From Propionimicrobium sp. PCR01-08-3 (GTDB taxonomy: Bacteria; Actinomycetota; Actinomycetes; Propionibacteriales; Propionibacteriaceae), in the NCBI RefSeq assembly GCF_030286045.1, contig NZ_CP127390.1, positions 2,745,482 through 2,809,481 on the forward strand: DNA of 64,000 nucleotides, written 5' to 3'. Numbering within the stretch: position 1 is the first letter of the stretch; every line of letters starts with the position of its first letter. The position numbers and the translations under genes are program-made. Below, in pieces: positions 1-64,000 of this stretch. The notes under the pieces are model-generated. The model was given only the letters and a program-made list of their open reading frames with translations. It did not search any database and was not told the DNA's origin.

Positions 1-423
1 CCGACTCGGATCGGATATCTGGCGCAGAACGCACATATCTTCGCGACCACGCTGGCCGAGAACGTCAAGATCGGCAACAAGGACGCCACCGGCGAGCAGG
101 TCGCCTCGGCGATGCATCAGGCCGGGCTTGGTCTTGACGCCGAACGCGAGGTCGGCGAGCAAGGAGCGACACTGTCGGGGGGCGAGGCGCAGCGGGTGGC
201 GCTGGCCCGGTTGCTGGTTGCCGACACCACACCCGACCTGGTGATTCTGGACGAGCCCACCGAGCATCTCGACCGCGAAACCGCCGATGCCCTGCTGGAC
301 GATCTGTTCGCGTCGCTGGCCGAGACGGCATTGCTGGTCATCACCCACGACGAAGATCTGATGGGCCGCTGCAACCAGGTCATCGACCTGCGCCAATGGG
401 AGTCGGCAAGCGGCACACGCTGA
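1..423 (+). CDS. cydC: Thiol reductant ABC exporter, CydC-type subunit, C-terminal part
   Basis: The 5' end lies outside the window; 140 residues of an ABC ATPase remain. Visible are a Q-loop followed by IFATTLAENVKIGN, the signature LSGGEAQRVALARLL, Walker B with LVILDEPTEHLD, and the switch histidine in LLVITHD. The Q-loop plus TTLAENV wording and the end shortly after the H-loop resemble CydC, the half-transporter that with CydD exports cysteine and glutathione and is needed for cytochrome bd assembly. That identity is family knowledge applied to a fragment; another exporter ATPase is possible. A hairpin follows the stop codon. Confidence 0.7.
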   Translation, partial: PTRIGYLAQNAHIFATTLAENVKIGNKDATGEQVASAMHQAGLGLDAEREVGEQGATLSGGEAQRVALARLLVADTTPDLVILDEPTEHLDRETADALLDDLFASLAETALLVITHDEDLMGRCNQVIDLRQWESASGTR

Positions 424-434
424 ATCCGGGCAAC

Positions 435-468
435 GGATCAACCTGACAGTCAGGTGATTCCTTGATCC
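435..468 (+). terminator. Terminator-like nested hairpin after cydC
   Basis: Outer arms GGATCAA (435-441) and TTGATCC (462-468) enclose inner arms CCTGAC (442-447) and GTCAGG (449-454). It starts 12 nt after the cydC stop. There is no long T run, so a terminator role is inferred from position and pairing only. Confidence 0.4.
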
Positions 469-648
469 CAGCCGACCTGGTCGGTGAGCGACACTGCGGA
501 ACTCCACTTGGCAGACCGCGAGGAAGACGCACGTTCCATCGTCCAGATGACGTTGGCGCCGACGACGTGCTCTACAAGCGGCGATTCCGAGAGCTTACGG
601 CCAAGTAAGCGTGCGCGGGGTTTCGGACCAGACCGTCCAGGGACGTGC

Positions 649-924
649 CTAGAACAGGTCCGCGTGTGTACCTGTTCGCATACACATGAGAACGAGGGCG
701 TTCTCATCCTTTTCATAGACGAGAAGCCAGTCAGGCTCTATGTGACACTCGCGGGTTCCGCCCCAGTTCTTTGCCAACGCGTGGCCTCGGTTTGCTGGGG
801 CAAGGGTCCTGTCTTCCGCAAGCTGCTCGATGATGCTGAAGAGCTTGTCCATGCTCTTGCCGCGCTTCTTCGCGGCCTTCACATCTTTCTTGAATGCGCT
901 GGTATAGGCAATCGAATACGACAC
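649..924 (-). CDS. yafQ: YafQ-family mRNA interferase toxin (RelE/ParE superfamily)
   Basis: A 91-residue basic protein with the YafQ pattern: an N-terminal FKKDVKAAKKRGK helix, a central LAPANRGHALAKNWGGTRECHI segment, and a C-terminal strand with DWLLVYEKDENALVLMCMRTGTHADLF. The invariant histidines and the arginine near the C-terminus used for ribosome-dependent mRNA cleavage are in place. It starts at GTG, 5 nt after the antitoxin stop, so the pair is co-transcribed. In this family YafQ cuts mRNA in the ribosome under stress and is held inactive by DinJ. Nothing suggests inactivation. Confidence 0.88.
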   Translation of the reverse strand: MSYSIAYTSAFKKDVKAAKKRGKSMDKLFSIIEQLAEDRTLAPANRGHALAKNWGGTRECHIEPDWLLVYEKDENALVLMCMRTGTHADLF

Positions 925-929
925 GAGGA

Positions 930-1202
930 CTACACACCCAGTGACTTACGCAGCGCGTTCACGTCGGAAAACTTTGGGGTAGACGGGTCAGCCAGCTTCG
1001 CCTTGCCCTCCGCGATCGCATCGGCGGTGGCGGAATTGAAGGGCTCCGCAGTGATCTCAAAGGGGATACGGCGCTCACGCACTGCCTGTCTCAGAAAGGC
1101 ATTAACAGCCACCGAGGTATTCAAGCCAAGCTCCGAGAACAATGACTCCGCTGCCAGCTTCGTCGTGTCGTCGACCCGAACCGTAATTGTTGACTTGGAC
1201 AT
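930..1202 (-). CDS. dinJ: DinJ/RelB-family antitoxin
   Basis: A 90-residue protein opening with STITVRVDDTTKLAAESLFSELG, the strand-helix of a ribbon-helix-helix DNA-binding domain, followed by LNTSVAVNAFLRQAVRERRIPFEI, the hallmark of RelB/DinJ antitoxins. The acidic C-terminal part would wrap the toxin. The ATG is preceded by a strong Shine-Dalgarno AAAGGAGG. It is the first gene of the operon, with the toxin 5 nt downstream. Autoregulation is expected from the palindrome immediately upstream. Confidence 0.88.
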   Translation of the reverse strand: MSKSTITVRVDDTTKLAAESLFSELGLNTSVAVNAFLRQAVRERRIPFEITAEPFNSATADAIAEGKAKLADPSTPKFSDVNALRKSLGV

Positions 1203-1214
1203 AGCGACCTCCTT

Positions 1215-1245
1215 TGTATAGCCATTGTAACACTTCCGCTATACA
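1215..1245 (-). promoter_or_regulatory. Operator/promoter of the dinJ-yafQ operon
   Basis: A perfect inverted repeat, TGTATAGC (1215-1222) and GCTATACA (1238-1245), has half-sites 23 bp apart centre to centre. A -10-like TACAAT (minus strand, 1224-1229) sits between the arms and the Shine-Dalgarno of dinJ is just downstream. Binding of the RHH antitoxin here would block the promoter; this is inferred from geometry. Confidence 0.6.
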
Positions 1246-1314
1246 GCGAGTTGGCCGATCGCTCGCTAAGTCATTCGGCGCCAATTACGAAACGACTTGC
1301 GCGAGCGGAGAACG

Positions 1315-2352
1315 CTAGCCGAGCAGTTCCCGCACCCGGGGGATGACCTGCGTCCCGTAGAGCTCGATCGACTTCATGATCAGCTCGTGCGAGAGCACGC
1401 CGGTGCTGACCCGGATCGTCACGCGTCCGGCGTCCAGCAGCTCGATGACCTTCGCGAGCTTGCCGGCGACCGATTCCGGCGAGCCGACGAACAGCGATCC
1501 TTGAGCGATCTCCAACTCGAACTGGGCACGGCTCGGGGCCATCCAGCCGCGCTCGCGTCCGAGCTTGGTCATGTAGTCGCGCCACGGCTCGAAGAATTGC
1601 TCCTTCGCCTCGTCATCGGTTTCGGCAATGAATCCGGACGACTGGAAGCCGACCGGCAGGCCCGGCTTGCCGAATTCTGCCAGCGACTGGCGGTACCGGT
1701 CGGCGATGGGCGCGAACCTGGCGTGCGGTCCGTTGAGAACCGCCACGATGACCGGCAGCCCGTGGCGAGCGGCCCGGATAGCCGATTCCGGGTTGCCGCC
1801 CACTGCCACCCACATCGGCAGTGGATCGTCCGACTCGAGTTCGGGATGCAGCGTCACATCGTTCAGGCTCTGGGTGAATGTCCCTTCCCAGGTGACCGGC
1901 TGTTGAGTGCGAAGCTTGTCGAGAAGGTCAAGCTTTTCCTCGAATAGCGAACCATAATCGTCCAGGCTGAAACCGAAAAGCGGGAACGATTCGGTGAAAG
2001 AACCGCGTCCGACGATGATCTCGGCTCGCCCGTTCGATAGCGCCGCCAGGGTCGCGTAACGCTCCCATAGCCGCACCGGATCGTCCGAGCTGAGGACGGT
2101 CACCGACGAACTCAGCCGAAGATTGGTGGTGCGTCCCGCGATATTCGCCAGCACCATGTCAGGAGAGGAAATGGCGTAGTCAGAGCGATGATGCTCGCCG
2201 AGACCGAGATAGTCGACGCCCACCTCGTCGGCCAGCACGGCCTCCTCGACGACGTTGCGGACGACCTGTCCGGGCGCGACCGGATTGCCCTGCGCATCGT
2301 TGGAGATGTCTGCGAAGCTGTCGATGCCGAACTCGACATTCTTATGCGTCAT
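1315..2352 (-). CDS. LLM-class flavin-dependent oxidoreductase
   Basis: A 345-residue luciferase-like monooxygenase fold protein. Typical features are the early FGIDSFADI strand, LADEVGVDYLGLGEHHRSD, the TTNLRLSSSVTVLSSDDPVR segment and GRAEIIVGRGSF. These wordings match the Atu2307-like branch of the superfamily. Such enzymes use FMN or F420; the substrate cannot be read from sequence. The ATG at 2352 was chosen because the family starts at this point; an upstream in-frame ATG at 2439 would add 29 residues without family character. The divergent neighbour is an F420/NADP-type reductase, so the two may share a cofactor. Confidence 0.85.
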   Translation of the reverse strand: MTHKNVEFGIDSFADISNDAQGNPVAPGQVVRNVVEEAVLADEVGVDYLGLGEHHRSDYAISSPDMVLANIAGRTTNLRLSSSVTVLSSDDPVRLWERYATLAALSNGRAEIIVGRGSFTESFPLFGFSLDDYGSLFEEKLDLLDKLRTQQPVTWEGTFTQSLNDVTLHPELESDDPLPMWVAVGGNPESAIRAARHGLPVIVAVLNGPHARFAPIADRYRQSLAEFGKPGLPVGFQSSGFIAETDDEAKEQFFEPWRDYMTKLGRERGWMAPSRAQFELEIAQGSLFVGSPESVAGKLAKVIELLDAGRVTIRVSTGVLSHELIMKSIELYGTQVIPRVRELLG

Positions 2353-2472
2353 CGTTTTCTCAACCGTCCCGATTCTCGCGTCATTGCCTGTTGCCCAGGC
2401 GTCATCGCCGGGCCGCACAAAATACAGTACGCCGTCCAAACCCGCATTGCCTGGAGTAGCGTTGCGGCCATT

Positions 2473-3105
2473 ATGAGCAAGGTTCTGGGCATCATCGGCG
2501 CCGGCAAAGTGGGCACCGCCATCGGACGACTGGCCACCGATTCCGGCTGGCAGGTCTTGTTCTATGACGTGGCTCCGGTCGATCAGGTGGCCGGTGCCAC
2601 GCTTGCCGAGGGTTCGTCGGACGCCACGTTCGTGAGCCTGCCCGAGTTGCTGAACGCCGCCGACATCGTGTTACTGGCCGTGCCGTTCGGCGCCGCATCC
2701 CATGCAGACCTGTCAGCCCTCAGCGGCAAGGTGGTGCTCGATCCGACCAATCATTGGCCCTACGTCGACGGCCCGATGCCCGAGCTGGACGCATGGCCGG
2801 ATTCCACCAGCGCCCTGCTGGCCGCACACAACCCGAAGATGCGGCTGGTCAAGTCGCTCAACCACTTCAGCTACCACGACTTCACCTCGGACGCCCGCTC
2901 CGGCGATGTCTCCCCCAGACGCGCAATGGCGGTGGCTTCGGACGACGCGGACGCTCGCACAATCGTCAGCGAGTTCGTGGACGACATCGGTTTCGACCCG
3001 GTGCCGGTGCCCTTCGACCGCGCCAAGCTCCTGGAGCCGGAAGGCCCGGTCTTCGGTCACTGGCTGGACGCGTCCGGGATGCGTGAAGCGCTTCTGCTCA
3101 GCTGA
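2473..3105 (+). CDS. NADPH-dependent F420 reductase-like NAD(P)-binding protein
   Basis: A 210-residue single Rossmann-domain protein beginning KVLGIIGAGKVGTAIGRLA, the dinucleotide-binding loop. The following LLAVPFGAA, VVLDPTNHWP and KSLNHFSYHDF segments fit the F420-dependent NADP oxidoreductase/NPD family (PF03807 type). Members transfer hydride between F420 and NADP or act as NADP reductases; which applies here is unknown. The start is the ATG that directly precedes the Rossmann motif. It diverges from the luciferase-like gene, leaving a shared promoter region of 120 bp. Confidence 0.75.
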   Translation: MSKVLGIIGAGKVGTAIGRLATDSGWQVLFYDVAPVDQVAGATLAEGSSDATFVSLPELLNAADIVLLAVPFGAASHADLSALSGKVVLDPTNHWPYVDGPMPELDAWPDSTSALLAAHNPKMRLVKSLNHFSYHDFTSDARSGDVSPRRAMAVASDDADARTIVSEFVDDIGFDPVPVPFDRAKLLEPEGPVFGHWLDASGMREALLLS

Positions 3106-3459
3106 GAGCCCTACGACCGGTTGGCTACGCCAATCTGAGAACGTCATGCGATGCCCAGCACGGTGGTCATGATGGCCTGCTGCACCAGCTTCAACGCGGA
3201 TGTGAATCCGTGCCCGACGAAAGCGGGATGGCCGAAAGCGCCCACGTCTCGTCGAGCCTGATCAGGTGCTCCATTCATTCAGGCTAGCGGCGCATGTGGG
3301 ACACATCCGAGAGTTGCGGACCCGGGTCCTCTCAACCTTGCCGTTGCTTATTCAGTGCACCCCAGTACTCTCATCACACGGGCAAACTCTCTCGAATCTT
3401 TTTTCGATTTATTGCTCGATCCTCCAGTTTTTGTCGGTGTGTTCGAGTAGAGTCTTGTC
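3106..3459 (+). other. Intergenic region with probable leaderless promoter for the DUF222 gene
   Basis: No gene can be supported in these 354 bp; only short unrecognised frames occur. A small hairpin TTGGC/GCCAA (3121-3133) follows the reductase gene. At the right end a -10-like TAGAGT (3448-3453) lies six bases before the ATG at 3460, which would place the transcription start on the start codon. The stretch 3395-3435 is more AT-rich than its surroundings. Confidence 0.4.
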
Positions 3460-5715
3460 ATGGAGCACACCAGCACTCGTGAACCGGTGGCCGGCCGCCC
3501 GACCAGTGCGGCGGTTGAGCCTGCGGTGCTCCCATTCGAGATACCGGACGCAGCACGTTCGAACTCGGCCTGTTCTCACACGACATCCGGCGTCTCTGCT
3601 TCTTCGCCTGGCGCCGCAACAATTAACTCGCCGGGGACCGGGCGGATTCAACCTCCGCGAGCCGACCGGGATTCTACCTCCAGCCATGGCGTCGGCACCG
3701 CTGATATGACAGCCCTCGCCGACGCCGACCCGTTGTGTGGCACCGAGGCCCTGACTCGTCCGGCCGGCGAGGCCGCAGCCGTGGCAGCCCTTGATTACGC
3801 GCACCGGCAAAAACGGGCGTACGAGGTCGCCGAATTGATCGCTATCCTTCACACTGCAGACCTTTGGAAGATGGACGACGAGGTCGTGTTCGAAGGCATG
3901 GAACGTCTCATCACCCCCGGCCACGATGGCACCCCTTCGGTCGGCGAATTCGTCGCGCTGGAGCTCGGGCCACTGCTGCAAGTCACCCCGAAATCAGCAC
4001 TCGACCAGATCGGATTCGCCCTCGACCTCAGACACCGACACCCCCACATGTTCCGGCGCGTCATCGCAGGCAATCTCCACATCTGGAAAGCCAAAGAAGT
4101 CGTCAAATGCTGCTGGGTCCTGCCTCTCGACGTCTGCCTCGAAGTGGACGAAAAAGTTGCTCCGATCTTCGAATACCACACCACGGCCAAAGCCATGCGG
4201 CTACTCGAAGAGCACATCATCGCCGCCGACGTGGAAACCGCCCGCAAACGAGCCGAAGCCCAACGCCTGCAACGATTCATCAAAATCAGCGCCGTCGACG
4301 ACGGCCACGTGAAGATCTTCGGCATCGTCAACCCCGAAGACGGGCTCCTGTTCGACTTCATTTTGAAGAAGATCGCCACCACTCTGCCCGAGCACCCGGA
4401 CCCGCTCATCGGGAACGACTTCGACCAGCGCCGCGCCCGGGCATTGGGCATCTTGTGCCGGCAGTATCAGCAGCCTGGCGCCGACCCCGCAGTGGTGGTC
4501 ACCCACGGGCCGCCAGCGCCCGATGAACCACCCGAACCAGAGCCACCCGAATTCAGTACCTGCTGGCACACCATCTTCGATGAATCAGCAGGCGATAGCG
4601 CTCCTGCCAGTGCGCAACCGGCCCCCACACCTGAACGAGGCGTCAGTTCCCGCGAGCCGAATGATCAGCGCCCCGCCTGGCGACGCAAACTCGACGCCGT
4701 TTTTAGGGACGACTCTGCCCAGAACACGAACAAGGGCGCGGACCCGGCCAAACCGGCTCGACCAACAGCTCCTCCGCACCGGCAACCTGCACCATCAGAC
4801 AGGTCGCAGGACCAAGAATCTACCTGGCGACGCAAACTCGACGCCGTTTTTAGGGACGACTCTGCCCAAAACACGAGCAAGAACGCGGACTCGGCCAAAC
4901 CGGCTCGACCAACAACCCCTCCGCACCGGCAACCTGCACCATCAGACAGGTCGCAGGACCAAGAATCTACCTGGCGGGAACGGCGCGGCGCGATCTTCGG
5001 GAACAGCCCTGCCCATGATGAGGGCAGCAGTGCAAGTCCACCGCCGGATGACCCCGATTACTGGGGGCCACCCGAACTACCCGACCCACCCGAATTCCTC
5101 ACGACACCAGCACCAGTTACCAGCGAGGGCGGGACTGCGCACCGTTCCGGCAACTCGCCACAGGTCCCGGCCGATCCCAGCATGCCAGCAAGCGCTTCAG
5201 CACGCCCGCACCCGTGGCAGCACACCACCATGCCCACCCACACGCTGGTCGTCCACATCAATGCCTGTGACCTGGCACCCGGCACCGCCCGCGTCGACGG
5301 CTGGGGACCTCTCCTGACCGAGCAACTTCCCGAGTTCCTGAAAGACTCGAAAGTGGTCGTCCGGCCGATTCTCGACCCCGAGCAGATCAGCCCGTCGGAC
5401 GCCTACCAGGTGCCCGGCCGGATGCGGTTCGCCATCGAGCAGCGCAACCTGATCGAAGTCTTCCCCTATGGAACCCTTCCCTCGAGTCGCTGCGACATGG
5501 ATCACACGGTCCCGTTCCAGCGCGGTCCGAACGCACCGGCCGGGCAAACTAACCTCGGCAACCTCGGGCCCCTATCGAGGAAAGCCCACAGGGCGAAGAC
5601 CAGCGGCAGCTGCCACCTGGAGCAACCCAGCCCCGGCGTGTTCATCTGGAACACCAAACACGGCTACCAGTACGCCATCACCGCCGCAGGTACCACCCGC
5701 ATCCAGGCGCCGTGA
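3460..5715 (+). CDS. DUF222 domain protein with C-terminal HNH nuclease motif and internal repeats
   Basis: A 751-residue protein. Residues about 90-350 are the DUF222 domain of actinobacterial HNH proteins, including LDQIGFALDLRHRHPHMFRR and KAMRLLEEHIIAADVETA. The C-terminus has an HNH-like centre, CDMDHTVPF at about 678-686, then NLGNLGPLSRKAHRAKT. Between them is a Pro/Ser-rich linker with two near-identical 49-residue repeats and a degenerate third. Proteins of this type are abundant, often multicopy, in actinobacteria; nuclease function is expected from the motif but biological role is unknown. No Shine-Dalgarno is seen and the upstream -10 suggests a leaderless mRNA. Length exceeds the usual 400-550 residues because of the linker. 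Confidence 0.82.
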   Translation: MEHTSTREPVAGRPTSAAVEPAVLPFEIPDAARSNSACSHTTSGVSASSPGAATINSPGTGRIQPPRADRDSTSSHGVGTADMTALADADPLCGTEALTRPAGEAAAVAALDYAHRQKRAYEVAELIAILHTADLWKMDDEVVFEGMERLITPGHDGTPSVGEFVALELGPLLQVTPKSALDQIGFALDLRHRHPHMFRRVIAGNLHIWKAKEVVKCCWVLPLDVCLEVDEKVAPIFEYHTTAKAMRLLEEHIIAADVETARKRAEAQRLQRFIKISAVDDGHVKIFGIVNPEDGLLFDFILKKIATTLPEHPDPLIGNDFDQRRARALGILCRQYQQPGADPAVVVTHGPPAPDEPPEPEPPEFSTCWHTIFDESAGDSAPASAQPAPTPERGVSSREPNDQRPAWRRKLDAVFRDDSAQNTNKGADPAKPARPTAPPHRQPAPSDRSQDQESTWRRKLDAVFRDDSAQNTSKNADSAKPARPTTPPHRQPAPSDRSQDQESTWRERRGAIFGNSPAHDEGSSASPPPDDPDYWGPPELPDPPEFLTTPAPVTSEGGTAHRSGNSPQVPADPSMPASASARPHPWQHTTMPTHTLVVHINACDLAPGTARVDGWGPLLTEQLPEFLKDSKVVVRPILDPEQISPSDAYQVPGRMRFAIEQRNLIEVFPYGTLPSSRCDMDHTVPFQRGPNAPAGQTNLGNLGPLSRKAHRAKTSGSCHLEQPSPGVFIWNTKHGYQYAITAAGTTRIQAP
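4678..5010 (+). repeat. 147-bp tandem repeat inside the DUF222 gene
   Basis: Two units (4678-4824 and 4825-4971) of exactly 147 bp encode 49-residue blocks beginning WRRKLDAVFRDDSAQN and ending SDRSQDQEST; 45 of 49 residues agree. A third, truncated and diverged unit starts at 4972 with WRERRGAIFGNSPA. The period is a multiple of three, so copy-number change keeps the frame. Confidence 0.9.
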
Positions 5716-6066
5716 TGCCTCCTTGGCAATGCGGTACAGATGAGGCGCCCCATTAAGAGGTCTATCGACAGTCTGATCGCGCGCGTCTACCCACTCCCTT
5801 CTGCGTCAAATATCACTTTTTACCTGTAGATGCGTCGCTTTCATCCCCGGTACCTTCTCCAGCTCTCTCGCACGAGAACTGTGACCCGACGGATCTTCTC
5901 GCCACCGTCTCTCTAAGATGATCTCAGGTGATGTACCACGCGCGACGACGCTGACGTGTGGCCACCCCCACCCAGTGATAAGGAACCCACAGTGAATTCA
6001 ACCTCGACAGGGCGATCGTGATAACGGCAGCTTTCCTCGTGGACGCACTCGCAGGATGACACCGTC
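5716..6066 (+). other. Intergenic region, no gene supported
   Basis: These 351 bp hold no convincing gene. A very short GTG frame at about 5992, preceded by AAGGAACC, encodes only nine residues. The region separates the DUF222 gene from the conjugation-type remnant and is less GC-rich around 5800-5830. It may be a junction of inserted DNA. Confidence 0.3.
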
Positions 6067-6804
6067 ATGTCCACCGATACCCCGCAACACAGTCCATTCA
6101 CCCGGCCAGGCTTCATCGCCGCCGCCCTCGTCATCGCGCTCATCGTTGTAGCCGGCGTCATCGTCGGCATCACCCGAAACAAGCCCGAACCCGAGGCGCC
6201 ACCAGCCACCACAGCCGCGACCACTGGTGAAAGCACCACCGCCAGCGAACCCAGCATCTGTGGTCTCGATGGGGAAGTGCTGACCGGCACACTCACGACC
6301 GCGCCCGAAACCACCTGGCAATACCAAGACATCGACGCCTACCCCACCTCACCCAAATACGGGCCAGCAGACACCCGCGACGGCTACAGAATGTGCTACC
6401 AACACACCCCCGAAGGAGCCCTCTTCAGTGCTGCGAATGCAGGTATTCAAGGCTCGATGGCCGCTACAGACTTCGAGGCATATCTGGCTTGGATGAACTA
6501 TTTCGTTTCGGTTGACTGCCCAATCAGAGATCAACTGCTGGATCAGGCAGCGGCCGGCACCGACTCAGATCCGGCGGCCCAACTAAGAATCGAGGGGTTC
6601 CGTCTTCTTTCATACAACGCGGGCGACGCACGTGTTGATCTTGCATTCAGCTCGATGGTAGATGGCAGGACCGTGTATATGTCAGGCGTCTATGACCTGG
6701 TGTGGGAAAACGGGGACTGGAAAATGTCTCCAACGGACTCGGTAAATCCGTTGCGACTCGCACAGATCCCCGATCTCGCTGGATATGTGGACTGGGGAGA
6801 GTGA
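6067..6804 (+). CDS. Membrane-anchored protein, probable conjugative-element remnant
   Basis: A 245-residue protein with a cytoplasmic start of about 14 residues, one transmembrane segment (about 15-38, rich in Ala/Ile/Val), a Thr/Pro/Ala-rich spacer (40-65) and an extracytoplasmic domain containing CGLDG, WQYQDIDAYPTSPKYGP and CYQHTPEGALFSAANA. This architecture and wording are typical of accessory proteins next to VirB6-like genes in actinobacterial integrative conjugative elements; that link is inference. The next gene starts 6 nt after the stop. No other transfer genes are nearby, so it is probably a remnant. Confidence 0.55.
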   Translation: MSTDTPQHSPFTRPGFIAAALVIALIVVAGVIVGITRNKPEPEAPPATTAATTGESTTASEPSICGLDGEVLTGTLTTAPETTWQYQDIDAYPTSPKYGPADTRDGYRMCYQHTPEGALFSAANAGIQGSMAATDFEAYLAWMNYFVSVDCPIRDQLLDQAAAGTDSDPAAQLRIEGFRLLSYNAGDARVDLAFSSMVDGRTVYMSGVYDLVWENGDWKMSPTDSVNPLRLAQIPDLAGYVDWGE

Positions 6805-6810
6805 CCAGCA

Positions 6811-7125
6811 ATGGTATGTGCCCCCGGCCAGGTCAAGTGCGTTATGAACCAAGTCGGCGAAGCAGTTGTCGGTGACGCGATCGAGAACCTGAAAAACGCC
6901 GTCATGGAAGCCGTCGATTCAGCAGGAGCATCACTCGGCACCCTGTGGGTCAACGTCGGCACCCCCGACCTGACACAGTCCTCCCGTGTGGACACCACGG
7001 CTGATCCGCAACAAGCTGTGAGCGGCGTGCTGAGCTATGTGATGTGGATCGGTTTAGCAGTCGGGGTGATCAGGCTGATCATCATCAGCGTGAAGCTCGG
7101 ACTGCACCTCAATCCCAGGGATTGA
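6811..7125 (+). pseudogene. N-terminal fragment of a VirB6/TrbL-like conjugation membrane protein
   Basis: A 104-residue frame whose N-terminus (CAPGQVKCVMNQVGEAVVGDAIENL), NVGTPDL segment and single hydrophobic stretch (about 75-95) resemble the beginning of large polytopic conjugation proteins. Those proteins continue for several hundred residues with further membrane spans; here the frame stops after the first and runs 17 bp into the 3' end of the convergent fitB gene. This suggests deletion or insertion truncated it. Function is presumed lost. Confidence 0.5.
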
Positions 7126-7522
7126 TTATCTCGACACCTGCATACTCAAAATCTGACACATTGCGAGTCGCCACCGCGAAACTCCGTGAAGCAGCAATCG
7201 CGGCAATATACCCATCCGCTACCGCAAGACTGCGGCCCAATCTGCGGGCGTCTACGGCGATTTCTGCGTAGCGACGCGCGGATTCTTGATCAAACGCCAA
7301 CACACGACCGGCGAACAGCGCCAACAGCCCGTCCGCAGCTTTCCGTAGGCGATCTTTTCGCGCGCCGACCGGCAAGGCGCCGACACCGAAAAGTAGCTCC
7401 GCCACAGTGATACTAGAGACATACAAGGTGTCGATGGATTGGCCATCCAACCACGCCTGCACTCGCGCCTCCGGCCTCGGGCGCATCACTTCTGAGATCA
7501 CATTCGTGTCGAGAACAATCAC
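7109..7522 (-). CDS. fitB: FitB/VapC-type PIN-domain toxin
   Basis: A 137-residue PIN-domain ribonuclease. The acidic catalytic set is visible: D5 in VLDTNVISE, E42 in VAELLFG, then D103 in LAVADGYIAAIA and D122 in RNVSDFE. The wording is that of FitB, the VapC relative that cleaves RNA when free of FitA. It starts at GTG overlapping the FitA stop (GTGA), so translation is coupled. Its 3' end overlaps the conjugation-gene fragment. Confidence 0.88.
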   Translation of the reverse strand: MIVLDTNVISEVMRPRPEARVQAWLDGQSIDTLYVSSITVAELLFGVGALPVGARKDRLRKAADGLLALFAGRVLAFDQESARRYAEIAVDARRLGRSLAVADGYIAAIAASRSFAVATRNVSDFEYAGVEIINPWD

Positions 7523-7773
7523 GGCAGCTCAATCGGTTCCGCCGGAGTCTGGTCACGCACGGCCTCGATCTCGTCGATGTCACGATCGGTGAGCCCAAGA
7601 TCGCGCCCAAGGTCAGCCAAAGCGCGCCCCAGGTGGATCCTCCGTGCGGGAAGCACCGCTTCCGCCAAGATTTCGCGGACTTCTGCTTCCGCGCTGTGCC
7701 CGTGTTGCGCGGCGCGAGCCTTTAGAGCGCGATGGACGTCTTCCGGAACATTCCTCACCGTATATACCGCCAC
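7519..7773 (-). CDS. fitA: FitA-type ribbon-helix-helix antitoxin
   Basis: An 84-residue protein with an N-terminal RHH domain, VYTVRNVPEDVHRALKARAAQHG, then SAEAEVREILAEAVLP, the diagnostic FitA pattern. The C-terminal tail would block the FitB active site. It starts at GTG with GGAGG 6 nt upstream. The operon is fitA-fitB with a 4-nt overlap. An inverted repeat upstream is the likely FitAB operator. Confidence 0.87.
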   Translation of the reverse strand: MAVYTVRNVPEDVHRALKARAAQHGHSAEAEVREILAEAVLPARRIHLGRALADLGRDLGLTDRDIDEIEAVRDQTPAEPIELP

Positions 7774-7795
7774 CAGAACACCTCCAAGATCGCGA

Positions 7796-7822
7796 TGACA
7801 GCACTATTCTAGTTTGCTGTCA
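7796..7822 (-). promoter_or_regulatory. FitAB operator and promoter
   Basis: A perfect inverted repeat, TGACAGCA (7796-7803) and TGCTGTCA (7815-7822), has an 11-bp spacer. The spacer contains TAGAAT on the minus strand (7806-7811), a good -10. A further CTGTCA half-site occurs at 7831-7836. RHH antitoxins bind such repeats, so autoregulation is inferred. Confidence 0.62.
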
Positions 7823-7918
7823 CTGGAATCCTGTCATGATCACCACGATCCCGTCGGCTGATTTTTACCTCGTAGTGATTGCCCTCCGCAGGCTCAGCAG
7901 CGCGGGTACGCTCAGGCC

Positions 7919-9379
7919 ATGAGTGTCCCGATGACGATGGCCGATCTCGACTTCAGTGCGATCATCGAAAAATTCGAGTTGAGTGAGGCCTTCGCACCGG
8001 AGCTGGAGGACGAGGCCAGCCGGGCGTCCGATCGGTTCAGCGAAGGGCGCATTGATGCGCGCAACCTCGAACTGGTCACCATCGACCCACCCGGCTCCAA
8101 GGATCTCGATCAGGCCGTCCGCATCGAGCAGGGCACCGAAACAGGCGACGATGGCTTCACCCTTTATTACGCGATCGCCGACGTGGGCGCCTTCGTAGCT
8201 CCGGGCAGCCCCCTCGATGCCGAGGCGAAGAGACGCGGGGAGACTATCTATCTGCCCAGCGGAAACATCCCGCTTTATCCACGCGTCCTCACCGAGCAGA
8301 CTGCGAGCCTGGTCGCAGGCGAAGACCGCCCCGCCGTGCTCTGGCAGATCGAAACCGACGGCACCGGCCTGTTGACTAGCGCCCGGGTCCGCCGGGCAAT
8401 GGTGCGCGTCCGGGCCCGCCTCGACTACCCCAGTTTGCAGGCCCGATACGACCGTGCCGAATCCCTGCCCGAACCGATCAAACATCTGCCGGAGTTCGGC
8501 ACGATGAGGCAACAACGCGCCCGCGAGCGCGGCGCTATCGAACTGCACTTGCCGGAGCAGGACCTCGTCCGTACCCCTGACGGCTGGCAGCTACGCCTCG
8601 AACCCCGCACCCAGATGGACGCGTGGAACAGCGAATGCTCACTGGCTACCGGGATCGCCGCAGCCCGGATCATGTTCGCCGGAGGCGCCGGCCTGTTGCG
8701 CACCTTGCCCGCACCCAGCGACGCGGCAAAATCACAATTCCGGGCAGCAGCAAAGGCCCTCGGCGTCCGGATCATCGATGGCTTCCCGCCGGGCGAAATC
8801 TTGGCCCGGTTGGATCTGGCCGACCCTGCCGCCCTGGCTCTGAATGCTGCCGCTACCAAGCTGCTCCGGGGATCAGGGTATTTGGCCTTCTCGTCCCGGC
8901 CGCCGCAGCCGGAAGCCTGGCACGCCGGCGTGGCCGGTACCTACGCGCACGCAACCGCGCCTATCCGCCGGCTCGGCGACCGATTCGTGAGCGAGATTTG
9001 CCTGGCCTTCGGTGGCGATTGGGCACGCTTGGACGACGAGACCACCCATCTCAGCGGTAACCTCCCCGCCGATATCGCCGAAGCCCTGCCCGAGCTGCCG
9101 GGCCTGCTCTCTCGCTCCGGACGCATCGCCTCCGATGTCGAAAACTCCTGCATCAACCTTGCCGAGGCGGTCGCGCTGCAAGACTGCATCGGTCAGGTCT
9201 ACGACGCCGGCCTGCTGCGCGACGGCGACGAACAACATGACAGCGAGATCTTCGTCTACGAGCCTCCGGTCATCGCCCAATGCCGCGGTGAAGTTCCTGC
9301 GGGCCAAAAGGTGCAGGTCCGGCTGGCCGAAGTCGACGTCGACCAGCGAAAGGTGCGGTTCGCGTATCCGGTTGGTTAG
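7919..9379 (+). CDS. RNB-domain 3'-5' exoribonuclease (RNase II/R family)
   Basis: A 486-residue protein consisting mainly of an RNB catalytic domain. Visible are IDPPGSKDLDQAV (about 57-69, metal-binding aspartates), YAIADVGAFV, RGETIYLP, PLYPRVLTE and the late THAT-like AHATAPIRRLGDRFV. It lacks the N-terminal cold-shock and long S1 regions of RNase R, as in the compact actinobacterial RNB proteins. It should degrade RNA processively from the 3' end. No Shine-Dalgarno is seen; TACGCT lies six bases before the ATG, suggesting leaderless expression. It converges with the nei gene without a gap. Confidence 0.88.
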   Translation: MSVPMTMADLDFSAIIEKFELSEAFAPELEDEASRASDRFSEGRIDARNLELVTIDPPGSKDLDQAVRIEQGTETGDDGFTLYYAIADVGAFVAPGSPLDAEAKRRGETIYLPSGNIPLYPRVLTEQTASLVAGEDRPAVLWQIETDGTGLLTSARVRRAMVRVRARLDYPSLQARYDRAESLPEPIKHLPEFGTMRQQRARERGAIELHLPEQDLVRTPDGWQLRLEPRTQMDAWNSECSLATGIAAARIMFAGGAGLLRTLPAPSDAAKSQFRAAAKALGVRIIDGFPPGEILARLDLADPAALALNAAATKLLRGSGYLAFSSRPPQPEAWHAGVAGTYAHATAPIRRLGDRFVSEICLAFGGDWARLDDETTHLSGNLPADIAEALPELPGLLSRSGRIASDVENSCINLAEAVALQDCIGQVYDAGLLRDGDEQHDSEIFVYEPPVIAQCRGEVPAGQKVQVRLAEVDVDQRKVRFAYPVG

Positions 9380-10219
9380 CTACAACTCCACCTCGTGGCC
9401 CACGGAGCCGGCGGGCTGGCATGAGGGGCACCAGTAGAGATTGCGTCCGGCAAGAGCGGCACCTGCAACCGGAGTGCCGCAGACCCAGCAGGGTTCTCCG
9501 AGTCTGCGGTAGACGTAAACCTCGCCGCCGTGCGCATCGACGCGGGGCGGGCGTCCCATCGCCTCGGGCATGTGTGCGGGCGCAACCGTGTCGATCTTGC
9601 CGGCTTTGACGGCGTAGGCCATCAGCACGACCAGGTCGGCCCATACCGAATCGAAGATATCGCGAGGGAGCTTCTTGGCCGGCAGCAACGGATCGATGCC
9701 GTGCCGAAACAGCACCTCGGCCCTGAAGATGTTGCCGACTCCGGCGAACACCTTCTGATCCATCAGCAGCACGCCGATCGGACGACCGCTGGCATGCACC
9801 TTCTTCCAGGCACGCTCGGGGTCGGCGCCCGGACGCAACGGGTCGGGACCCGCCGAAGCGACCACCGCATCGCGCTCGGCCGGGTCGATTAAACGGCACC
9901 ACTGCGGCCCGCGCAGATCCGCGGCCTGAGTCGGGTCCGCGATGCGCATCCGCAGGGTCGCAGGATGCGGCACCACCCCATCGACCGGGACGAACCACAG
10001 TTTGCCGATCAACCCGAGATGAATCCAGACCGTTCGTCCACCCTCGAAATCGATCAGCAGATGCTTGCCCACCGCATCCGCGGACACCAACTCGGTGCCG
10101 TTCAAGAGAGCGGACGCTGCAGCGAACCGCCCTTGCGGGCTCGCCACCTGAACCTCACGGTGCCCGAATCTGGCGGTGATCGCCGAACTGAGGCGGTGAA
10201 TGACATGACCTTCGGGCAC
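9380..10219 (-). CDS. nei: Fpg/Nei-family DNA glycosylase (endonuclease VIII type)
   Basis: A 279-residue bifunctional glycosylase/AP lyase. Maturation of a GTG start at 10219 exposes the catalytic N-terminal Pro-Glu (PEGHVIHRL), which fixes the start. Further marks are FAAASALLNG, GKHLLIDF, HLGLIG, the helix-two-turn-helix with VFAGVGNIFRAEVLF, and a C-terminal zinc finger CWVCG...CPSCQ. The PEGH form and SPQGRF resemble actinobacterial Nei1, which removes oxidised pyrimidines. An upstream in-frame ATG at 10267 would bury the catalytic proline and is rejected. Confidence 0.88.
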   Translation of the reverse strand: MPEGHVIHRLSSAITARFGHREVQVASPQGRFAAASALLNGTELVSADAVGKHLLIDFEGGRTVWIHLGLIGKLWFVPVDGVVPHPATLRMRIADPTQAADLRGPQWCRLIDPAERDAVVASAGPDPLRPGADPERAWKKVHASGRPIGVLLMDQKVFAGVGNIFRAEVLFRHGIDPLLPAKKLPRDIFDSVWADLVVLMAYAVKAGKIDTVAPAHMPEAMGRPPRVDAHGGEVYVYRRLGEPCWVCGTPVAGAALAGRNLYWCPSCQPAGSVGHEVEL

Positions 10220-10534
10220 GGCCGCAAGTGTATGCCGAATCCCAGCGTCCACCGGCTCTTCCACCACCCGCGTCAGGCCGTAGCAGAAAGCAGGAAACTT
10301 TTGGAGATTGTCACAACAAATGGCGCATTACGGGATCCAAGCCACGCCAACCACGGCGCGCGATACTCCTGCGATCGCGCCAGACAGGGCCCGACAGATC
10401 TTTGAAGAGTCGCCTCAGGGTTCAAGGGCGGAAGTCCTCGCACACGATTCGCCGGCCCCGATGTTCCAGGGCGCAGCAGGCGTAATCATCACTTGCCACC
10501 GGCTCACACCTTCGATCCGAACTAGGCTGAAGGC
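10220..10534 (+). other. Intergenic region between nei and the thiamine-binding gene
   Basis: The 315 bp carry no supported gene. No TPP riboswitch core is visible upstream of the thiamine-binding gene. TAGGCT (10523-10528) lies six bases before the next ATG and may be the -10 of a leaderless promoter. Nothing else stands out. Confidence 0.35.
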
Positions 10535-10840
10535 ATGTTAGTCGCATTCTCTATCACTCCATCCGGATCCGGCCCCGATGGCGCCGTGCACGATGCGGTC
10601 GCCGCCGCTGTCGAGGTCATCCGCGCATCAGGGCTACCCAACCACACCGACTCGATGTTCACTACGATCGAGGGCAACTGGGACGAATGCATGGCCGTCA
10701 TCAAGAAGGCCTGCGACAAGGTCGGCGAATCCGATCCCAGGGTCTCGCTCGTCCTCAAAGCCGACATCCGGCCCGGCTACAGCGGCGAGATGACCGGCAA
10801 GGTGGACCGGTTGGAGGAAGCTCTAAAGACCCGTCAGTAA
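10535..10840 (+). CDS. Thiamine-binding protein (MTH1187/YkoF family)
   Basis: A 101-residue protein of the DUF77 ferredoxin-like fold, recognisable by LVAFSITP at the start, the central MFTTIEGNWDECMAVIKKA and VSLVLKADIRPGYSGEMTGKV. Relatives bind thiamine or its pyrimidine part and form tetramers; the physiological role is unsettled. It is a single-gene unit with its own TANNNT box six bases before the ATG. Downstream is a 172-bp gap before the oxidoreductase operon. Confidence 0.82.
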   Translation: MLVAFSITPSGSGPDGAVHDAVAAAVEVIRASGLPNHTDSMFTTIEGNWDECMAVIKKACDKVGESDPRVSLVLKADIRPGYSGEMTGKVDRLEEALKTRQ

Positions 10841-11012
10841 GCACGGGCAAAGATAGGATACCCTTAGCCGACTAGGCAATTGAGCACTAGTAAAGTGACC
10901 GCCAAGAACGCATTCGTGACAGGTGCGCGGTCGCAACTGATCAGCGGAAGGGCAAATGATTCCGCCCCGGTGATCGTGTACCGAAGCGATCATCGAGGGC
11001 AGGGATTTTGCG

Positions 11013-12649
11013 ATGACGACGACCGACGGTCAACTAGATATAACCCAACTACCTGATCTGGCCGAGGGTACCGGCCGGGTTACCCCGGTTCGCAGTCGCC
11101 GGCCGATCTATGTCGATCTGCTGCCGCCCTGCAACAACGCCTGCCCCGCGGGCGAGAACATCCAGGAGTGGCTGCGGCTGATCAAGGAGGGCCAAGCCGA
11201 AGCCGCGTGGCGGCAGCTGACCCGTGACAATCCTTTCCCCGCCATTCACGGCCGGGTTTGCTACCACCCTTGTGAGGTGGCCTGCAACCGCCGCGACCTG
11301 GATTCCGCGGTCTCCATTCATTCGGTTGAGCGCTATCTCGGCGACCAGGCCATCGAGAACGATTGGCACTTCAGCAAGCCCCGCAACAACACCGGTTACC
11401 GGGTGCTGATCATCGGTGCCGGGCCGTCGGGCTTGTCGGCCGCCTACCATCTGGCCAGGGTCGGCCACGAGGTCGAGATTCACGACGCCGGCGAGAAGCC
11501 GGGCGGCATGATGCGCTACGGCATCCCCGAATACCGGCTTCCCCGCGACGTCGTCGATGCCGAGATCAAGCGGGTCGAAGACCTCGGGGTCAAGATCGTC
11601 CTCAACCACTCCGTCAAAGACCTGCTGCGAGAGCAGCGCGAGGGCAATTTCGACGCGGTCTTCATCGCTGTCGGCGCTCACCTGTCGAAGCGCGTCGAGA
11701 TCCCCAGCATGGACGCCGGCAAGATGGTCGACGCCGTCGACTTCCTGCGTAACGTCGCGTCCGGCGAGAAGCCGAAGATCGGACGCAGAGTCGCCGTCTA
11801 TGGTGGCGGTAACACGGCCATGGACGCTGCCCGCACCGCCCGCCGGATGGGCGCCGAAGAGGCAGTCATCATCTACCGCCGTAGCCAGGAGCAGATGCCG
11901 GCCCACGCGGAGGAACTCACCGACGCCGAGCAAGAGGGCGTCAAGGTGCACTGGTTGCGCACCATCAACGAGGTCGATGCCGACGACATCGAGGTCGAGA
12001 TCATGGAGCTCGACGAGTGGGGCAAGCCGCATGGCACCGGCAAGTTCGAGAAGCTGCCCGCCGACACCGTGATCATGGCTGTCGGCCAGGTCGCCGACAC
12101 CGGATTCCTGCACAGCCTGCCCGGCCTGCAATTCGTCAACGATGTCGTCCAGGTTGATCCCACCACTTTGATGACCGACGTGCCCGGCATCTTCGCCGGT
12201 GGCGACGCGGTGCCCTCCGAGCGCACCGTCACCGTCGGCACCGGGCATGGCAAGAAGGCCGCCAAGATGATCGACGCCTGGCTGAACCGCCGCCGGGTGC
12301 TGCCGACCGTCAAGCACCCGGGTGTCGGCTTCGACGACCTGCACCTGTGGTACTTCGGCGATCATCCGCGCAGCATCCAGTCCGAACTTGATCCCAGTGA
12401 GCGCGTCGCCGATTTCGACGAGATCGTGCAGGGTCTGACCGAAGACCAGGCCAACTTCGAGGCCCGCCGTTGCCTTTCCTGCGGCAACTGCTTCGAGTGC
12501 GACGGCTGCTTGGGGGCCTGCCCCGAAGACGCCGTCATCAAGCTCGGCAAGGGCCACAGATATCGCTTTGATTACGAGAAATGCACAGGTTGTGCAACCT
12601 GTTACGACCAGTGCCCGGCGCACGCTATCGAAATGATTGCGGAGAAGTG

Positions 12650-12650
<1 letters not shown>
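11013..12650 (+). CDS. GltD-like NAD(P)H oxidoreductase with fused C-terminal ferredoxin domain
   Basis: A 545-residue flavoprotein. The N-terminal cysteine-rich part (CNNACPAGENIQEW, CYHPCEVACNRRDLD) is the iron-sulphur region of glutamate-synthase small subunits. Two nucleotide-binding folds follow: GAGPSGLSAAYHLARVG for FAD and GGGNTAMDAARTARRMG for NAD(P). The C-terminus adds CLSCGNCFECDGCLGACP and CTGCATCYDQCP, a 2[4Fe-4S] ferredoxin-like domain. No large GltB subunit is present; instead it is translationally coupled (TGATG) to nifJ, so it probably passes electrons between reduced ferredoxin and NAD(P). That partnership is inference. Confidence 0.85.
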
Positions 12651-16411
<3,761 letters not shown>

Positions 16412-16412
16412 G

Positions 16413-17561
16413 ATGGTGGAGTTCGATCCCGATGCCTTGCAAGCCGCTGCAGAGTCGGCCCGGCTGAAATCGGCGATGGGCAGCAATGCCACCGACCAGT
16501 TGGCTCCCGCCTCCGCCTTGATCGAGGACGAGGAGCCGGCCGCCCCGGAGGCCATCAACGACCTGCGGACCCGCTACATGGGTTTGCAGTTGCGCAATCC
16601 GCTGGTGGCCTCGGCCGGTCCGTTGAGTCAGACGCTCGATGGCATCAAATCGCTCGCCGGTGGTGGCGTGGGCGCGATCGTGATGTACTCGCTGTTCGAG
16701 GAGCAGATCCGTCACGAGGCTGCGCGCGAGACCGAGATGATGGACCGCAGCGCCGAGAGCTTCGCCGAGGCGCTGAGCTACTTCCCGACCGAGCCGAGCA
16801 ACGAGTCGGGCCTGGTGCACAGCTATCTGCAGCTGATCGAGAAGGCGGCGCCGGTGATCGACGTGCCGCTGATCGCCAGCCTCAACGGCTCCGCCAAGGG
16901 CGAATGGTCGGGCATGGCCCGTCGGATGGTCGACGCCGGGGCGTCCGGTATCGAGTTGAACGTCTATTACCTGCCCGAAGATCTGCAGGTCTCGGGCCGC
17001 GAGGTCGAGCAGCGGTACGTCGACATCGTGGCGGACGTGAAGCAGAAGGTCAGCGTCCCGGTCGCGGTGAAGCTGAGCCCGTTCTTCTCGAGCTTCGGCG
17101 AGATGGCGCGCAGGCTCGACGAGGCCGGCGCGGATGCGCTGGTGTTGTTCAACCGGTTCTTGCAGCCCGACATCGATCTCGATCAGCTTCAGGTCATCTC
17201 CGGCTTTGATCTGTCGAATCCGGACGAGGCGAAGCTGCCGCGCAGCTGGATCTCCGCGCTGTATCGCCGGGTCAGTGCCTCGCTGGCCGCAAGTACCGGT
17301 GTCGAGACCACCCAGGACGTGGTGAAGTATCTACTGGCCGGTGCCGACGTAGTGATGACAACCGCGGCGCTGGTACGCAACGGCAGTTCGTATGCCGGCC
17401 AGTTGGTCGACGGTGTGACCTCATGGTTGAACCGCCGCCAGCTGACCCTCAATCAGGCTCGCGGCATGCTCGCTGTTCCGGCCGGGGCGGACGCGGACGA
17501 GTACGCGCGTTCGGGTTACGTCTCGGGTCTGGAGCGGGCCAAGAAGACCTACGCCAAGTAA
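16413..17561 (+). CDS. Dihydroorotate dehydrogenase-like FMN protein
   Basis: A 382-residue protein whose core starts at about residue 52, MGLQLRNPLVASAGPLSQTLD, a dihydroorotate dehydrogenase-like TIM barrel. Further conserved parts are IVMYSLFEEQI, NGSAKGEW, ELNVYYLPED and VKLSPFFSS. Proteins of this subgroup recur beside nifJ and are not the pyrimidine-pathway enzyme; their reaction is unknown. The start at 16413 has AAGGAGG nearby and follows the nifJ stop, adding about 50 residues before the usual start. The operon ends with a strong terminator. Confidence 0.82.
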   Translation: MVEFDPDALQAAAESARLKSAMGSNATDQLAPASALIEDEEPAAPEAINDLRTRYMGLQLRNPLVASAGPLSQTLDGIKSLAGGGVGAIVMYSLFEEQIRHEAARETEMMDRSAESFAEALSYFPTEPSNESGLVHSYLQLIEKAAPVIDVPLIASLNGSAKGEWSGMARRMVDAGASGIELNVYYLPEDLQVSGREVEQRYVDIVADVKQKVSVPVAVKLSPFFSSFGEMARRLDEAGADALVLFNRFLQPDIDLDQLQVISGFDLSNPDEAKLPRSWISALYRRVSASLAASTGVETTQDVVKYLLAGADVVMTTAALVRNGSSYAGQLVDGVTSWLNRRQLTLNQARGMLAVPAGADADEYARSGYVSGLERAKKTYAK

Positions 17562-17580
17562 GCGTCTATTCCACGGGGTG

Positions 17581-17623
17581 GCGAACTCCCCGCCGTGTTC
17601 AGTCCGGCGGGGAGTTCGCTTTT
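17581..17623 (+). terminator. Rho-independent terminator of the nifJ operon
   Basis: Arms GCGAACTCCCCGCC (17581-17594) and GGCGGGGAGTTCGC (17606-17619) are perfectly complementary over 14 bp with an 11-nt loop and are followed by TTTT (17620-17623). It begins 19 nt after the stop codon. Confidence 0.93.
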
Positions 17624-17668
17624 CCGGGTTTCCTCTGCCCAGCCCGTCTCGGTTCGCCCCGTACCGAT

Positions 17669-17701
17669 AGTTCGAACTTTTAAGCATCTCTTTGCTACAG
17701 T
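17669..17701 (+). promoter_or_regulatory. Promoter and palindrome of the Phd/RelE-like TA operon
   Basis: A perfect 10-bp palindrome AGTTCGAACT (17669-17678) lies upstream of a -10-like TACAGT (17696-17701) placed six bases before the antitoxin ATG. The palindrome is in the -35 area and may be the antitoxin operator. Confidence 0.45.
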
Positions 17702-17707
17702 TGGTGC

Positions 17708-17977
17708 ATGTCCGCCGTTCTTCATGTGCCTGCCGCCCTTGCCACCAAGAAGGGTGCCGGCTACCTCGCAGAGCAGGCCGGCGATCAAACTGTCGTCCTC
17801 ACCAACCACGGCAAGTCGACGGCCGTTGTCATGAGCCCTGAGAACTTCGATGAACTGCAGCGCGCTCTGAGGGAGGCTGCGAACCGTTTGATCAGTGGGG
17901 TTACGGATCTCGTCGCCGAGGGCGCGACATTTCGATCCGTCGAGGACGCCAGGCAGCGTCTGCATGTTGACCGGTGA
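17708..17977 (+). CDS. Phd/YefM-family antitoxin
   Basis: An 89-residue protein with the Phd/YefM N-terminal fold: strand VLHVPAALATKKGAGYLAEQ, then VVLTNHGKSTAVVMSPENFDEL, the diagnostic segment. The C-terminal acidic helix region (ALREAANRLI and after) would bind the toxin. It is probably translated from a leaderless message. Its last 14 bases overlap the start of the toxin gene, so the two are coupled. Confidence 0.82.
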   Translation: MSAVLHVPAALATKKGAGYLAEQAGDQTVVLTNHGKSTAVVMSPENFDELQRALREAANRLISGVTDLVAEGATFRSVEDARQRLHVDR

Positions 17978-18713
17978 GCATTTTCCCGGCGATCAAGCCG
18001 AAGTCGTCATCTCGGACGACGTCACAGAATGGATGATCGACAACATCACCGACTCTCAGCGAGACGAGGTACTGGACGATGTCGTCGCGCTCTTCACGCA
18101 ACCATGGGGAAAGCACCCACTATCCAACCGCAATGCCGCAGATCATCTCGCCGGATTCAATACCGCGACGACCTTGCGCGGTGATTACCGCATCGTGTTC
18201 CGCAGTACGGTTACCAGTGCCGGAACCGGACTCATCCAGGTCGTGGCGATCGGACGACGGACCGACTCCCGCGTCTACGACGCCGTCAATGCCCTGCTCT
18301 GCTGTGGGCACCTCGATCCCTCCCTGGAGCAACAGATCTGGGATCTTCTCAAGATCTTCGAGGACACCGCGGAGCGGTTCGGCCTCGAGTTGTGGGACTA
18401 CCAGCCGCAACCGGCATCTGCCGGCCTCGTCAAGGCTGCGGTCGTAACAGGGGCGCTTACCCGCGAAGTGGCCGAGCGGCTCTCAGCGGACGAGATCACT
18501 GCGGCGCTCGAGGAGGCCTGGGATCCCGACACCGGCGAGCTCGATCCTGAGCGCGCCTTGAAGGCCGCGCTGCGACGTGTCGCCTCCAGTTCGGACCCTG
18601 AGCAGATCCTCAAAGTGCGTTCGGAGCCGCGCTGCGGCGCATACATGGTCCGGGCAAAGGCCCCGTGCATCCGCAGGCGCGGTCATCCCGGTGCCCACCG
18701 GGCGACCGCTTAG
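17964..18713 (+). CDS. RelE-like toxin with long C-terminal Cys/His extension
   Basis: A 249-residue protein. Residues 10-105 fit the RelE/ParE fold: VVISDDVTEWMIDN, a helix, HPLSNRNAADHLAGFNT, LRGDYRIVFRSTV and LIQVVAIGRRTDSRVYDAVN, including basic residues used for RNA cleavage. Typical toxins end here; this one continues about 140 residues with a helical region and a C-terminal CGAYMVRAKAPCIRRRGHPGAH, which looks like a C-C-H-H metal site. The start at 17964 overlaps the antitoxin end. Toxin activity is inferred; the extension has no assigned function. Confidence 0.7.
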   Translation: MLTGEHFPGDQAEVVISDDVTEWMIDNITDSQRDEVLDDVVALFTQPWGKHPLSNRNAADHLAGFNTATTLRGDYRIVFRSTVTSAGTGLIQVVAIGRRTDSRVYDAVNALLCCGHLDPSLEQQIWDLLKIFEDTAERFGLELWDYQPQPASAGLVKAAVVTGALTREVAERLSADEITAALEEAWDPDTGELDPERALKAALRRVASSSDPEQILKVRSEPRCGAYMVRAKAPCIRRRGHPGAHRATA

Positions 18714-18750
18714 CGGGCCCATGCAGAATCGCCTCGAACAATCTGACCGG

Positions 18751-19032
18751 TCATTCACCGGCCTCATACTGCGCAATGCTCTCTTCAGTATCCGGCAGGA
18801 GCACTGCATCGACCTCCGCAAGGTCGTCCAGGTACTCGTGGTCCGGTGTCTCGGTCTCGAGAGCAGTCCTCAACTCAGTATGCCGGCGTGCTTGAAGCAT
18901 TTGCTCAATCAACTGACCGGGCGTCAGGTTTGCTGCCCGAGCCGCATCACGAACATCATCACGAACGGCGCGGGGAACCTTGATAACGGCCATATCGGCC
19001 ATGCTCAGCTCTCCCGCAACCTCGATACTCAT
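18751..19032 (-). CDS. Ribbon-helix-helix antitoxin-like protein, third gene of a TA operon
   Basis: A 93-residue protein with MAVIKVPRAVRDDVRDAARA followed by LTPGQLIEQML, an RHH-type domain typical of VapB/MazE-like antitoxins, then an acidic tail ending ESIAQYEAGE. Its ATG overlaps the previous stop by one base (TGATG), so it is co-translated with the HigA-like antidote gene. No partner toxin follows; the next gene is convergent. An internal ATG 12 codons on is an alternative start. Role unknown: a second antitoxin, a regulator, or an orphan. Confidence 0.6.
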   Translation of the reverse strand: MSIEVAGELSMADMAVIKVPRAVRDDVRDAARAANLTPGQLIEQMLQARRHTELRTALETETPDHEYLDDLAEVDAVLLPDTEESIAQYEAGE

Positions 19033-19331
19033 CAACTGACCGTCTCGAAGTGAAGCTTGAGTCCCAGCGCGCTCGCGACTTTCATAATGGTGGCAAAGCT
19101 AGGATTACCGTCTGCGGAAAGCGCCTTATAGAGCCCCTCCCGGCTCATGCCCACTCGGCGGGCAAGCTGGCTGAGATTGCCGGAGCGGGCAATCGTACCC
19201 AGCGCATTCGCGATCAGGGCCGGATCGTCGCTATCTTCGAGCGTCGCCTCCAGATAGGCAGCAGCGTCGCCAAGGCTACTCAGATAGTCGGCACCGTCAT
19301 AGGAGCTAAATTGCTCAGCCGAATCATTCAT
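19032..19331 (-). CDS. HI1420-type antidote protein with HTH domain
   Basis: A 99-residue protein. The N-terminal half contains DYLSSLGDAAAYLEATLEDSDDP, the C-terminal half an XRE-like HTH with NLSQLARRVGMSREGLYKALS and PSFATIMKVASALGLKL. This is the HI1420 pattern of addiction-module antidotes encoded downstream of the killer gene. It overlaps the toxin gene by 8 bp. Binding to the operon promoter and neutralising the upstream toxin are expected from the family. Confidence 0.85.
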   Translation of the reverse strand: MNDSAEQFSSYDGADYLSSLGDAAAYLEATLEDSDDPALIANALGTIARSGNLSQLARRVGMSREGLYKALSADGNPSFATIMKVASALGLKLHFETVS

Positions 19332-19626
19332 TGCTTATCCATTCCCGAGCGATGCGGTGCGCGTTCTCAATATCGCGCTGTTGGCTTGACTTGTCGCCAC
19401 CACACAGCAACAAAATCAGCCGGGAACCACGTTGCAAGTAGTAGACCCGATATCCGGGCCCATAATCGATGCGCAACTCCCAAATCCCGGCTCCGACCGA
19501 TTTCGCATCACCACGATTACCAGCAGAGAGACGATCGATCCTTGCCAAGATACGACCAGCACCCTGCCGGTCCCTAAGTCTGGTCAGCCAACGGTCAAAC
19601 GTCGTACTCTTGACGACCTCCACCAT
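19324..19626 (-). CDS. HI1419-type addiction-module killer protein (RelE/ParE superfamily)
   Basis: A 100-residue protein, VEVVKSTTFDRWLTRLRD, RILARIDRLSAGNRGDAKSVG, then IWELRIDYGPGYRVYY and LILLLCGGDKSSQQRDI, the standard HI1419 wording. In this group the toxin gene precedes the antidote gene, as here. A TACAGT box six bases before the ATG implies leaderless expression. Confidence 0.86.
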   Translation of the reverse strand: MVEVVKSTTFDRWLTRLRDRQGAGRILARIDRLSAGNRGDAKSVGAGIWELRIDYGPGYRVYYLQRGSRLILLLCGGDKSSQQRDIENAHRIAREWISNE

Positions 19627-19632
19627 GCGTCA

Positions 19633-19647
19633 ACTGTAGTTCACAGT
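19633..19647 (-). promoter_or_regulatory. Palindromic promoter of the HI1419/HI1420-type operon
   Basis: ACTGT (19633-19637) and ACAGT (19643-19647) form an inverted repeat with a 5-bp spacer. On the minus strand the proximal arm is part of TACAGT, the -10-like box six bases from the ATG. A repressor bound here would cover the promoter. Confidence 0.45.
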
Positions 19648-19700
19648 AGCGCAAAGGGCAATACAACCTCGGGCAAAGACACCGCTTGGATCGCCGCCGA

Positions 19701-22061
19701 TCAGTGCTTGGGCTTCCAGGTGCGCAGCCGCAGGCTATTCGTCACCACGAATACCGAGCTGAAGGCCATCGCCGCACCGGCGAACATCGGGTTCAGGTAG
19801 CCCAGCGCGGCGACCGGGATCGCACACACGTTGTAGATGAACGCCCAGAACAGGTTGCCGTGGATGGTGTTGAGCGTCCGGCGGGAGAGCCGGATGGCGT
19901 CCGCGGCCAGCATCAGATCGTGGCGCATCAGCGTCAGGTCGGACGCGGCGATCGCTGCGTCGGTGCCCGACCCCATCGCGATGCCCAGGTCGGCCTGAGT
20001 CAGCGCGGCGGCGTCGTTCACGCCGTCGCCGATCATCGCGACCGGAGTCTGGCCGTCTTGCTGCAGCTCGGTGACCACATCGAACTTGTCGCCCGGCAGC
20101 ACCTCGGCGCGCACGCCGTCGATGCCCACCTGTGCAGCCACGTATTCGGCAGCGGCCTGATTGTCGCCGGTCACCATCACCGTGGTCAGACCCAGCCCGT
20201 GCAGCGCCTCGACGGCGTCGGCCGCGCCCGGATCCACCTTGTCTGACACCCCGACCAGGCCGATGACCCGGCCCGCGTGAGCGACCAGAACGGTGCTGGC
20301 ACCCCGCTTCGCGGCGTCTTGGGCGGCCCGAGTCAACGGTTCTGGAACGTCGAGGCCGAGGTCAGCCATCAAGGCAGGATTTCCGGCGGCTGCCGGTTGC
20401 CCGTCGACGGTCGCCCGGACGCCCCGGCCCGGCACATTGCTGAAGTTTTCCAAAGTTTGCAGTACCGGCGTGCCGCTCAGCTTGGATTCGGGATCTTGAA
20501 GTTCAGCAAGCACTGGTGACATCAACGGCTGGTCCTCGCTCGCTTGCCCATCGCTAATACTTTGCTGAGCAGCGGGATCGCCTTGATAAGCCCTGACGAT
20601 CGCTCTCGCAATCGGGTGCTCGGACGCCGATTCCAGAGTCGCGGCCAGCCTCAGCACCTCATCGGCGCCGACACCCTCGGCCGGGACGACCGTTTCCAGA
20701 CTCATCTGACCCGCGGTGATGGTGCCGGTCTTGTCGAGGGCGATCACCTTGATGCGGTGCGCCTCTTCGAGAGCTTCCGGTCCGCGGATCAGAATGCCCA
20801 ACTGCGAACCCCGCAACGATCCGGCCAACAGCGCGGTCGGAGTCGCCAACCCAAGCGCGCACGGGCAGCTGATGATCAGCACCGAGACCGCGGCGGTGAT
20901 CGCGAAGGTCGCCGACTCACCCAGCAGCAGCCAGACAACCAGAGTGATCAGCGCCAGCGAGATGACGATCGGCACGAAGATGCCGGAGATCTTGTCGGCC
21001 AGCGCCTGCGAACGGGACTTGCCGGTCTGGGCAAGCTCCACCAGATGGGCGATCTGCGACAGCTGGGTGTCGGAGCCGACCGCCGTCGCGCGGACGACCA
21101 GTCGTCCGGTCGTGTTCACCGACGCGCCCACCACAGTGCTGCCAGGATGCACGTCGACCGGCAGTGACTCGCCGGTGATGACCGAGTTGTCGACGGCCGA
21201 ATCGCCGCTGACGACCACACCGTCGGTGGCCACCTTCTCACCCGGACGCACGATGAACTCATCGTCGGTCCCGAGCTTTTCGATCGGCAACGTCACCTCT
21301 ACGCCATCGCGCAGCACGGTCACCGATTTGGCGCCGACCTCGGCCAAGGCACGCAGCGCGGAGCTGGCGTCCTGCCTGGAACGCGCCTCGATATAGCGTC
21401 CGGCAAGGATGAATGTGATGATGCCGACCGCGGCCTCGAAGTAGACCGAGCTCAGCTCGTGGTCGTGCGAGAGGCTGAGCGTCCAGTGATGGGTCATGCC
21501 GATCATGCCGGCGTTGCCGAAGATCAGAGCGACCAGCGACCAGATATAGGCGGCGCTGGTGCCCAGGCTGATCAGCGTGTCCATGGTGGCCGCGCCGTGG
21601 CGAAGATTCACCAGGGTCGAGCGGTGGAACGGCCAGGCGGCCCAGGTGACCACCGGGGTGGCCAGCACCAGGCTGACCCACTGCCAGCCGGGGAATTGCA
21701 GCGGCGGGATCATCGCCATCGCGATGACCGGCACCGCAAGCGCCGCCGAGGTGATCAGGCGGCGCTTGATCTCGGCCGCCCGGTCGCGCGGCGGGGCGTC
21801 GGGGACGGGCAGAGCGGCGTCGTATCCCGCAGCTTGCACGGTCGAGATGAGATCATCGGCGGTCAGCTCGGCGGGAGCCACCACATGGGCCTTCTCGGTC
21901 GCGTAGTTGACGCTCGCCTGCACTCCGCCAAGCTTGCCCAGCTTCTTCTCGATACGTGCCGCACACGAAGCACAGGTCATGCCCTGCACATCGAGTTCGA
22001 TGATCTGACTCGCCGGGGCAGGCGTTTCGGGCCGGACGCCGTCTGTCGTCCCTACTGACAT
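19701..22061 (-). CDS. copA: Copper-exporting P1B-type ATPase
   Basis: A 786-residue membrane ATPase exporting Cu(I). It has an N-terminal heavy-metal domain with GMTCASCAARIEKKLG, eight expected transmembrane helices, the ion site ISCPCALGLATPTALLAGS (CPC near 399-401), phosphorylation motif DKTGTITAG (near 442), SASEHPIARAIV and GDGVNDAAALTQADLGIAMG. The CPC and N-terminal site indicate copper/silver. Its ATG overlaps the copZ stop by one base. Regulation by CsoR is indicated by the operator upstream of csoR; copZ and copA follow in the same direction. Confidence 0.95.
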   Translation of the reverse strand: MSVGTTDGVRPETPAPASQIIELDVQGMTCASCAARIEKKLGKLGGVQASVNYATEKAHVVAPAELTADDLISTVQAAGYDAALPVPDAPPRDRAAEIKRRLITSAALAVPVIAMAMIPPLQFPGWQWVSLVLATPVVTWAAWPFHRSTLVNLRHGAATMDTLISLGTSAAYIWSLVALIFGNAGMIGMTHHWTLSLSHDHELSSVYFEAAVGIITFILAGRYIEARSRQDASSALRALAEVGAKSVTVLRDGVEVTLPIEKLGTDDEFIVRPGEKVATDGVVVSGDSAVDNSVITGESLPVDVHPGSTVVGASVNTTGRLVVRATAVGSDTQLSQIAHLVELAQTGKSRSQALADKISGIFVPIVISLALITLVVWLLLGESATFAITAAVSVLIISCPCALGLATPTALLAGSLRGSQLGILIRGPEALEEAHRIKVIALDKTGTITAGQMSLETVVPAEGVGADEVLRLAATLESASEHPIARAIVRAYQGDPAAQQSISDGQASEDQPLMSPVLAELQDPESKLSGTPVLQTLENFSNVPGRGVRATVDGQPAAAGNPALMADLGLDVPEPLTRAAQDAAKRGASTVLVAHAGRVIGLVGVSDKVDPGAADAVEALHGLGLTTVMVTGDNQAAAEYVAAQVGIDGVRAEVLPGDKFDVVTELQQDGQTPVAMIGDGVNDAAALTQADLGIAMGSGTDAAIAASDLTLMRHDLMLAADAIRLSRRTLNTIHGNLFWAFIYNVCAIPVAALGYLNPMFAGAAMAFSSVFVVTNSLRLRTWKPKH

Positions 22062-22267
22062 CAGACCAGCGCCACCTTGTAGTCGCCCGCTTCGGCGACG
22101 GCTTCTTCGACCTTCGCCAGGTCGATGGCGGCGTCGCTGGTGACAGCCATCGGGCCGGCCTGCTCGACCTTCACATCGGTGACGCCGGGGATGGCCGAGA
22201 CCTCTTCGGTGACATGGTTCACGCAGTGTCCGCAGGTCATTCCGGTAACGACGTAATTGGTGATCAT
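22061..22267 (-). CDS. copZ: Copper chaperone CopZ
   Basis: A 68-residue heavy-metal-associated domain protein, TNYVVTGMTCGHCVNHVTEEV, with the CxxC copper site. It delivers Cu(I) to CopA, encoded directly downstream with a one-base overlap. The start at 22267 was chosen because it begins the HMA fold and has GGAAGG upstream. A longer upstream frame overlaps csoR and is not family-like. Confidence 0.92.
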   Translation of the reverse strand: MITNYVVTGMTCGHCVNHVTEEVSAIPGVTDVKVEQAGPMAVTSDAAIDLAKVEEAVAEAGDYKVALV

Positions 22268-22307
22268 GGTGGTACCTTCCGGGTTTGGTGTTGTTTCTCG
22301 TGTCGAG

Positions 22308-22622
22308 CTAAGAACGGACCAATCTCGCGATCGCCTTGCTGGCCTCGTCCAGCTTCTGCTTGGCCGCATCGTCGCCCTGTTTAGCGGCGTCGAGAACGCA
22401 TGAGTTCATGTGATCGTCCAGCAGGCCGAGCGCCACGGATTGCAGGGCGCTGGTGGCAGCCGAGATCTGGGTCAGCACATCGATGCAGTACTTCTCGTCC
22501 TCGACCATCCGCGCGATGCCGCGCACCTGACCCTCGACCCGGCGCAACCTCGAAAGGTAGGCGTCCTTATCGTTGAGATAGCCATGGTGATGCCCGTGCA
22601 TCTCGCATTCGTCCACGCTCAT
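22308..22622 (-). CDS. csoR: Copper-sensing repressor CsoR
   Basis: A 104-residue all-helical DUF156 repressor. The Cu(I) ligands Cys46 (DEKYCIDVL), His71 and Cys75 (LLDDHMNSCV) are present; the N-terminus is His-rich (HGHHHGY). It represses its operon until Cu(I) binds. The ATG at 22622 is chosen over one at 22634 because the latter lies inside the operator. TATGGT seven bases upstream suggests a leaderless transcript. First gene of csoR-copZ-copA. Confidence 0.92.
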   Translation of the reverse strand: MSVDECEMHGHHHGYLNDKDAYLSRLRRVEGQVRGIARMVEDEKYCIDVLTQISAATSALQSVALGLLDDHMNSCVLDAAKQGDDAAKQKLDEASKAIARLVRS

Positions 22623-22631
22623 GTCAACCAC

Positions 22632-22650
22632 CATACCCCCCTAGGGTATG
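22632..22650. promoter_or_regulatory. CsoR operator
   Basis: CATACCC (22632-22638) and GGGTATG (22644-22650) form a perfect inverted repeat around CCCTA, the G/C-tract palindrome typical of CsoR sites. It overlaps the csoR -10 box (minus strand 22630-22635) and lies 28 bp before the divergent hydrolase gene. Confidence 0.8.
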
Positions 22651-22678
22651 GACGCAAGGGGCGCACTACCGTTGAGTC

Positions 22679-23209
22679 ATGGATATTCTCTTGCTCGGTG
22701 GACAGACCCCACGTCATCTCGAGTGGTCGCATCAGATCGCAGACGGCCTTTCGGCCTTCGGGCACCGGGTCGTACCTCTCGAATACGCCAATTGGCTGGA
22801 TCAGACCGCGGTCACCGATGTCGAGAGTGAGGTGACGGCGGCCACCAAACTGGCCGAAGGCCTGACGAGCCCCGTCATCGTCGCGAAGTCGATCGGCACC
22901 GTGATCGCAACCCTTGCGATCGGACGCGGCGGTATCCGACCATCCGGCGAAGTCTTCATGGGTATGCCGCTTGCGATGTGGCAGCAGAGCCCGGAAGCGA
23001 CCGGATACCTGCCGGGATTGCCGCCGCTGACCGCGGTACAAAATGAGCACGATCCGGTGGGTGAAGCCAGCGATGCTCTTGGGCTTGTCACCGGTCACAC
23101 TCCCGGCACCTGGTGGTTCGAGACGATTCCCGGAGTCGCCACCCACGACTATGTGGACGCGCCCGCCATCGCGAGATGGGCCGACCACTGCGGGCACAAC
23201 CCGGCATAG
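22679..23209 (+). CDS. Small alpha/beta-hydrolase-like protein
   Basis: A 176-residue protein beginning MDILLLGGQTPRHLEW. AKSIGTVIATLA (about 75) is a nucleophile-elbow-like segment, NEHDPVGEAS may carry the acid and THDYVD the histidine, giving a small alpha/beta hydrolase. Substrate unknown. TACCGT lies six bases before the ATG, so the message is probably leaderless. It diverges from csoR and could share copper control, but nothing in the protein implies a copper role. Confidence 0.6.
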   Translation: MDILLLGGQTPRHLEWSHQIADGLSAFGHRVVPLEYANWLDQTAVTDVESEVTAATKLAEGLTSPVIVAKSIGTVIATLAIGRGGIRPSGEVFMGMPLAMWQQSPEATGYLPGLPPLTAVQNEHDPVGEASDALGLVTGHTPGTWWFETIPGVATHDYVDAPAIARWADHCGHNPA

Positions 23210-23232
23210 TCCAAGGCGGCTAGAATCGCCGC

Positions 23233-23556
23233 ATGTACTTCATCGTGGTCAAGTACCAAGTCAAACCCGAATTCGTCGAGAACTTTGTGGAGTTGAACTC
23301 CGTATTCACGAACGCCACCCGGGGCGAAGAAGGCAACCTGTGGTTCGACTGGTATCGCAGCGTGGACGACCCGAACCAGTATTTGCTCGTCGAGGGCTTC
23401 CTCGACGACGATGCCGCCAGTCGCCATGTCAATTCCGAACACTTCGCGAATGGACTGGAAACCATGCGTCCGATGCTGGTCAGCACTCCGAAGATCATCT
23501 CCCGCAAGGTCGAAGGATCGAGCTGGGACGAGATGGGCGAACTCCAGATCGACTGA
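23233..23556 (+). CDS. Antibiotic-biosynthesis-monooxygenase (ABM) domain protein
   Basis: A 107-residue dimeric ferredoxin-like fold protein: YFIVVKYQVKPEFVENFVE, EEGNLWFDWYRSVDDPNQYLLVEGF and HVNSEHFANGL. The histidine-containing last segment is typical of YgiN/ABM quinol monooxygenases. Substrate unknown. TAGAAT sits six bases before the ATG, a clear leaderless-type promoter. Confidence 0.78.
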   Translation: MYFIVVKYQVKPEFVENFVELNSVFTNATRGEEGNLWFDWYRSVDDPNQYLLVEGFLDDDAASRHVNSEHFANGLETMRPMLVSTPKIISRKVEGSSWDEMGELQID

Positions 23557-23645
23557 TCCGACCGGGCATAATCTGGACGCTCTGAAATCGGGTTTCACGC
23601 TCTCGTAGACTCGCGCCGGAACCCACCGGACCCAGGAATGAGCGA

Positions 23646-25163
23646 ATGTCTGACGACGGAGCAGCCACCACCACAATCACCGCGCCGAGTGGCGCCGAGA
23701 CGAACGGCGTCAACCCGGTGCCGTTGAACGAAAGGCGCGGCAGGTCCCGGGATCTGTTTGCCGTCTGGTTCGCCTGGAACGTCTCGATTATGGGCGTCGG
23801 CTACGGCATCTACGTCTACGGGCTGGGGCTCAGCCCGCTGCAGGCAATTCTTGCCGGGGTGGCCGGATACGCCGTCTCATCATTCTTGGTCGGCATCTTG
23901 TCGGTCGGCGGCCCCAGAACGGGACTGCCGACGCTGACTCAGACCCGATTCGCCTTCGGATATCACGGCAACAAGATCCCGGCCGCCTTCGCCTATATCT
24001 CGAATATCGGCTGGAAGGTCACGATCATCACCTTGGCGTCCACGACCGGCGCGAATATCTTCGCCAGGCTGTGGCCCGCCCAGTTCGCCACCGCCGGCGG
24101 GCGCCCGGTCATGTGGCTGATCGGGACTTGGTTCGTTGTCGTCCTGGTACTGACCATGTGGTTCGCGCTCGCCGGCCATGCGCTGATCATGCGTGCCGAG
24201 AAATGGATCTCGTGGTTGACCGGGCTGATGTCGATCGTCTTCTTATTCATGATCATCCCGCACATCGAGTGGGCAAATCTCGTCAACCAACCGGCTGGAT
24301 CGCCCTTGACGGTAATCGGCGGCGCGGTGATGGCGATGACCATGGTCGGCCTCGGCATGCTCAACTACGGCGGTGACTTCGCCCGCTATCTTCCGCCCTC
24401 CACCCCGGCCCGTGGAGTCATCGGCTGGTCGACACTGGGTATCTCGCTGCCGGTCGGCGTGTTGCTGATTCTGGGTGTGCTGCTGGCAGGGTCCAATCCT
24501 GATCTCGGCGCCCAGGCGGCCATCGATCCGATCGCGGCGCTCACCGGTCTGCTTCCCACCTGGTTCTTCGTTCCGTTCAGCGTCGTCATCGTGATCTCGC
24601 TGGTCTCAGCGGCAATGACCGGCATCTACTCGTCCGGGTTGGCTCTGATGGCGGTGGGCTTACCCGGCTCACGGATGATGGTCACCACCGTCAATGGGCT
24701 CATCATCGCGGCAGGAGCGTTCTACCTGCTGTTCATCTCCGACTCGTTCCTGGCAACGTTCCAGGCTTTCCTCGCTCTCATCGCGGTACCGATGGGCACC
24801 ATGGGCGGCATTCAGCTCATCGACTTCATCCGGCAGCGACAGATGGGCTGGGATGTACGGATGGCCGAACCCGCCGGTCTTGGCGGACGCTCCTGGCGTT
24901 GGACGGCGGTCACCTCGCTGGTCGTCGCGACCGTCATCGGGCTCGGTATGGTGACATCCGCTGACCCGAACATCGCGAAGTTTGTCGGCTTCCTCCTCAC
25001 CCCAGAACAACGGGCAGGAGTCATCGGGACGAGCAACGTGGGCGTGGTGGTGGCCATGGCCGTCGGCGCTGCACTGTATGCCCTACTCACCTTCGCCTTC
25101 AGGTTCGATCCTCAACCAGATCGCTCGAGGCGTCCTGCGTCCAAGGTCACGGCCAATGAATGA
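23646..25163 (+). CDS. NCS1-family nucleobase:cation symporter
   Basis: A 505-residue polytopic membrane protein with about 12 hydrophobic segments. RSRDLFAVWFAWNVSIMGVG, GPRTGLPTLTQTRFAFG and GLGMLNYGGDFARYLP are NCS1 hallmarks (cytosine, purine, uracil, allantoin or hydantoin carriers). The substrate cannot be read. The stop overlaps the start of the following glycosidase gene by 8 bp, so the two are likely co-expressed, an unusual pairing. Confidence 0.86.
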   Translation: MSDDGAATTTITAPSGAETNGVNPVPLNERRGRSRDLFAVWFAWNVSIMGVGYGIYVYGLGLSPLQAILAGVAGYAVSSFLVGILSVGGPRTGLPTLTQTRFAFGYHGNKIPAAFAYISNIGWKVTIITLASTTGANIFARLWPAQFATAGGRPVMWLIGTWFVVVLVLTMWFALAGHALIMRAEKWISWLTGLMSIVFLFMIIPHIEWANLVNQPAGSPLTVIGGAVMAMTMVGLGMLNYGGDFARYLPPSTPARGVIGWSTLGISLPVGVLLILGVLLAGSNPDLGAQAAIDPIAALTGLLPTWFFVPFSVVIVISLVSAAMTGIYSSGLALMAVGLPGSRMMVTTVNGLIIAAGAFYLLFISDSFLATFQAFLALIAVPMGTMGGIQLIDFIRQRQMGWDVRMAEPAGLGGRSWRWTAVTSLVVATVIGLGMVTSADPNIAKFVGFLLTPEQRAGVIGTSNVGVVVAMAVGAALYALLTFAFRFDPQPDRSRRPASKVTANE

Positions 25164-27897
25164 GGTAACGGTTCCGCAGGCCGCCACCGAGATCTGCTCG
25201 GACGGAGGCCGAGCAGAATTCGCCCACCCGGGCCCGTTCAATGCACCCGCTTGTTACTGGTTCTGGCATCGTGTTCCGAGCCCGGACGAGATCACCACGC
25301 AGGTCGCCACGATGCGCCGGGCGGGGTATCAGTCCTTCCAGATTCAGACCAGGCTGTCCTTTCCACTCGATCAGTACCTATCGGACGACTATCTGGCTGC
25401 CTGCCGCTTGGCTGCCGAGCAGGCCCGCAGGCAGAACATGATCGTCGGCATCTATGACGAATACAACTGGCTGAGTGGCCACGCCGGCGGGCGTGTGGTC
25501 GCCGGTCACGACGACCTGAGAGAACGCCACCTCTTTCATGTAACGGCACCGGTCGACCACGGGCACGCCAGCGCACAGATCTCGGGCATCGTCCCCGTCG
25601 ATGTTTCCTATTTGCTCGAACCCGGCATGAACTGGGTTTTTGAGGGCGGCGAACCGAAGTGGGACGAGTGGACGCTGATCGCGGCGGTGCTGCACGATCA
25701 GCCGACCGGCCTGCGGCCCGGCCCTTCTTGCACCGACGTCACCGGTTCGGTGATTGACGTCGAAGGCCACGCCGACGGCTGCGTCCTGGGTGCCGATCTG
25801 CGTGGCGAGCACCTCGGTGATGGTTCCCGCGTGACCTTCTTCGTGGCAGCTCGCTGCGCCACCAGCCGGATGATCAACTACCTGATGCCTGCCGCTGCCG
25901 AACGCTTCACCGAGGTCGGTCTGAGCCCATATGCCCGCGCCTTTGATGGCTATCTCGGCTCGACGGTGCGCTATGTCTTCTTCGATCAGCCACATGCGTG
26001 CTTCTTCACCTGGGACCAAAACTGCGGGACTACTGCGTCCACCTTGATGTACGAGGAGGGGTTCTACTCTGCGCTGCGCGAGGCAGCCGGTGGCGACTGG
26101 ATGCCGATGCTGCTGAGCCTGGCCGAGGACACCGGTGAGCGATCGGCGATCCTTCGGGCACGATTTTTCGAGGAGTACGCAAGCTGTGGCATCGATGCGT
26201 TCTTCGGCACATTGTCGCGCTGGTGTCACGAACACGATCTGCTGCTCACCGGCCATGAGGTGCTCGGGCACGTCTCCACCTGGGATCCGACCGGCACCGT
26301 CATCACCGATGACCCGCGCACCAACTTTGGTGTCGACTATTTCGGCATCGACTCCTGGCGAGATATCACAGCAGCCGATGCCCGCAACGACTATCCACAG
26401 TTGTCAGCCAAGTTCGGTGATTCGGTCGCCCGAGCTCACGGACGCTCGGGTTGCATCATCGAACAGTACTTCGGACGCGTCGTGCCCGGCTCTCACTTCG
26501 CCGCCGGATGGTGGGAGCTGACCCTGAAGCAACTGCGCGCCCAGACCATGCGTCACCATATCCTGGGCATGAGGCAGCTGCTGATGCACGCCTTCTGGCT
26601 GACCGACGGATTCGACGGCGAGCAAATGTTCAGCAATCCGCGCTTCGACTTTGCGCCCGGAATCAACTTCGAGCCATGGTTCGGTTATCACCGCAGCTTC
26701 GCGGACGAGTCCGCGCGGGTTTCGGTCTTCTGCGACGGCATGACGGCTTTGAGTGAGGTCGCCGTGCTCTATCCACTCGCCACCGCCCAGGCGCACGGCC
26801 CGGGCCACGAGTTCGGCAAACACACCGCTTTTTGGACCGAGCACCTTGCCCGGGCCGGATTCGACTATCACCTTGTCGATGAGCGCGAGTTGCTCGGTGC
26901 CAAAGCGACCGTTGATCGGCTTCGGCTGCCCCATGGACGGAACTACTCCGTCATTGTGCTGCCGGCAGCGCAGACGCTGTATGACTCCCGGGTGATCGAC
27001 GTGCTCGAGGCTTATCAGGCATCCGGCGGGCGGGTTCTGTCGACCGGTGCACTGCCGTCCGAACTCACTCATCGAGGCCGAGCTGTGCAGACGAGTTGGG
27101 CTCCCCGGATTCGTTGGGACGAGATTCCCGATTGGCAACTCGCTCGAGCAGCTGTGCTCGAGGGGTTACCGACCCACGTATGGGTCGAGGATGAATCGCC
27201 CGATTCGGGGCAGCTGTGGGTTCGCCGGGGACGCCATGCCGATGTGTTCCGCGTGATGGCGTTCAATGACTCCGACACCCGCAAACCGGTCGTATTGCAT
27301 ACCGGAAGGGCTTTCGGCCAGGTGCGGTTCTGGAATGCGGACGACGGCACGATCTCGGATTGGCAACGAGTCGAAGGCGATATCAGGCTCGTCCTCGATC
27401 CCGGGCAGGTCCTGCTGATCGAAGTCGAACCGGGTGGCGATACCCTTCCCCGCACGAGAACGCTCGCCGAGGGCTGGACCATCAGTTTTGCCGGCGGCAT
27501 GAGCTCACCTATTGAAGTGATTAGAGGCTGGGAGACCCAAGGTTTCGCCACGATCAGCGGATTCGGTAGCTATCGCCACACGTTCGTCCTTTCGGACGAG
27601 GACACTGCCTTCGACTGGCAGCTTGACCTTCCGGTCGTGCACGGAAGTGCGACTGTCGAGGTGAATGGTGAACCTGCCGGAGAATTGCCGTGGGCACCGG
27701 GACGGGTCACTATCGCGCGTCGGCTCCTCGCATCTGGTGATAACCACTTGACGGTCACCGTCGCGTCTTCGGCGGCCAATCACTACTATGCGGGCACCCG
27801 ACTGCAAGGTGTCGGCCTCGCGTCCTGCGGTCTCGGGTCGGTTCCGCTGCTCCGCCCGGTGCTGCCGGTAACCGAGCTGCGCCACAGTGTCAGGTGA
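25156..27897 (+). CDS. Large glycoside hydrolase, GH106-like (putative alpha-L-rhamnosidase relative)
   Basis: A 913-residue protein. The N-terminal half resembles the barrel of GH106-like enzymes: PACYWFWHRVPSPDEITTQV, TMRRAGYQSFQIQTR, GIYDEYNWLSG. The middle has a glutamine-amidotransferase-like segment (VIVLPAAQTLYD) and the C-terminus a beta-sandwich sugar-binding-like module (EVNGEPAGELPW, HYYAGTRLQGVG). No signal peptide is visible, so it probably acts in the cytoplasm on imported material. The ATG at 25156 lies within the end of the NCS1 gene. Family membership is moderate; catalytic residues are not identified. Confidence 0.6.
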   Translation: MNEVTVPQAATEICSDGGRAEFAHPGPFNAPACYWFWHRVPSPDEITTQVATMRRAGYQSFQIQTRLSFPLDQYLSDDYLAACRLAAEQARRQNMIVGIYDEYNWLSGHAGGRVVAGHDDLRERHLFHVTAPVDHGHASAQISGIVPVDVSYLLEPGMNWVFEGGEPKWDEWTLIAAVLHDQPTGLRPGPSCTDVTGSVIDVEGHADGCVLGADLRGEHLGDGSRVTFFVAARCATSRMINYLMPAAAERFTEVGLSPYARAFDGYLGSTVRYVFFDQPHACFFTWDQNCGTTASTLMYEEGFYSALREAAGGDWMPMLLSLAEDTGERSAILRARFFEEYASCGIDAFFGTLSRWCHEHDLLLTGHEVLGHVSTWDPTGTVITDDPRTNFGVDYFGIDSWRDITAADARNDYPQLSAKFGDSVARAHGRSGCIIEQYFGRVVPGSHFAAGWWELTLKQLRAQTMRHHILGMRQLLMHAFWLTDGFDGEQMFSNPRFDFAPGINFEPWFGYHRSFADESARVSVFCDGMTALSEVAVLYPLATAQAHGPGHEFGKHTAFWTEHLARAGFDYHLVDERELLGAKATVDRLRLPHGRNYSVIVLPAAQTLYDSRVIDVLEAYQASGGRVLSTGALPSELTHRGRAVQTSWAPRIRWDEIPDWQLARAAVLEGLPTHVWVEDESPDSGQLWVRRGRHADVFRVMAFNDSDTRKPVVLHTGRAFGQVRFWNADDGTISDWQRVEGDIRLVLDPGQVLLIEVEPGGDTLPRTRTLAEGWTISFAGGMSSPIEVIRGWETQGFATISGFGSYRHTFVLSDEDTAFDWQLDLPVVHGSATVEVNGEPAGELPWAPGRVTIARRLLASGDNHLTVTVASSAANHYYAGTRLQGVGLASCGLGSVPLLRPVLPVTELRHSVR

Positions 27898-28846
27898 GCC
27901 CCGATCGGGTGAAGGCCGATAGCGCGGCACCCAGCGTCCCCACCTGCAGGTGCGGGTCGACGATGACCAACCGAGATGCCAGGTCGATCTGCTGCAGGAA
28001 AGCAGACGATCGTGCCCGACGGTCGAGTTCGTTCTGCAGCCCGGCCAGCAAGCGATCGCCCAGCCGGGTGACCCCACCCGCCAGAAAGATCGTTCCGACA
28101 TCGACGGTCAGGCCGAGCACGGTCACGGCGTGGGCCAACGCGCCCAGCCATTCGTCCCGGGCTTCGATCGCCTCCGGAACCCCGCCGGCCGCGGCGTCCA
28201 AGAGGGCAACCGCGGGGCTGCCGTCCGAGGTTTGCGGCCACATCCTCGCCACCGCGCTGCCCGAGGCATAAAGCTCCAGGCAACCCCGCTGGCCGCACGC
28301 ACAAGGCAACCCGCCGGCCCGGTAGACCAGGTGTCCGATCTCACCGACATTTCCACGGGCCCCGACCCGGGGCTTGCCGTCCAGCAACAAGCCCGCGGCC
28401 AGCCCCGTCCCGATCGACAGCAACGCGACATCGTCGCCCACGCCCAGTGCGTGCGCAGCGCCCAGCATCGCCGCGGTGACATCGTTCACCATTACCGCAG
28501 GCACGCCCAACCGTGCGGTGACCATCGCGGCAAGCGGCAGATCATCCTGATCGATGCCGATGTTCACACCATGTGACACGGTGCCGCAGGCGGCGGACAC
28601 CACTCCCGGAACTCCGATGCCGATCGCGGCCAATTCGTCCGTACGCATGCCCCGGGCAGCAAGCAATTCGGCCGCGACCTGCGTGATCGTCGCGATGACG
28701 CCTTTGCCGCCGCGCCGAGTCGGCCGCGTCACCGACGCCAGCACGTCATCTTGCCCGCAACCCGCCGGACGCACTGCGTACAGCACCCCCTGCGTCTTGG
28801 TGCCACCGAGATCGATTCCGATGACGAGGCAGTCAGGGGCGCTCAT
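27890..28846 (-). CDS. ROK-family sugar kinase
   Basis: A 318-residue cytoplasmic kinase. It shows the ATP loop IGIDLGGTKTQGVLY, GIGVPGVVS, VMVNDVTAAMLG, and the ROK zinc site GHLVYRAGGLPCACGQRGCLE. It should phosphorylate a hexose or N-acetylhexosamine. The start overlaps the permease stop (ATGA) with GAAGGG upstream, making it the last gene of the importer operon. Its product likely phosphorylates the imported sugar. Its 3' end overlaps the convergent glycosidase by 8 bp. Confidence 0.87.
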   Translation of the reverse strand: MSAPDCLVIGIDLGGTKTQGVLYAVRPAGCGQDDVLASVTRPTRRGGKGVIATITQVAAELLAARGMRTDELAAIGIGVPGVVSAACGTVSHGVNIGIDQDDLPLAAMVTARLGVPAVMVNDVTAAMLGAAHALGVGDDVALLSIGTGLAAGLLLDGKPRVGARGNVGEIGHLVYRAGGLPCACGQRGCLELYASGSAVARMWPQTSDGSPAVALLDAAAGGVPEAIEARDEWLGALAHAVTVLGLTVDVGTIFLAGGVTRLGDRLLAGLQNELDRRARSSAFLQQIDLASRLVIVDPHLQVGTLGAALSAFTRSGLT

Positions 28847-29724
28847 CCCTTCACCGCTCCCGACACCAGCCCCGAGGTCATCTTGTTCTGCACGAACATG
28901 AAGAAGATGATCACCGGAACCGCGATCAATGATGAAGCCGCCATCACCTGAGCCCAGTCGACGCCACGGTTGACCGACGCGTTCAGGAAGCCACGCAGCC
29001 ACAGCGGCAGGGTTTGGGCGGACGCATCGGGCAGCGCCACGAGTGCGATGGTGAATTCGTTCCAGGCCTGCAAGAATGCGTACACCCCGGAGGCGACCAG
29101 GCCGGGCGCGAGTAGCGGAAACGTGATGCGCATGAAGGCTTGTGGACGCGACAGTCCGTCGACCATCGCGGCTTCCTCCAGATCGGCCGGCACACCCGCC
29201 ACGAATCCCCGGAGCATCCACACGGTGAACGGGATCACGGCGGCCGAATACAAAATGGTGATGCCGCCGACCGAGCTGAGCCCGAGCATCGGCACCTGCT
29301 GACCGACGGTCGACAGCATCTTGTACTGCGCGATGAACAGCCCCTCGGCGGGAAGCATCTGGATGAAGAGGACGGCCAGCACGAAGGCCTTGCGTCCACG
29401 GAACTTATAGCGGCTGATCGCCAGCGCGGCCAAGAAGGCGAAGAACAACACGAGGCCGACGGTCAGCAGCGTGATCGCGAGGCTCATCCGCAGCGCCGAG
29501 ACGAATCCGGGGTCGCCAACCACCGCGCGGAAATTGGCCCAGGTGGTGTTGGTGGGCCAGAACGAGGGCGGAATCTGGCGCAACCGGGCGTTCGGCGTGA
29601 GCGCCGACAGCAGCATCCAATAAACCGGAAAGACCCAGACCAGCGCCAGCAGCAGGCCGCCGATGTTCGCGATCAGTCGGGCGGAGCGAAAGCTCTTCCG
29701 CCGCGGCTCAGGCATGGCTCTCAC
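28843..29724 (-). CDS. Carbohydrate ABC transporter permease, MalG type
   Basis: A 293-residue inner-membrane permease with six hydrophobic segments. The EAA loop (DLEEAAMVDGLSRPQAFMRI) that contacts the ATPase is present near the C-terminal part. The GTG at 29724 overlaps the previous stop (GTGA) with GGAGG seven bases upstream; an ATG nine bases later is less well placed. Works with the adjacent MalF-type permease and binding protein; no ATPase gene is in the operon. Confidence 0.9.
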   Translation of the reverse strand: MRAMPEPRRKSFRSARLIANIGGLLLALVWVFPVYWMLLSALTPNARLRQIPPSFWPTNTTWANFRAVVGDPGFVSALRMSLAITLLTVGLVLFFAFLAALAISRYKFRGRKAFVLAVLFIQMLPAEGLFIAQYKMLSTVGQQVPMLGLSSVGGITILYSAAVIPFTVWMLRGFVAGVPADLEEAAMVDGLSRPQAFMRITFPLLAPGLVASGVYAFLQAWNEFTIALVALPDASAQTLPLWLRGFLNASVNRGVDWAQVMAASSLIAVPVIIFFMFVQNKMTSGLVSGAVKG

Positions 29725-30662
29725 TGCTCGTCCTCCTTCATCAGCGAGCGGACGTAGGGCGAGCTCAGCACCATCGTCAAGATGAGCACCAGCAAGGAGA
29801 CCGCGGACGCTCCGCCGAAGTCCTGGCGTCCCATACCCAGTTCGTAGACCAGGTTGCCCAGCAGGTTGGTGTCGGCCACCGGAGAGCCGGCATCTTGCAG
29901 CAGCCTGATCTGCGCGAAGACCCGCAGATCCCAGATGATCTGCAGCAACAACACGATCGACAGCACGGGCCGCACCATCGGCAGCAGAATGTAGCGCAGT
30001 TGCTGCCAGCGGGACGCGCCGTCGATCGAGGCGGCCTCGGTGATCTCACCGGGCACCTGGGTCAACCCCGCGTACAGCGACATCGCGACGAACGGCACCG
30101 ACATCCACACGATGATGCAGGTCGCCACGAAGAAGAAGGTGCCCGGCTGCGACAGCCAGGAGAAGCCGCGGAATTGCTCCAGGCCGAGCGTGGCGAGCAG
30201 CCAGTTGATCACACCGCTGCGGTAGTCGAACAGCCACCGGAACACGGTGACCGCGGCGACCATCGGCATCGCCCAGGCGAGCAGCAGGCAGACCTGAATG
30301 ATGATCCGGACGCCACGGTTCACCGCCCTCATCAGCAGCGCACAGCCGAGCCCGATCAGCACGGTGACGAACGCGTTGACCAGGCAGAACGCGATGGAGC
30401 GTCCCAGTATTGCCCACAGCCGGCCATCGGCGAACACCCGCGCATAGTTGTCGAACCCAGCGAATTCTGCCGACTGGCCGAACTGCTGGGCGAGGCCGAA
30501 CTTCTGGAACGAGGTGATGATCTGCCAAAGCACCGGGTATCCGAGCCCCGCCAGCAGGATCACCACCGCGCCCAGCAGCAGAACATAGGGCGCCGGGTGC
30601 ACCTTCTTGTGGTGCTCGGCAGACCCGGTGTCTGCGCTGGTCACACTGGTGCGAGAAGACAT
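29721..30662 (-). CDS. Carbohydrate ABC transporter permease, MalF type
   Basis: A 313-residue permease with about six membrane helices and the EAA loop EITEAASIDGASRWQQLRYI. N-terminal tail of about 25 residues, then YVLLLGAVVILLAGLGYPVLW. It partners with the MalG-type permease. The binding-protein gene ends 140 bp upstream and the gap holds a large stem-loop, which could lower permease expression relative to the binding protein. Confidence 0.9.
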   Translation of the reverse strand: MSSRTSVTSADTGSAEHHKKVHPAPYVLLLGAVVILLAGLGYPVLWQIITSFQKFGLAQQFGQSAEFAGFDNYARVFADGRLWAILGRSIAFCLVNAFVTVLIGLGCALLMRAVNRGVRIIIQVCLLLAWAMPMVAAVTVFRWLFDYRSGVINWLLATLGLEQFRGFSWLSQPGTFFFVATCIIVWMSVPFVAMSLYAGLTQVPGEITEAASIDGASRWQQLRYILLPMVRPVLSIVLLLQIIWDLRVFAQIRLLQDAGSPVADTNLLGNLVYELGMGRQDFGGASAVSLLVLILTMVLSSPYVRSLMKEDEQ

Positions 30663-30702
30663 ACCAACTCCGCTAACACTGTTTTTTATCTGAGCCGGAC
30701 GG

Positions 30703-30758
30703 CCTGGTTGCCGGAAAGCGAGCCCATCTTTTCCCTTCGGCTCGCGGCAGCAACCAGG
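30703..30758 (-). repeat. REP-like stem-loop, copy A
   Basis: Outer arms CCTGGTTGC (30703-30711) and GCAACCAGG (30750-30758) flank an internal loop and inner arms GCGAGCC (30718-30724) and GGCTCGC (30739-30745) with a 14-nt loop. The core 30707-30754 matches 42 of 48 positions of a second element at 35705-35752, read on the opposite strand. It lies between the binding-protein and permease genes of one operon. Confidence 0.8.
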
Positions 30759-30802
30759 ACGGCAGGCGACCCCAAGCTATGAGGCCCAAGCCAGACCTAC
30801 GA

Positions 30803-32113
30803 CTACGACTCGCCATTCAGCATCGGAGTCAGCGTCTCGTCGTACTCCTTGGCGAGCGCGCTGACGTCGCCGCCGTCGGCGATCTTCTGGAAGAGTTCTT
30901 CATAGACGAAGGCACCTTCGACCGCCGCCCACCCGGGCGCCGCCGGGGTGAGCTTGGAGACCTCGGCGGTCTCGACCATGGTCTCGGCGAACTTGTCGTC
31001 ACCAAGCGAAGACATGAAATCGGAGTTGGCCGGGCCGAGTCCGTTCTCACCGAGCATCGTCTGGTACTCCTCCGAATAGACGATGCGCAGCAGATTCTTC
31101 GCCAGCTCGGGGTTCTGCGATTGCGCGGAGATGGCAATGTTGGATCCGCCGGCGAAGACCGGTGCGATTCCGCCGTCGAGACCAGGCAGCGCGAAGATGT
31201 CGTACTTGGAGGCATCTTCCATGCCGTCGCGCACCTCTTCGCCCTCATCGTTGGTGGTCAACTCGCCGATCTCCCAACGTGCCCAGTTCGGGGCCATGAT
31301 CGTGGCAGCTTCGGGAGCAGCACCGTCGGTGCCGTCGTTGATGAAGTCCCAGTAGGCGACGTCGCGTTCGGTGGAGGGCAGATTCGAGGCGTTCTGGTAG
31401 ACGTCCTGCCACATCTCGAGGCCCTCGATGGTCTTCGGATCCGACAGCGTCGAGGTCCAGGTGGTGCCGTCGACGCTCGCCAATTCACCACCGTTGGCGA
31501 ACACCCAGGAGATGCCGTTGCGCCAGTCCTGGCCGCCCATGGCGAACCCCGACATCGAGTCGGTCTTCAGCTTGGCGACGTCCTCGTTGAATTCGGTGAG
31601 CGTCGCCGGCTTGTCGAGCCCCGCCTCACTCCACACGTCCGCACGGTAGAACATGTAGCGGGAGCCGAAATAGTAGGGCAGGGCGTAGTTCTTGCCGTCC
31701 ACCTCGCCGACCTCGACGAACGACGGAATGAGCTTGTCGCCGCCGAGTTCGTCATACATGTCGGAGATATCGAGGAAGGCTCCCACCGTGGTGAAGGTCG
31801 GCGACTGGGTGTTGCCGATCTCGACCACATCCGGCGTGTTCTCGGCGTCCGGTAGCGAGGTCGTCAGCTTTGAGACGAGGTCTGCCCAGTTCTGTTCCTC
31901 GATCGTCAGCGTCGATCCGGGGTTCTGTTCTTCGAAGGTGGTCTTCAGGTACTCGCGCAGTTCGTCGGGAGTATCCGATCCGGCCACCCACATGGTGATG
32001 TCACCGGGCTGCGCGGACGCCGAGGCTTGCCCGCCTCCGCCCGATGAGCAGCCCGCGAGCGCGAGCATCGACAACGCCGCGAGTGCGGCGACTGCCTTTC
32101 CGGATTTCTTCAT
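30803..32113 (-). CDS. Sugar-binding lipoprotein of an ABC importer
   Basis: A 436-residue extracellular solute-binding protein. The signal peptide ends in the lipobox LALAGC with the lipidated Cys22, then a Gly/Ser linker. The mature part (ITMWVAGSDTPDELREYLKTTFEEQNPG, WARWEIGEL, GGSNIAISAQSQNPELAKNLL) is the family 1 type that binds oligosaccharides. It is encoded between the ROK regulator and the permeases. Ligand unknown; the GH20 hexosaminidase next door suggests an amino-sugar-containing glycan. Confidence 0.92.
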   Translation of the reverse strand: MKKSGKAVAALAALSMLALAGCSSGGGGQASASAQPGDITMWVAGSDTPDELREYLKTTFEEQNPGSTLTIEEQNWADLVSKLTTSLPDAENTPDVVEIGNTQSPTFTTVGAFLDISDMYDELGGDKLIPSFVEVGEVDGKNYALPYYFGSRYMFYRADVWSEAGLDKPATLTEFNEDVAKLKTDSMSGFAMGGQDWRNGISWVFANGGELASVDGTTWTSTLSDPKTIEGLEMWQDVYQNASNLPSTERDVAYWDFINDGTDGAAPEAATIMAPNWARWEIGELTTNDEGEEVRDGMEDASKYDIFALPGLDGGIAPVFAGGSNIAISAQSQNPELAKNLLRIVYSEEYQTMLGENGLGPANSDFMSSLGDDKFAETMVETAEVSKLTPAAPGWAAVEGAFVYEELFQKIADGGDVSALAKEYDETLTPMLNGES

Positions 32114-32210
32114 TTTTGGTTCCTTTCAGGACGGCGCCGGTGGCGTCTATGGAGGAATACTTCTTCGGTTGTCGGTTTGGTCGCAGGTCAGGGTTGTCGG
32201 ATAGGACTGG

Positions 32211-33368
32211 TCATGCGATGCCCAGCCGATCCGAGAGGACGAGCACCGCCGCGCCCCGCAGCGCTCCCTCGTCCCCCAGCCGGGACACTCCGACACTGAG
32301 GGCCCGATGGGAACGGGGCAGGGTGCGGGCGATGATGGTGGCTCGGGTTTCGGCCAGCAGCGGGCCGCGCAGCAGGTCGTCCGGACCGGAGACGACCAGC
32401 TCGGTGATGTTCAGTGTCGCGACAACGGGCGCGAGCACGCGTCCGAGCCGTTGCCCGACCGCGCGAAGGTGGCGTTGCCTGGCTTCATCCGTGTCCAATC
32501 CGGCCATGGCCCGGCGCAACGCCGGGGTGGCGAGCAAGGTTTCGAGGCAGCCGCGGCGTCCGCAGGCGCACATGATCGGCGCACCCAGCACCTCGTCATC
32601 GTCGCGTTCGTCAACGACGGTGACGTGACCGATCTCGCCGGCGGCATCGCGTCCGCCGCGCAGCAGCACGCCCCCACTGACCAGCCCGGCACCCACGCCG
32701 TAGCCGATCACCAGCCGCAACAGTCCGCTGCCGTCGGCGCCACCGAAGGTGAACTCGCCCAGGGCGGCACAGTTCGCGTCGTTGGCCACCAGCACGGGCA
32801 CGCCCAGCGCGTCGGTGAGGTCTCGGGCGAGTGGCAGATCGTGCCAGCCGCGGTTCGGCGCCTCTTCGACGACACCGTCCGGGCTCACGATTCCCGGCGA
32901 CGATACGCCGACTCCCAGGATCCGGTGATCGGCGGTCTGCACGACCCGGCGGCAGAACTCGGTGAGCGCGTCCAACCCGGTCTGGCCCGCCGGGAGTCTG
33001 CCGGCTTCGCTGTGCCGATGCACGACCTCGCCGGTGAGGGTGAGGATCGCGCCGGTGAGCACTCCTTCGTTGGTGAGGCTGATGGACGCCAGCTGCCAGT
33101 GCTGATCGGATAGCCCGACCAGGGTCGCCTTCTTACCGACCTTGCCGGGCTCGGATTGTGCGAGCCCGAGGTCGGTCACGAACCCCTCGGCGGACAGTTC
33201 CTCGACGACCGCCGAGACCGTGACGCGGGTGAGCCCGGTGGTGCGGGCCAGCTCTGCCCGCGAACCCGGACCCGACCCGAAGAGCTGTTGCAGCACCACC
33301 GACCGGTTATGGGCGCGGGCCGACGCGGGAAGCGCCTTCCCGATGCTGCGGAGCTCTCGATTGATCAC
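32211..33368 (-). CDS. ROK-family transcriptional regulator
   Basis: A 385-residue repressor-type protein. The N-terminus has a winged helix-turn-helix (RSVVLQQLFGSGPGSRAELARTTGLTRVTVSAVVEELSAEGFV region), followed by a ROK sugar-binding fold with GEIGHVTVV and the zinc motif CACGRRGCLE. It starts at GTG; an in-frame stop lies shortly upstream. It is first in the importer cluster and divergent from the GH20 gene, so it probably controls both through the palindrome in the shared gap. Confidence 0.88.
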   Translation of the reverse strand: MINRELRSIGKALPASARAHNRSVVLQQLFGSGPGSRAELARTTGLTRVTVSAVVEELSAEGFVTDLGLAQSEPGKVGKKATLVGLSDQHWQLASISLTNEGVLTGAILTLTGEVVHRHSEAGRLPAGQTGLDALTEFCRRVVQTADHRILGVGVSSPGIVSPDGVVEEAPNRGWHDLPLARDLTDALGVPVLVANDANCAALGEFTFGGADGSGLLRLVIGYGVGAGLVSGGVLLRGGRDAAGEIGHVTVVDERDDDEVLGAPIMCACGRRGCLETLLATPALRRAMAGLDTDEARQRHLRAVGQRLGRVLAPVVATLNITELVVSGPDDLLRGPLLAETRATIIARTLPRSHRALSVGVSRLGDEGALRGAAVLVLSDRLGIA

Positions 33369-33375
33369 GATATTA

Positions 33376-33390
33376 GTAAAGCATCTTTAC
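33376..33390. promoter_or_regulatory. Putative ROK-regulator operator
   Basis: GTAAAG (33376-33381) and CTTTAC (33385-33390) form an inverted repeat around CAT in an AT-rich stretch, 8 bp upstream of the ROK regulator start and 62 bp before the divergent GH20 gene. Position and symmetry suggest the regulator's own site. Confidence 0.5.
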
Positions 33391-33451
33391 AATTAGGTTT
33401 GCCAGTGCGGTCCGGCTACTGTGACCTCATTGCAACATTCGGGGGTTGAGC

Positions 33452-34534
33452 ATGGATCCGCTGTTCGGCTGGCGCGGCCTGAGCCTCGACGTCGCCAGGA
33501 GTTTCTTCGGGGTCTTGGATGTTGAGCTGGTGCTCGACCTGATGGCTTCGCTCAAGCTCAACGTCATGCATCTGCATCTGAGCGACGACCAGGGCTGGCG
33601 CATCGAGGTGCCGGGCTGGCCGCAGTTGACCGAGCTCTCGGGCCCAACGGCGGTGGACGGCAATCCGGGTGGCCACTTCGGTCGCGCCGATTGGGATCGG
33701 CTCGTCGCCCATGCCCATCGGCTGGGCATCGCGGTTGTGCCGGAGATCGATGTTCCGGGCCATGTCAACGCAGCACTGCACGCCGTGCCCGGGCTGAATC
33801 CCACCGGTGTCGCGGCCCCGCCCTATGGCGGCATCGACGTGGGCTTCTCCACCTTGTCGCCCGCGGCTGCGGAGATCGGAAGGTTTCTGCAAGAGGTGCT
33901 CGGCTATGCCTGTGAACTGAGCGGCGGCTGGGTGCACATCGGCGGGGACGAGTCGCATGCCATCGGTCATGACGACTATCTGTCGATGGTGAAACAGGCG
34001 GTGGCGATCGTCCATCGGCGAGGGTGCCGGGTCGTCGCCTGGCAGGAGGCCGCCGAGGCCCTGGAGCCCGGCGACATCGTCCAGGTGTGGGACGAACGGC
34101 TCGATTTCGGGCAGGTCCGGGCGGCCGCCGAACGCGGCGTCCGGGTGCTGTTGTCACCGGCAACCCGGGTCTACCTCGATCAGAAGTACCACGAGGCGTT
34201 CCCGCTCGGATTGAGTTGGGCCGGCACCTTCGACTTGCGCGAGGCCTTCGAGTGGGACCCGTTCGAGATAGTCGCGGATATCGAGCGGGATTCGGTGATC
34301 GGGATCGAGGCCTGTTTGTGGACCGAGACGATCCGCAGCACCCACGACCTGACCATGATGCTGCTCCCCCGGCTGGCCGCAGTCGCCGAGATCGCGTGGC
34401 GAGGGTCGGGAGTCGGACGCTGGGACTCATTCGTCAACGACGTCACCGCCCTGTCCCGGGGCTGGGACGCCCGCCGGATCGCCTGGTATCGCTCGCCCGG
34501 CATCGACTGGGCCGGCCCTGATCCGATTCGGTGA
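33452..34534 (+). CDS. GH20 beta-N-acetylhexosaminidase, catalytic domain only
   Basis: A 360-residue barrel without the N-terminal GH20b domain and without a signal peptide, so likely intracellular. The start GLSLDVARSFF, HLHLSDDQGWRIEV, EIDVPGH and HIGGDE (catalytic pair Asp166-Glu167) are GH20 hallmarks using substrate-assisted catalysis. The ATG at 33452 follows GGGGG at good spacing; a TTG six bases earlier is possible. Divergent from the ROK regulator; it probably trims imported N-acetylhexosamine oligosaccharides. Confidence 0.87.
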   Translation: MDPLFGWRGLSLDVARSFFGVLDVELVLDLMASLKLNVMHLHLSDDQGWRIEVPGWPQLTELSGPTAVDGNPGGHFGRADWDRLVAHAHRLGIAVVPEIDVPGHVNAALHAVPGLNPTGVAAPPYGGIDVGFSTLSPAAAEIGRFLQEVLGYACELSGGWVHIGGDESHAIGHDDYLSMVKQAVAIVHRRGCRVVAWQEAAEALEPGDIVQVWDERLDFGQVRAAAERGVRVLLSPATRVYLDQKYHEAFPLGLSWAGTFDLREAFEWDPFEIVADIERDSVIGIEACLWTETIRSTHDLTMMLLPRLAAVAEIAWRGSGVGRWDSFVNDVTALSRGWDARRIAWYRSPGIDWAGPDPIR

Positions 34535-34663
34535 TCCTGCTGCACGATCTGGCCGTCTTCCACCGTCGCGGCTGCTGCGGGCCTGGGCCATCGTCCTAGA
34601 CTCCGAAGAAGAGCAACGGGTTCCACCCCGACCGGCGGCAACGACAGATGGACATTGAACGTC

Positions 34664-35044
34664 ATGGACTTGAGTGACTTCGGCACGATGCACGAAGGCA
34701 AGATGCGCATCATCCAGGAGACGGTGCCGGGCAAGCAAGTCACCTTGGCCCACATCATCGCCAGCCCGGACGAGATCATCTACATCAAGCTGGGCCTCGA
34801 CCCTGCGGTCGACTATGACCAGGCGGCCATCGGCATCTTGTCGATGACCCCGTCCGAGATCTCGGTGATCGCCGCCGATATTGCGATCAAGGCGGCCAAG
34901 GTCGACATGGGCTTCATCGACCGTTTCAGCGGCACGCTGATCTTCACCGGACGCATCGCCAATGTGCAGGCGGCGCTGTCGAGCATCCTCAGCTACCTGA
35001 AGAACCGGCTCGGCTTCACCATCTGCGAGGTCACCAGAACCTAG
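34664..35044 (+). CDS. eutS: Bacterial microcompartment shell protein EutS/PduU
   Basis: A 126-residue BMC-domain protein of the permuted EutS/PduU type: RIIQETVPGKQVTLAHIIA, then AIGILSMTPSEISVIAADIA, MGFIDRFSGTLIFTG and the C-terminal ICEVTRT. Such proteins form bent hexamers in the shell of ethanolamine or propanediol compartments. The start is uncertain: ATG 34664 is used, ATG 34691 or a TTG at 34655 are alternatives; no strong Shine-Dalgarno. eutP follows 8 nt later. No other shell or enzyme genes of these pathways are in the window. Confidence 0.9.
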   Translation: MDLSDFGTMHEGKMRIIQETVPGKQVTLAHIIASPDEIIYIKLGLDPAVDYDQAAIGILSMTPSEISVIAADIAIKAAKVDMGFIDRFSGTLIFTGRIANVQAALSSILSYLKNRLGFTICEVTRT

Positions 35045-35052
35045 TAGGGCAG

Positions 35053-35679
35053 ATGCGCAAGATCATTTTGATGGGCCGCAGCGAGACCGGCAAGACCACG
35101 CTGCGGCAGGCACTCAACGGCGGCGCCCTCAGCTATCAGAAGACCCAATACATCGGGCACGAGAACGTCGTCATCGACACCCCGGGCGAATACGCCGAGA
35201 CCTCCGATCTCGCCCGCGCGCTCGCTCTTTACGCTTATGAGGCCGATGTCGTCGGCCTGCTGCTGAACGCCACCGAGCCGTACTCGCTGTATCCGCCGTG
35301 CTGCACGGTGACCTGCAATCGTCCAGTGATCGGCATCATCACCAAGATCGATTCGCCGGACGCCAACGTTCCCCGGGTGACCCGCTGGCTGAAGCTGGCC
35401 GGTTGCACCGAGATCTTCCCGGTCAGCGCCTATACCGGCGAGGGCATCTGGCAGATCCTCGAATACCTCGCCGAACCCGGTGACGTGCTGCCGTTCGAGA
35501 ACGAGGCGGAGGCCAACCGCCCACGCATGGTGCTGTCGGACAAGTGGGGCGAGGTCGATCAGACCGGCACCTCGGGACGCCGCTCCTGGTCGCAGATGCA
35601 CGGCCATTTCGAGAAGGCCCGCGAGGCCCGCCTGCGGATGTATCGCGAGGCCGATCCACACGATCCGGCGCTCGGCTGA
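35053..35679 (+). CDS. eutP: EutP/PduV-family GTPase-like protein with C-terminal extension
   Basis: A 208-residue P-loop protein. GRSETGKTTL (8-17) is the EutP/PduV phosphate-binding loop, DTPGEY (42-47) the switch region, TKIDSP the base-specificity site. EutP has been linked to acetate kinase activity and PduV to compartment localisation. About 55 residues follow the usual end (VLSDKWGEVDQTGTSGRRSW and a charged helix). It is paired with eutS only, suggesting a satellite locus serving a compartment encoded elsewhere, or a remnant. Confidence 0.88.
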   Translation: MRKIILMGRSETGKTTLRQALNGGALSYQKTQYIGHENVVIDTPGEYAETSDLARALALYAYEADVVGLLLNATEPYSLYPPCCTVTCNRPVIGIITKIDSPDANVPRVTRWLKLAGCTEIFPVSAYTGEGIWQILEYLAEPGDVLPFENEAEANRPRMVLSDKWGEVDQTGTSGRRSWSQMHGHFEKAREARLRMYREADPHDPALG

Positions 35680-35703
35680 GCACATCGCCTGGGCGGCGTC
35701 CGT

Positions 35704-35753
35704 GATTGCCGCCGCGAGCCGAAGAGAAAAGATAGGCTCGCTTCCCGGCAATC
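35704..35753 (+). repeat. REP-like stem-loop, copy B
   Basis: Outer arms GATTGCC (35704-35710) and GGCAATC (35747-35753), inner arms GCGAGCC (35714-35720) and GGCTCGC (35735-35741), loop of 14 nt. It lies between the convergent eutP and LacI-type genes. Compared with copy A, a G-C pair has become A-T, preserving pairing. Possibly a bidirectional terminator. Confidence 0.8.
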
Positions 35754-35789
35754 GCTATCGCCTCGAAGCTCGAGTTTGATCGCCGCTGC

Positions 35790-36815
35790 TCACACTCTCG
35801 GCGCAGCGGTCGAGGCACGGACGCGCAGCTGTGCGGACACCGGGGCCAGATCAGGTTTCTCACCGCCGAGCGCCGCGAGGGTGGCCTGCATGACCTTGAA
35901 TCCGAGCGCGGTGAAGTCTTGGTGCACGGTGGTCAACGACGGGCTGAAGTGGTCGGCGCCGGCGATGTCGTCGAACCCCACCACCGAGATGTCGCTCGGC
36001 ACCGAGACGCCCGCCTCGTTGAAGGCGGCCAGCAGCCCCAGCGCCATCTGATCGTTCGCCGCGAAGACGGCCGTCGGCAGCGACCCGCTCAGATCGGACG
36101 CCCAACTCGCCAGCAACTCCTGACCGGCCGCGAACCCGCTCGCGGCCGTCCAATCACCGAAGACGACCTGGGTGGCGATGTTGTGGCGCTCGCATGCGCG
36201 TTCGGCGGCAGAAAGGCGCTGCTGGGCGTCCACCCAGTCCTGCGGGCCGGCCAGCAGGACGACCCGGCGGTGCCCGAGCCCGGCCAGATGATCGATCGCG
36301 GACGCCGCACCGGCGGCCTGATCGACGCTCAGCGTCATCAGATCGTCCACATCGTCGGGACTGGGGCCGACCACGATCAACGGCACGTTCAGTTGCAGTT
36401 CGGCGGTGCGGCGCAACAGCGCCTCACGAGACGCGATGACGACCAATGCCTCCACGTCATGGTTGAGTGCATCGTTCACGGCCTCGGTCAGGCCGCCGGG
36501 CGCCACGTCGCGCAAGGTCGCCAGCAGCGTCATGAAGCCGTGCTTGCGAGCTGCCTCTTCGATGGCAGCCAAGGTGCTGGTGGGGCCGTACAAGAACGAC
36601 CCCACGGCGATGATGCCGATCAGTCCCGAGCGCTGGGTGACCAGCGTGCGGGCGGCATTGTTGCGGCGGTATCCCAGTTCGTCGATGGCCTGGTGAACCC
36701 GCTCCCTGGTTTCGGGACGTACCCCGGGGAAGTTGTTGATCACCCGGGAGACGGTCTGGTGGGAGACCCGGGCGCGCTCGGCGACATCTCGCAGGCTCGG
36801 CGGCCGTCCGTTCAC
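35790..36815 (-). CDS. LacI-family transcriptional regulator (probable arabinose regulator)
   Basis: A 341-residue repressor. The N-terminal HTH (SLRDVAERARVSHQTVSRVI) and hinge are followed by a periplasmic-binding-protein-like effector domain (GIIAVGSFLYGPTST, GFDDIAGADHFSPSLTTV). It starts at GTG overlapping the aldose-epimerase stop (GTGA), with GGGAGG upstream; the ATG 30 bases earlier is worse placed. Linked to araBDA and the epimerase, it likely represses them through the two sites at 37882-37943, released by arabinose or a derivative. Confidence 0.88.
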   Translation of the reverse strand: MNGRPPSLRDVAERARVSHQTVSRVINNFPGVRPETRERVHQAIDELGYRRNNAARTLVTQRSGLIGIIAVGSFLYGPTSTLAAIEEAARKHGFMTLLATLRDVAPGGLTEAVNDALNHDVEALVVIASREALLRRTAELQLNVPLIVVGPSPDDVDDLMTLSVDQAAGAASAIDHLAGLGHRRVVLLAGPQDWVDAQQRLSAAERACERHNIATQVVFGDWTAASGFAAGQELLASWASDLSGSLPTAVFAANDQMALGLLAAFNEAGVSVPSDISVVGFDDIAGADHFSPSLTTVHQDFTALGFKVMQATLAALGGEKPDLAPVSAQLRVRASTAAPRV

Positions 36816-37768
36816 GCATCCTCCCCCAACGCGCCGATCGTCCATGATGACGCAAAGCTCGCGCCCGGTTCGAGGACGATCAGGTCGTTGCCGCTGTTGA
36901 AGGCATCGGGCGGGCAGGTCATCGGTTCGACGGCCAATCCACTGCGATTCAGCTCCGGCTCCGGACGATCGGCGGTGTGCACCTGCACCCAGGGCAGCTG
37001 CGCCGGATCCCAGGTCATCGCCACGCCCTCGCCCGATGGGGTGCGCAGTTCGACTCTTGCGAGCCGGTCAGCCCGGGCAGTGACATCGGTGAACGCATGG
37101 TCGATGAAGGTTGACCCGATGGCACGCGGTCGGCGGAAATCCAAAGTTCCGCCTTCGAACGATGCGACCGGACGCTCCGCCACCGGCAGCAGACGGTCGG
37201 GTGTGACCTCCAGAACCGCTGCCGCCGGGACTTTTAGCGTCCAATCGTCGACGTGGCCCGGCCCGGCGACCAGATACGCGTGCGAGCCGAGTGCGAAGGG
37301 GGCGCGGACCTCACCCAGATTCGTGGCGCGCACCGACCAGTGCAGGCCCTGATCGTCCAACCGGTAGGTCGCCTGCACGCCCAGATCGGCCGGATAGGCC
37401 TGCTGCGCCACCAGCCGGTATTCGAACGTCACCGAGGACGCGTCGCGCTCGCCGATCTGCCAGTCGGCCCAGATCGCCAGGCCGTGCAGGGCGTTGCCCC
37501 GCTCCGGTTCGTTCAATGGAACCTGATACTCCACGCCGTCGAAGACGTAGCGTCCGTCGGCGATCCGATTCGGCCACGGCACCAGTACCGCCCCCCGGAA
37601 GGCCGGACGCAGCGCGTTAGCCTCGAACCCGGCGACCAATTCTCGTCCCTGATAGGTCAACGATCTCAGGCTCGCCCCGACCGAGGCGACGGCCGCTTGG
37701 TATGGCCCCCAGGTGATGGACGCCTGATCACCGCTGACCGGACGCCGGGTGAACAGATCTGCTGGCAT
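36812..37768 (-). CDS. Aldose 1-epimerase family protein
   Basis: A 318-residue galactose-mutarotase-like beta-sandwich: GASLRSLTYQGRELV, LVPWPNRIADGRYVFDG, GNALHGLAIW (catalytic His), FALGSHAYLV (second His) and LAVEPMTCPPDAFN (catalytic Glu). It should interconvert sugar anomers, here plausibly arabinose. Start 37768 has AGGAAGGG upstream. Its stop overlaps the LacI gene, so both are in one operon divergent from araB. Confidence 0.88.
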   Translation of the reverse strand: MPADLFTRRPVSGDQASITWGPYQAAVASVGASLRSLTYQGRELVAGFEANALRPAFRGAVLVPWPNRIADGRYVFDGVEYQVPLNEPERGNALHGLAIWADWQIGERDASSVTFEYRLVAQQAYPADLGVQATYRLDDQGLHWSVRATNLGEVRAPFALGSHAYLVAGPGHVDDWTLKVPAAAVLEVTPDRLLPVAERPVASFEGGTLDFRRPRAIGSTFIDHAFTDVTARADRLARVELRTPSGEGVAMTWDPAQLPWVQVHTADRPEPELNRSGLAVEPMTCPPDAFNSGNDLIVLEPGASFASSWTIGALGEDA

Positions 37769-37881
37769 GGGAGCCCTTCCTGTAGACATCTGCTGCGATC
37801 GCGCGAACCGGTCATGACTAGGACTTTCACCACGGACGTCGACGACCGACAGACCTTGAACCGGTTCCTGCTTGTCCAAAA

Positions 37882-37943
37882 TGTTATCGTTCTCATCTTG
37901 CGCTCCGCAAGGCTTCGGGTTATGTTGTGTGAACGGTAACATT
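37882..37943. promoter_or_regulatory. Two inverted LacI-type operator sites in the ara control region
   Basis: TGTTATCGTTCTCA (37882-37895) and, in opposite orientation, TGTGAACGGTAACA (37928-37941) are near-identical (TGTTAYCGTTCWCA read in one direction). Centres are 46 bp apart, between the epimerase and araB starts. Sequence and spacing suit two LacI-type dimers, possibly looping; binding is inferred. Confidence 0.6.
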
Positions 37944-37980
37944 CGGGTCGCAGGCGACCAGGACGGACTCAAGGATGACG

Positions 37981-39591
37981 ATGTCGACGACAGATGACGC
38001 GAGCAGCGCGGCCACCACACTGGCGAACGGCAATGCCCGGCTGGGCATCGAGCTGGGCTCGACCCGGATCAAGGCAGTGATCGTCGGCGACGGCGAACAG
38101 GTACTGGCCAGCGGCGGGTTCACCTGGGAGAACCAGTACATCGACGAAACCTGGACCTACTCTCTCGATGCCGTCTGGCAAGGCATCCAACAGGCATTCA
38201 CCGCGGTCTGCGCAGCCGCCGAAGTCAACCACGGCGTGCATCCGATCCGGTTCGCCGCCATCGGCATTTCGGCAATGATGCACGGCTACCTCGCCTTCGA
38301 CCAACAAGGACATCAACTGGCGCCCTTCCGCACCTGGCGCAACACCTCGACGGGCCCGGCGGCCGCCGAACTCACCCAGCTCCTCGACTTCAACGTGCCG
38401 CTGCGCTGGTCTGTCGCGCATCTCTACCAAGCCGTATTGAACGGCGAGCCACACCTGGCCGAACTCGATTTCTGCACCACGCTGGCCGGATACGTGCACT
38501 GGCGGCTGACCGGACGCAAGGTTCTCGGGGTGGGCGATGCCTCCGGCATGTTCCCGATCGATGACGCAACCCATGGCTGGGACCAGACCCGCCTGGCGAA
38601 AGTGGACGCGCTGCTCGCCGAACACGGCGTCAGTGTGCGCGTGGAAGACGTCTTTTCCCGGCCGTTGGACGCCGGCGCCGACGCCGGCACGCTGACCGCC
38701 GAGGGTGCCCTGCTGCTCGACCCCACAGGGCGGCTCGAGGCCGGCATTCCGCTCTGCCCTCCCGAAGGCGATGCCGCTACCGGCATGGTCGCCACCAACG
38801 CGGTCGCCCCTCGCACCGGCAATGTCTCGGTCGGCACCTCGATCTTCGCCATGGTCGTGCTGGAGCGTCCACTGGCCCAGGTGCACACCGAGATCGATCT
38901 GGTCACCACCCCGGCCGGAGACCAGGTCGCGATGGTGCACTGCAACAACGGGGCCAGCGAGCTCGGCTCCTGGGCTGGGCTCTTCACCGACTTCGCCGAG
39001 CGGATCGGCGCTGAGGCCGACACAGACGCGATATTTGCCGCCCTGCTGGGCACGGCGCTGGCCGGCGAGCCGGACGCCGGAGGGCTGCTCGCTTTCAACA
39101 CTCTGGCCGGCGAGCCGATCACCGGTCTGACCGAGGGGCGTCCACTGGTGGTGCGCACGCCCGGCAGCGATTTCACGTTGGCCAACTTCATGCGGGCGCA
39201 GGTCTACGGCATGTTCGCAGCGCTTTCCATCGGCATGCGAACCCTCGCAGAAGAACATGTAGCACTCGACACCATGTATGCCCACGGCGGCGTCTTCCGC
39301 ACCGCGGGAGTTGCGCAGCGATTCCTCGCGGCGGCCATCGACACCCCGGTGGCCGTGTCGACCACCGCGAGCGAAGGAGGAGCCTGGGGCGTGGCAGTGC
39401 TGGCGTCCTATCTGGTGAGTGGCAAGGGCCGCACCCTGCCCGCCTTTCTCACCGAGGACGTCTTCGCGTCCGTCGACACACAGTCCATGCCTGCCACCGG
39501 TGAAGATGTGGCCGGCTACCAGCGATATCTCGAGGCCTATGAGGCCGGGCTTGCCGCCGAACGCGCAGCCGTCAAGGCGCTGCCCAGCTAA
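37981..39591 (+). CDS. araB: L-ribulokinase, FGGY family
   Basis: A 536-residue FGGY carbohydrate kinase. LGIELGSTRIKAVIVGDG is the N-terminal phosphate loop, GISAMMHGYLAFD and RTWRNTST the sugar site, GNVSVGTSIFAMVV and YAHGGVFRTAGVAQRFLA the ATP site. This is the xylulokinase-like ribulokinase found in actinobacterial arabinose clusters. AAGG lies best for ATG 37981; an ATG at 37975 is the alternative. It phosphorylates L-ribulose made by AraA; araD and araA follow. Confidence 0.88.
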   Translation: MSTTDDASSAATTLANGNARLGIELGSTRIKAVIVGDGEQVLASGGFTWENQYIDETWTYSLDAVWQGIQQAFTAVCAAAEVNHGVHPIRFAAIGISAMMHGYLAFDQQGHQLAPFRTWRNTSTGPAAAELTQLLDFNVPLRWSVAHLYQAVLNGEPHLAELDFCTTLAGYVHWRLTGRKVLGVGDASGMFPIDDATHGWDQTRLAKVDALLAEHGVSVRVEDVFSRPLDAGADAGTLTAEGALLLDPTGRLEAGIPLCPPEGDAATGMVATNAVAPRTGNVSVGTSIFAMVVLERPLAQVHTEIDLVTTPAGDQVAMVHCNNGASELGSWAGLFTDFAERIGAEADTDAIFAALLGTALAGEPDAGGLLAFNTLAGEPITGLTEGRPLVVRTPGSDFTLANFMRAQVYGMFAALSIGMRTLAEEHVALDTMYAHGGVFRTAGVAQRFLAAAIDTPVAVSTTASEGGAWGVAVLASYLVSGKGRTLPAFLTEDVFASVDTQSMPATGEDVAGYQRYLEAYEAGLAAERAAVKALPS

Positions 39592-39644
39592 ACGCTCGTC
39601 GTAGCGCCAAACGAACCTCTTCCATCACCGAAGGAGATCAAGAA

Positions 39645-40334
39645 ATGAATGAACTGGCGGCCTACTCGGCCGAGACGCAAGCCGAGATAGCCGAGGCCCG
39701 CGCAGAGGTCTGCGCGTTGCATTCCGAACTCACCCGCTGGAACCTGGTGGTTTGGACCGCCGGCAACGTCTCGCAGCGACTGCACACCGCCGACCTGATG
39801 GTGATCAAGCCCTCGGGCGTCCGCTACGACAAGCTGACCCCCGAAGACATGGTGGTCTGTGATCTCGACGGCAACCTGATCGATGGTGAGCACTCCCCGT
39901 CGTCCGATACCGCGGCACACGCCTACGTCTACCGGCACATGGCCGAGGTCTACGGCGTAGTACATACCCACTCCACCTATGCCACCGCCTGGGCCGCGCG
40001 CGGCGAGGAGATCCCCTGCGTGCTGACCATGATGGGCGACGAGTTCGGTGGCCCGGTGCCGGTCGGCCCGTTCGCCATCATCGGCGATGACTCCATCGGA
40101 CGCGGCATCGTCGAGACCCTGCGGGGGTCGCGCTCACCGGCCGTGCTGATGCAGAACCATGGCCCGTTCACCATCGGCAAGTCGGGCGAAGACGCCGTGA
40201 AGGCCGCCGCGATGGTCGAGGAAGTGGCGCACACGGTGCATGTCGCCCGGCAGCTCGGCGAGCCGCTGCCGATCGCCCAGGATCTCATCGACCGGCTCTA
40301 CGACCGCTACACCAACGTCTACGGCCAGCACTGA
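39645..40334 (+). CDS. araD: L-ribulose-5-phosphate 4-epimerase
   Basis: A 229-residue class II aldolase-like zinc enzyme. NVSQRLHTADLMVIKPSGVRYD, the metal ligands in VHTHSTYATAW and a later LMQNHGPF are present, and GDEFGGPVPVG fits AraD. It converts L-ribulose-5-phosphate to D-xylulose-5-phosphate for the pentose phosphate pathway. GAAGGAG precedes the ATG. It lies 53 bp after araB and 162 bp before araA; the second gap holds strong hairpins. Confidence 0.93.
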   Translation: MNELAAYSAETQAEIAEARAEVCALHSELTRWNLVVWTAGNVSQRLHTADLMVIKPSGVRYDKLTPEDMVVCDLDGNLIDGEHSPSSDTAAHAYVYRHMAEVYGVVHTHSTYATAWAARGEEIPCVLTMMGDEFGGPVPVGPFAIIGDDSIGRGIVETLRGSRSPAVLMQNHGPFTIGKSGEDAVKAAAMVEEVAHTVHVARQLGEPLPIAQDLIDRLYDRYTNVYGQH

Positions 40335-40383
40335 CCCCGCCAGCTGCGGATCGTCGCCTGCGGGTCGTCCGAACAACGCATCC

Positions 40384-40441
40384 GCGCCCGAAATACGCAG
40401 ACGCGCCCGAGATATCGGGCGCGGGAGCAGATTTCGGGCGC
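40384..40441 (+). promoter_or_regulatory. Nested hairpins between araD and araA
   Basis: Outer arms GCGCCCGAAAT (40384-40394) and ATTTCGGGCGC (40431-40441), inner arms CGCGCCCGA (40402-40410) and TCGGGCGCG (40415-40423) with loop GATA. All are perfect. No T run follows, and araA starts 55 bp downstream, so attenuation, RNA stability or a repeat element are possible. Confidence 0.65.
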
Positions 40442-40496
40442 ATCAAGAATCACCAACCAGCTCTCCACACCAGCACTAGTGACAAAGGTGTAAACA

Positions 40497-42005
40497 ATGA
40501 AGAACCCCTTCGAAGGCAAGCAAATCTGGCTTCTCACCGGCAGCCAGGGCCTCTACGGCGAGGAAACTCTGGCTCAGGTAGCCGAGCAGTCTCAGCAGGT
40601 CGCGGCCCTGCTGAACGACTCGGGCGACATCCCGGTCGAGGTCGTCTGGCGTCCGGTGCTGACCGACTCCGAGACGATCCTGCGCGCCATGCTGGACGCC
40701 GACTCGGACGATTCGGTGATCGGCGTGATCTGCTGGATGCACACGTTTTCGCCCGCGAAGATGTGGATCCGCGGCTTGGAGGCGCTGCGCAAGCCGCTGC
40801 TCCACCTGCACACCCAGGCCCATGAGCAACTGCCGTGGAGCACCATCGACATGGACTTCATGAATCTGAATCAGGCGGCCCACGGCGACCGCGAGTTCGG
40901 CTACATCCTGACCCGGCTCGGGGTGCCGCGCACCACGGTGGTGGGCTATGCCGGGCAGCATGAGGTCACCCAGCGCATCGGAATCTGGTCGCGGGCTGCC
41001 GCCGGCTGGGATGCGGCTCAGCACCTCACGCTTGCCCGTTTCGGCGACAACATGCGCTACGTCGCCGTCACCGAGGGCGACAAGACCGAGGCCGAGATCC
41101 GTTTCGGCACCTCCGTCAACACCTGGGGCATCAACGATCTGACCGATACCATCGCCGAGGTCACCGACCTCCAGATCGACTCCCTGATCGCCGAGTACGT
41201 CGAGAGCTACGACGTAGTACCGGAGTTGCTGCCCGGGGGCGAACGCCACGAATCGCTGCGCTACGCCGCCGCTCAGGAGGCCGCGCTTCGGACGCTGCTG
41301 GAGCAGGTCGGCGCCACCGCCTTCACCGACACCTTCGAAGATCTCGGTGCGCTGAAGCAGTTGCCCGGGCTCGCCGTGCAGCGGCTGATGGCCGACGGCT
41401 ACGGTTTCGGGGCGGAGGGTGACTGGAAGACCGCGGTGCTGGTGCGGATCGCCAAGGTGATGGGCTACGGCCTGCCCGGCGGGGCCAGCCTGATGGAGGA
41501 CTACTCCTACAACTTTGTGCCCGGCGAGCAGAAGATCCTCGGCGCCCACATGCTCGAGGTCTGCCCCTCACTCTCGGACGACAAGCCGAAGCTCGAGATC
41601 CATCCGCTGGGCATCGGCGACCGGGAGGATCCGGTGCGGCTGGTCTTCAACGCGACTCCGCGTCCGGGACTGGTGGTCGCGTTGAGCGACCTTCGCGACC
41701 GCTTCCGGCTGACCGCCAATGTGGTCGACGTCGTAGAACCCGATCAGCCGCTGCCCAAACTGCCGGTGGCTCGCGCCGTGTGGAACCCGGCCCCCGATCT
41801 GGCGACCTCGGCCGCCTGCTGGCTGGCGGCCGGCGCCGCCCACCACACCGTGATGACCACCGCCGTCGGGTTGGATGCCTGGCGCGATTTCGCCACGATC
41901 GCCGGTGTCGAACTCGCCGTGATCGACGAGGACACCACCCAGACGAAGTTCGAGTCCGAACTCAAGTGGAGCGCCGTCTACTACCGGGTCGCCCAAGGAT
42001 TCTGA
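40497..42005 (+). CDS. araA: L-arabinose isomerase
   Basis: A 502-residue manganese enzyme converting L-arabinose to L-ribulose. [16 protein letters not shown] at the start, [55 protein letters not shown] (catalytic Glu) and [23 protein letters not shown] are standard. AAAGGTG precedes the ATG. With araB and araD it completes arabinose conversion to xylulose-5-phosphate. A hairpin lies 29 nt after its stop. Confidence 0.97.
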
Positions 42006-42033
42006 GCCACGGCACCGAGCAACCTCCAATCGT

Positions 42034-42098
42034 GGGGCAGATCCGATCTGGCCGGGTCTGCCCCGCTCCACCCACGTGCGCGTCCGCCCTCGGCGGAC
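42034..42098 (+). terminator. Hairpins after araA
   Basis: GGGGCAGA (42034-42041) pairs with TCTGCCCC (42057-42064), loop 15 nt; a second hairpin is GTCCGCC (42082-42088) with GGCGGAC (42092-42098). No poly-T follows. Position after araA and before the poxB leader suggests termination or processing. Confidence 0.45.
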
Positions 42099-42257
42099 AT
42101 CGGCGGCTCACGTCGCTACCCGAAGGGGGCTGAGGGTATCCTTACCCGCAGGAGATCCCCAAATCTGCTGTGAGTGTCTGCCGAGCAGGCAAAATCGGTC
42201 CTGCAAGCAGACTCTCCGCTATTCGTGAGTCTCATCAATCGTCGTGGGAAAGAAGAA

Positions 42258-43979
42258 ATGGTCACAGTAGCCAAGAACATGGTCGACACGCTGGCCGCGA
42301 GCGGAGTGAAGCGGGTCTACGGTATTCCGGGAGATTCGCTCAACGGCTTCACCGACGCGCTGCGCGATTCCGGTATCGGCTGGGTGCATGTACGCCATGA
42401 AGAGGCTGCGGCTTTCGCCGCCAGCGCCGAGGCGGCACTCACCGGCGAGCTCGCGGTCTGCGTGGGCAGCTGCGGTCCGGGAAACCTGCACCTGATCAAT
42501 GGCCTTTTCGATGCGCAGCGGTCCCGCGTCCCGGTGCTGGCCATCGCCGCGCACATCCCCACCTCCGAGATCGGCTCCGGCTATTTCCAGGAGACGCATC
42601 CGCAAGAGCTCTTCCGTGAATGCTCCGTCTACGTCGAATACGCCGCCGATCCGGTTCAGATGCCGCGCGTCATGCGCACGGCCATGCAGGCCGCGCTCGC
42701 CCAGAAGGGTGTCGCCGTCGTGGTCATCCCCGGCGATGTCGCGCTGGCCGAGGCCGTGGACGAGACGGTCACCGCCGTCAGGGCAGCCACCCCGAGCGTG
42801 ATTCCCGGCGAGGACGAGCTGAAGCAGGCCGCCGAGTTGCTGAACAAGTCCAAGAAGGTCACCATCTTGGCAGGCGCCGGCGCCGAGCACGCTCACGATC
42901 AGGTCGTGGCGTTGGCCGACAAGCTGGAGGCCCCGATCGTCCACACGCTGCGCTCCAAGCAGTTCATCGAGTACGACAACCCCTTCGATGTCGGCATGAC
43001 CGGTCTGCTCGGGTTCGCGTCCGGCTACCGGGCGATGGAGGGTTGTGACACGCTGCTCATGCTGGGCACCGACTTCCCCTACCGTCCATTCCTGCCCGAC
43101 GACGCGAAGGTCATTCAGATCGATCTGCGCGGCGAGCACCTCGGACGCCGGATCCCGCTCGACCTCGGCCTGGTCGGTGACGTCGCCGGCACCGTGGACG
43201 CCCTGCTGCCGCATCTCAAGCATGAGCGCAACCGCAGCTTCTTGAAGGATTCGCTGGGCCATTACAAGAAGACCCGCGCCAAGCTGGACGATCTGGCAAC
43301 TCCGCGCCGCGGCAAGCAGCCGCTGCATCCGCAGTATGTCGCGAAGTTGATCGACGAGATCGCCGCCGATGATGCGGTGTTCATTCCCGATGTCGGCTCC
43401 CCGGTCATCTGGGCCGCCCGCTACCTGAAGATGAACGGCAGGCGCAAGGTGATCGGCTCGTTCATTCACGGCTCGATGGCCAATGCGCTGCCCCAGGCGG
43501 TCGGTGCAGCCTCGGCCTTCCCGGGCCGCCAGATCGTCGCGCTGTCGGGTGATGGCGGCGTCGAGATGCTGCTCGGCGAGCTGCTGACCCTCACCCAGAA
43601 CAAGCTGCCGGTGAAGGTGATCGTGTTCAACAACTCCTCGCTGAACTTCGTCGAGTTGGAGATGAAGGCGGGTGGTTTCGTGACGACCGCGACCGGTCTC
43701 GACAACCCGGATCTCGCCGGTATCGCCAGCGCGGCCGGGCTGAAGGGGTTCAAGGTCGAGCGCTCCGACGAGCTGCAGGCCGTGTTGAAGAAGGCCTTCG
43801 CCTACGACGGTCCCGCCCTGGTCGACATCGTCACCGAGCGCCAGGAACTCACCATTCCGCCGTCGGTCAAGTACGACCAGGCGAAGGGTTTCGCGCTCTA
43901 TGCGATGCGCACCCTGCTGTCGGGACGCGGTGACGAGCTGGTCGATCTGACCCGCGCTAACATGCACCAGATCTTCTGA
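42258..43979 (+). CDS. poxB: Thiamine-pyrophosphate pyruvate oxidase/dehydrogenase, PoxB type
   Basis: A 573-residue TPP enzyme, nearly the length of E. coli PoxB. The N-terminal KRVYGIPGDSLNGFTDAL, catalytic-site RHEEAAAFAASAEAAL, and the TPP motif GDGGVEMLLGELLTLTQ...NN (about 431-460) are visible; the central domain is of the FAD-binding type. It oxidatively decarboxylates pyruvate to acetate and CO2, with electrons to quinone. The ATG at 42258 matches the family start; the upstream open frame from 42174 is leader. It offers an oxygen-tolerant alternative to NifJ. Confidence 0.87.
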   Translation: MVTVAKNMVDTLAASGVKRVYGIPGDSLNGFTDALRDSGIGWVHVRHEEAAAFAASAEAALTGELAVCVGSCGPGNLHLINGLFDAQRSRVPVLAIAAHIPTSEIGSGYFQETHPQELFRECSVYVEYAADPVQMPRVMRTAMQAALAQKGVAVVVIPGDVALAEAVDETVTAVRAATPSVIPGEDELKQAAELLNKSKKVTILAGAGAEHAHDQVVALADKLEAPIVHTLRSKQFIEYDNPFDVGMTGLLGFASGYRAMEGCDTLLMLGTDFPYRPFLPDDAKVIQIDLRGEHLGRRIPLDLGLVGDVAGTVDALLPHLKHERNRSFLKDSLGHYKKTRAKLDDLATPRRGKQPLHPQYVAKLIDEIAADDAVFIPDVGSPVIWAARYLKMNGRRKVIGSFIHGSMANALPQAVGAASAFPGRQIVALSGDGGVEMLLGELLTLTQNKLPVKVIVFNNSSLNFVELEMKAGGFVTTATGLDNPDLAGIASAAGLKGFKVERSDELQAVLKKAFAYDGPALVDIVTERQELTIPPSVKYDQAKGFALYAMRTLLSGRGDELVDLTRANMHQIF

Positions 43980-44009
43980 TCCGGGCGGAGGGCCTTAGAC
44001 TGCTGTCCC

Positions 44010-45323
44010 GTGATCCGATCGCCCCGCTCCGTATGGAGTTCATTCGCTGACCGGGTCCGTCACCTCTTCGGATCGCGCCGCTGGCGGATCGCCCGTAATG
44101 GGGTGCTCGCCGGGCTGCTGGCGGGGCTGATCGGCAGCGCCTACCGGGCGATGATCGCCGAGACCTCGGGCGTTGCTCGCCGGATCTACGAGTTTCTGGG
44201 TTCGGAGGGCCCATTGCCGCTCGTGGCCTGGATGGTAGCTGCCGGATTGGCGGCATTCGCCACGTCGAGGCTGATCGTCTGGGAGCCGATGTCGTCCGGC
44301 TCCGGGATTCCGCAGGTCAAGGGGATCCTGGAGCACAAGATGACGATGCGTCCGCTGCCCGTGCTGGTGGCCCGCTTCGCCGGCGGGACGATCGGCTCGG
44401 TCTTCGGGCTCTCGTTGGGACGCGAAGGTCCCTCCATTCATCTCGGAGCGGCAAGCGCCCAGTTGCTCGCCAAACCCCTACGAGCCACCTCCGAGGAGCA
44501 GGATCATCTGCTGACCAGCGGGGCAGCGGCCGGTCTCTCGGCTGCGTTCAGCGCCCCCGTCTCGGGCATGTTGTTCGGCATCGAGGGCCTGCATCGCAGC
44601 TTCTCGCCGCTGGTGATTGCGTCCGCGTCCACCGGGGCACTCGCGGCCGACGCGGTGGCCACCGCGATCTTCGGACCGCACCCGATCTTGCAGTTCGGCA
44701 CCGTCGACGTGCTGACGCTGCCGTTGTTGTGGGTGGTGCTGCCACTGGGAGTGGTCGCGGGCCTGGTGGGTTCGCTGGTCAATCGGCTGCTGCTCGCCTC
44801 CCAAGATCTGTTGGGCAAATTGCCGACGACAGCGCGGCTATTCGTGGCACTGCTCATCGCACTGCCCTGCGGCCTGTGGCTTCCGCAGGTGCTCGGCGGC
44901 GGTGAGCGTCTCATCGGCTGGGCCGAGTTCGAGGCGACCGGGCTCGGCATCGTCGCGCTGCTGCTCGTCGCAAAGATCCTCTTCACGTCGACCAGCTTCG
45001 GGTCAGGAATCCCCGGCGGCATCTTCATGCCTATCCTCGCCATCGGCACTTTGACCGGCGCCGGTTACGCGATCGCGGCACAGACGCTGGGCCTGCCCGG
45101 CCAGTACCAGGCGATTCTGGCGGTGTGCGGCATGGCCGGTGTACTCGCGGCAAGCGTGCGGACCCCGCTCACCTCGATTCTGCTCACCGCCGAGATGACG
45201 GGCAGTCTGGCGCATCTACTTCCGGTCGCAACCGTCGTGGTCATCGCCGTGTTCACCGCGGACGCCCTGCGCATTCCGCCGATCTATGACGCGCTGCTCG
45301 AGCGCAGTCTCGAAGGGCCCTAG
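44010..45323 (+). CDS. ClC-family chloride channel/transporter
   Basis: A 437-residue membrane protein with the ClC selectivity motifs GSGIPQVKG, GREGPSIHLGA (gating glutamate) and GSGIPGGIFMPILAIG. No C-terminal CBS domains are present. It may be a Cl-/H+ exchanger supporting acid resistance; which mode cannot be told with certainty. It starts at GTG with TAGACT eight bases upstream. Its stop shares CTAG with the convergent corA stop. Confidence 0.9.
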   Translation: MIRSPRSVWSSFADRVRHLFGSRRWRIARNGVLAGLLAGLIGSAYRAMIAETSGVARRIYEFLGSEGPLPLVAWMVAAGLAAFATSRLIVWEPMSSGSGIPQVKGILEHKMTMRPLPVLVARFAGGTIGSVFGLSLGREGPSIHLGAASAQLLAKPLRATSEEQDHLLTSGAAAGLSAAFSAPVSGMLFGIEGLHRSFSPLVIASASTGALAADAVATAIFGPHPILQFGTVDVLTLPLLWVVLPLGVVAGLVGSLVNRLLLASQDLLGKLPTTARLFVALLIALPCGLWLPQVLGGGERLIGWAEFEATGLGIVALLLVAKILFTSTSFGSGIPGGIFMPILAIGTLTGAGYAIAAQTLGLPGQYQAILAVCGMAGVLAASVRTPLTSILLTAEMTGSLAHLLPVATVVVIAVFTADALRIPPIYDALLERSLEGP

Positions 45324-46450
45324 ATCCACCCTTTGCGGTGAAAGACCAGCCACATCACGACGGCCGATATCAGCATCATGCCTATCGCGTAGGGATATCC
45401 CGCTGCCCAATCCACCTCCGGCATATGGGTGAAGTTCATGCCGTAGATACCGGTGATCATGGTCGGGACGAATAAGATACCGGCCCATGCCGAGATCTTC
45501 TTCATATCCTCGTTCTGGGCATTGGACGCCTCGGCGAGGCTCTTCATCTCTTCGTTTTGCCGCTGCGCGACAAGCGCCGCATTCAGCGATAAAACGTCGC
45601 GGAGAGTCGTCCGGAAACCCTCGATTTCCTCCAATGCACGGGCCGAGTGATCGGCCACGTCGCGCAGGTATTCCTGCAGGTCGTCCGAGACCTCGTATTT
45701 GCTGAATCCGCCCGCCAAGCCGCCGATAATGGCCCGCAGCGGACGCACCGCCTCGTGAAAATCGACGACTTCCTGGCTCAATTCATAGATACGCCGCGAG
45801 ACGCCGGCCGAGCCGGTGAATACCTGATCCTCGATCTCTTCCACATCGTTGGCCAGACCTTCGAGCACCGGCGCATAGCCATCGACCACCGCGTCCAAAA
45901 TCGCATAGACGATGCCTTCAGGCCCGAAGGAAAGCATCTGCGGATCGGCTTCCATCCGGCGGCGCACCACGCTCAGATCGGGCGAGCGCCCGTGCCGGAC
46001 GGTGATCACGAAGTTGGCGCCACTGAAGATGTGCAACTCACCGAATTCGATCTCTTCTGCCTCGTCGATATAGCGGGCCGCCCGCAGCACCAAGAACAAG
46101 GTCTCGTCATAGCGCTCGAGTTTGCTGCGCTGATGAGCCGAGATGGCATCTTCGACGGCGAGCTCATGCAAACCGAATTGTTCGCCGAGTTCGATCAAAT
46201 CGTCCGAATCGGGTTGATAGAGACCGATCCAGGCCATCGAGCCCGGGATTTCTTGAAGCTGGGCCGCCGCCTCGGCAAGAGAATCGGGACGCGAGATGCG
46301 TTTTCCGCCGACATAGATCGCATTTCCGGTGACGGTTCTCGGTTGCTGTTCGGGGGCGATGGGGACCCGTTTGACCGGGGTCGGGAAACCGAAATTTCCG
46401 CCCAGGCGAGGCGGCTGATCACGTGCGGCAAAAGGACGATCGGTGGTCAT
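45320..46450 (-). CDS. corA: CorA-family Mg2+/Co2+ transporter
   Basis: A 376-residue protein with a long soluble N-terminal domain (WIGLYQPDSDDLIEL, FLVLRAARYID), a helical stalk and two C-terminal membrane helices. The signature GMNF is at 337-340, followed by a short acidic loop THMPEVDW. It forms a pentameric Mg2+ channel. ATG 46450 follows GAGAG; upstream in-frame codons continue but overlap the leader. The 5' leader holds a small proline-rich ORF and hairpins that probably regulate it. Confidence 0.92.
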   Translation of the reverse strand: MTTDRPFAARDQPPRLGGNFGFPTPVKRVPIAPEQQPRTVTGNAIYVGGKRISRPDSLAEAAAQLQEIPGSMAWIGLYQPDSDDLIELGEQFGLHELAVEDAISAHQRSKLERYDETLFLVLRAARYIDEAEEIEFGELHIFSGANFVITVRHGRSPDLSVVRRRMEADPQMLSFGPEGIVYAILDAVVDGYAPVLEGLANDVEEIEDQVFTGSAGVSRRIYELSQEVVDFHEAVRPLRAIIGGLAGGFSKYEVSDDLQEYLRDVADHSARALEEIEGFRTTLRDVLSLNAALVAQRQNEEMKSLAEASNAQNEDMKKISAWAGILFVPTMITGIYGMNFTHMPEVDWAAGYPYAIGMMLISAVVMWLVFHRKGWI

Positions 46451-46504
46451 ATCTACTCTCGATCTTTCGGGGAGGCGGGGTGTGGCCGGGCAACGGCCGA
46501 AGCT

Positions 46505-46569
46505 GCGGAAAGGTGCGAAGAAATCAATTCCGCGGACTAGGAGGTTCACTGGGCATACCAGAACCTCCT
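46505..46569 (-). promoter_or_regulatory. Hairpins in the corA leader
   Basis: AGGAGGTT (46539-46546) pairs with AACCTCCT (46562-46569), then CTGG (46549-46552) with CCAG (46558-46561), around a 5-nt loop. In the RNA this hides the leader ORF's Shine-Dalgarno and start codon. A second stem, 46505-46510 with 46528-46533, involves the last leader codons. Translation of the leader would disrupt both. Confidence 0.6.
46524..46556 (-). CDS. Proline-rich leader peptide upstream of corA
   Basis: A 10-codon ORF, MPSEPPSPRN, begins with ATG (46556-46554) and ends TGA (46526-46524). A perfect Shine-Dalgarno AGGAGG (minus strand, 46569-46564) lies 7 nt before the ATG. Four of ten residues are proline with one acidic residue, recalling Salmonella MgtL and related Mg2+-transporter leaders in which translation difficulty at proline codons controls transcription. 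The stop is 73 nt before corA. Expression is not proven; the match of Shine-Dalgarno, length, composition and neighbour is the evidence. Confidence 0.6.
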   Translation of the reverse strand: MPSEPPSPRN

Positions 46570-46721
46570 TTCTGATCGGACGCGAGAGTCGATGTGGCAA
46601 TTGTGTCACTTGACCAGCCGGACCGGCAAAGCCGAATACCACTGACAGCCGACCTCGCAAAAAGCGCCGCTAATGAACCGGACGACACCACCAGCGCACC
46701 GCCCGCCGATTGTTCGGCTCA

Positions 46722-46994
46722 GGTGGATAACTTCGTCCTGGTTGTGGACAGCCGATTGCACCCCTGCGGCGTCATCGGCCGCGCCGTGGGCGAAACGCCC
46801 GGATCGCAACTATCTCGCGACACGCCGAGGAATCTTTGAGACACCGGCAGAGTCACCAATTTCACCTTGTCAAGTCGCATTTGCTGGATGAAACTCGGTC
46901 ATGCTCGAAGTGTTAACCACATCGTTGTCCACCGACGGATCGGCGAGTTCCACAGGCTTGCGTGGTTCTCCACAAGCCTTGTGGATAACTTCGT
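46722..46994. promoter_or_regulatory. Cluster of DnaA-box-like sites upstream of dnaB
   Basis: The 46661-47122 region has no supported gene. It holds TGTGGATAA (46980-46988, a perfect DnaA box on the minus strand) and one-mismatch boxes at 46722-46730, 46743-46751, 46925-46933 and 46966-46974. The 14-mer GTGGATAACTTCGT occurs twice (46723-46736, 46981-46994). It may regulate dnaB, titrate DnaA or be part of an origin; no dnaA or dnaN is adjacent. Confidence 0.55.
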
Positions 46995-47122
46995 TTGACA
47001 GCTCGATGCGGTGCTTCTAGTCTGCCGTGGACAGCGGGTTAGGACGGGGCGTCCTTCGACAGGCAGCACCTGGTAATGGTGGATGGCGTAAGCAACGATT
47101 TTGCCGGAGAGGGAGGGGCACG

Positions 47123-48466
47123 ATGTACGACGATGCGCCCGGCGCACCCTCCGGAATCGATCGCACTCCCCCACAGGATTTCGCGGCCGAGCAGGGCGTG
47201 CTCGGCGCCATGCTGATGAGCAAGGACGCGATCGCCGAGGTCCTGGAGGTCATCAAGCCGGCGGACTTCTATCGTCCGGCACATGAATTGATCTATCAGG
47301 CCGTCATCGACCTCTATGGCCACGGCGACCCGGCCGACCCCGTGACGGTCGCCGCCGAGCTCGACCGGCGCGGCGAACTCTCCCGGGTCGGCGGCCACGT
47401 CTATCTGGCCGACCTGTTGTCGTCCATCTCGGTGGCCGCGAATGCCGCCTACTACGCGAAGATCGTGCACGACAAGGCGGTGCTGCGCCGCCTGGTGGAC
47501 GCGTCCATCAAGATCGCCCAGCTCGGCTATCAAGGCCAGGGTGAGGTCGAGAACATCGTCGACGTCGCCCAGCAGACCATCTACGAGGTCTCCGAAGGGA
47601 AACGCTCCGAGGACTACAAGCCGCTGCGCGAACTGCTGGAGCCCACCTACGATGAGATCGAGGCCATCGGAGCCCGCGGTGGCGGCCTTTCGGGAGTGCC
47701 GACCGGGTTTGCGAAGCTCGACGAGCTGACCAACGGCCTGCACGGCGGACAGATGATCATCATCGCCGCCCGGCCTGCGGTCGGCAAGTCGACGCTGGCT
47801 CTCGATTTCGCCCGCTCGGCGGCCATCAAACACAAGCTGACCACGGCATTCTTCAGCTTGGAGATGAGCCAGTCCGAGATCGTGATGCGTCTGCTGTCGG
47901 CCGAGGCAGGCGTGATGCTGAACTCGATCCGCAACGGCAGCCTCGGCGAGGACGAGTGGTCCCGGATCGTGACCCGCACGAAGTCGTTCGAGGATGCCCC
48001 GCTGTTCATCGACGATTCCCCCAACCTGACCATGATGGAGATCCGGGCGAAGGCCCGCCGGCTCAAGCAACGCCACGACCTGCGTTTCGTGGTGATCGAC
48101 TACATGCAGTTGATGAGTTCGGGCAAGAAGGTCGAGAGCCGCCAGTTGGAGGTCTCGGAGTTCAGCCGCCAGATCAAACTGCTCGCCAAAGAGCTCGACA
48201 TTCCGGTGGTGGCGTTGAGCCAGTTGAACCGTGGCCCCGAGCAGCGCGGCGACAAGAAGCCGATGATGAGCGACCTGCGTGAATCAGGTTCGCTCGAACA
48301 GGACGCCGACATCGTGATCCTGCTGCACCGCGAAGACCTCTATGAGAAGGACAATCGTCCCGGTGAGGCCGACCTGATCCTCGCGAAGCACCGCAATGGA
48401 CGCACCGACACCCTGCCGGTCTCCTTCCAAGGCCATTTCAGCCGCTTCACCGATATGCCGGATTAG
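47123..48466 (+). CDS. dnaB: Replicative DNA helicase DnaB
   Basis: A 447-residue helicase. The N-terminal domain (PPQDFAAEQGVLGAMLMSKDAI) binds primase; the RecA-like domain has Walker A ARPAVGKSTLALDFAR (about 218-233), FFSLEMSQSEIVMRLLSAE, VVIDYMQLM and the arginine-finger region with AKHRNGRTD. No intein interrupts it. The ATG is preceded by GGGAGGGG. It unwinds DNA at the replication fork as a hexamer. Neighbours rplI and ssb, common elsewhere, are absent. Confidence 0.97.
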   Translation: MYDDAPGAPSGIDRTPPQDFAAEQGVLGAMLMSKDAIAEVLEVIKPADFYRPAHELIYQAVIDLYGHGDPADPVTVAAELDRRGELSRVGGHVYLADLLSSISVAANAAYYAKIVHDKAVLRRLVDASIKIAQLGYQGQGEVENIVDVAQQTIYEVSEGKRSEDYKPLRELLEPTYDEIEAIGARGGGLSGVPTGFAKLDELTNGLHGGQMIIIAARPAVGKSTLALDFARSAAIKHKLTTAFFSLEMSQSEIVMRLLSAEAGVMLNSIRNGSLGEDEWSRIVTRTKSFEDAPLFIDDSPNLTMMEIRAKARRLKQRHDLRFVVIDYMQLMSSGKKVESRQLEVSEFSRQIKLLAKELDIPVVALSQLNRGPEQRGDKKPMMSDLRESGSLEQDADIVILLHREDLYEKDNRPGEADLILAKHRNGRTDTLPVSFQGHFSRFTDMPD

Positions 48467-48495
48467 CGGCTAACGGCCTGCCTACGATGAACCCC

Positions 48496-49356
48496 ATGAA
48501 GACGATTGTCATCACCGGAGCCAGCGACGGAATCGGGGCAGCAGCCGCACGCAAACTCACCGACCGCGGCCATCGGGTCATCGTGGTCGGGCGTTCGCCC
48601 GAGAAGACGGCGGCCGTGGCCAATCCGCTGCACAGCCCGTACCTCCTCGCGGATTTCTCCGATCTGGACGACGTCGAGCAACTGGCAGCCGACCTGCTCA
48701 CCGAATATCCGCAGATCGACGTGCTGGTCAACAACGCCGGCGGTACCTTCGGCGACGACCGCATCGAGACCACCGACGGCCACGAACTCACCTTCCAGGT
48801 GAACTATCTCGCCCCGTGGTATCTCACCTGGCTGCTGGCCGAACGACTGGCCGCCTCAAGGGCCACCGTGATCAACACCTCGAGCGTCGCCCACAAGCTG
48901 CTCGCTCGTTTCGATATCGGGGATCTGGACGCAGAACGCCGCTTCGCACCGTCGGTCGCCTATGGCAACGCCAAATTGGAGCTCGTGCTCCACATGCATG
49001 AGCTGAATCGCCGCTGTGGCACCAAGGGCCTGTCGGCGGTGGCCTTTCATCCCGGCATCGTGGGCACGGATTTCTCCTCGGAAGCCGAGACGAGTCTGCT
49101 GGCACGCATGTATCAGGCCTTCGGCTCCCAGATGATCAGCCCCGAGAAGGGAGCCGACACCATGGTCTGGCTTGCCGAAGGCACGCCGGGCATCAACTAC
49201 CCGGCCGACCGCTACTTTGTGAATCGCTCGGTGCGTGCCACGTCCAAGACGGCGGCCGACCGTGATCTCGCCGACCAGCTATGGCGGCGTACCGAGTTGA
49301 TTCTCGCCGACCGAATCCGCCGTTTCGAGCCCAGCCCGATTCATTCGGCGACCTAG
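48496..49356 (+). CDS. Short-chain dehydrogenase/reductase
   Basis: A 286-residue classical-type SDR with KTIVITGASDGIGAAAARKL (NAD(P) loop), NNAGGTFG, NTSSVAHKL and the catalytic YGNAK (Tyr and Lys). The retinol-dehydrogenase-like subgroup is likely, NADP preferred; substrate unknown. TACGAT seven bases before ATG 48496 supports that start over the ATG at 48487. Follows dnaB by 29 bp. Confidence 0.85.
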   Translation: MKTIVITGASDGIGAAAARKLTDRGHRVIVVGRSPEKTAAVANPLHSPYLLADFSDLDDVEQLAADLLTEYPQIDVLVNNAGGTFGDDRIETTDGHELTFQVNYLAPWYLTWLLAERLAASRATVINTSSVAHKLLARFDIGDLDAERRFAPSVAYGNAKLELVLHMHELNRRCGTKGLSAVAFHPGIVGTDFSSEAETSLLARMYQAFGSQMISPEKGADTMVWLAEGTPGINYPADRYFVNRSVRATSKTAADRDLADQLWRRTELILADRIRRFEPSPIHSAT

Positions 49357-49367
49357 GGGTGGTGGCG

Positions 49368-49697
49368 ATGTCTTCCGAGTTCTGCGTCGTCCTGATCACG
49401 ACCGGGGACGAACAGTTGGCGAAACGGATCGCCGACCGGCTGATCGAGCTGCGGCTCGGGGCGTGCGTCCAGATGACCACCATCGAATCGACCTACCGGT
49501 GGTCGAGCGAGGTGCATCACGAACCCGAGGTTCTGATGTTGGTGAAGACTCGCACCGCACTGCTTGATGAACTGATCGAGCAGGTACGTGAGGTGCATAT
49601 CTACGACGCGCCCGAGATCATCGCGCTGCCGATCATCGGCGGATCGGCCGACTACCTCAATTGGGTGGACGACCAGACCCGCCCGGTCTATCGGTGA
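49368..49697 (+). CDS. cutA: CutA1 divalent-cation tolerance protein
   Basis: A 109-residue trimeric protein: CVVLITTGDEQLAKRIADRLIE, LGACVQMTTIESTYRWSSEV, and the C-terminal EIIALPIIGGSADYLNWVDD. These are the CutA family signatures. The in vivo role, once assigned to copper tolerance, is uncertain. AGGGGTGG precedes ATG 49368, 11 bp after the SDR stop. Confidence 0.9.
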   Translation: MSSEFCVVLITTGDEQLAKRIADRLIELRLGACVQMTTIESTYRWSSEVHHEPEVLMLVKTRTALLDELIEQVREVHIYDAPEIIALPIIGGSADYLNWVDDQTRPVYR

Positions 49698-49705
49698 CGC
49701 GCCGA

Positions 49706-50647
49706 TCACTCGTACAGCACGTAATCGGGGACCGGCGACAGCGCCAGCACCTCGTCCGGGGTCATCAGCACACCGCTGGTCTGCACGTCCTCGTCGTAGA
49801 AGAGCTTGAAGCCCATGTATACGTGCGGGGGCACCGTCGCGGCCACCTGCTGATAGGTGGAGATCTTGGCTTCGGGGGAGCCGATGCCGTCCACGCTCTT
49901 GATCTGGACGATGCCCGGGTGATCGGTCAGCGCTTCCTCGCCGCTGATGATCGTCGGATGCAAGATGTGGTAGAGCATCACCTTTTCGGGCAGGTTGTTG
50001 TCTTCGACCAGCCCGGACAAGTAGCCGGCGATCTCGTCGAGTTCGGCCCCCGAGATCGAGCCGAAGCTCTGCATCGGTATCTCGCCCGGGCCCATCGCCC
50101 ATTCGGGGTCGAGGGCGACACCCACATCGGGCTCGCTCAGGTACGGTTCCAGCGCCTTCAGCTCGTCCATGAAGTTGGCCTGGCCTGGCTGGATGTCGAG
50201 CAGCAGCAGGGCACCGTGTTCGCGGGCGGTGGCCAGCCACTGATCGATGACGCTCGGATCGATGCGTTCGCGCCACAGGCCGTCCGGCCCAGGCTCGGGC
50301 TGCACGGTCACGGCGATGAGCTCCATCACCGGCATCACCGCCCGGTCACCCGCATAGGGCGCGCAGGCGCCCTGCAGCTCGGTCATCCGCTCCTCGAGAT
50401 CTCCGATGCCCAGCCGGCCCTGGCCCTCGGCACCCGGATAACCCACATACCCGCACAACCGGTAGTCCGGGAACAGTTCGCGGCCTCCTCCGGGCAGCGT
50501 GGGAGTCGGTGTCGGGGTGGGAGTAGGGGTTGCGCTGGCCGCGGGGCTCGCCTGGGTGTCCTCCTGATTCGGTGAGGCGGACTCCGACGAGGAGCAGCCT
50601 GCCACCAGCAGGAGGACCACGAGCAGCGATGCGAGTCGTCCGAACAT
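49706..50647 (-). CDS. Secreted lipoprotein of unknown function
   Basis: A 313-residue protein with signal peptide and lipobox VAGC (Cys18), a Ser/Thr/Pro linker containing a TP repeat (about 40-50), then a globular domain. Segments such as LLLLDIQPGQANFMDELKAL, VGVALDPEWAMGPGE and KVMLYHILHPTII alternate strands and acidic ends like a TIM barrel, suggesting a glycosidase-like or polysaccharide-binding role; this is weak inference. Convergent with cutA. Confidence 0.65.
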   Translation of the reverse strand: MFGRLASLLVVLLLVAGCSSSESASPNQEDTQASPAASATPTPTPTPTPTLPGGGRELFPDYRLCGYVGYPGAEGQGRLGIGDLEERMTELQGACAPYAGDRAVMPVMELIAVTVQPEPGPDGLWRERIDPSVIDQWLATAREHGALLLLDIQPGQANFMDELKALEPYLSEPDVGVALDPEWAMGPGEIPMQSFGSISGAELDEIAGYLSGLVEDNNLPEKVMLYHILHPTIISGEEALTDHPGIVQIKSVDGIGSPEAKISTYQQVAATVPPHVYMGFKLFYDEDVQTSGVLMTPDEVLALSPVPDYVLYE

Positions 50648-50769
50648 GCTCCCCAGTCAAGCACGGCCCACTGACAGAGCAAACACAGCCGGTTCACGGC
50701 GTGGCGTGGGCCGGCCCGGCAGTGTGTAACCATCAACCGGCACTGTGCGAACATCAAAGGGTGGACGAC

Positions 50770-51078
50770 ATGGACGAACTGGCCGAGCGGGTGCGCCGTG
50801 CCGTGCGGCGGATTCCGCCGGGCACCGTGGTCACCTACGGCGATATCGCCGAGTTGGTCGGCACCGGTCCCCGTCAGGTTGGACGCATCATGGCCACCGA
50901 TGCCTCCGACACACCGTGGTGGCGGGTCGTCAACGCTTCCGGACGGCTGCCCGGCCATCTGATGGACGAAGCCAGAGCACATTGGCTCGCCGAGCAGACG
51001 ATAGGCGACCCGGCGGCGCCCGCCGTTCAACTGCGCCGCAAACGTGCTACCTGGTTGCTGGATGAGCCGGACTATTAG
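50770..51078 (+). CDS. Alkyltransferase-like (MGMT-family) protein
   Basis: A 102-residue MGMT C-terminal-type domain: RVRRAVRRIPPGTVVTYGDIAELVG, RQVGRIMATD and PWWRVVNASGRLPG. The alkyl-accepting cysteine of PCHR is replaced by tryptophan, as in ATL proteins that recognise O6-alkylguanine and recruit nucleotide excision repair instead of removing the lesion. ATG 50770 follows AAAGGG; a GTG nine bases upstream is possible. Confidence 0.85.
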   Translation: MDELAERVRRAVRRIPPGTVVTYGDIAELVGTGPRQVGRIMATDASDTPWWRVVNASGRLPGHLMDEARAHWLAEQTIGDPAAPAVQLRRKRATWLLDEPDY

Positions 51079-51094
51079 CGCCCGGCCTGGCCGC

Positions 51095-52222
51095 TCAGCT
51101 CATCGCGACGCGCTGCGGCAACCGGAGCCGCCGCTTGCCTCGGCCCGGATCGGCGAACCTGCCGGCGATCCGGGTTCCGCACATCGCGCAGCGTCCATCG
51201 GCGTCCAGCTGATAGGAGTCGATCAGATAACGATTGCGCCTGATCACCGGGGTCGAGCAATTCGGGCAGAAGGTCGTCTCGCCCTCCGGGTCGTCCACAT
51301 TGCCGGTGTAGACGTGGTGCAGCCCGGCGTCCAACGCAATGGCTCTGGCCCGGGCGAGGGTCCGCAACGGCGTGCCGGGTAGCTCGCGCATCCGGTTGGC
51401 AGGGTGGAAGGCGGTGAAGTGCACCGGCACATCCGGCCCGAGCTCGGTCATGATCCACTCGCACATCGACCGCAGATCGCTGGATCCGTCGTTGTGGCCG
51501 GGAATCAGCAGGGTGGTGAGTTCCACCCAGGTATCCGTCTGGTTGACGGCGTAGCTGATCGTGTCGAGCACCGGGCGCAGGCGTCCGCCGGTGAGCTTCT
51601 GATAGAAGCTGTCGGAGAACCCCTTGAGGTCGATGTTCGCGGCGTCCATCACGGCGAAGAAATCGCTTCTGGCATCGGGATTGAGGTAGCCGGCGGTGAC
51701 CGCGACGGTCGCCACTTGCCGCTCGCGGCAGGCCAGCGCGGTGTCGATCGCATATTCGGCGAAGATCACCGGATCGTTATAGGTGAATGCGACTGCGGAA
51801 CAGTCCCATTCCACCGCGGCTTCGGCGATCTGCGCCGGCGTTGCTTCTTCGGCGAGCAGCCTCATCTCGCGCGAGGTGCTGATCTCCCAGTTCTGGCAGT
51901 ACTTGCATCCCAGGTTGCAGCCCGCCGTGCCGAAGCTGAAGACTCGGCTGCCCGGCAGGAAATGATTGAGCGGCTTCTTCTCTATGGGGTCCACGCAAAA
52001 GCCGGACGAGCGCCCGTAGGTGGTCAACACGAGGCGATCGTCCTGGTTCTCGCGGACGAAACAGAAGCCTCGCTGGCCTGGCCGCAGTCGGCATTCTCGC
52101 GGGCACAGATCACACTGCACACGTTGGTCTTGGGTTCGATGCCAGTATCTCGCCTCAGGTTCCACGGATCCGGCCCCCTCGTTGAGTGATCCTTCGCCCG
52201 GGTACCTTCCATTCTCGCTCAT
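51095..52222 (-). CDS. amrS: AmmeMemoRadiSam system radical SAM enzyme
   Basis: A 375-residue radical SAM protein. The cluster motif CNLGCKYC has Cys102, Cys106 and Cys109; N-terminal cysteines CDLCPRECRL and C-terminal CPNC/CAMC pairs are typical of AmrS. It is last of amrB-amrA-amrS on this strand. The trio is widespread but its reaction is unknown. An N-terminal tail of about 35 residues precedes the domain. Confidence 0.92.
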   Translation of the reverse strand: MSENGRYPGEGSLNEGAGSVEPEARYWHRTQDQRVQCDLCPRECRLRPGQRGFCFVRENQDDRLVLTTYGRSSGFCVDPIEKKPLNHFLPGSRVFSFGTAGCNLGCKYCQNWEISTSREMRLLAEEATPAQIAEAAVEWDCSAVAFTYNDPVIFAEYAIDTALACRERQVATVAVTAGYLNPDARSDFFAVMDAANIDLKGFSDSFYQKLTGGRLRPVLDTISYAVNQTDTWVELTTLLIPGHNDGSSDLRSMCEWIMTELGPDVPVHFTAFHPANRMRELPGTPLRTLARARAIALDAGLHHVYTGNVDDPEGETTFCPNCSTPVIRRNRYLIDSYQLDADGRCAMCGTRIAGRFADPGRGKRRLRLPQRVAMS

Positions 52223-52254
52223 CGATTCCGGAGGTCAATACCAGGGTTGGCCGA

Positions 52255-52803
52255 TTATTGTTCGGCCCATTTCTGGACGGTGTAGCGGGCCAGTTCGAGG
52301 TGCCCGGACCAGTGTTCGGGCGGCAGGCCTGCCTTGCGCAGCAGGGCCCGCAAGAACTCGTCCGGGCTCGGCAGCTGCTCCCAGATCTGCGGCAGGAACG
52401 TCGCGCGATGTCGTCCTTCGCTCACGATCAATCCATCGGCACCCGGGCGCAGCTGGGCAAGGGCGTCGGCCCGGCTGGTCACGGGCATTGGCTCGGGCGG
52501 GCTCAGCACCGAGACCTCGATATCGATATCCGGGTATTCGGACGCGGAGACCGGCGCAAACCTGGGATCGTGGAAGGCCGCGGCCCGGGCATTGGACGCC
52601 ACGTCTTCGCCGAGCGCCCGATAGGCCTCCAGGCTTCCGATGCAGCCGCGCAGCCTGCCGCCGATGGTCAAGGTGACGAAGCTCGCACCGGGATCGTCCA
52701 GCCAGCGGGCCTCACCGGCCGCGGGCGCGTCCTGATGAAGGGCCAACGCTATGGCTGAGCGGGCCAGCGGCAGCAGGATCTCGCCGGCATCGGCAGGCAG
52801 CAT
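52255..52803 (-). CDS. amrA: AmmeMemoRadiSam system protein A
   Basis: A 182-residue AMMECR1-domain protein: GASFVTLTIGGRLRGCIGSLEAYRAL, RAAAFHDPRFAPVSASEY, and IDIEVSVLSPPEP. The invariant RGCIG motif is intact. It starts 7 bp after amrB and ends 32 bp before amrS. Role within the system unknown. Confidence 0.92.
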   Translation of the reverse strand: MLPADAGEILLPLARSAIALALHQDAPAAGEARWLDDPGASFVTLTIGGRLRGCIGSLEAYRALGEDVASNARAAAFHDPRFAPVSASEYPDIDIEVSVLSPPEPMPVTSRADALAQLRPGADGLIVSEGRHRATFLPQIWEQLPSPDEFLRALLRKAGLPPEHWSGHLELARYTVQKWAEQ

Positions 52804-52810
52804 GCGGGCC

Positions 52811-53602
52811 TCACTCCTGATACCAGGCGAGCGAGGCGTAGCCGACCACTCGCCCCTTGTCGCCGGCCGTGTCGCCCGAATTGCGGGAGCCGAGCAGCAC
52901 GGGATGCAGGTCGTGGCGCCCGGCGAACGTCAGCAGGCCGTTGATCGGGTGGGCCCCGCAGGCGCGGTGGGCGCTGATCGGCCCGCGCAGTGCGCAGATG
53001 GCGGCCAGTGTCTCGGCGTCCATATGTTTGGCCTCGTCGTACGGGTGATAGTGCGACAGATCCGAGCTGATGACCAGCAGCGTCTCCGGGCCACCGGCGC
53101 ATGCTTCGAGCACATCGGCGACCGCGTCGGGTGAGGCGTCGCCGACCACCAGCGGCACGACGGTGAACTCGCCGAGGACGCTTTGCAGGAACGGCAGCTG
53201 CACCTCGACACTATGTTCTTCGGCGTGCACGTCGGGGCGGATATCAACGTCGTCCAGTTTGCTGATCTGCTGACAGAGCTCAAGATCGAGCGGCACCTCA
53301 CCCAGGGGCGTGGCCATCGCGTCCACCCCGGGAAGGGCGATACCGCGGATGCCCACCCGGTGGGCGGGCCCGGCGATGACTACCCGGGCGATCGGATGCT
53401 TGTCCGGGCGCAGGGACGCGTAGCCGAGCGCGGCGGTGGATCCCGAATAGATATATCCGGCGTGCGGGCAGATCAGGGCCTTCGGTGGGGTGGCCTGCTC
53501 GTCCGGACGGGCATCGTCGAGCAACTGGCCGACCATCGACGCCAAAGCGCGCGGATCGGCGGGATAGAAGGTGCCGGCTACTGCAGCTGGTCTGATCTTC
53601 AT
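52811..53602 (-). CDS. amrB: AmmeMemoRadiSam system protein B (Memo family)
   Basis: A 263-residue Memo-like protein: RPAAVAGTFYPADPRAL, CPHAGYIYSGSTAALGYASL, GPAHRVGIRGIALPG, EEHSVEVQLPFLQ and SSDLSHYHPYDEA. The histidines and cysteine of the Memo metal site (HAGY, EHSVE) are present, resembling extradiol dioxygenases. GGAGGG precedes the start. First gene of the trio. Confidence 0.92.
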   Translation of the reverse strand: MKIRPAAVAGTFYPADPRALASMVGQLLDDARPDEQATPPKALICPHAGYIYSGSTAALGYASLRPDKHPIARVVIAGPAHRVGIRGIALPGVDAMATPLGEVPLDLELCQQISKLDDVDIRPDVHAEEHSVEVQLPFLQSVLGEFTVVPLVVGDASPDAVADVLEACAGGPETLLVISSDLSHYHPYDEAKHMDAETLAAICALRGPISAHRACGAHPINGLLTFAGRHDLHPVLLGSRNSGDTAGDKGRVVGYASLAWYQE

Positions 53603-53666
53603 GGCAACAACCCTCCGTCGGGATTGCCTACCAGGTTAGTCACGCCCAGACGCCGTCGTGGGCGGT

Positions 53667-54875
53667 TCAGAACTGGAAAATCGCCATGACGATGATCGCG
53701 AGGCCCGCAAGGACGCCGGGGACGGCGATGCCCAATTGCAGCTTCCAGTGCATTTTCACGACCGCGATGAATTCGCGGATGAAGGCGCTCGGCACGAAGT
53801 AGCGGGCGGTGGGGGCGCCGACGACATCGGCGTCCACGTTCACCTGGCGGGAGAGCAGCGCGGCGCGGGGCACGTGGTAGCCGTTGGTGACCACCAGCAG
53901 TTGTCTGGACGCGGAGTGATCCGCGTGGGCGAGTTTGGCCTGATCGGCGGCGGCACGGGAAAAGATCAGGTTCTGCTCGGTGTTGGCGGAGTTTTCCTCC
54001 AGCACCAAATTTGCGGGATTCATGCCCTGCTCGACGAGATACTCAGCCATCGCGGACGATTCGGATCGCTGCTCATCGCTGCCCTTTCCGCCCGACGGGA
54101 TCATGAAGAGTTGCTGGGAGCCTTCGCGGCCCACCTGCGATTCATGGCGCTCATTGCCCGCCTCATTGCCCATGCCTGACGATGAGATCAGGTCGGCGCT
54201 CCCCGACGGGGTGGGTAATGCCCGTGACGTAGGCAGTGTGCGGGCCGGATCGCCGAGCGCAGCGATCCGGGGGCCGGAAAGCGTTCCGGCAAGAGCCGCA
54301 TCATAGGCCGCCCGCCCGCGATCGAGACGATTGGCGAGCAGCTGCGGCACCTGGCCGCCGGCCATCAGACCGCTGCCCAACACGACTACCGCGTCCGGGT
54401 GGGGCCTGGGTGGAATGCGGGCGTAAAGCTTGGCGAAGGTCCAGAAAACCAGGAAGCTGATACCCAATTGGGCGGCGCCGTAGAGGAAGAGCAGGGCGAA
54501 TCCCAGCCAGATGCCGAATCCTTGGTTCCTGGTCAGCAGCAGGCCGGCGACACCGGCCACCGGCAGCACGACCAGCGCGAGACCGAGCAAGCCCGCAAGC
54601 GAATTGCCCAGCGAGCGGCCCTCCTTGCGGAACATCTGAAGCCCGTTGCTGAGCAGTATCCCGGCGAGGACGAACACTGAGAAGGGAGCCAGCAGAACGA
54701 CCGCGAGCAACGCCGCGACGATCGGCAGAAAGTAGAAGGCGACCTCGGTGGCCGCCAACACAGTGAACCAACAGGCCAGCAAGAACCACCAGGCCATCCG
54801 TAGCTGCCTGGGGTCGGTCCGTTTCGTCCGCACGTACAACCACCAGCAGAGCGCTGCCAGTACCGCATTGAGCAT
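53667..54875 (-). CDS. DUF218 (YdcF-like) membrane protein with an insertion
   Basis: About 402 residues. The N-terminal 170 hold five or six hydrophobic helices; the C-terminal part is a DUF218 domain with DAVVVLGSGLMAGGQVP, SGGKGSDEQRSESSAMAEYLVE, EENSANTEQNL and LLVVTNGYHVPRAALL. Between LAGTLSGP and MIPSGGKG about 50 Ser/Gly/Arg-rich residues interrupt the expected strand. A last helix ends the protein. DUF218 proteins act in envelope and peptidoglycan-related processes; role here unknown. ATG 54875 is the best start; TTG 54962 is possible. Confidence 0.75.
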   Translation of the reverse strand: MLNAVLAALCWWLYVRTKRTDPRQLRMAWWFLLACWFTVLAATEVAFYFLPIVAALLAVVLLAPFSVFVLAGILLSNGLQMFRKEGRSLGNSLAGLLGLALVVLPVAGVAGLLLTRNQGFGIWLGFALLFLYGAAQLGISFLVFWTFAKLYARIPPRPHPDAVVVLGSGLMAGGQVPQLLANRLDRGRAAYDAALAGTLSGPRIAALGDPARTLPTSRALPTPSGSADLISSSGMGNEAGNERHESQVGREGSQQLFMIPSGGKGSDEQRSESSAMAEYLVEQGMNPANLVLEENSANTEQNLIFSRAAADQAKLAHADHSASRQLLVVTNGYHVPRAALLSRQVNVDADVVGAPTARYFVPSAFIREFIAVVKMHWKLQLGIAVPGVLAGLAIIVMAIFQF

Positions 54876-54984
54876 CGAAGATTCCCATCCGAAGGTGATG
54901 TGCCGGGCCAAAGCCCTGCAAATCCACGCTAGCAACCGTCGTTGAGGCCTACTGAGAAACAAGCACCAGGCAGTGCCGGCTCAG

Positions 54985-55638
54985 CTACACGCTCAATACC
55001 CGGCCGACCGCCTCCACGAACGAGTCCGCGATAAACGTGGGCTCGGGCGAAGCCTGCGGATATTCGCGTCCGCGGCGCAGCCAGACCGATTTCAGCCCGG
55101 CGGCAACCGCCCCGCAGATGTCGGCATCGGCCGAGTCACCGATCATCCAACCGCCTTCGAGCACCCCACCGGCCTGGCGCGCCGCCATCTCGAAGATCTC
55201 CGGATCGGGCTTGCTCACCCCGGCCGCCTCGCTGACGATCATGCCGGCGATGTGGCCGGCCAGCCCGAGTTTGGCGACCTTGCCCTCCTGTTGGGATGGC
55301 CGCCCGTTGGTGACGATGAAGGGCTCATAGCCCGAAGCCCGGGCGGCGTCCAGTGCCTCGGTGATGCCCGGAGTGGGCCGAAGCTCGTCGAGCGTGCCTG
55401 CCCTGAGCACCGCGATGATGTCGGCCTGCTCGGAGGCCGAGAGGTCGAGAATCTCGGCGAGATCGGCCGCGACGTCGGACTTGGCCCGCAGTCCGTCACC
55501 GTCGGCCACCGTCATCTTGTCGATCAACTGCTCGTCCGCATGGCCGAAGCGCTCGATCAGGTAGTTCGTGGCCCACCGTTGAAAGGAGGACGCTCGGTCG
55601 GACAGCGTGTTGTCGAGATCGACGAAGAGCATCGGCAT
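54985..55638 (-). CDS. HAD-superfamily hydrolase
   Basis: A 217-residue phosphatase-type HAD protein: LFVDLDNTLSDR (nucleophile Asp), PFIVTNGRPSQQEGK (motif II), SKPDPEIFEMA (motif III lysine) and WMIGDSADADICGA (motif IV). Cap is helical. Similar to YjjG-type nucleotidases or general phosphatases; substrate unknown. TAAACT lies six bases before ATG 55638, arguing for this start and a leaderless message. Confidence 0.87.
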   Translation of the reverse strand: MPMLFVDLDNTLSDRASSFQRWATNYLIERFGHADEQLIDKMTVADGDGLRAKSDVAADLAEILDLSASEQADIIAVLRAGTLDELRPTPGITEALDAARASGYEPFIVTNGRPSQQEGKVAKLGLAGHIAGMIVSEAAGVSKPDPEIFEMAARQAGGVLEGGWMIGDSADADICGAVAAGLKSVWLRRGREYPQASPEPTFIADSFVEAVGRVLSV

Positions 55639-55810
55639 GGGCACAGTTTAGGAGTTCGTGCACAGGCGTCGTGCACGCAGGCCCCCGGCGTCCGGCACGG
55701 CAGATGGCTATATGATCTTGCAACGGACGCTCCGCTATGCGGTCGCTGAAACCTTTGAGCACACGGCACACTAGGCTGCAGTGCAAGTTCTCAACGAAAG
55801 ACACGGGATC

Positions 55811-57715
55811 GTGACTGTACTGAATACCACGCAGAACCGTAGTGACTCCGCCCTGAGCGAGAATCGCGAAGAACTCGTGGCGAAGCTGGCTCCCTTGGGA
55901 GTCTCCTTCGGCTACCAGAACACCTCGGGCAACTGGGTGGACACGCCCACGAAAACCCTGCGGATGGTGGACGACAGTTTTCCCGACCCGGACGGCCTCG
56001 CCGGCACCGGCGCCCCCATCGTGTGTACGCCGGGACGCTGGCATCCGGAGCTGTTCGGCACGTTGATTCTGGAGGACGGTTTCAATGTGCAGGTGCACGG
56101 CGTCGTCGACGCCCCCGGCTATCACATTCTCTACACCCGCGAGGGCGTGCGCAGGTTCGTCATCGCCGCCCCCGATCGGCTGAAGGTGCCCGAGCGCGGC
56201 TGGGGCTGGCAGATTCAGCTGTATGCGACGCGTACCCGGCGCTCATGGGGCATCGGCGACTTCCGCGATCTCGGCCTGATCTGCCGGGTCGCCGCTAGCC
56301 AGGGCGCATCGTGCGTTCAGGTCTCGCCGGTGCACGCGATCGCACCACTGTCCTCGCCGCAGCCCTCCCCGTACTCCCCCGCGTCCAGACTGTTCCTGAA
56401 CCTGCTGCATGTGGCTCCCGGACGCGCATTCGGTGCCGAGCGGGTCAATCTGTCGGACCTGGACGCCAAGGGACGCGCGCTCAACAATGACCGGATCATC
56501 GACCGGGACGCCGTCTGGGCGCTCAAACTCGAGGCTCTGGAGCGCATCTTCGAGCAGGTGAAGGACGAGCCGAACGTCGAGTTCAAGGCCTGGCGTGATC
56601 AGCACGGCCAGCAGTTGCAGCGCTTCGCCATTTGGTCGGTCATTGCCGAGACCCAGCAGAACAGCAACTGGCACACCTGGCCCGACCGGTTGCGTCGTCC
56701 GGATTCTCCCGGAGTCGTCGAGTTTGCCGCCGAGCATGCCGAGCGCGTCCGTTTTCATGTTTGGGCGCAGTGGGTGGCGGCTGTGCAGTATCAAGAGGCG
56801 TGCAGCTTCGGCGTCGACGTGATCGCAGATCTGGCCGTCGGATTCGATGCCGGCAGCGCGGACGCCTGGGCCTTTCAAGATCTGCTGAACTTCAACTTCG
56901 AGATCGGCGCTCCTCCCGACTCGCACAACACCGAGGGCCAGCGCTGGGGTCTGCCGCCGTTCAACCCCCAGTCGATGGTGCAGGCCGATTTCGCCCCGTT
57001 CATCGAGATGGTGCATGCCGCGCTCGCCTATGCCGGCAGCCTGCGAATGGACCATGTGATGCAGCTGTGGCGGCTCTACTGGGTGCCGATCATCGCTGGG
57101 GCTGCCGACGGCGTCTACGTCTACTACCCGGTGGACGCCTATCTGGCGATTCTGCGGTTGGAGGCCATGCGGGCCGATGCCTGGATCGTCGGTGAGGACA
57201 TGGGCACGGTGGCGTCCGGGGTGCGCGAGACGATGGAGGACATCGGCATGCTGGGCAACCGCTCGGGGATGCGGACGCCGATCGACGACTTCCCGATGCT
57301 CGGTGTGGGCACCAGCTCGACTCACGATCAGGTGAGTGTGGCGGGTCTGTTGACCGGCAGCGATGTGGCGGACCTGAAACGAATCGGCAAGAACGCCGAT
57401 TGGGATCAGATCGAGCGTACGCGCCGCTCACTTGCCGAAATGGCGCAGATTGACCCCGAGCAGGACCCGGCGTCCATGAAGACCGGCGAGATCAAGTCGG
57501 CGGTGATGGCCCGGTACCGGATGCTGTCGAACGCGGACTCGATCATGATCGTGGTCAATATCGACGACGCCGCGATGGTCGCCGAGCGCCCCAACATGCC
57601 CGGCACGGTCGACAGCTATCCGAACTGGCGGATCGCGCTGCCCGGTTTCGCGGACGACATCATGACCTCGAAGCTGTCGCGTGACCTGGTCCAGTTGATG
57701 CACGAGAGCCGCTGA
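55811..57715 (+). CDS. malQ: 4-alpha-glucanotransferase
   Basis: About 634 residues of GH77: WGWQIQLYATRTRRSWGIGDF, CVQVSPVHAIAPL, SPYSPASRLFLN, then the catalytic region GSLRMDHVMQLWRLYW (nucleophile Asp), DAWIVGEDMGTV (acid Glu) and a late Asp in the THDQ-like STHDQVSVAG. It transfers glucan segments in maltodextrin or glycogen metabolism. GTG 55811 was chosen because a -10-like TAGGCT (55772-55777) would start transcription just after the alternative GTG at 55781. Confidence 0.9.
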   Translation: MTVLNTTQNRSDSALSENREELVAKLAPLGVSFGYQNTSGNWVDTPTKTLRMVDDSFPDPDGLAGTGAPIVCTPGRWHPELFGTLILEDGFNVQVHGVVDAPGYHILYTREGVRRFVIAAPDRLKVPERGWGWQIQLYATRTRRSWGIGDFRDLGLICRVAASQGASCVQVSPVHAIAPLSSPQPSPYSPASRLFLNLLHVAPGRAFGAERVNLSDLDAKGRALNNDRIIDRDAVWALKLEALERIFEQVKDEPNVEFKAWRDQHGQQLQRFAIWSVIAETQQNSNWHTWPDRLRRPDSPGVVEFAAEHAERVRFHVWAQWVAAVQYQEACSFGVDVIADLAVGFDAGSADAWAFQDLLNFNFEIGAPPDSHNTEGQRWGLPPFNPQSMVQADFAPFIEMVHAALAYAGSLRMDHVMQLWRLYWVPIIAGAADGVYVYYPVDAYLAILRLEAMRADAWIVGEDMGTVASGVRETMEDIGMLGNRSGMRTPIDDFPMLGVGTSSTHDQVSVAGLLTGSDVADLKRIGKNADWDQIERTRRSLAEMAQIDPEQDPASMKTGEIKSAVMARYRMLSNADSIMIVVNIDDAAMVAERPNMPGTVDSYPNWRIALPGFADDIMTSKLSRDLVQLMHESR

Positions 57716-57717
57716 GA

Positions 57718-57739
57718 GGCTGGGCCACAGTGCCTAGCC
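57718..57739. terminator. Hairpin between convergent malQ and mtnK
   Basis: GGCTGGGC (57718-57725) pairs with GCCTAGCC (57732-57739) at seven of eight positions plus one G-T pair, loop CACAGT. It overlaps the mtnK stop codon. A bidirectional terminator is inferred from location. Confidence 0.5.
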
Positions 57740-58960
57740 GGTGCGATCGGATGTGAGGATCTGGGCCGAGAGCTCCGCCAGCGCTGTCGGGCTGTGGTCG
57801 GAATCGCGTTGCCGCACTGCCTGCCGTGAGATATTCAGAATGCCGCGGGCGGCGCCTTCGCGAAGATGCTCCGGCAGCGATTCGATATCCTTGTTCTTGG
57901 CCGCCCCGATGATGCGGCGCGACATCTTCGCTGCCGCGAACAGCCATGCCTCCGACTGCCAGGTGGCCAGCCGCGATTCCAGAAAGTCGTCTCCCCAGAC
58001 CCTGGGATCACGCCGATCGGGCCAGCGGTCCCGGAATTCGGCCTCGAATGCCTCCCAGGTCTGTTCGATCAAGCTCAGGCGCCAACCGGCCCGATCGTCC
58101 TCGCCGAGCGCGTATGCCCTGGCCGCAGCAGCAATATAGTTGGCGAACAGTGCGCCGAGATCGAAGGCCAGCGGACCGTAGAACGAGAACTCGGAGTCGA
58201 AGGCCTTCACCGAATCGACTCTCCGGGTGCCGGGCTCGTTCCGGACGAAAACCGACCCGGTATGCAGATCACCGTGGATCAGCGCTTCGGTACGGGTCAT
58301 GAACGCCCACTTGGCGTATCCCATGGCGTCGAACATCTCCCGATCTTGCTGGAAAGCCAACATGTCCGGCACGTTCGCATCGAGCACCACATTGCGTCCG
58401 GCATCCACCAGGGGCTCGGTGAAAACCAGATCTTCTGTGATGGTGCAGATTTCAGGATTGAGGGCCTCGGCGATCGCGTCCGCGTACTCCTGGCGCTCCA
58501 GCGCAAACAGTGAAGTCCCGAAGGCCACCGCGCCAACATATCGGCCCATCGCTTCAGCGGCACCATCGTTGATCTCGCCGTCGCACAGCGCCTGCCGCCA
58601 GACCTTGTGGTCGCTCAGATCCTGCATCGCGATGATGTAACGCTGAGGGTCATAGAGATAAAGCTCAGGCACCAAATCCGGGGTCAGCTCATGATGGGTG
58701 GAGAGCGCCAACGCCTCATGTCGGGCACGGTCGGGGGTCATCGGCCAGCCTTCGCCGGTCATTCTGACATAGGGCAAGGCCTGCTTGATACACAGCCGCT
58801 TTCCCTCCGAATCGGCCAGCAAGAAGACCATATTGAGGTTTCCGTCACCGACTTCTTCGAACTTGGCGATGTCGTCCGCGTTGATCCGTGACGACAGTTC
58901 CGGCTTCGATCTGATGTAATCGGCCAAATTGTCTTTGTTCAAGAATTCATAATCCGCCAT
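57734..58960 (-). CDS. mtnK: S-methyl-5-thioribose kinase
   Basis: A 408-residue aminoglycoside-phosphotransferase-like kinase: VGDGNLNMVFLLAD (nucleotide loop), LCIKQALPYVRMTGEGWPMT, IHGDLHTGSVFV (catalytic loop) and KAFDSEFSFYGPLAFDLGAL (metal site) are MtnK signatures. It phosphorylates 5-methylthioribose to the 1-phosphate, the MtnA substrate. GAAAGG precedes the ATG. It is the last gene of the operon, 36 bp after the permease, tying the importer to methylthioribose. Confidence 0.94.
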   Translation of the reverse strand: MADYEFLNKDNLADYIRSKPELSSRINADDIAKFEEVGDGNLNMVFLLADSEGKRLCIKQALPYVRMTGEGWPMTPDRARHEALALSTHHELTPDLVPELYLYDPQRYIIAMQDLSDHKVWRQALCDGEINDGAAEAMGRYVGAVAFGTSLFALERQEYADAIAEALNPEICTITEDLVFTEPLVDAGRNVVLDANVPDMLAFQQDREMFDAMGYAKWAFMTRTEALIHGDLHTGSVFVRNEPGTRRVDSVKAFDSEFSFYGPLAFDLGALFANYIAAAARAYALGEDDRAGWRLSLIEQTWEAFEAEFRDRWPDRRDPRVWGDDFLESRLATWQSEAWLFAAAKMSRRIIGAAKNKDIESLPEHLREGAARGILNISRQAVRQRDSDHSPTALAELSAQILTSDRTG

Positions 58961-58996
58961 TGTTTCGCGCCTTTCATCATTGATTGCTCGACGGAA

Positions 58997-60079
58997 TTAA
59001 GTTGCCGGGGTATAGCGCACCTTCTTACGGGAAACCGTGTACGAGAAGAGCAGCGCGAGCACCAAGACCAGCCCTTTGGAGGTGTCTTGGTAGTAGTACT
59101 GGAAGCCCTTCATCGTGAGGCCGGTCAAAACGATGCCCACCAGCAATGCGCCGAGCAGGGTGCCCCATGGGTTCGGCTTGTTCATACCGAGAACCGAGGT
59201 GCCGACCAATGCGACGGCAACTGCCTCGAGCAGACTCGACGATCCCGCGTTGACGTCTCCCTGGCCGATTCGCGATACCAGAATCAGTCCGGCGATGGCG
59301 GCTAGTTCCGCACAGATGATGTAAGCGGCAGCACGCATCCATCCGACTCGGACACCGGCGAGTCTGGCGGCTTCCGGGTTCGCGCCCACCGCGTACATCA
59401 GTCGGCCCCATTTGGTGCGGCTGAGAAAGAACCAGGATGCAATCGTCAGCACCAACATGATGACCACCGGCATGGGAATCGGCCCAACGGTGCCGCGGTC
59501 GAGCATCAAGAAGCCTTGTGTGAACTTGCCGGGCGCCTGAGACCCGTTGCTCATCACCATGCCGGCAGAGACCGATTGCCCGTCGACGGGGATCAGCTTG
59601 GCACCTTGAATGACGAACATCATCGCGAGCGTCGCCAGCAGATCGGGAATCTTACAGACCACGATTAATACGGCGTTGACTGCACCGACGATCAGTCCCG
59701 CGATAAGGACGATAACGATCGCCGTGCCACCGGTCATGTTGTAGAAGACCATGGTCATCGCGGCAAGCTGAACGGCCAGCCCGGCCTGAGAACCGATCGA
59801 CATGTCCATGCCGCCGACCACCATCGCGAATGTCATCGCCAGCCCGAGAATGGCCGTGGTCGACGCGAACTTCAGCATCGACAAGATCGCTGGGCTCGTC
59901 CGAAAGGCCGGCTCGGTGGCTGCGAAATAGACAAAGAGGACGATCGTCACTGCAACGAACCCATACCTGACGACCCAATCGCGGATCTTCGACCCGAGAT
60001 CGAGCTCATCCCTTGCTCCCGGACGAGTCTTCTCGCCACTGGTGTCGTGAGGCACAGCCACCTTGGTCTGCTCCGTCAT
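58997..60079 (-). CDS. ABC transporter permease, probable methylthioribose importer
   Basis: A 360-residue RbsC/branched-chain-type permease with about nine or ten hydrophobic helices after a 33-residue polar N-terminus. TTAILGLAMTFAMVVGGMDMSIGS and GANPEAARLAGVRVGWMR (the ATPase contact loop) are typical of sugar permeases. The ATG lies one base after the ATPase stop. Substrate is inferred from mtnA and mtnK in the operon. Confidence 0.88.
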   Translation of the reverse strand: MTEQTKVAVPHDTSGEKTRPGARDELDLGSKIRDWVVRYGFVAVTIVLFVYFAATEPAFRTSPAILSMLKFASTTAILGLAMTFAMVVGGMDMSIGSQAGLAVQLAAMTMVFYNMTGGTAIVIVLIAGLIVGAVNAVLIVVCKIPDLLATLAMMFVIQGAKLIPVDGQSVSAGMVMSNGSQAPGKFTQGFLMLDRGTVGPIPMPVVIMLVLTIASWFFLSRTKWGRLMYAVGANPEAARLAGVRVGWMRAAAYIICAELAAIAGLILVSRIGQGDVNAGSSSLLEAVAVALVGTSVLGMNKPNPWGTLLGALLVGIVLTGLTMKGFQYYYQDTSKGLVLVLALLFSYTVSRKKVRYTPAT

Positions 60080-60080
60080 G

Positions 60081-61622
60081 TCATGCCACCTCCGACATGC
60101 TTGCCATGATGATGTTTGGATTTGTCTCGGATGAATAGCTGTCGAGGGTGATGCGGCCCTCAACGAGCACGAGAATGCGATCGGCGACTTCGCGGATCTC
60201 ATCGATGTCGCTGGAAAAAACCACCACGCAGGCCCCCTCATGGGCGGCTTGTCTAGCTTTTTCCGAGAGATCCCTTCTGGCACCGATATCGACGCCGCGG
60301 AAGGGCTCGTCCATTAATAGCACGTCGGGGCTGCCGGCCAGCCAGCGTCCGACTATCACCTTTTGCTGATTACCACCCGATAGAGAATCCATGGATTGTT
60401 CGGGACCGATGCAAACTATCGAACAATTGCCGATGACCGATTGGGCACGTTTGCGTTCACGCTGATTGTTTATCACTCCTGCAGAGCTCATCTTGCTCAT
60501 GAATGGCAAGGTCATGGTGCGTTGCAATGACCAGCCCGGCAGCATTGCCTCGGCTGCGCGGTCTTCCGGCACGAGATAGATGCCGGCATGCACGGCGTCG
60601 CGAGAGTTGCGCGGTCTATAAGGACGGCCCTTGAAGCTCATATCTCCCGAGAACGCCTGGTCAACGCCGAAAATCGCCCGTGCCAATTCAGATTTTCCGG
60701 CACCCAACAGTCCCAGCACTCCGGTGACTTCGCCGTAACGCAATTCCAGATCGAAGGGCTGCGAGCGTTTCAGCAACTGAATACCGTGCAATTCGAGCGC
60801 GATATCGTTTCCTCTGGCCTCGGTGACTTGCTGCACTTCGACGAATACGTCGGTGCCGAGCATCGATTTGACCGCCTGGTTGAGGTTGATCGGGGCGGCC
60901 TGCCGGTCTTTGATCTGCCCGTCGCGCAACACGACCAGGTCATCCGCGAGGTGACCGATCTCGCTGAGATGGTGCGAAACGTACAAGATGGCGACACCGC
61001 GGTCGCGCAACTCGCGAACGACCTCGAAGAGCCGCTCGGCCTCGGATTGCGACAACGTGGAGGTCGGCTCGTCGAGGATCAGCACCGATGGACGCTTCGA
61101 CAACGCCCGGGCCAGCAGCAGTAGCTGGGCGTCCGCGATACCCAGTTCGAATGCATCTGCACGAAGCTTCGAATCCGGCCAGCCGAGGTTGAGGGTCGCA
61201 GCAACCTGCCGAGCGAGCGGCAGGTAACTGCGAATCGACCCGATACGTTTCACCTGGTCATGGACGATGTCTTCGAAGAGCAGATTCTCGGCAACCGTGA
61301 GCCCCGGCACGATTGACTCATCGACGCGCTGATGGACGGTCTGGATGCCGTTCTGGGCGGCAGTCGACGGCGAATCGATCACCACCGGCCGGCCGACGGA
61401 GATGATCTCGCCCGCGTCCATCTCATAGACCCCGGCGAGGATCTTGATCAGCGTCGACTTGCCCGCCCCGTTCGCGCCGAGCAAGGCGGTGACCTGGCCG
61501 GGACGCAATTCCAGACTGACGCCCTTGAGTACCTGGTTGGGCCCGAATGCCTTGGTGACATCGCGCAGTTCCAAAGCCGGGCCAACCAGCCTGTCAGAAA
61601 CGCTCAGAGATTCTTCGTCCAT
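60081..61622 (-). CDS. Sugar-type ABC transporter ATPase with two nucleotide-binding domains
   Basis: A 513-residue RbsA-like protein. Domain 1 has Walker A GANGAGKSTLIK and LILDEPTSTLS, but its signature region reads LGIADAQLLLLARAL rather than LSGGQ. Domain 2 has GLLGAGKSELAR, LSGGNQQKVIVGRWLAG and DVLLMDEPFRGVD. Asymmetry of this kind is usual in RbsA. ATG 61622 has GGAG six bases upstream; ATG 61634 lacks one. Energises the methylthioribose-type importer. Confidence 0.88.
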   Translation of the reverse strand: MDEESLSVSDRLVGPALELRDVTKAFGPNQVLKGVSLELRPGQVTALLGANGAGKSTLIKILAGVYEMDAGEIISVGRPVVIDSPSTAAQNGIQTVHQRVDESIVPGLTVAENLLFEDIVHDQVKRIGSIRSYLPLARQVAATLNLGWPDSKLRADAFELGIADAQLLLLARALSKRPSVLILDEPTSTLSQSEAERLFEVVRELRDRGVAILYVSHHLSEIGHLADDLVVLRDGQIKDRQAAPINLNQAVKSMLGTDVFVEVQQVTEARGNDIALELHGIQLLKRSQPFDLELRYGEVTGVLGLLGAGKSELARAIFGVDQAFSGDMSFKGRPYRPRNSRDAVHAGIYLVPEDRAAEAMLPGWSLQRTMTLPFMSKMSSAGVINNQRERKRAQSVIGNCSIVCIGPEQSMDSLSGGNQQKVIVGRWLAGSPDVLLMDEPFRGVDIGARRDLSEKARQAAHEGACVVVFSSDIDEIREVADRILVLVEGRITLDSYSSETNPNIIMASMSEVA

Positions 61623-61644
61623 CGTTGGCTCCATTGTGAATTGA

Positions 61645-62748
61645 CTAGAACGTGACGACCGGAATCCAATCCGCTGACGATTCCGAAGAGATATTCAAGT
61701 CGGGCTCGGCGGCACGTAGATCGTCCATATTCTTGATATTCTTTTCGCGAAGCATGTCCTGAGTCACCAGAATGGGCGGAAATTCGACGTTCAAGGTATC
61801 GAGCTGACCCGCCATGTCGAGCGCCAAGGTGCGAGTCACCGCCGCACCGATTGCATTGGGATCGGTGGCTCCGGTGGCAACCCAAGGGCTGTTATCGGCG
61901 ATCATGAGCTCGATATCCGCCGTTGAGATATCCGCGCCGTATACCTTCACTTTTCCGGCCAGATCAGGATTCTGTTCCAAGGCGGATAGAGTCCCCTTGG
62001 TCAGCTCATCGTAGGGTGCGTAGATGGCACTAATGTCCGGATTGGCCTTCAGTGCATTGTCTACCATCGGCGCAGAATCGGTGGCCGACGAGGTGGTGTA
62101 CTTTCCGGTCTTGAAAAGCACATTCCAGTTGTTGTCTGCGGTGTATTGCTGCCAGACGACGTCACGACGATCGAGAGGTGCGATGCCGGCGACATTGACA
62201 TATCCGACATCTTGGTCGGGACCGACATCGGCAAGCATCTGATCGAGCACCAGACTGGCCATCACCGCGTCGGACTGCTGGGTCTGCACGGCATCCGGCG
62301 CACAGGTCTGGATCTCGACGTCATAGATGACCACCGAGATGCCTGCTTCCAGTGCCTTGTTTACGCCAGGGCACAAGGTATCGGCGAATCCGTGACGCAC
62401 GATGATTCCCTGCGCCCCCGAGGCGATGGCCTGGTCGAGCTGGCTTGCCTGGGTCGCATTGTCACCCTGAGCGTCATAGACATCCAACTCCATATTGAGA
62501 GCCTCGGCCTGCAACCTGGTGCCGTTGAGATACTGCTGGAAATAGTCGCCTTGCCCGGTGTTCTGGACGATGGCGATGTGCACAGGGTCGCCATCGAAGG
62601 GAGACGGCATTGGAGCCGAAGCCGTCGCGACGGAGCCGGAATCTTGATTCTGTGGTGAACTCGAGGCGGCGTCTCCACCCTGGCTACAGCCGCTGGCTCC
62701 CAAGATCAGGGCCAGCCCGAGCGCACCTACCAAACGCGGCTTGTTCAT
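61645..62748 (-). CDS. Sugar-binding lipoprotein, probable methylthioribose receptor
   Basis: A 367-residue periplasmic-binding-type lipoprotein; lipobox GASGC with Cys21, then a Ser/Gln/Asp-rich linker. The mature fold (PVHIAIVQNTGQGDYFQQYLNG, GIIVRHGFAD, AGISVVIYDVEIQT) is of the ribose-binding class. AAGGAGACATC precedes the ATG. Located directly after mtnA, it is the likely receptor for methylthioribose; specificity is inference. Confidence 0.88.
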   Translation of the reverse strand: MNKPRLVGALGLALILGASGCSQGGDAASSSPQNQDSGSVATASAPMPSPFDGDPVHIAIVQNTGQGDYFQQYLNGTRLQAEALNMELDVYDAQGDNATQASQLDQAIASGAQGIIVRHGFADTLCPGVNKALEAGISVVIYDVEIQTCAPDAVQTQQSDAVMASLVLDQMLADVGPDQDVGYVNVAGIAPLDRRDVVWQQYTADNNWNVLFKTGKYTTSSATDSAPMVDNALKANPDISAIYAPYDELTKGTLSALEQNPDLAGKVKVYGADISTADIELMIADNSPWVATGATDPNAIGAAVTRTLALDMAGQLDTLNVEFPPILVTQDMLREKNIKNMDDLRAAEPDLNISSESSADWIPVVTF

Positions 62749-62764
62749 GATGTCTCCTTGTAGT

Positions 62765-63799
62765 TCAGCTGTCTAGCTCGGCCATCATTCGTGGCCGGGG
62801 ATCGTGTGCGGGCTCGGCGATGCCTTTTTCGGTGGCGATTGCCGAGATCAGGTCGTGGGGCGTGACGTCGAAGGCCGGGTTGAACCCCCTGGACTGCGCG
62901 GGCGTGGTGCGGACCGCACCGAAACCCAGCACCTCCGCTTCATCGCGTTGCTCGACATGGATCTGCTCTCCGGACGCAGTGCTCAGATCGACAGTCGAGT
63001 AAGGGGCGGCAACGATGAACGGTATGCCGGCGCGTTGGCAGGCCAGCGCGAGAGCAACCGATCCGATCTTGTTCGCGGTGTCGCCATTGGCCGCTATCCG
63101 GTCAGCCCCGATGATGGCGACATCGACCAGTCCACGGAGAATCGTGCTCGAGGCCGCACCATCTGCCTCGACGACGTGCTCGATTCCGTCCTGGACGAGC
63201 TCCCAGCTCGTCAGCCGGGACCCCTGCAGCAGCGGACGGGTCTCGTCCGCGTAGACCAGACCCAACTTTCCGCGGTCATGCAACTCGTGGATGATCCCGT
63301 ATGCGGTTCCCCAGGCGCTGGTCGCCAGAGCGCCGGTATTGCAGTGGGTGATGACGCGAAGTTTGTCCGTCGGGCAGTGCGTAAGGATCCAGTCCGCTCC
63401 GAGCCGGGACAGCTCCCGGTTGGCACTCTCGTCGGCCTGCGCAATCTGCTTGGCTGCGCCAACCACGGCGCCGAGGCCTTCTCCGACCAGAGGACGCACT
63501 TGGTCGACGCCCCAGGCCAGGTTGACGGCGGTCGGACGAGCGTGCCTGATGCGATCGATCTCGGTCTGGATCCGGTCGGCGTCCCAGCCCTGTGCTGCAC
63601 CCTGCTGCATCGCGATTGCGACCCCGAATGCCCCCGCAACGCCGAGCGCCGGAGCACCACGCACCGCCAGGTCTTCTATCGCTCTGACAAGTGCATCGGT
63701 CGTGGTGATCTGCAGCAGCCGGGTTTCCCCCGGAAGCTGTGTCTGATCGATGAGTTCCAGTGAAGAGTCCTCATCGATCCACCTGAGTGCGCTGACCAT
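62765..63799 (-). CDS. mtnA: S-methyl-5-thioribose-1-phosphate isomerase
   Basis: A 344-residue isomerase: LRWIDEDSSLELIDQTQLP, AVRGAPALGVAGAFGVA, THCNTGALAT with catalytic Cys153, and GADRIAANGDTANKIGS with Asp233. It converts methylthioribose-1-phosphate to methylthioribulose-1-phosphate. ATG 63799 has AGGAGG upstream; ATG 63832 lies in the leader. First gene of the operon. Later salvage enzymes are not in the window. Confidence 0.95.
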   Translation of the reverse strand: MVSALRWIDEDSSLELIDQTQLPGETRLLQITTTDALVRAIEDLAVRGAPALGVAGAFGVAIAMQQGAAQGWDADRIQTEIDRIRHARPTAVNLAWGVDQVRPLVGEGLGAVVGAAKQIAQADESANRELSRLGADWILTHCPTDKLRVITHCNTGALATSAWGTAYGIIHELHDRGKLGLVYADETRPLLQGSRLTSWELVQDGIEHVVEADGAASSTILRGLVDVAIIGADRIAANGDTANKIGSVALALACQRAGIPFIVAAPYSTVDLSTASGEQIHVEQRDEAEVLGFGAVRTTPAQSRGFNPAFDVTPHDLISAIATEKGIAEPAHDPRPRMMAELDS

Positions 63800-63850
63800 C
63801 GTGCCTCCTGCGAACCGCATCGTCCGTTTCAACCTGGTTCGAGAGTAAGT

Positions 63851-63871
63851 ACAAGTTGTTCAACATGTCAA
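63851..63871. promoter_or_regulatory. Promoter and palindrome upstream of mtnA
   Basis: ACAAGTTG (63851-63858) and CAACATGT (63861-63868) form an inverted repeat matching at seven of eight positions around TT. A -35-like TTGACA for mtnA (minus strand, 63871-63866) overlaps it. The region is strikingly AT-rich and separates mtnA from a divergent gene, so a shared regulator is plausible. Confidence 0.5.
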
Positions 63872-63904
63872 TACTTTATTTTCCAAGTACAGTGAAGATT
63901 TAAG

Positions 63905-64000
63905 ATGACCGAGTCGGTAGCCATCCGGCACTCGAGCACCGACCGCAGGGTCACCCAGCAGGCCGAAGAGGATGGCTTTAGGCTTTGGACCAGTGAAACG
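63905..64000 (+). CDS. Unidentified protein, N-terminal 32 codons only
   Basis: An open frame from ATG 63905 runs off the window; it starts MTESVAIRHSSTDRRV and continues with charged residues. TACAGT (63888-63893) could be its -10. It is divergent from the mtn operon, a common position for a regulator, but no domain can be recognised in so short a piece. Confidence 0.4.
   Translation, partial: MTESVAIRHSSTDRRVTQQAEEDGFRLWTSET

Follow-up and report, generated by a model that had tools for sequence, protein, structure and literature searches.

In the accessible text of the sources cited here, the Mg2+-responsive leader peptides that we found in print belong to Gammaproteobacteria. In Salmonella and E. 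coli, mgtA is preceded by mgtL, a short ORF containing both proline codons and acidic codons, in an RNA that can form alternative stems, and inefficient elongation of the MgtL peptide at low Mg2+ leads to more transporter (PMC11552253). Translation of mgtL, and likewise of the enterobacterial corL ahead of corA, runs inverse to the expression of mgtA and corA, with Rho involved; efficient translation of corL reduces corA expression in a Rho-dependent manner, and only one proline is conserved in CorL (PMC11552253). A third system, the 8-aa ORF mgtQ of Salmonella, requires Asp2 and Glu5 (PMC8092293). It resembles the leader described below in its AGGAGG, its acidic codons 2 and 5 and its alternative stem-loops, but it is intergenic within an operon, acts on mgtB and occurs in Enterobacteria and their near relatives (PMC8092293).

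From Actinobacteria, the mycobacterial uORF2/Rv1805A is likewise a small ORF with a conserved proline in a Mg2+ leader; however, it lies behind an M-box and is described as mycobacteria-specific and of unknown function (PMC12810186), whereas the present leader stands alone. In front of mgtE of M. abscessus, a ribosome-protected uORF coincides with an M-box (PMC4974804). Among RNA elements, the M-box precedes corA, mgtE, mgtA and NRAMP-type genes, and Mg2+ controls one gene of the latter type (PMC4072509). The gammaproteobacterial corA motif is a riboswitch candidate confined to Gammaproteobacteria (PMC6429828); the accessible text of PMC6429828 and PMC11109978 covers this motif and the Thioalkalivibrio mgtE motif, and no such actinobacterial leader. 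Nor is the leader mentioned in the accessible parts of PMC12288461 and PMC10597346. A literature search that covered mainly the main text of openly accessible papers returned no published description of it, and the class is apparently undescribed so far.

A short proline ORF in front of corA

The leader was found in the window, i.e. the whole stretch of 64,000 nucleotides that was analysed, where it sits on the minus strand in the interval between corA and dnaB. The preliminary description of this DNA had read an AGGAGG, 7 nt, the peptide MPSEPPSPRN with its stop and a distance of 73 nt to corA, all of which is exact on the minus strand. The following features are relevant here.

45320..46450, minus strand: corA, gene for a CorA-family Mg2+/Co2+ transporter (TIGR00383, E 1e-63; PF01544, E 2.9e-62)
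46451..46523, minus strand: C-rich spacer of 73 nt from the leader stop to corA, read from the sequence
46524..46556, minus strand: leader ORF MPSEPPSPRN + TGA, with ATG at 46556-46554 and TGA at 46526-46524 (sequence, relatives and pattern scan)
46536..46547, minus strand: core GAA CCT CCT AGT (E-P-P-S), defined by codon counts across families
46564..46569, minus strand: leader Shine-Dalgarno AGGAGG, read from the sequence

The seven nucleotides between the Shine-Dalgarno and the leader ATG read TTCTGGT. The corA gene starts with ATG at 46450-46448 behind a weak Shine-Dalgarno (GAGAG), and this position matches the corA starts of three related loci (L003, L004 and L005). A longer CorA running through the leader (446-aa ORF) was considered and discarded because its frame is closed upstream in L003 and L004, 96 nt 5′ of the corA start. 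The strict pattern GGAGG-N5-12-RTG-N6-9-GARCCYCCYAGT, which was devised after relatives had been inspected, matches once in the window and never in 100 shuffles; in the 3.29-Mb genome it also matches once, and the reversed pattern does not match at all.

An Rfam search of window positions 46000-47200 and ten related loci gave no match to the leader, and a ZTP riboswitch match near it, with 16 bits against a threshold of 39 bits, was taken as chance. Five leader peptides of 21-24 aa had no match among the NCBIfam models, which is a weak test for chains so short.

As is typical of MgtL, the putative 5′ leader of this Mg2+ transporter gene contains a short ORF in which proline codons and acidic codons occur. 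The label 'MgtL-type', used in the preliminary description, can be retained for the way in which the leader may work, but not as a statement of family membership. MgtL belongs to Gammaproteobacteria and to mgtA; comparing descriptions, we noticed no sequence that it has in common with the leader. The MgtL peptide is longer than the actinobacterial leader, and core and hairpin of the latter seem to differ from it. We know of no report of an MgtL start region that is closed by its own proline codons. CorL is similar in that its uORF lies ahead of corA, as in the window; here, too, the sequences were compared by description.

Conservation of the leader before corA

Among the CorA matches in 146 related genomes, we examined the best 29 non-self loci (L003-L031), 25 of which come from one genus (f2; f-numbers are family labels) that is presumably 'Kribbella-like'. 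A leader, defined as a Shine-Dalgarno plus a short ORF with an early [ED]P[PS], is found upstream in 28 of these 29 loci and in further families. Conservation of ORF and stems in relatives had been set beforehand as a test, and the outcome supports the leader. The proposed comparison of corA leaders likewise brought out a common Shine-Dalgarno, a common peptide core and hairpin, and compensatory changes in the stem. The sole exception, L005, is a corA locus of the window's own genus, in which GAACCTCC and part of the hairpin are kept and ATG, GTG and TTG are all missing. At this lost leader start, the frame of L005 stays open into corA.

Among the matches listed, 40 further CorA loci, mostly less similar, include three with a leader (L032, L039 and L055), and in a class-wide set of CorA loci (83 listed matches, 6 left out) it is present in 23 of 68 further ones. 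The leader table comprises 55 loci, the window included, from a scan that demanded GGAGG or GGCAGG; the latter variant occurs in L073 only. The peptides span MSQPPSTN and MSGEPPSRRPRS up to MRSEPPSHAPQG... and MTSDPSRHTDLARPRGN.

Because a CorA clade at about 54% identity lacks the leader in all rows of the tree, and the Streptomyces-like corA loci (f22) with upstream DNA in the class-wide set have it in 1 of 12 cases, we conclude that the leader is restricted to some branches of this tree and was gained or lost several times. We counted 12 leader changes on this tree, three of them forced, both numbers being slightly overcounted. In the same tree L011, an order-mate of the window, groups with Nocardioides, and the order in question is presumably Propionibacteriales.

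Occurrence across the class and the phylum

A covariance model (R1) built from eight f23 sequences and one f12 sequence, with the window excluded, recovers the window leader among 76 loci at E=2.5e-6. The window leader is not a chance pattern. From 29 R1 matches we took 26 to build a second model, R2, dropping the second L074 match, L034 and L025. When 394 genomes of the class were searched with R2, 49 of them contained a total of 50 matches at E<=0.05. The 35 matches with E<=4.3e-4 comprise 29 before corA, five before mgtE (L153, L161, L166, L170 and L171) and one (L172) before neither; 16 of the 29 corA matches were training sequences of R2 itself, and none of the five mgtE matches was. Among the 15 weaker R2 matches (L174-L188) there was no CorA, and no leader before any Mg2+ gene. 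A verified leader is present in 34 of the 394 genomes. A hairpin resembling the leader (MRDSDPPSRGRA...), its upper stem 6 bp long, is common to two species of genus f40 (L179 and L183, both among the weaker matches); the downstream DNA examined there contains no gene of the four Mg2+-linked types.

With a third model, R3, 8 of 326 genomes in a phylum sample matched at E<=0.001. Four of the matches were already known (G000, G088, G175 and G246), and the new ones are L312, which precedes corA, L313, a locus outside the class that precedes a gene for a soluble MgtE_N + CBS protein (MgtE_N-CBS), and L314 and L315, which precede neither. Since the strict filters drop weak matches, these genome shares are lower bounds. 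The distribution of the leader across class and phylum is clearly patchy.

Leaders in front of other transporter genes

The strict pattern was also run over GTDB genomes without regard to genes and gave at least 120 matches. Among the 120 listed, tblastn located an MgtE gene no more than 700 nt downstream in 53 and a CorA gene in 34. In the remaining 33 listed matches, six precede NRAMP genes and ten precede MgtE_N-CBS genes, with L208 as an eleventh MgtE_N-CBS case identified by tblastn. A Mg2+-linked gene is thus found downstream in 104 of the 120 matches listed (53 mgtE, 34 corA, 6 NRAMP and 11 MgtE_N-CBS), to which L298 and L306, with corA genes judged by eye to be truncated, are additional. 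Of the 16 NRAMP/MgtE_N-CBS cases, 8 were searched with Pfam, and four of these matched MgtE_N and the other four PF01566 (Nramp); the remaining assignments are from tblastn. CorA, MgtE and NRAMP are unrelated families; MgtE_N-CBS has a domain in common with MgtE. Named carriers are Nocardia and Streptomyces for mgtE, Nocardioides, Terrabacter, Geodermatophilus and Isoptericola for corA, and Acidimicrobiaceae assemblies for MgtE_N-CBS. The notion of an independent actinobacterial version that controls corA, put forward in the preliminary description, is upheld as far as sequence can tell, but it proved too narrow, as mgtE, NRAMP and MgtE_N-CBS genes follow the leader too.

In all ten loci with enough sequence (L208, L217, L237, L242, L243, L252, L257, L270, L279 and L294), an NRAMP gene directly follows the MgtE_N-CBS gene. 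We therefore regard them as one operon type, and the arrangement suggests a pair of Mg2+ sensor and transporter. For 14 of the 120 listed matches (L197, L204, L220, L229, L234, L235, L255, L259, L277, L280, L284, L291, L303 and L304) no Mg2+ gene was in place on that strand. Several of these come from other phyla and are chance-like, L280 is cut off, and the peptide of L197 is leader-like. In L304, an MgtE_N-CBS gene (7057-7998, minus strand) lies near the leader-like element, which is on the plus strand, so that the two are on opposite strands. Overall, one of the four gene types follows 160 of 170 distinct leader contexts, a set that was partly gathered via CorA. Because the loci share ancestry, locus counts are not independent.

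The nature of the downstream genes bears on whether the leader responds to a signal at all. It could be constitutive and merely set mRNA stability or translation coupling, for which one can point to its being short and near the 5′ end, and to the signal response being only a proposal. A general stability device, however, would not explain the leader, because 104 of the 120 listed matches precede Mg2+-linked genes, and these are of different families. We regard a leader of this constitutive kind as very improbable.

Comparison with the M-box

The M-box (RF00380, ykoK leader) serves the same families as the leader, namely corA, mgtE and NRAMP-type genes (PMC4072509). Unlike the leader, it is an aptamer of 169 positions and has no leader peptide. 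No M-box above the gathering score was found in the window region, in the window genome (G000) or in the ten leader loci; in the class, RF00380 occurs in 25 of the 394 genomes. In 20 of the 46 M-box matches that were examined, the next gene is NRAMP in two, mgtE in four and corA in two, an MgtE_N-CBS gene follows at a distance of some 1.8 kb in one, and 11 were without the four gene types according to tblastn. In two of these 20 loci (L321 and L328) the following gene reads by eye like MgtC.

Two more M-boxes precede corA (L112 and L115). A strict swap of M-box and leader at one corA orthologue was considered and rejected, as L112 and L115 fall in a neighbouring CorA clade. Because the M-box corA genes lie outside the leader-bearing clade, we limit the claim to transporter families that both elements have in common. 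That leader and M-box have these families in common is our strongest argument that the leader serves Mg2+. Only one genome (G479) of the 394 has both an M-box and a verified leader, a near-exclusion that is not significant because the genomes are too few.

Hairpins in the leader

Two hairpins can be drawn for the leader RNA of the window.

46539..46569, minus strand: hairpin P1, 12 bp, pairing the Shine-Dalgarno arm (46569-46558) with codons 2-6 (46552-46550, 46547-46539); from MFE fold, covariance models R1-R3 and pair counts
46505..46533, minus strand: hairpin P2, pairing the last leader codons (46533-46528) with the spacer (46510-46505); from MFE fold and tests of pairing between leader tail and spacer

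It had been stated before that a 12-bp hairpin formed with codons 2-6 holds Shine-Dalgarno and start codon and that the last codons enter a second stem, and the MFE fold agrees. In the local MFE fold, P1 has a 2-nt bulge and the leader start codon is located in the loop. The CCTCC of the core doubles as the anti-Shine-Dalgarno arm of P1. As a whole, the 181-nt leader region is more stable than shuffled versions (z -2.74; 4 of 200 shuffles as low). The nearest leader-bearing relatives, L003 and L004, have kept the 9-bp lower stem of P1 but not its upper part.

When P1 pairs were counted over 59 sequences, in alignments fitted to the model and with the Shine-Dalgarno pairing CCTCC regardless, 85.7% of the cells were paired, and there were 30 double changes versus 14.8 in shuffles. 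None of 500 shuffles covaries to this degree, nor does any slid version of the hairpin; for the first 26 sequences, 1 of 500 shuffles was as high. Permuting the spacer between Shine-Dalgarno and start weakened P1 just moderately (mean z -0.58, 143 leaders). In local folds of the same number of leaders, the Shine-Dalgarno is paired in 132/143 and the start codon fully unpaired in 100/143. As for P2, the leader tail pairs with its own spacer better than with shuffled spacers (mean z -1.77, 157 leaders). By group, the mean z is -2.59 for mgtE, -2.02 for f2 corA, -0.86 for NRAMP and -0.37 for MgtE_N-CBS, i.e. the pairing is weak in the last two groups.

Selection on the peptide and on the RNA

We compared the codons of 25 distinct corA leaders, which had been picked by Shine-Dalgarno and peptide xPPS with codons unconstrained. 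CCT encodes the first proline in 23 of the 25 and AGT the serine in all of them, whereas in the corA genes of the same loci CCT accounts for 20 of 399 proline codons (5%) and AGT for 11 of 450 serine codons (2%). Since CCT and AGT are fixed in the leaders and rare in the genes, CCUCCnAGU is kept as RNA. At the acidic codon of the core, GAA and GAG interchange. On the peptide level, the core [E/D/Q]P(P/S) is maintained across families: [ED]P, which was set against the acidic/proline cluster close to the N-terminus in intrinsic ribosome destabilization (IRD) sequences, is found in 144 of 151 leaders, and QPPS, with no acidic residue there, in the other 7. Single-base codon changes in 629 related leader pairs, which overlap and whose core is partly fixed by the search, were synonymous in 1677 and nonsynonymous in 1283 cases, a synonymous share of 57%, where random changes to these codons would give 27%. 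The leader thus appears to be kept both as peptide and as RNA.

This bears on the idea that the element acts as RNA only, with P1 (together with P2) binding a metal or a protein and the ORF being incidental or serving to clear the RNA. The strong fixation of the CCT and AGT codons and the covariation of P1 would be in line with such an element, as would the f2 genus, in which CCTCC is kept though displaced by one base relative to the frame. But the start codon, the reading frame and [E/D/Q]P have been preserved in the different families, f2 leaders have whole codons added ahead of the motif (MSEPSRH, MNSDPSRH, MNNSSDPSRH), the share of synonymous changes is twice the random one, and a single short hairpin has no evident Mg2+ aptamer. 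A purely RNA-based function is therefore, in our estimation, rather unlikely.

If the leader is translated, its prolines could matter in their own right. It might sense the capacity to translate proline (charged tRNA-Pro or EF-P) by a stall at Pro-Pro, with Mg2+ transport as the output. Of 151 leaders, 126 have two adjacent prolines in their core, and in Salmonella it is ATP and charged tRNA-Pro to which mgtM and mgtP respond (PMC8092293). On the other hand, 25 of 151 leaders have a single proline there ([E/D]PSR), and what the controlled genes have in common is Mg2+, the same families also carrying M-boxes. Sensing of proline is thus an unlikely reading as well, if slightly less so than a function as RNA only. 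To our knowledge, no single known rule of ribosome faltering fits all variants of the leader motif, because the core is not uniform.

Promoter, spacer and coupling to the main gene

A weak candidate promoter precedes the leader.

46600..46629, minus strand: TTGCCG-18-CACAAT, recognised by eye

A consensus scan gave no promoter at 46600..46629, and CACAAT does not qualify as a TANNNT word. In the relatives, 51 of 149 leaders have a TANNNT word 28-35 nt upstream of their Shine-Dalgarno (shuffled upstream DNA: mean 7, maximum 15, 200 rounds), and the CACAAT of the window (46605-46600) ends 31 nt before GGAGG, inside this peak. Because the -10 words favour one distance from the leader, the latter is probably located at the 5′ end of the mRNA, and it is likely included in the transporter mRNA. 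A consensus scan of 46300-47200 detected no intrinsic terminator with a U-run between leader and corA.

The spacers contain more C than G in 74/88 corA, 41/53 mgtE, 5/6 NRAMP and 5/10 MgtE_N-CBS loci. For corA, the fractions are 0.41 C and 0.31 G in the spacers versus 0.33 and 0.34 in upstream DNA. Median spacer lengths are 83-86 nt for corA and mgtE, and 140 and 196 nt for the two other groups. The C-rich corA spacers would fit a Rho-loading RNA, which is as expected but no proof.

In the f2 genus, a CCUCCAG around the stem of the LARP codons is complementary to the corA Shine-Dalgarno CUGGAGG. Over 149 leaders, the leader CCUCC pairs with the start region of its own main gene at -9.25 kcal/mol versus -8.76 kcal/mol for swapped partners (2000 permutations, p 0.0005). 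This advantage stems from corA (own -9.99), chiefly f2; mgtE and NRAMP do not show it, and MgtE_N-CBS gives a mixed picture. Because the clear effect comes from corA, above all f2, we do not offer an anti-Shine-Dalgarno switch onto the main gene as a general platform. Closed hairpins at the Shine-Dalgarno of the main gene show no excess (mean z 0.14).

Model of leader function

Conserved among the leaders are the ORF, its motif, P1, most of P2, the promoter distance and the association with the four gene types. It is reasonable to propose, with a probability of about two in three, that the leader is translated, acts in cis and represents an actinobacterial class of leader peptides linked to Mg2+ transport genes. 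We infer that it is translated and that Mg2+ is the signal, as well as the sign and the platform of the switch.

Judging from the position of the -10 words, transcription would begin some 20-30 nt upstream of the leader Shine-Dalgarno. In vivo, the start region would fold into P1, in which the Shine-Dalgarno pairs with the leader's own [E/D/Q]-P-(P/S) codons. An initiating ribosome would have to melt P1 and would then meet the motif within the first 3-7 codons. At low Mg2+, by analogy with MgtL, CorL and MgtQ, the ribosome may falter or drop off at the motif. This would leave the last leader codons free, so that P2 could form with the spacer and the transporter would be expressed. With adequate Mg2+ the ribosome would reach the stop codon, which would block P2 and expose the C-rich spacer, and expression would be off. 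The shut-off might be brought about by Rho or, in f2, by CCUCCAG, which, once freed, could base-pair with the Shine-Dalgarno of corA.

A more far-reaching version of this model, which we put forward tentatively and at somewhat less than an even chance, is that Actinomycetota have a class of their own in which the ribosome is the Mg2+ sensor. In this version a single dodecanucleotide, GAR-CCU-CCN-AGU, would encode the faltering motif E-P-P-S and, with its CCUCC, also provide the anti-Shine-Dalgarno that shuts the start site of the leader, and a ribosome halted on E-P-P-S would itself keep the switch open. Scattered over the phylum and placed before corA, mgtE and NRAMP genes, the module would replace the M-box of other lineages. 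A separate and shorter class in Actinomycetota, linked to transporter families that are unrelated, would mean that ribosome-based Mg2+ sensing arose repeatedly or is ancient. Such a class would also help to mark the regulon of Mg2+ genes in Streptomyces, Nocardia and Nocardioides, among others, and represent a compact system in which the same bases set peptide code and RNA structure.

Other features of the corA region

In the intergenic region between corA and dnaB there are words that we take to be DnaA-box-like, TTATCCAC at 46723-46730 and 46981-46988 (minus strand) and TTCTCCACA at 46966-46974. TTATCCAC occurs three times in the window (the third at 8275) versus 0.57 expected. L003, L004 and L005 have words of this kind upstream of the leader position as well. 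On its other side, corA is convergent with an ORF for a ClC-type chloride channel (44010-45323, plus strand), and the ends of the two overlap by four bases (45320-45323).
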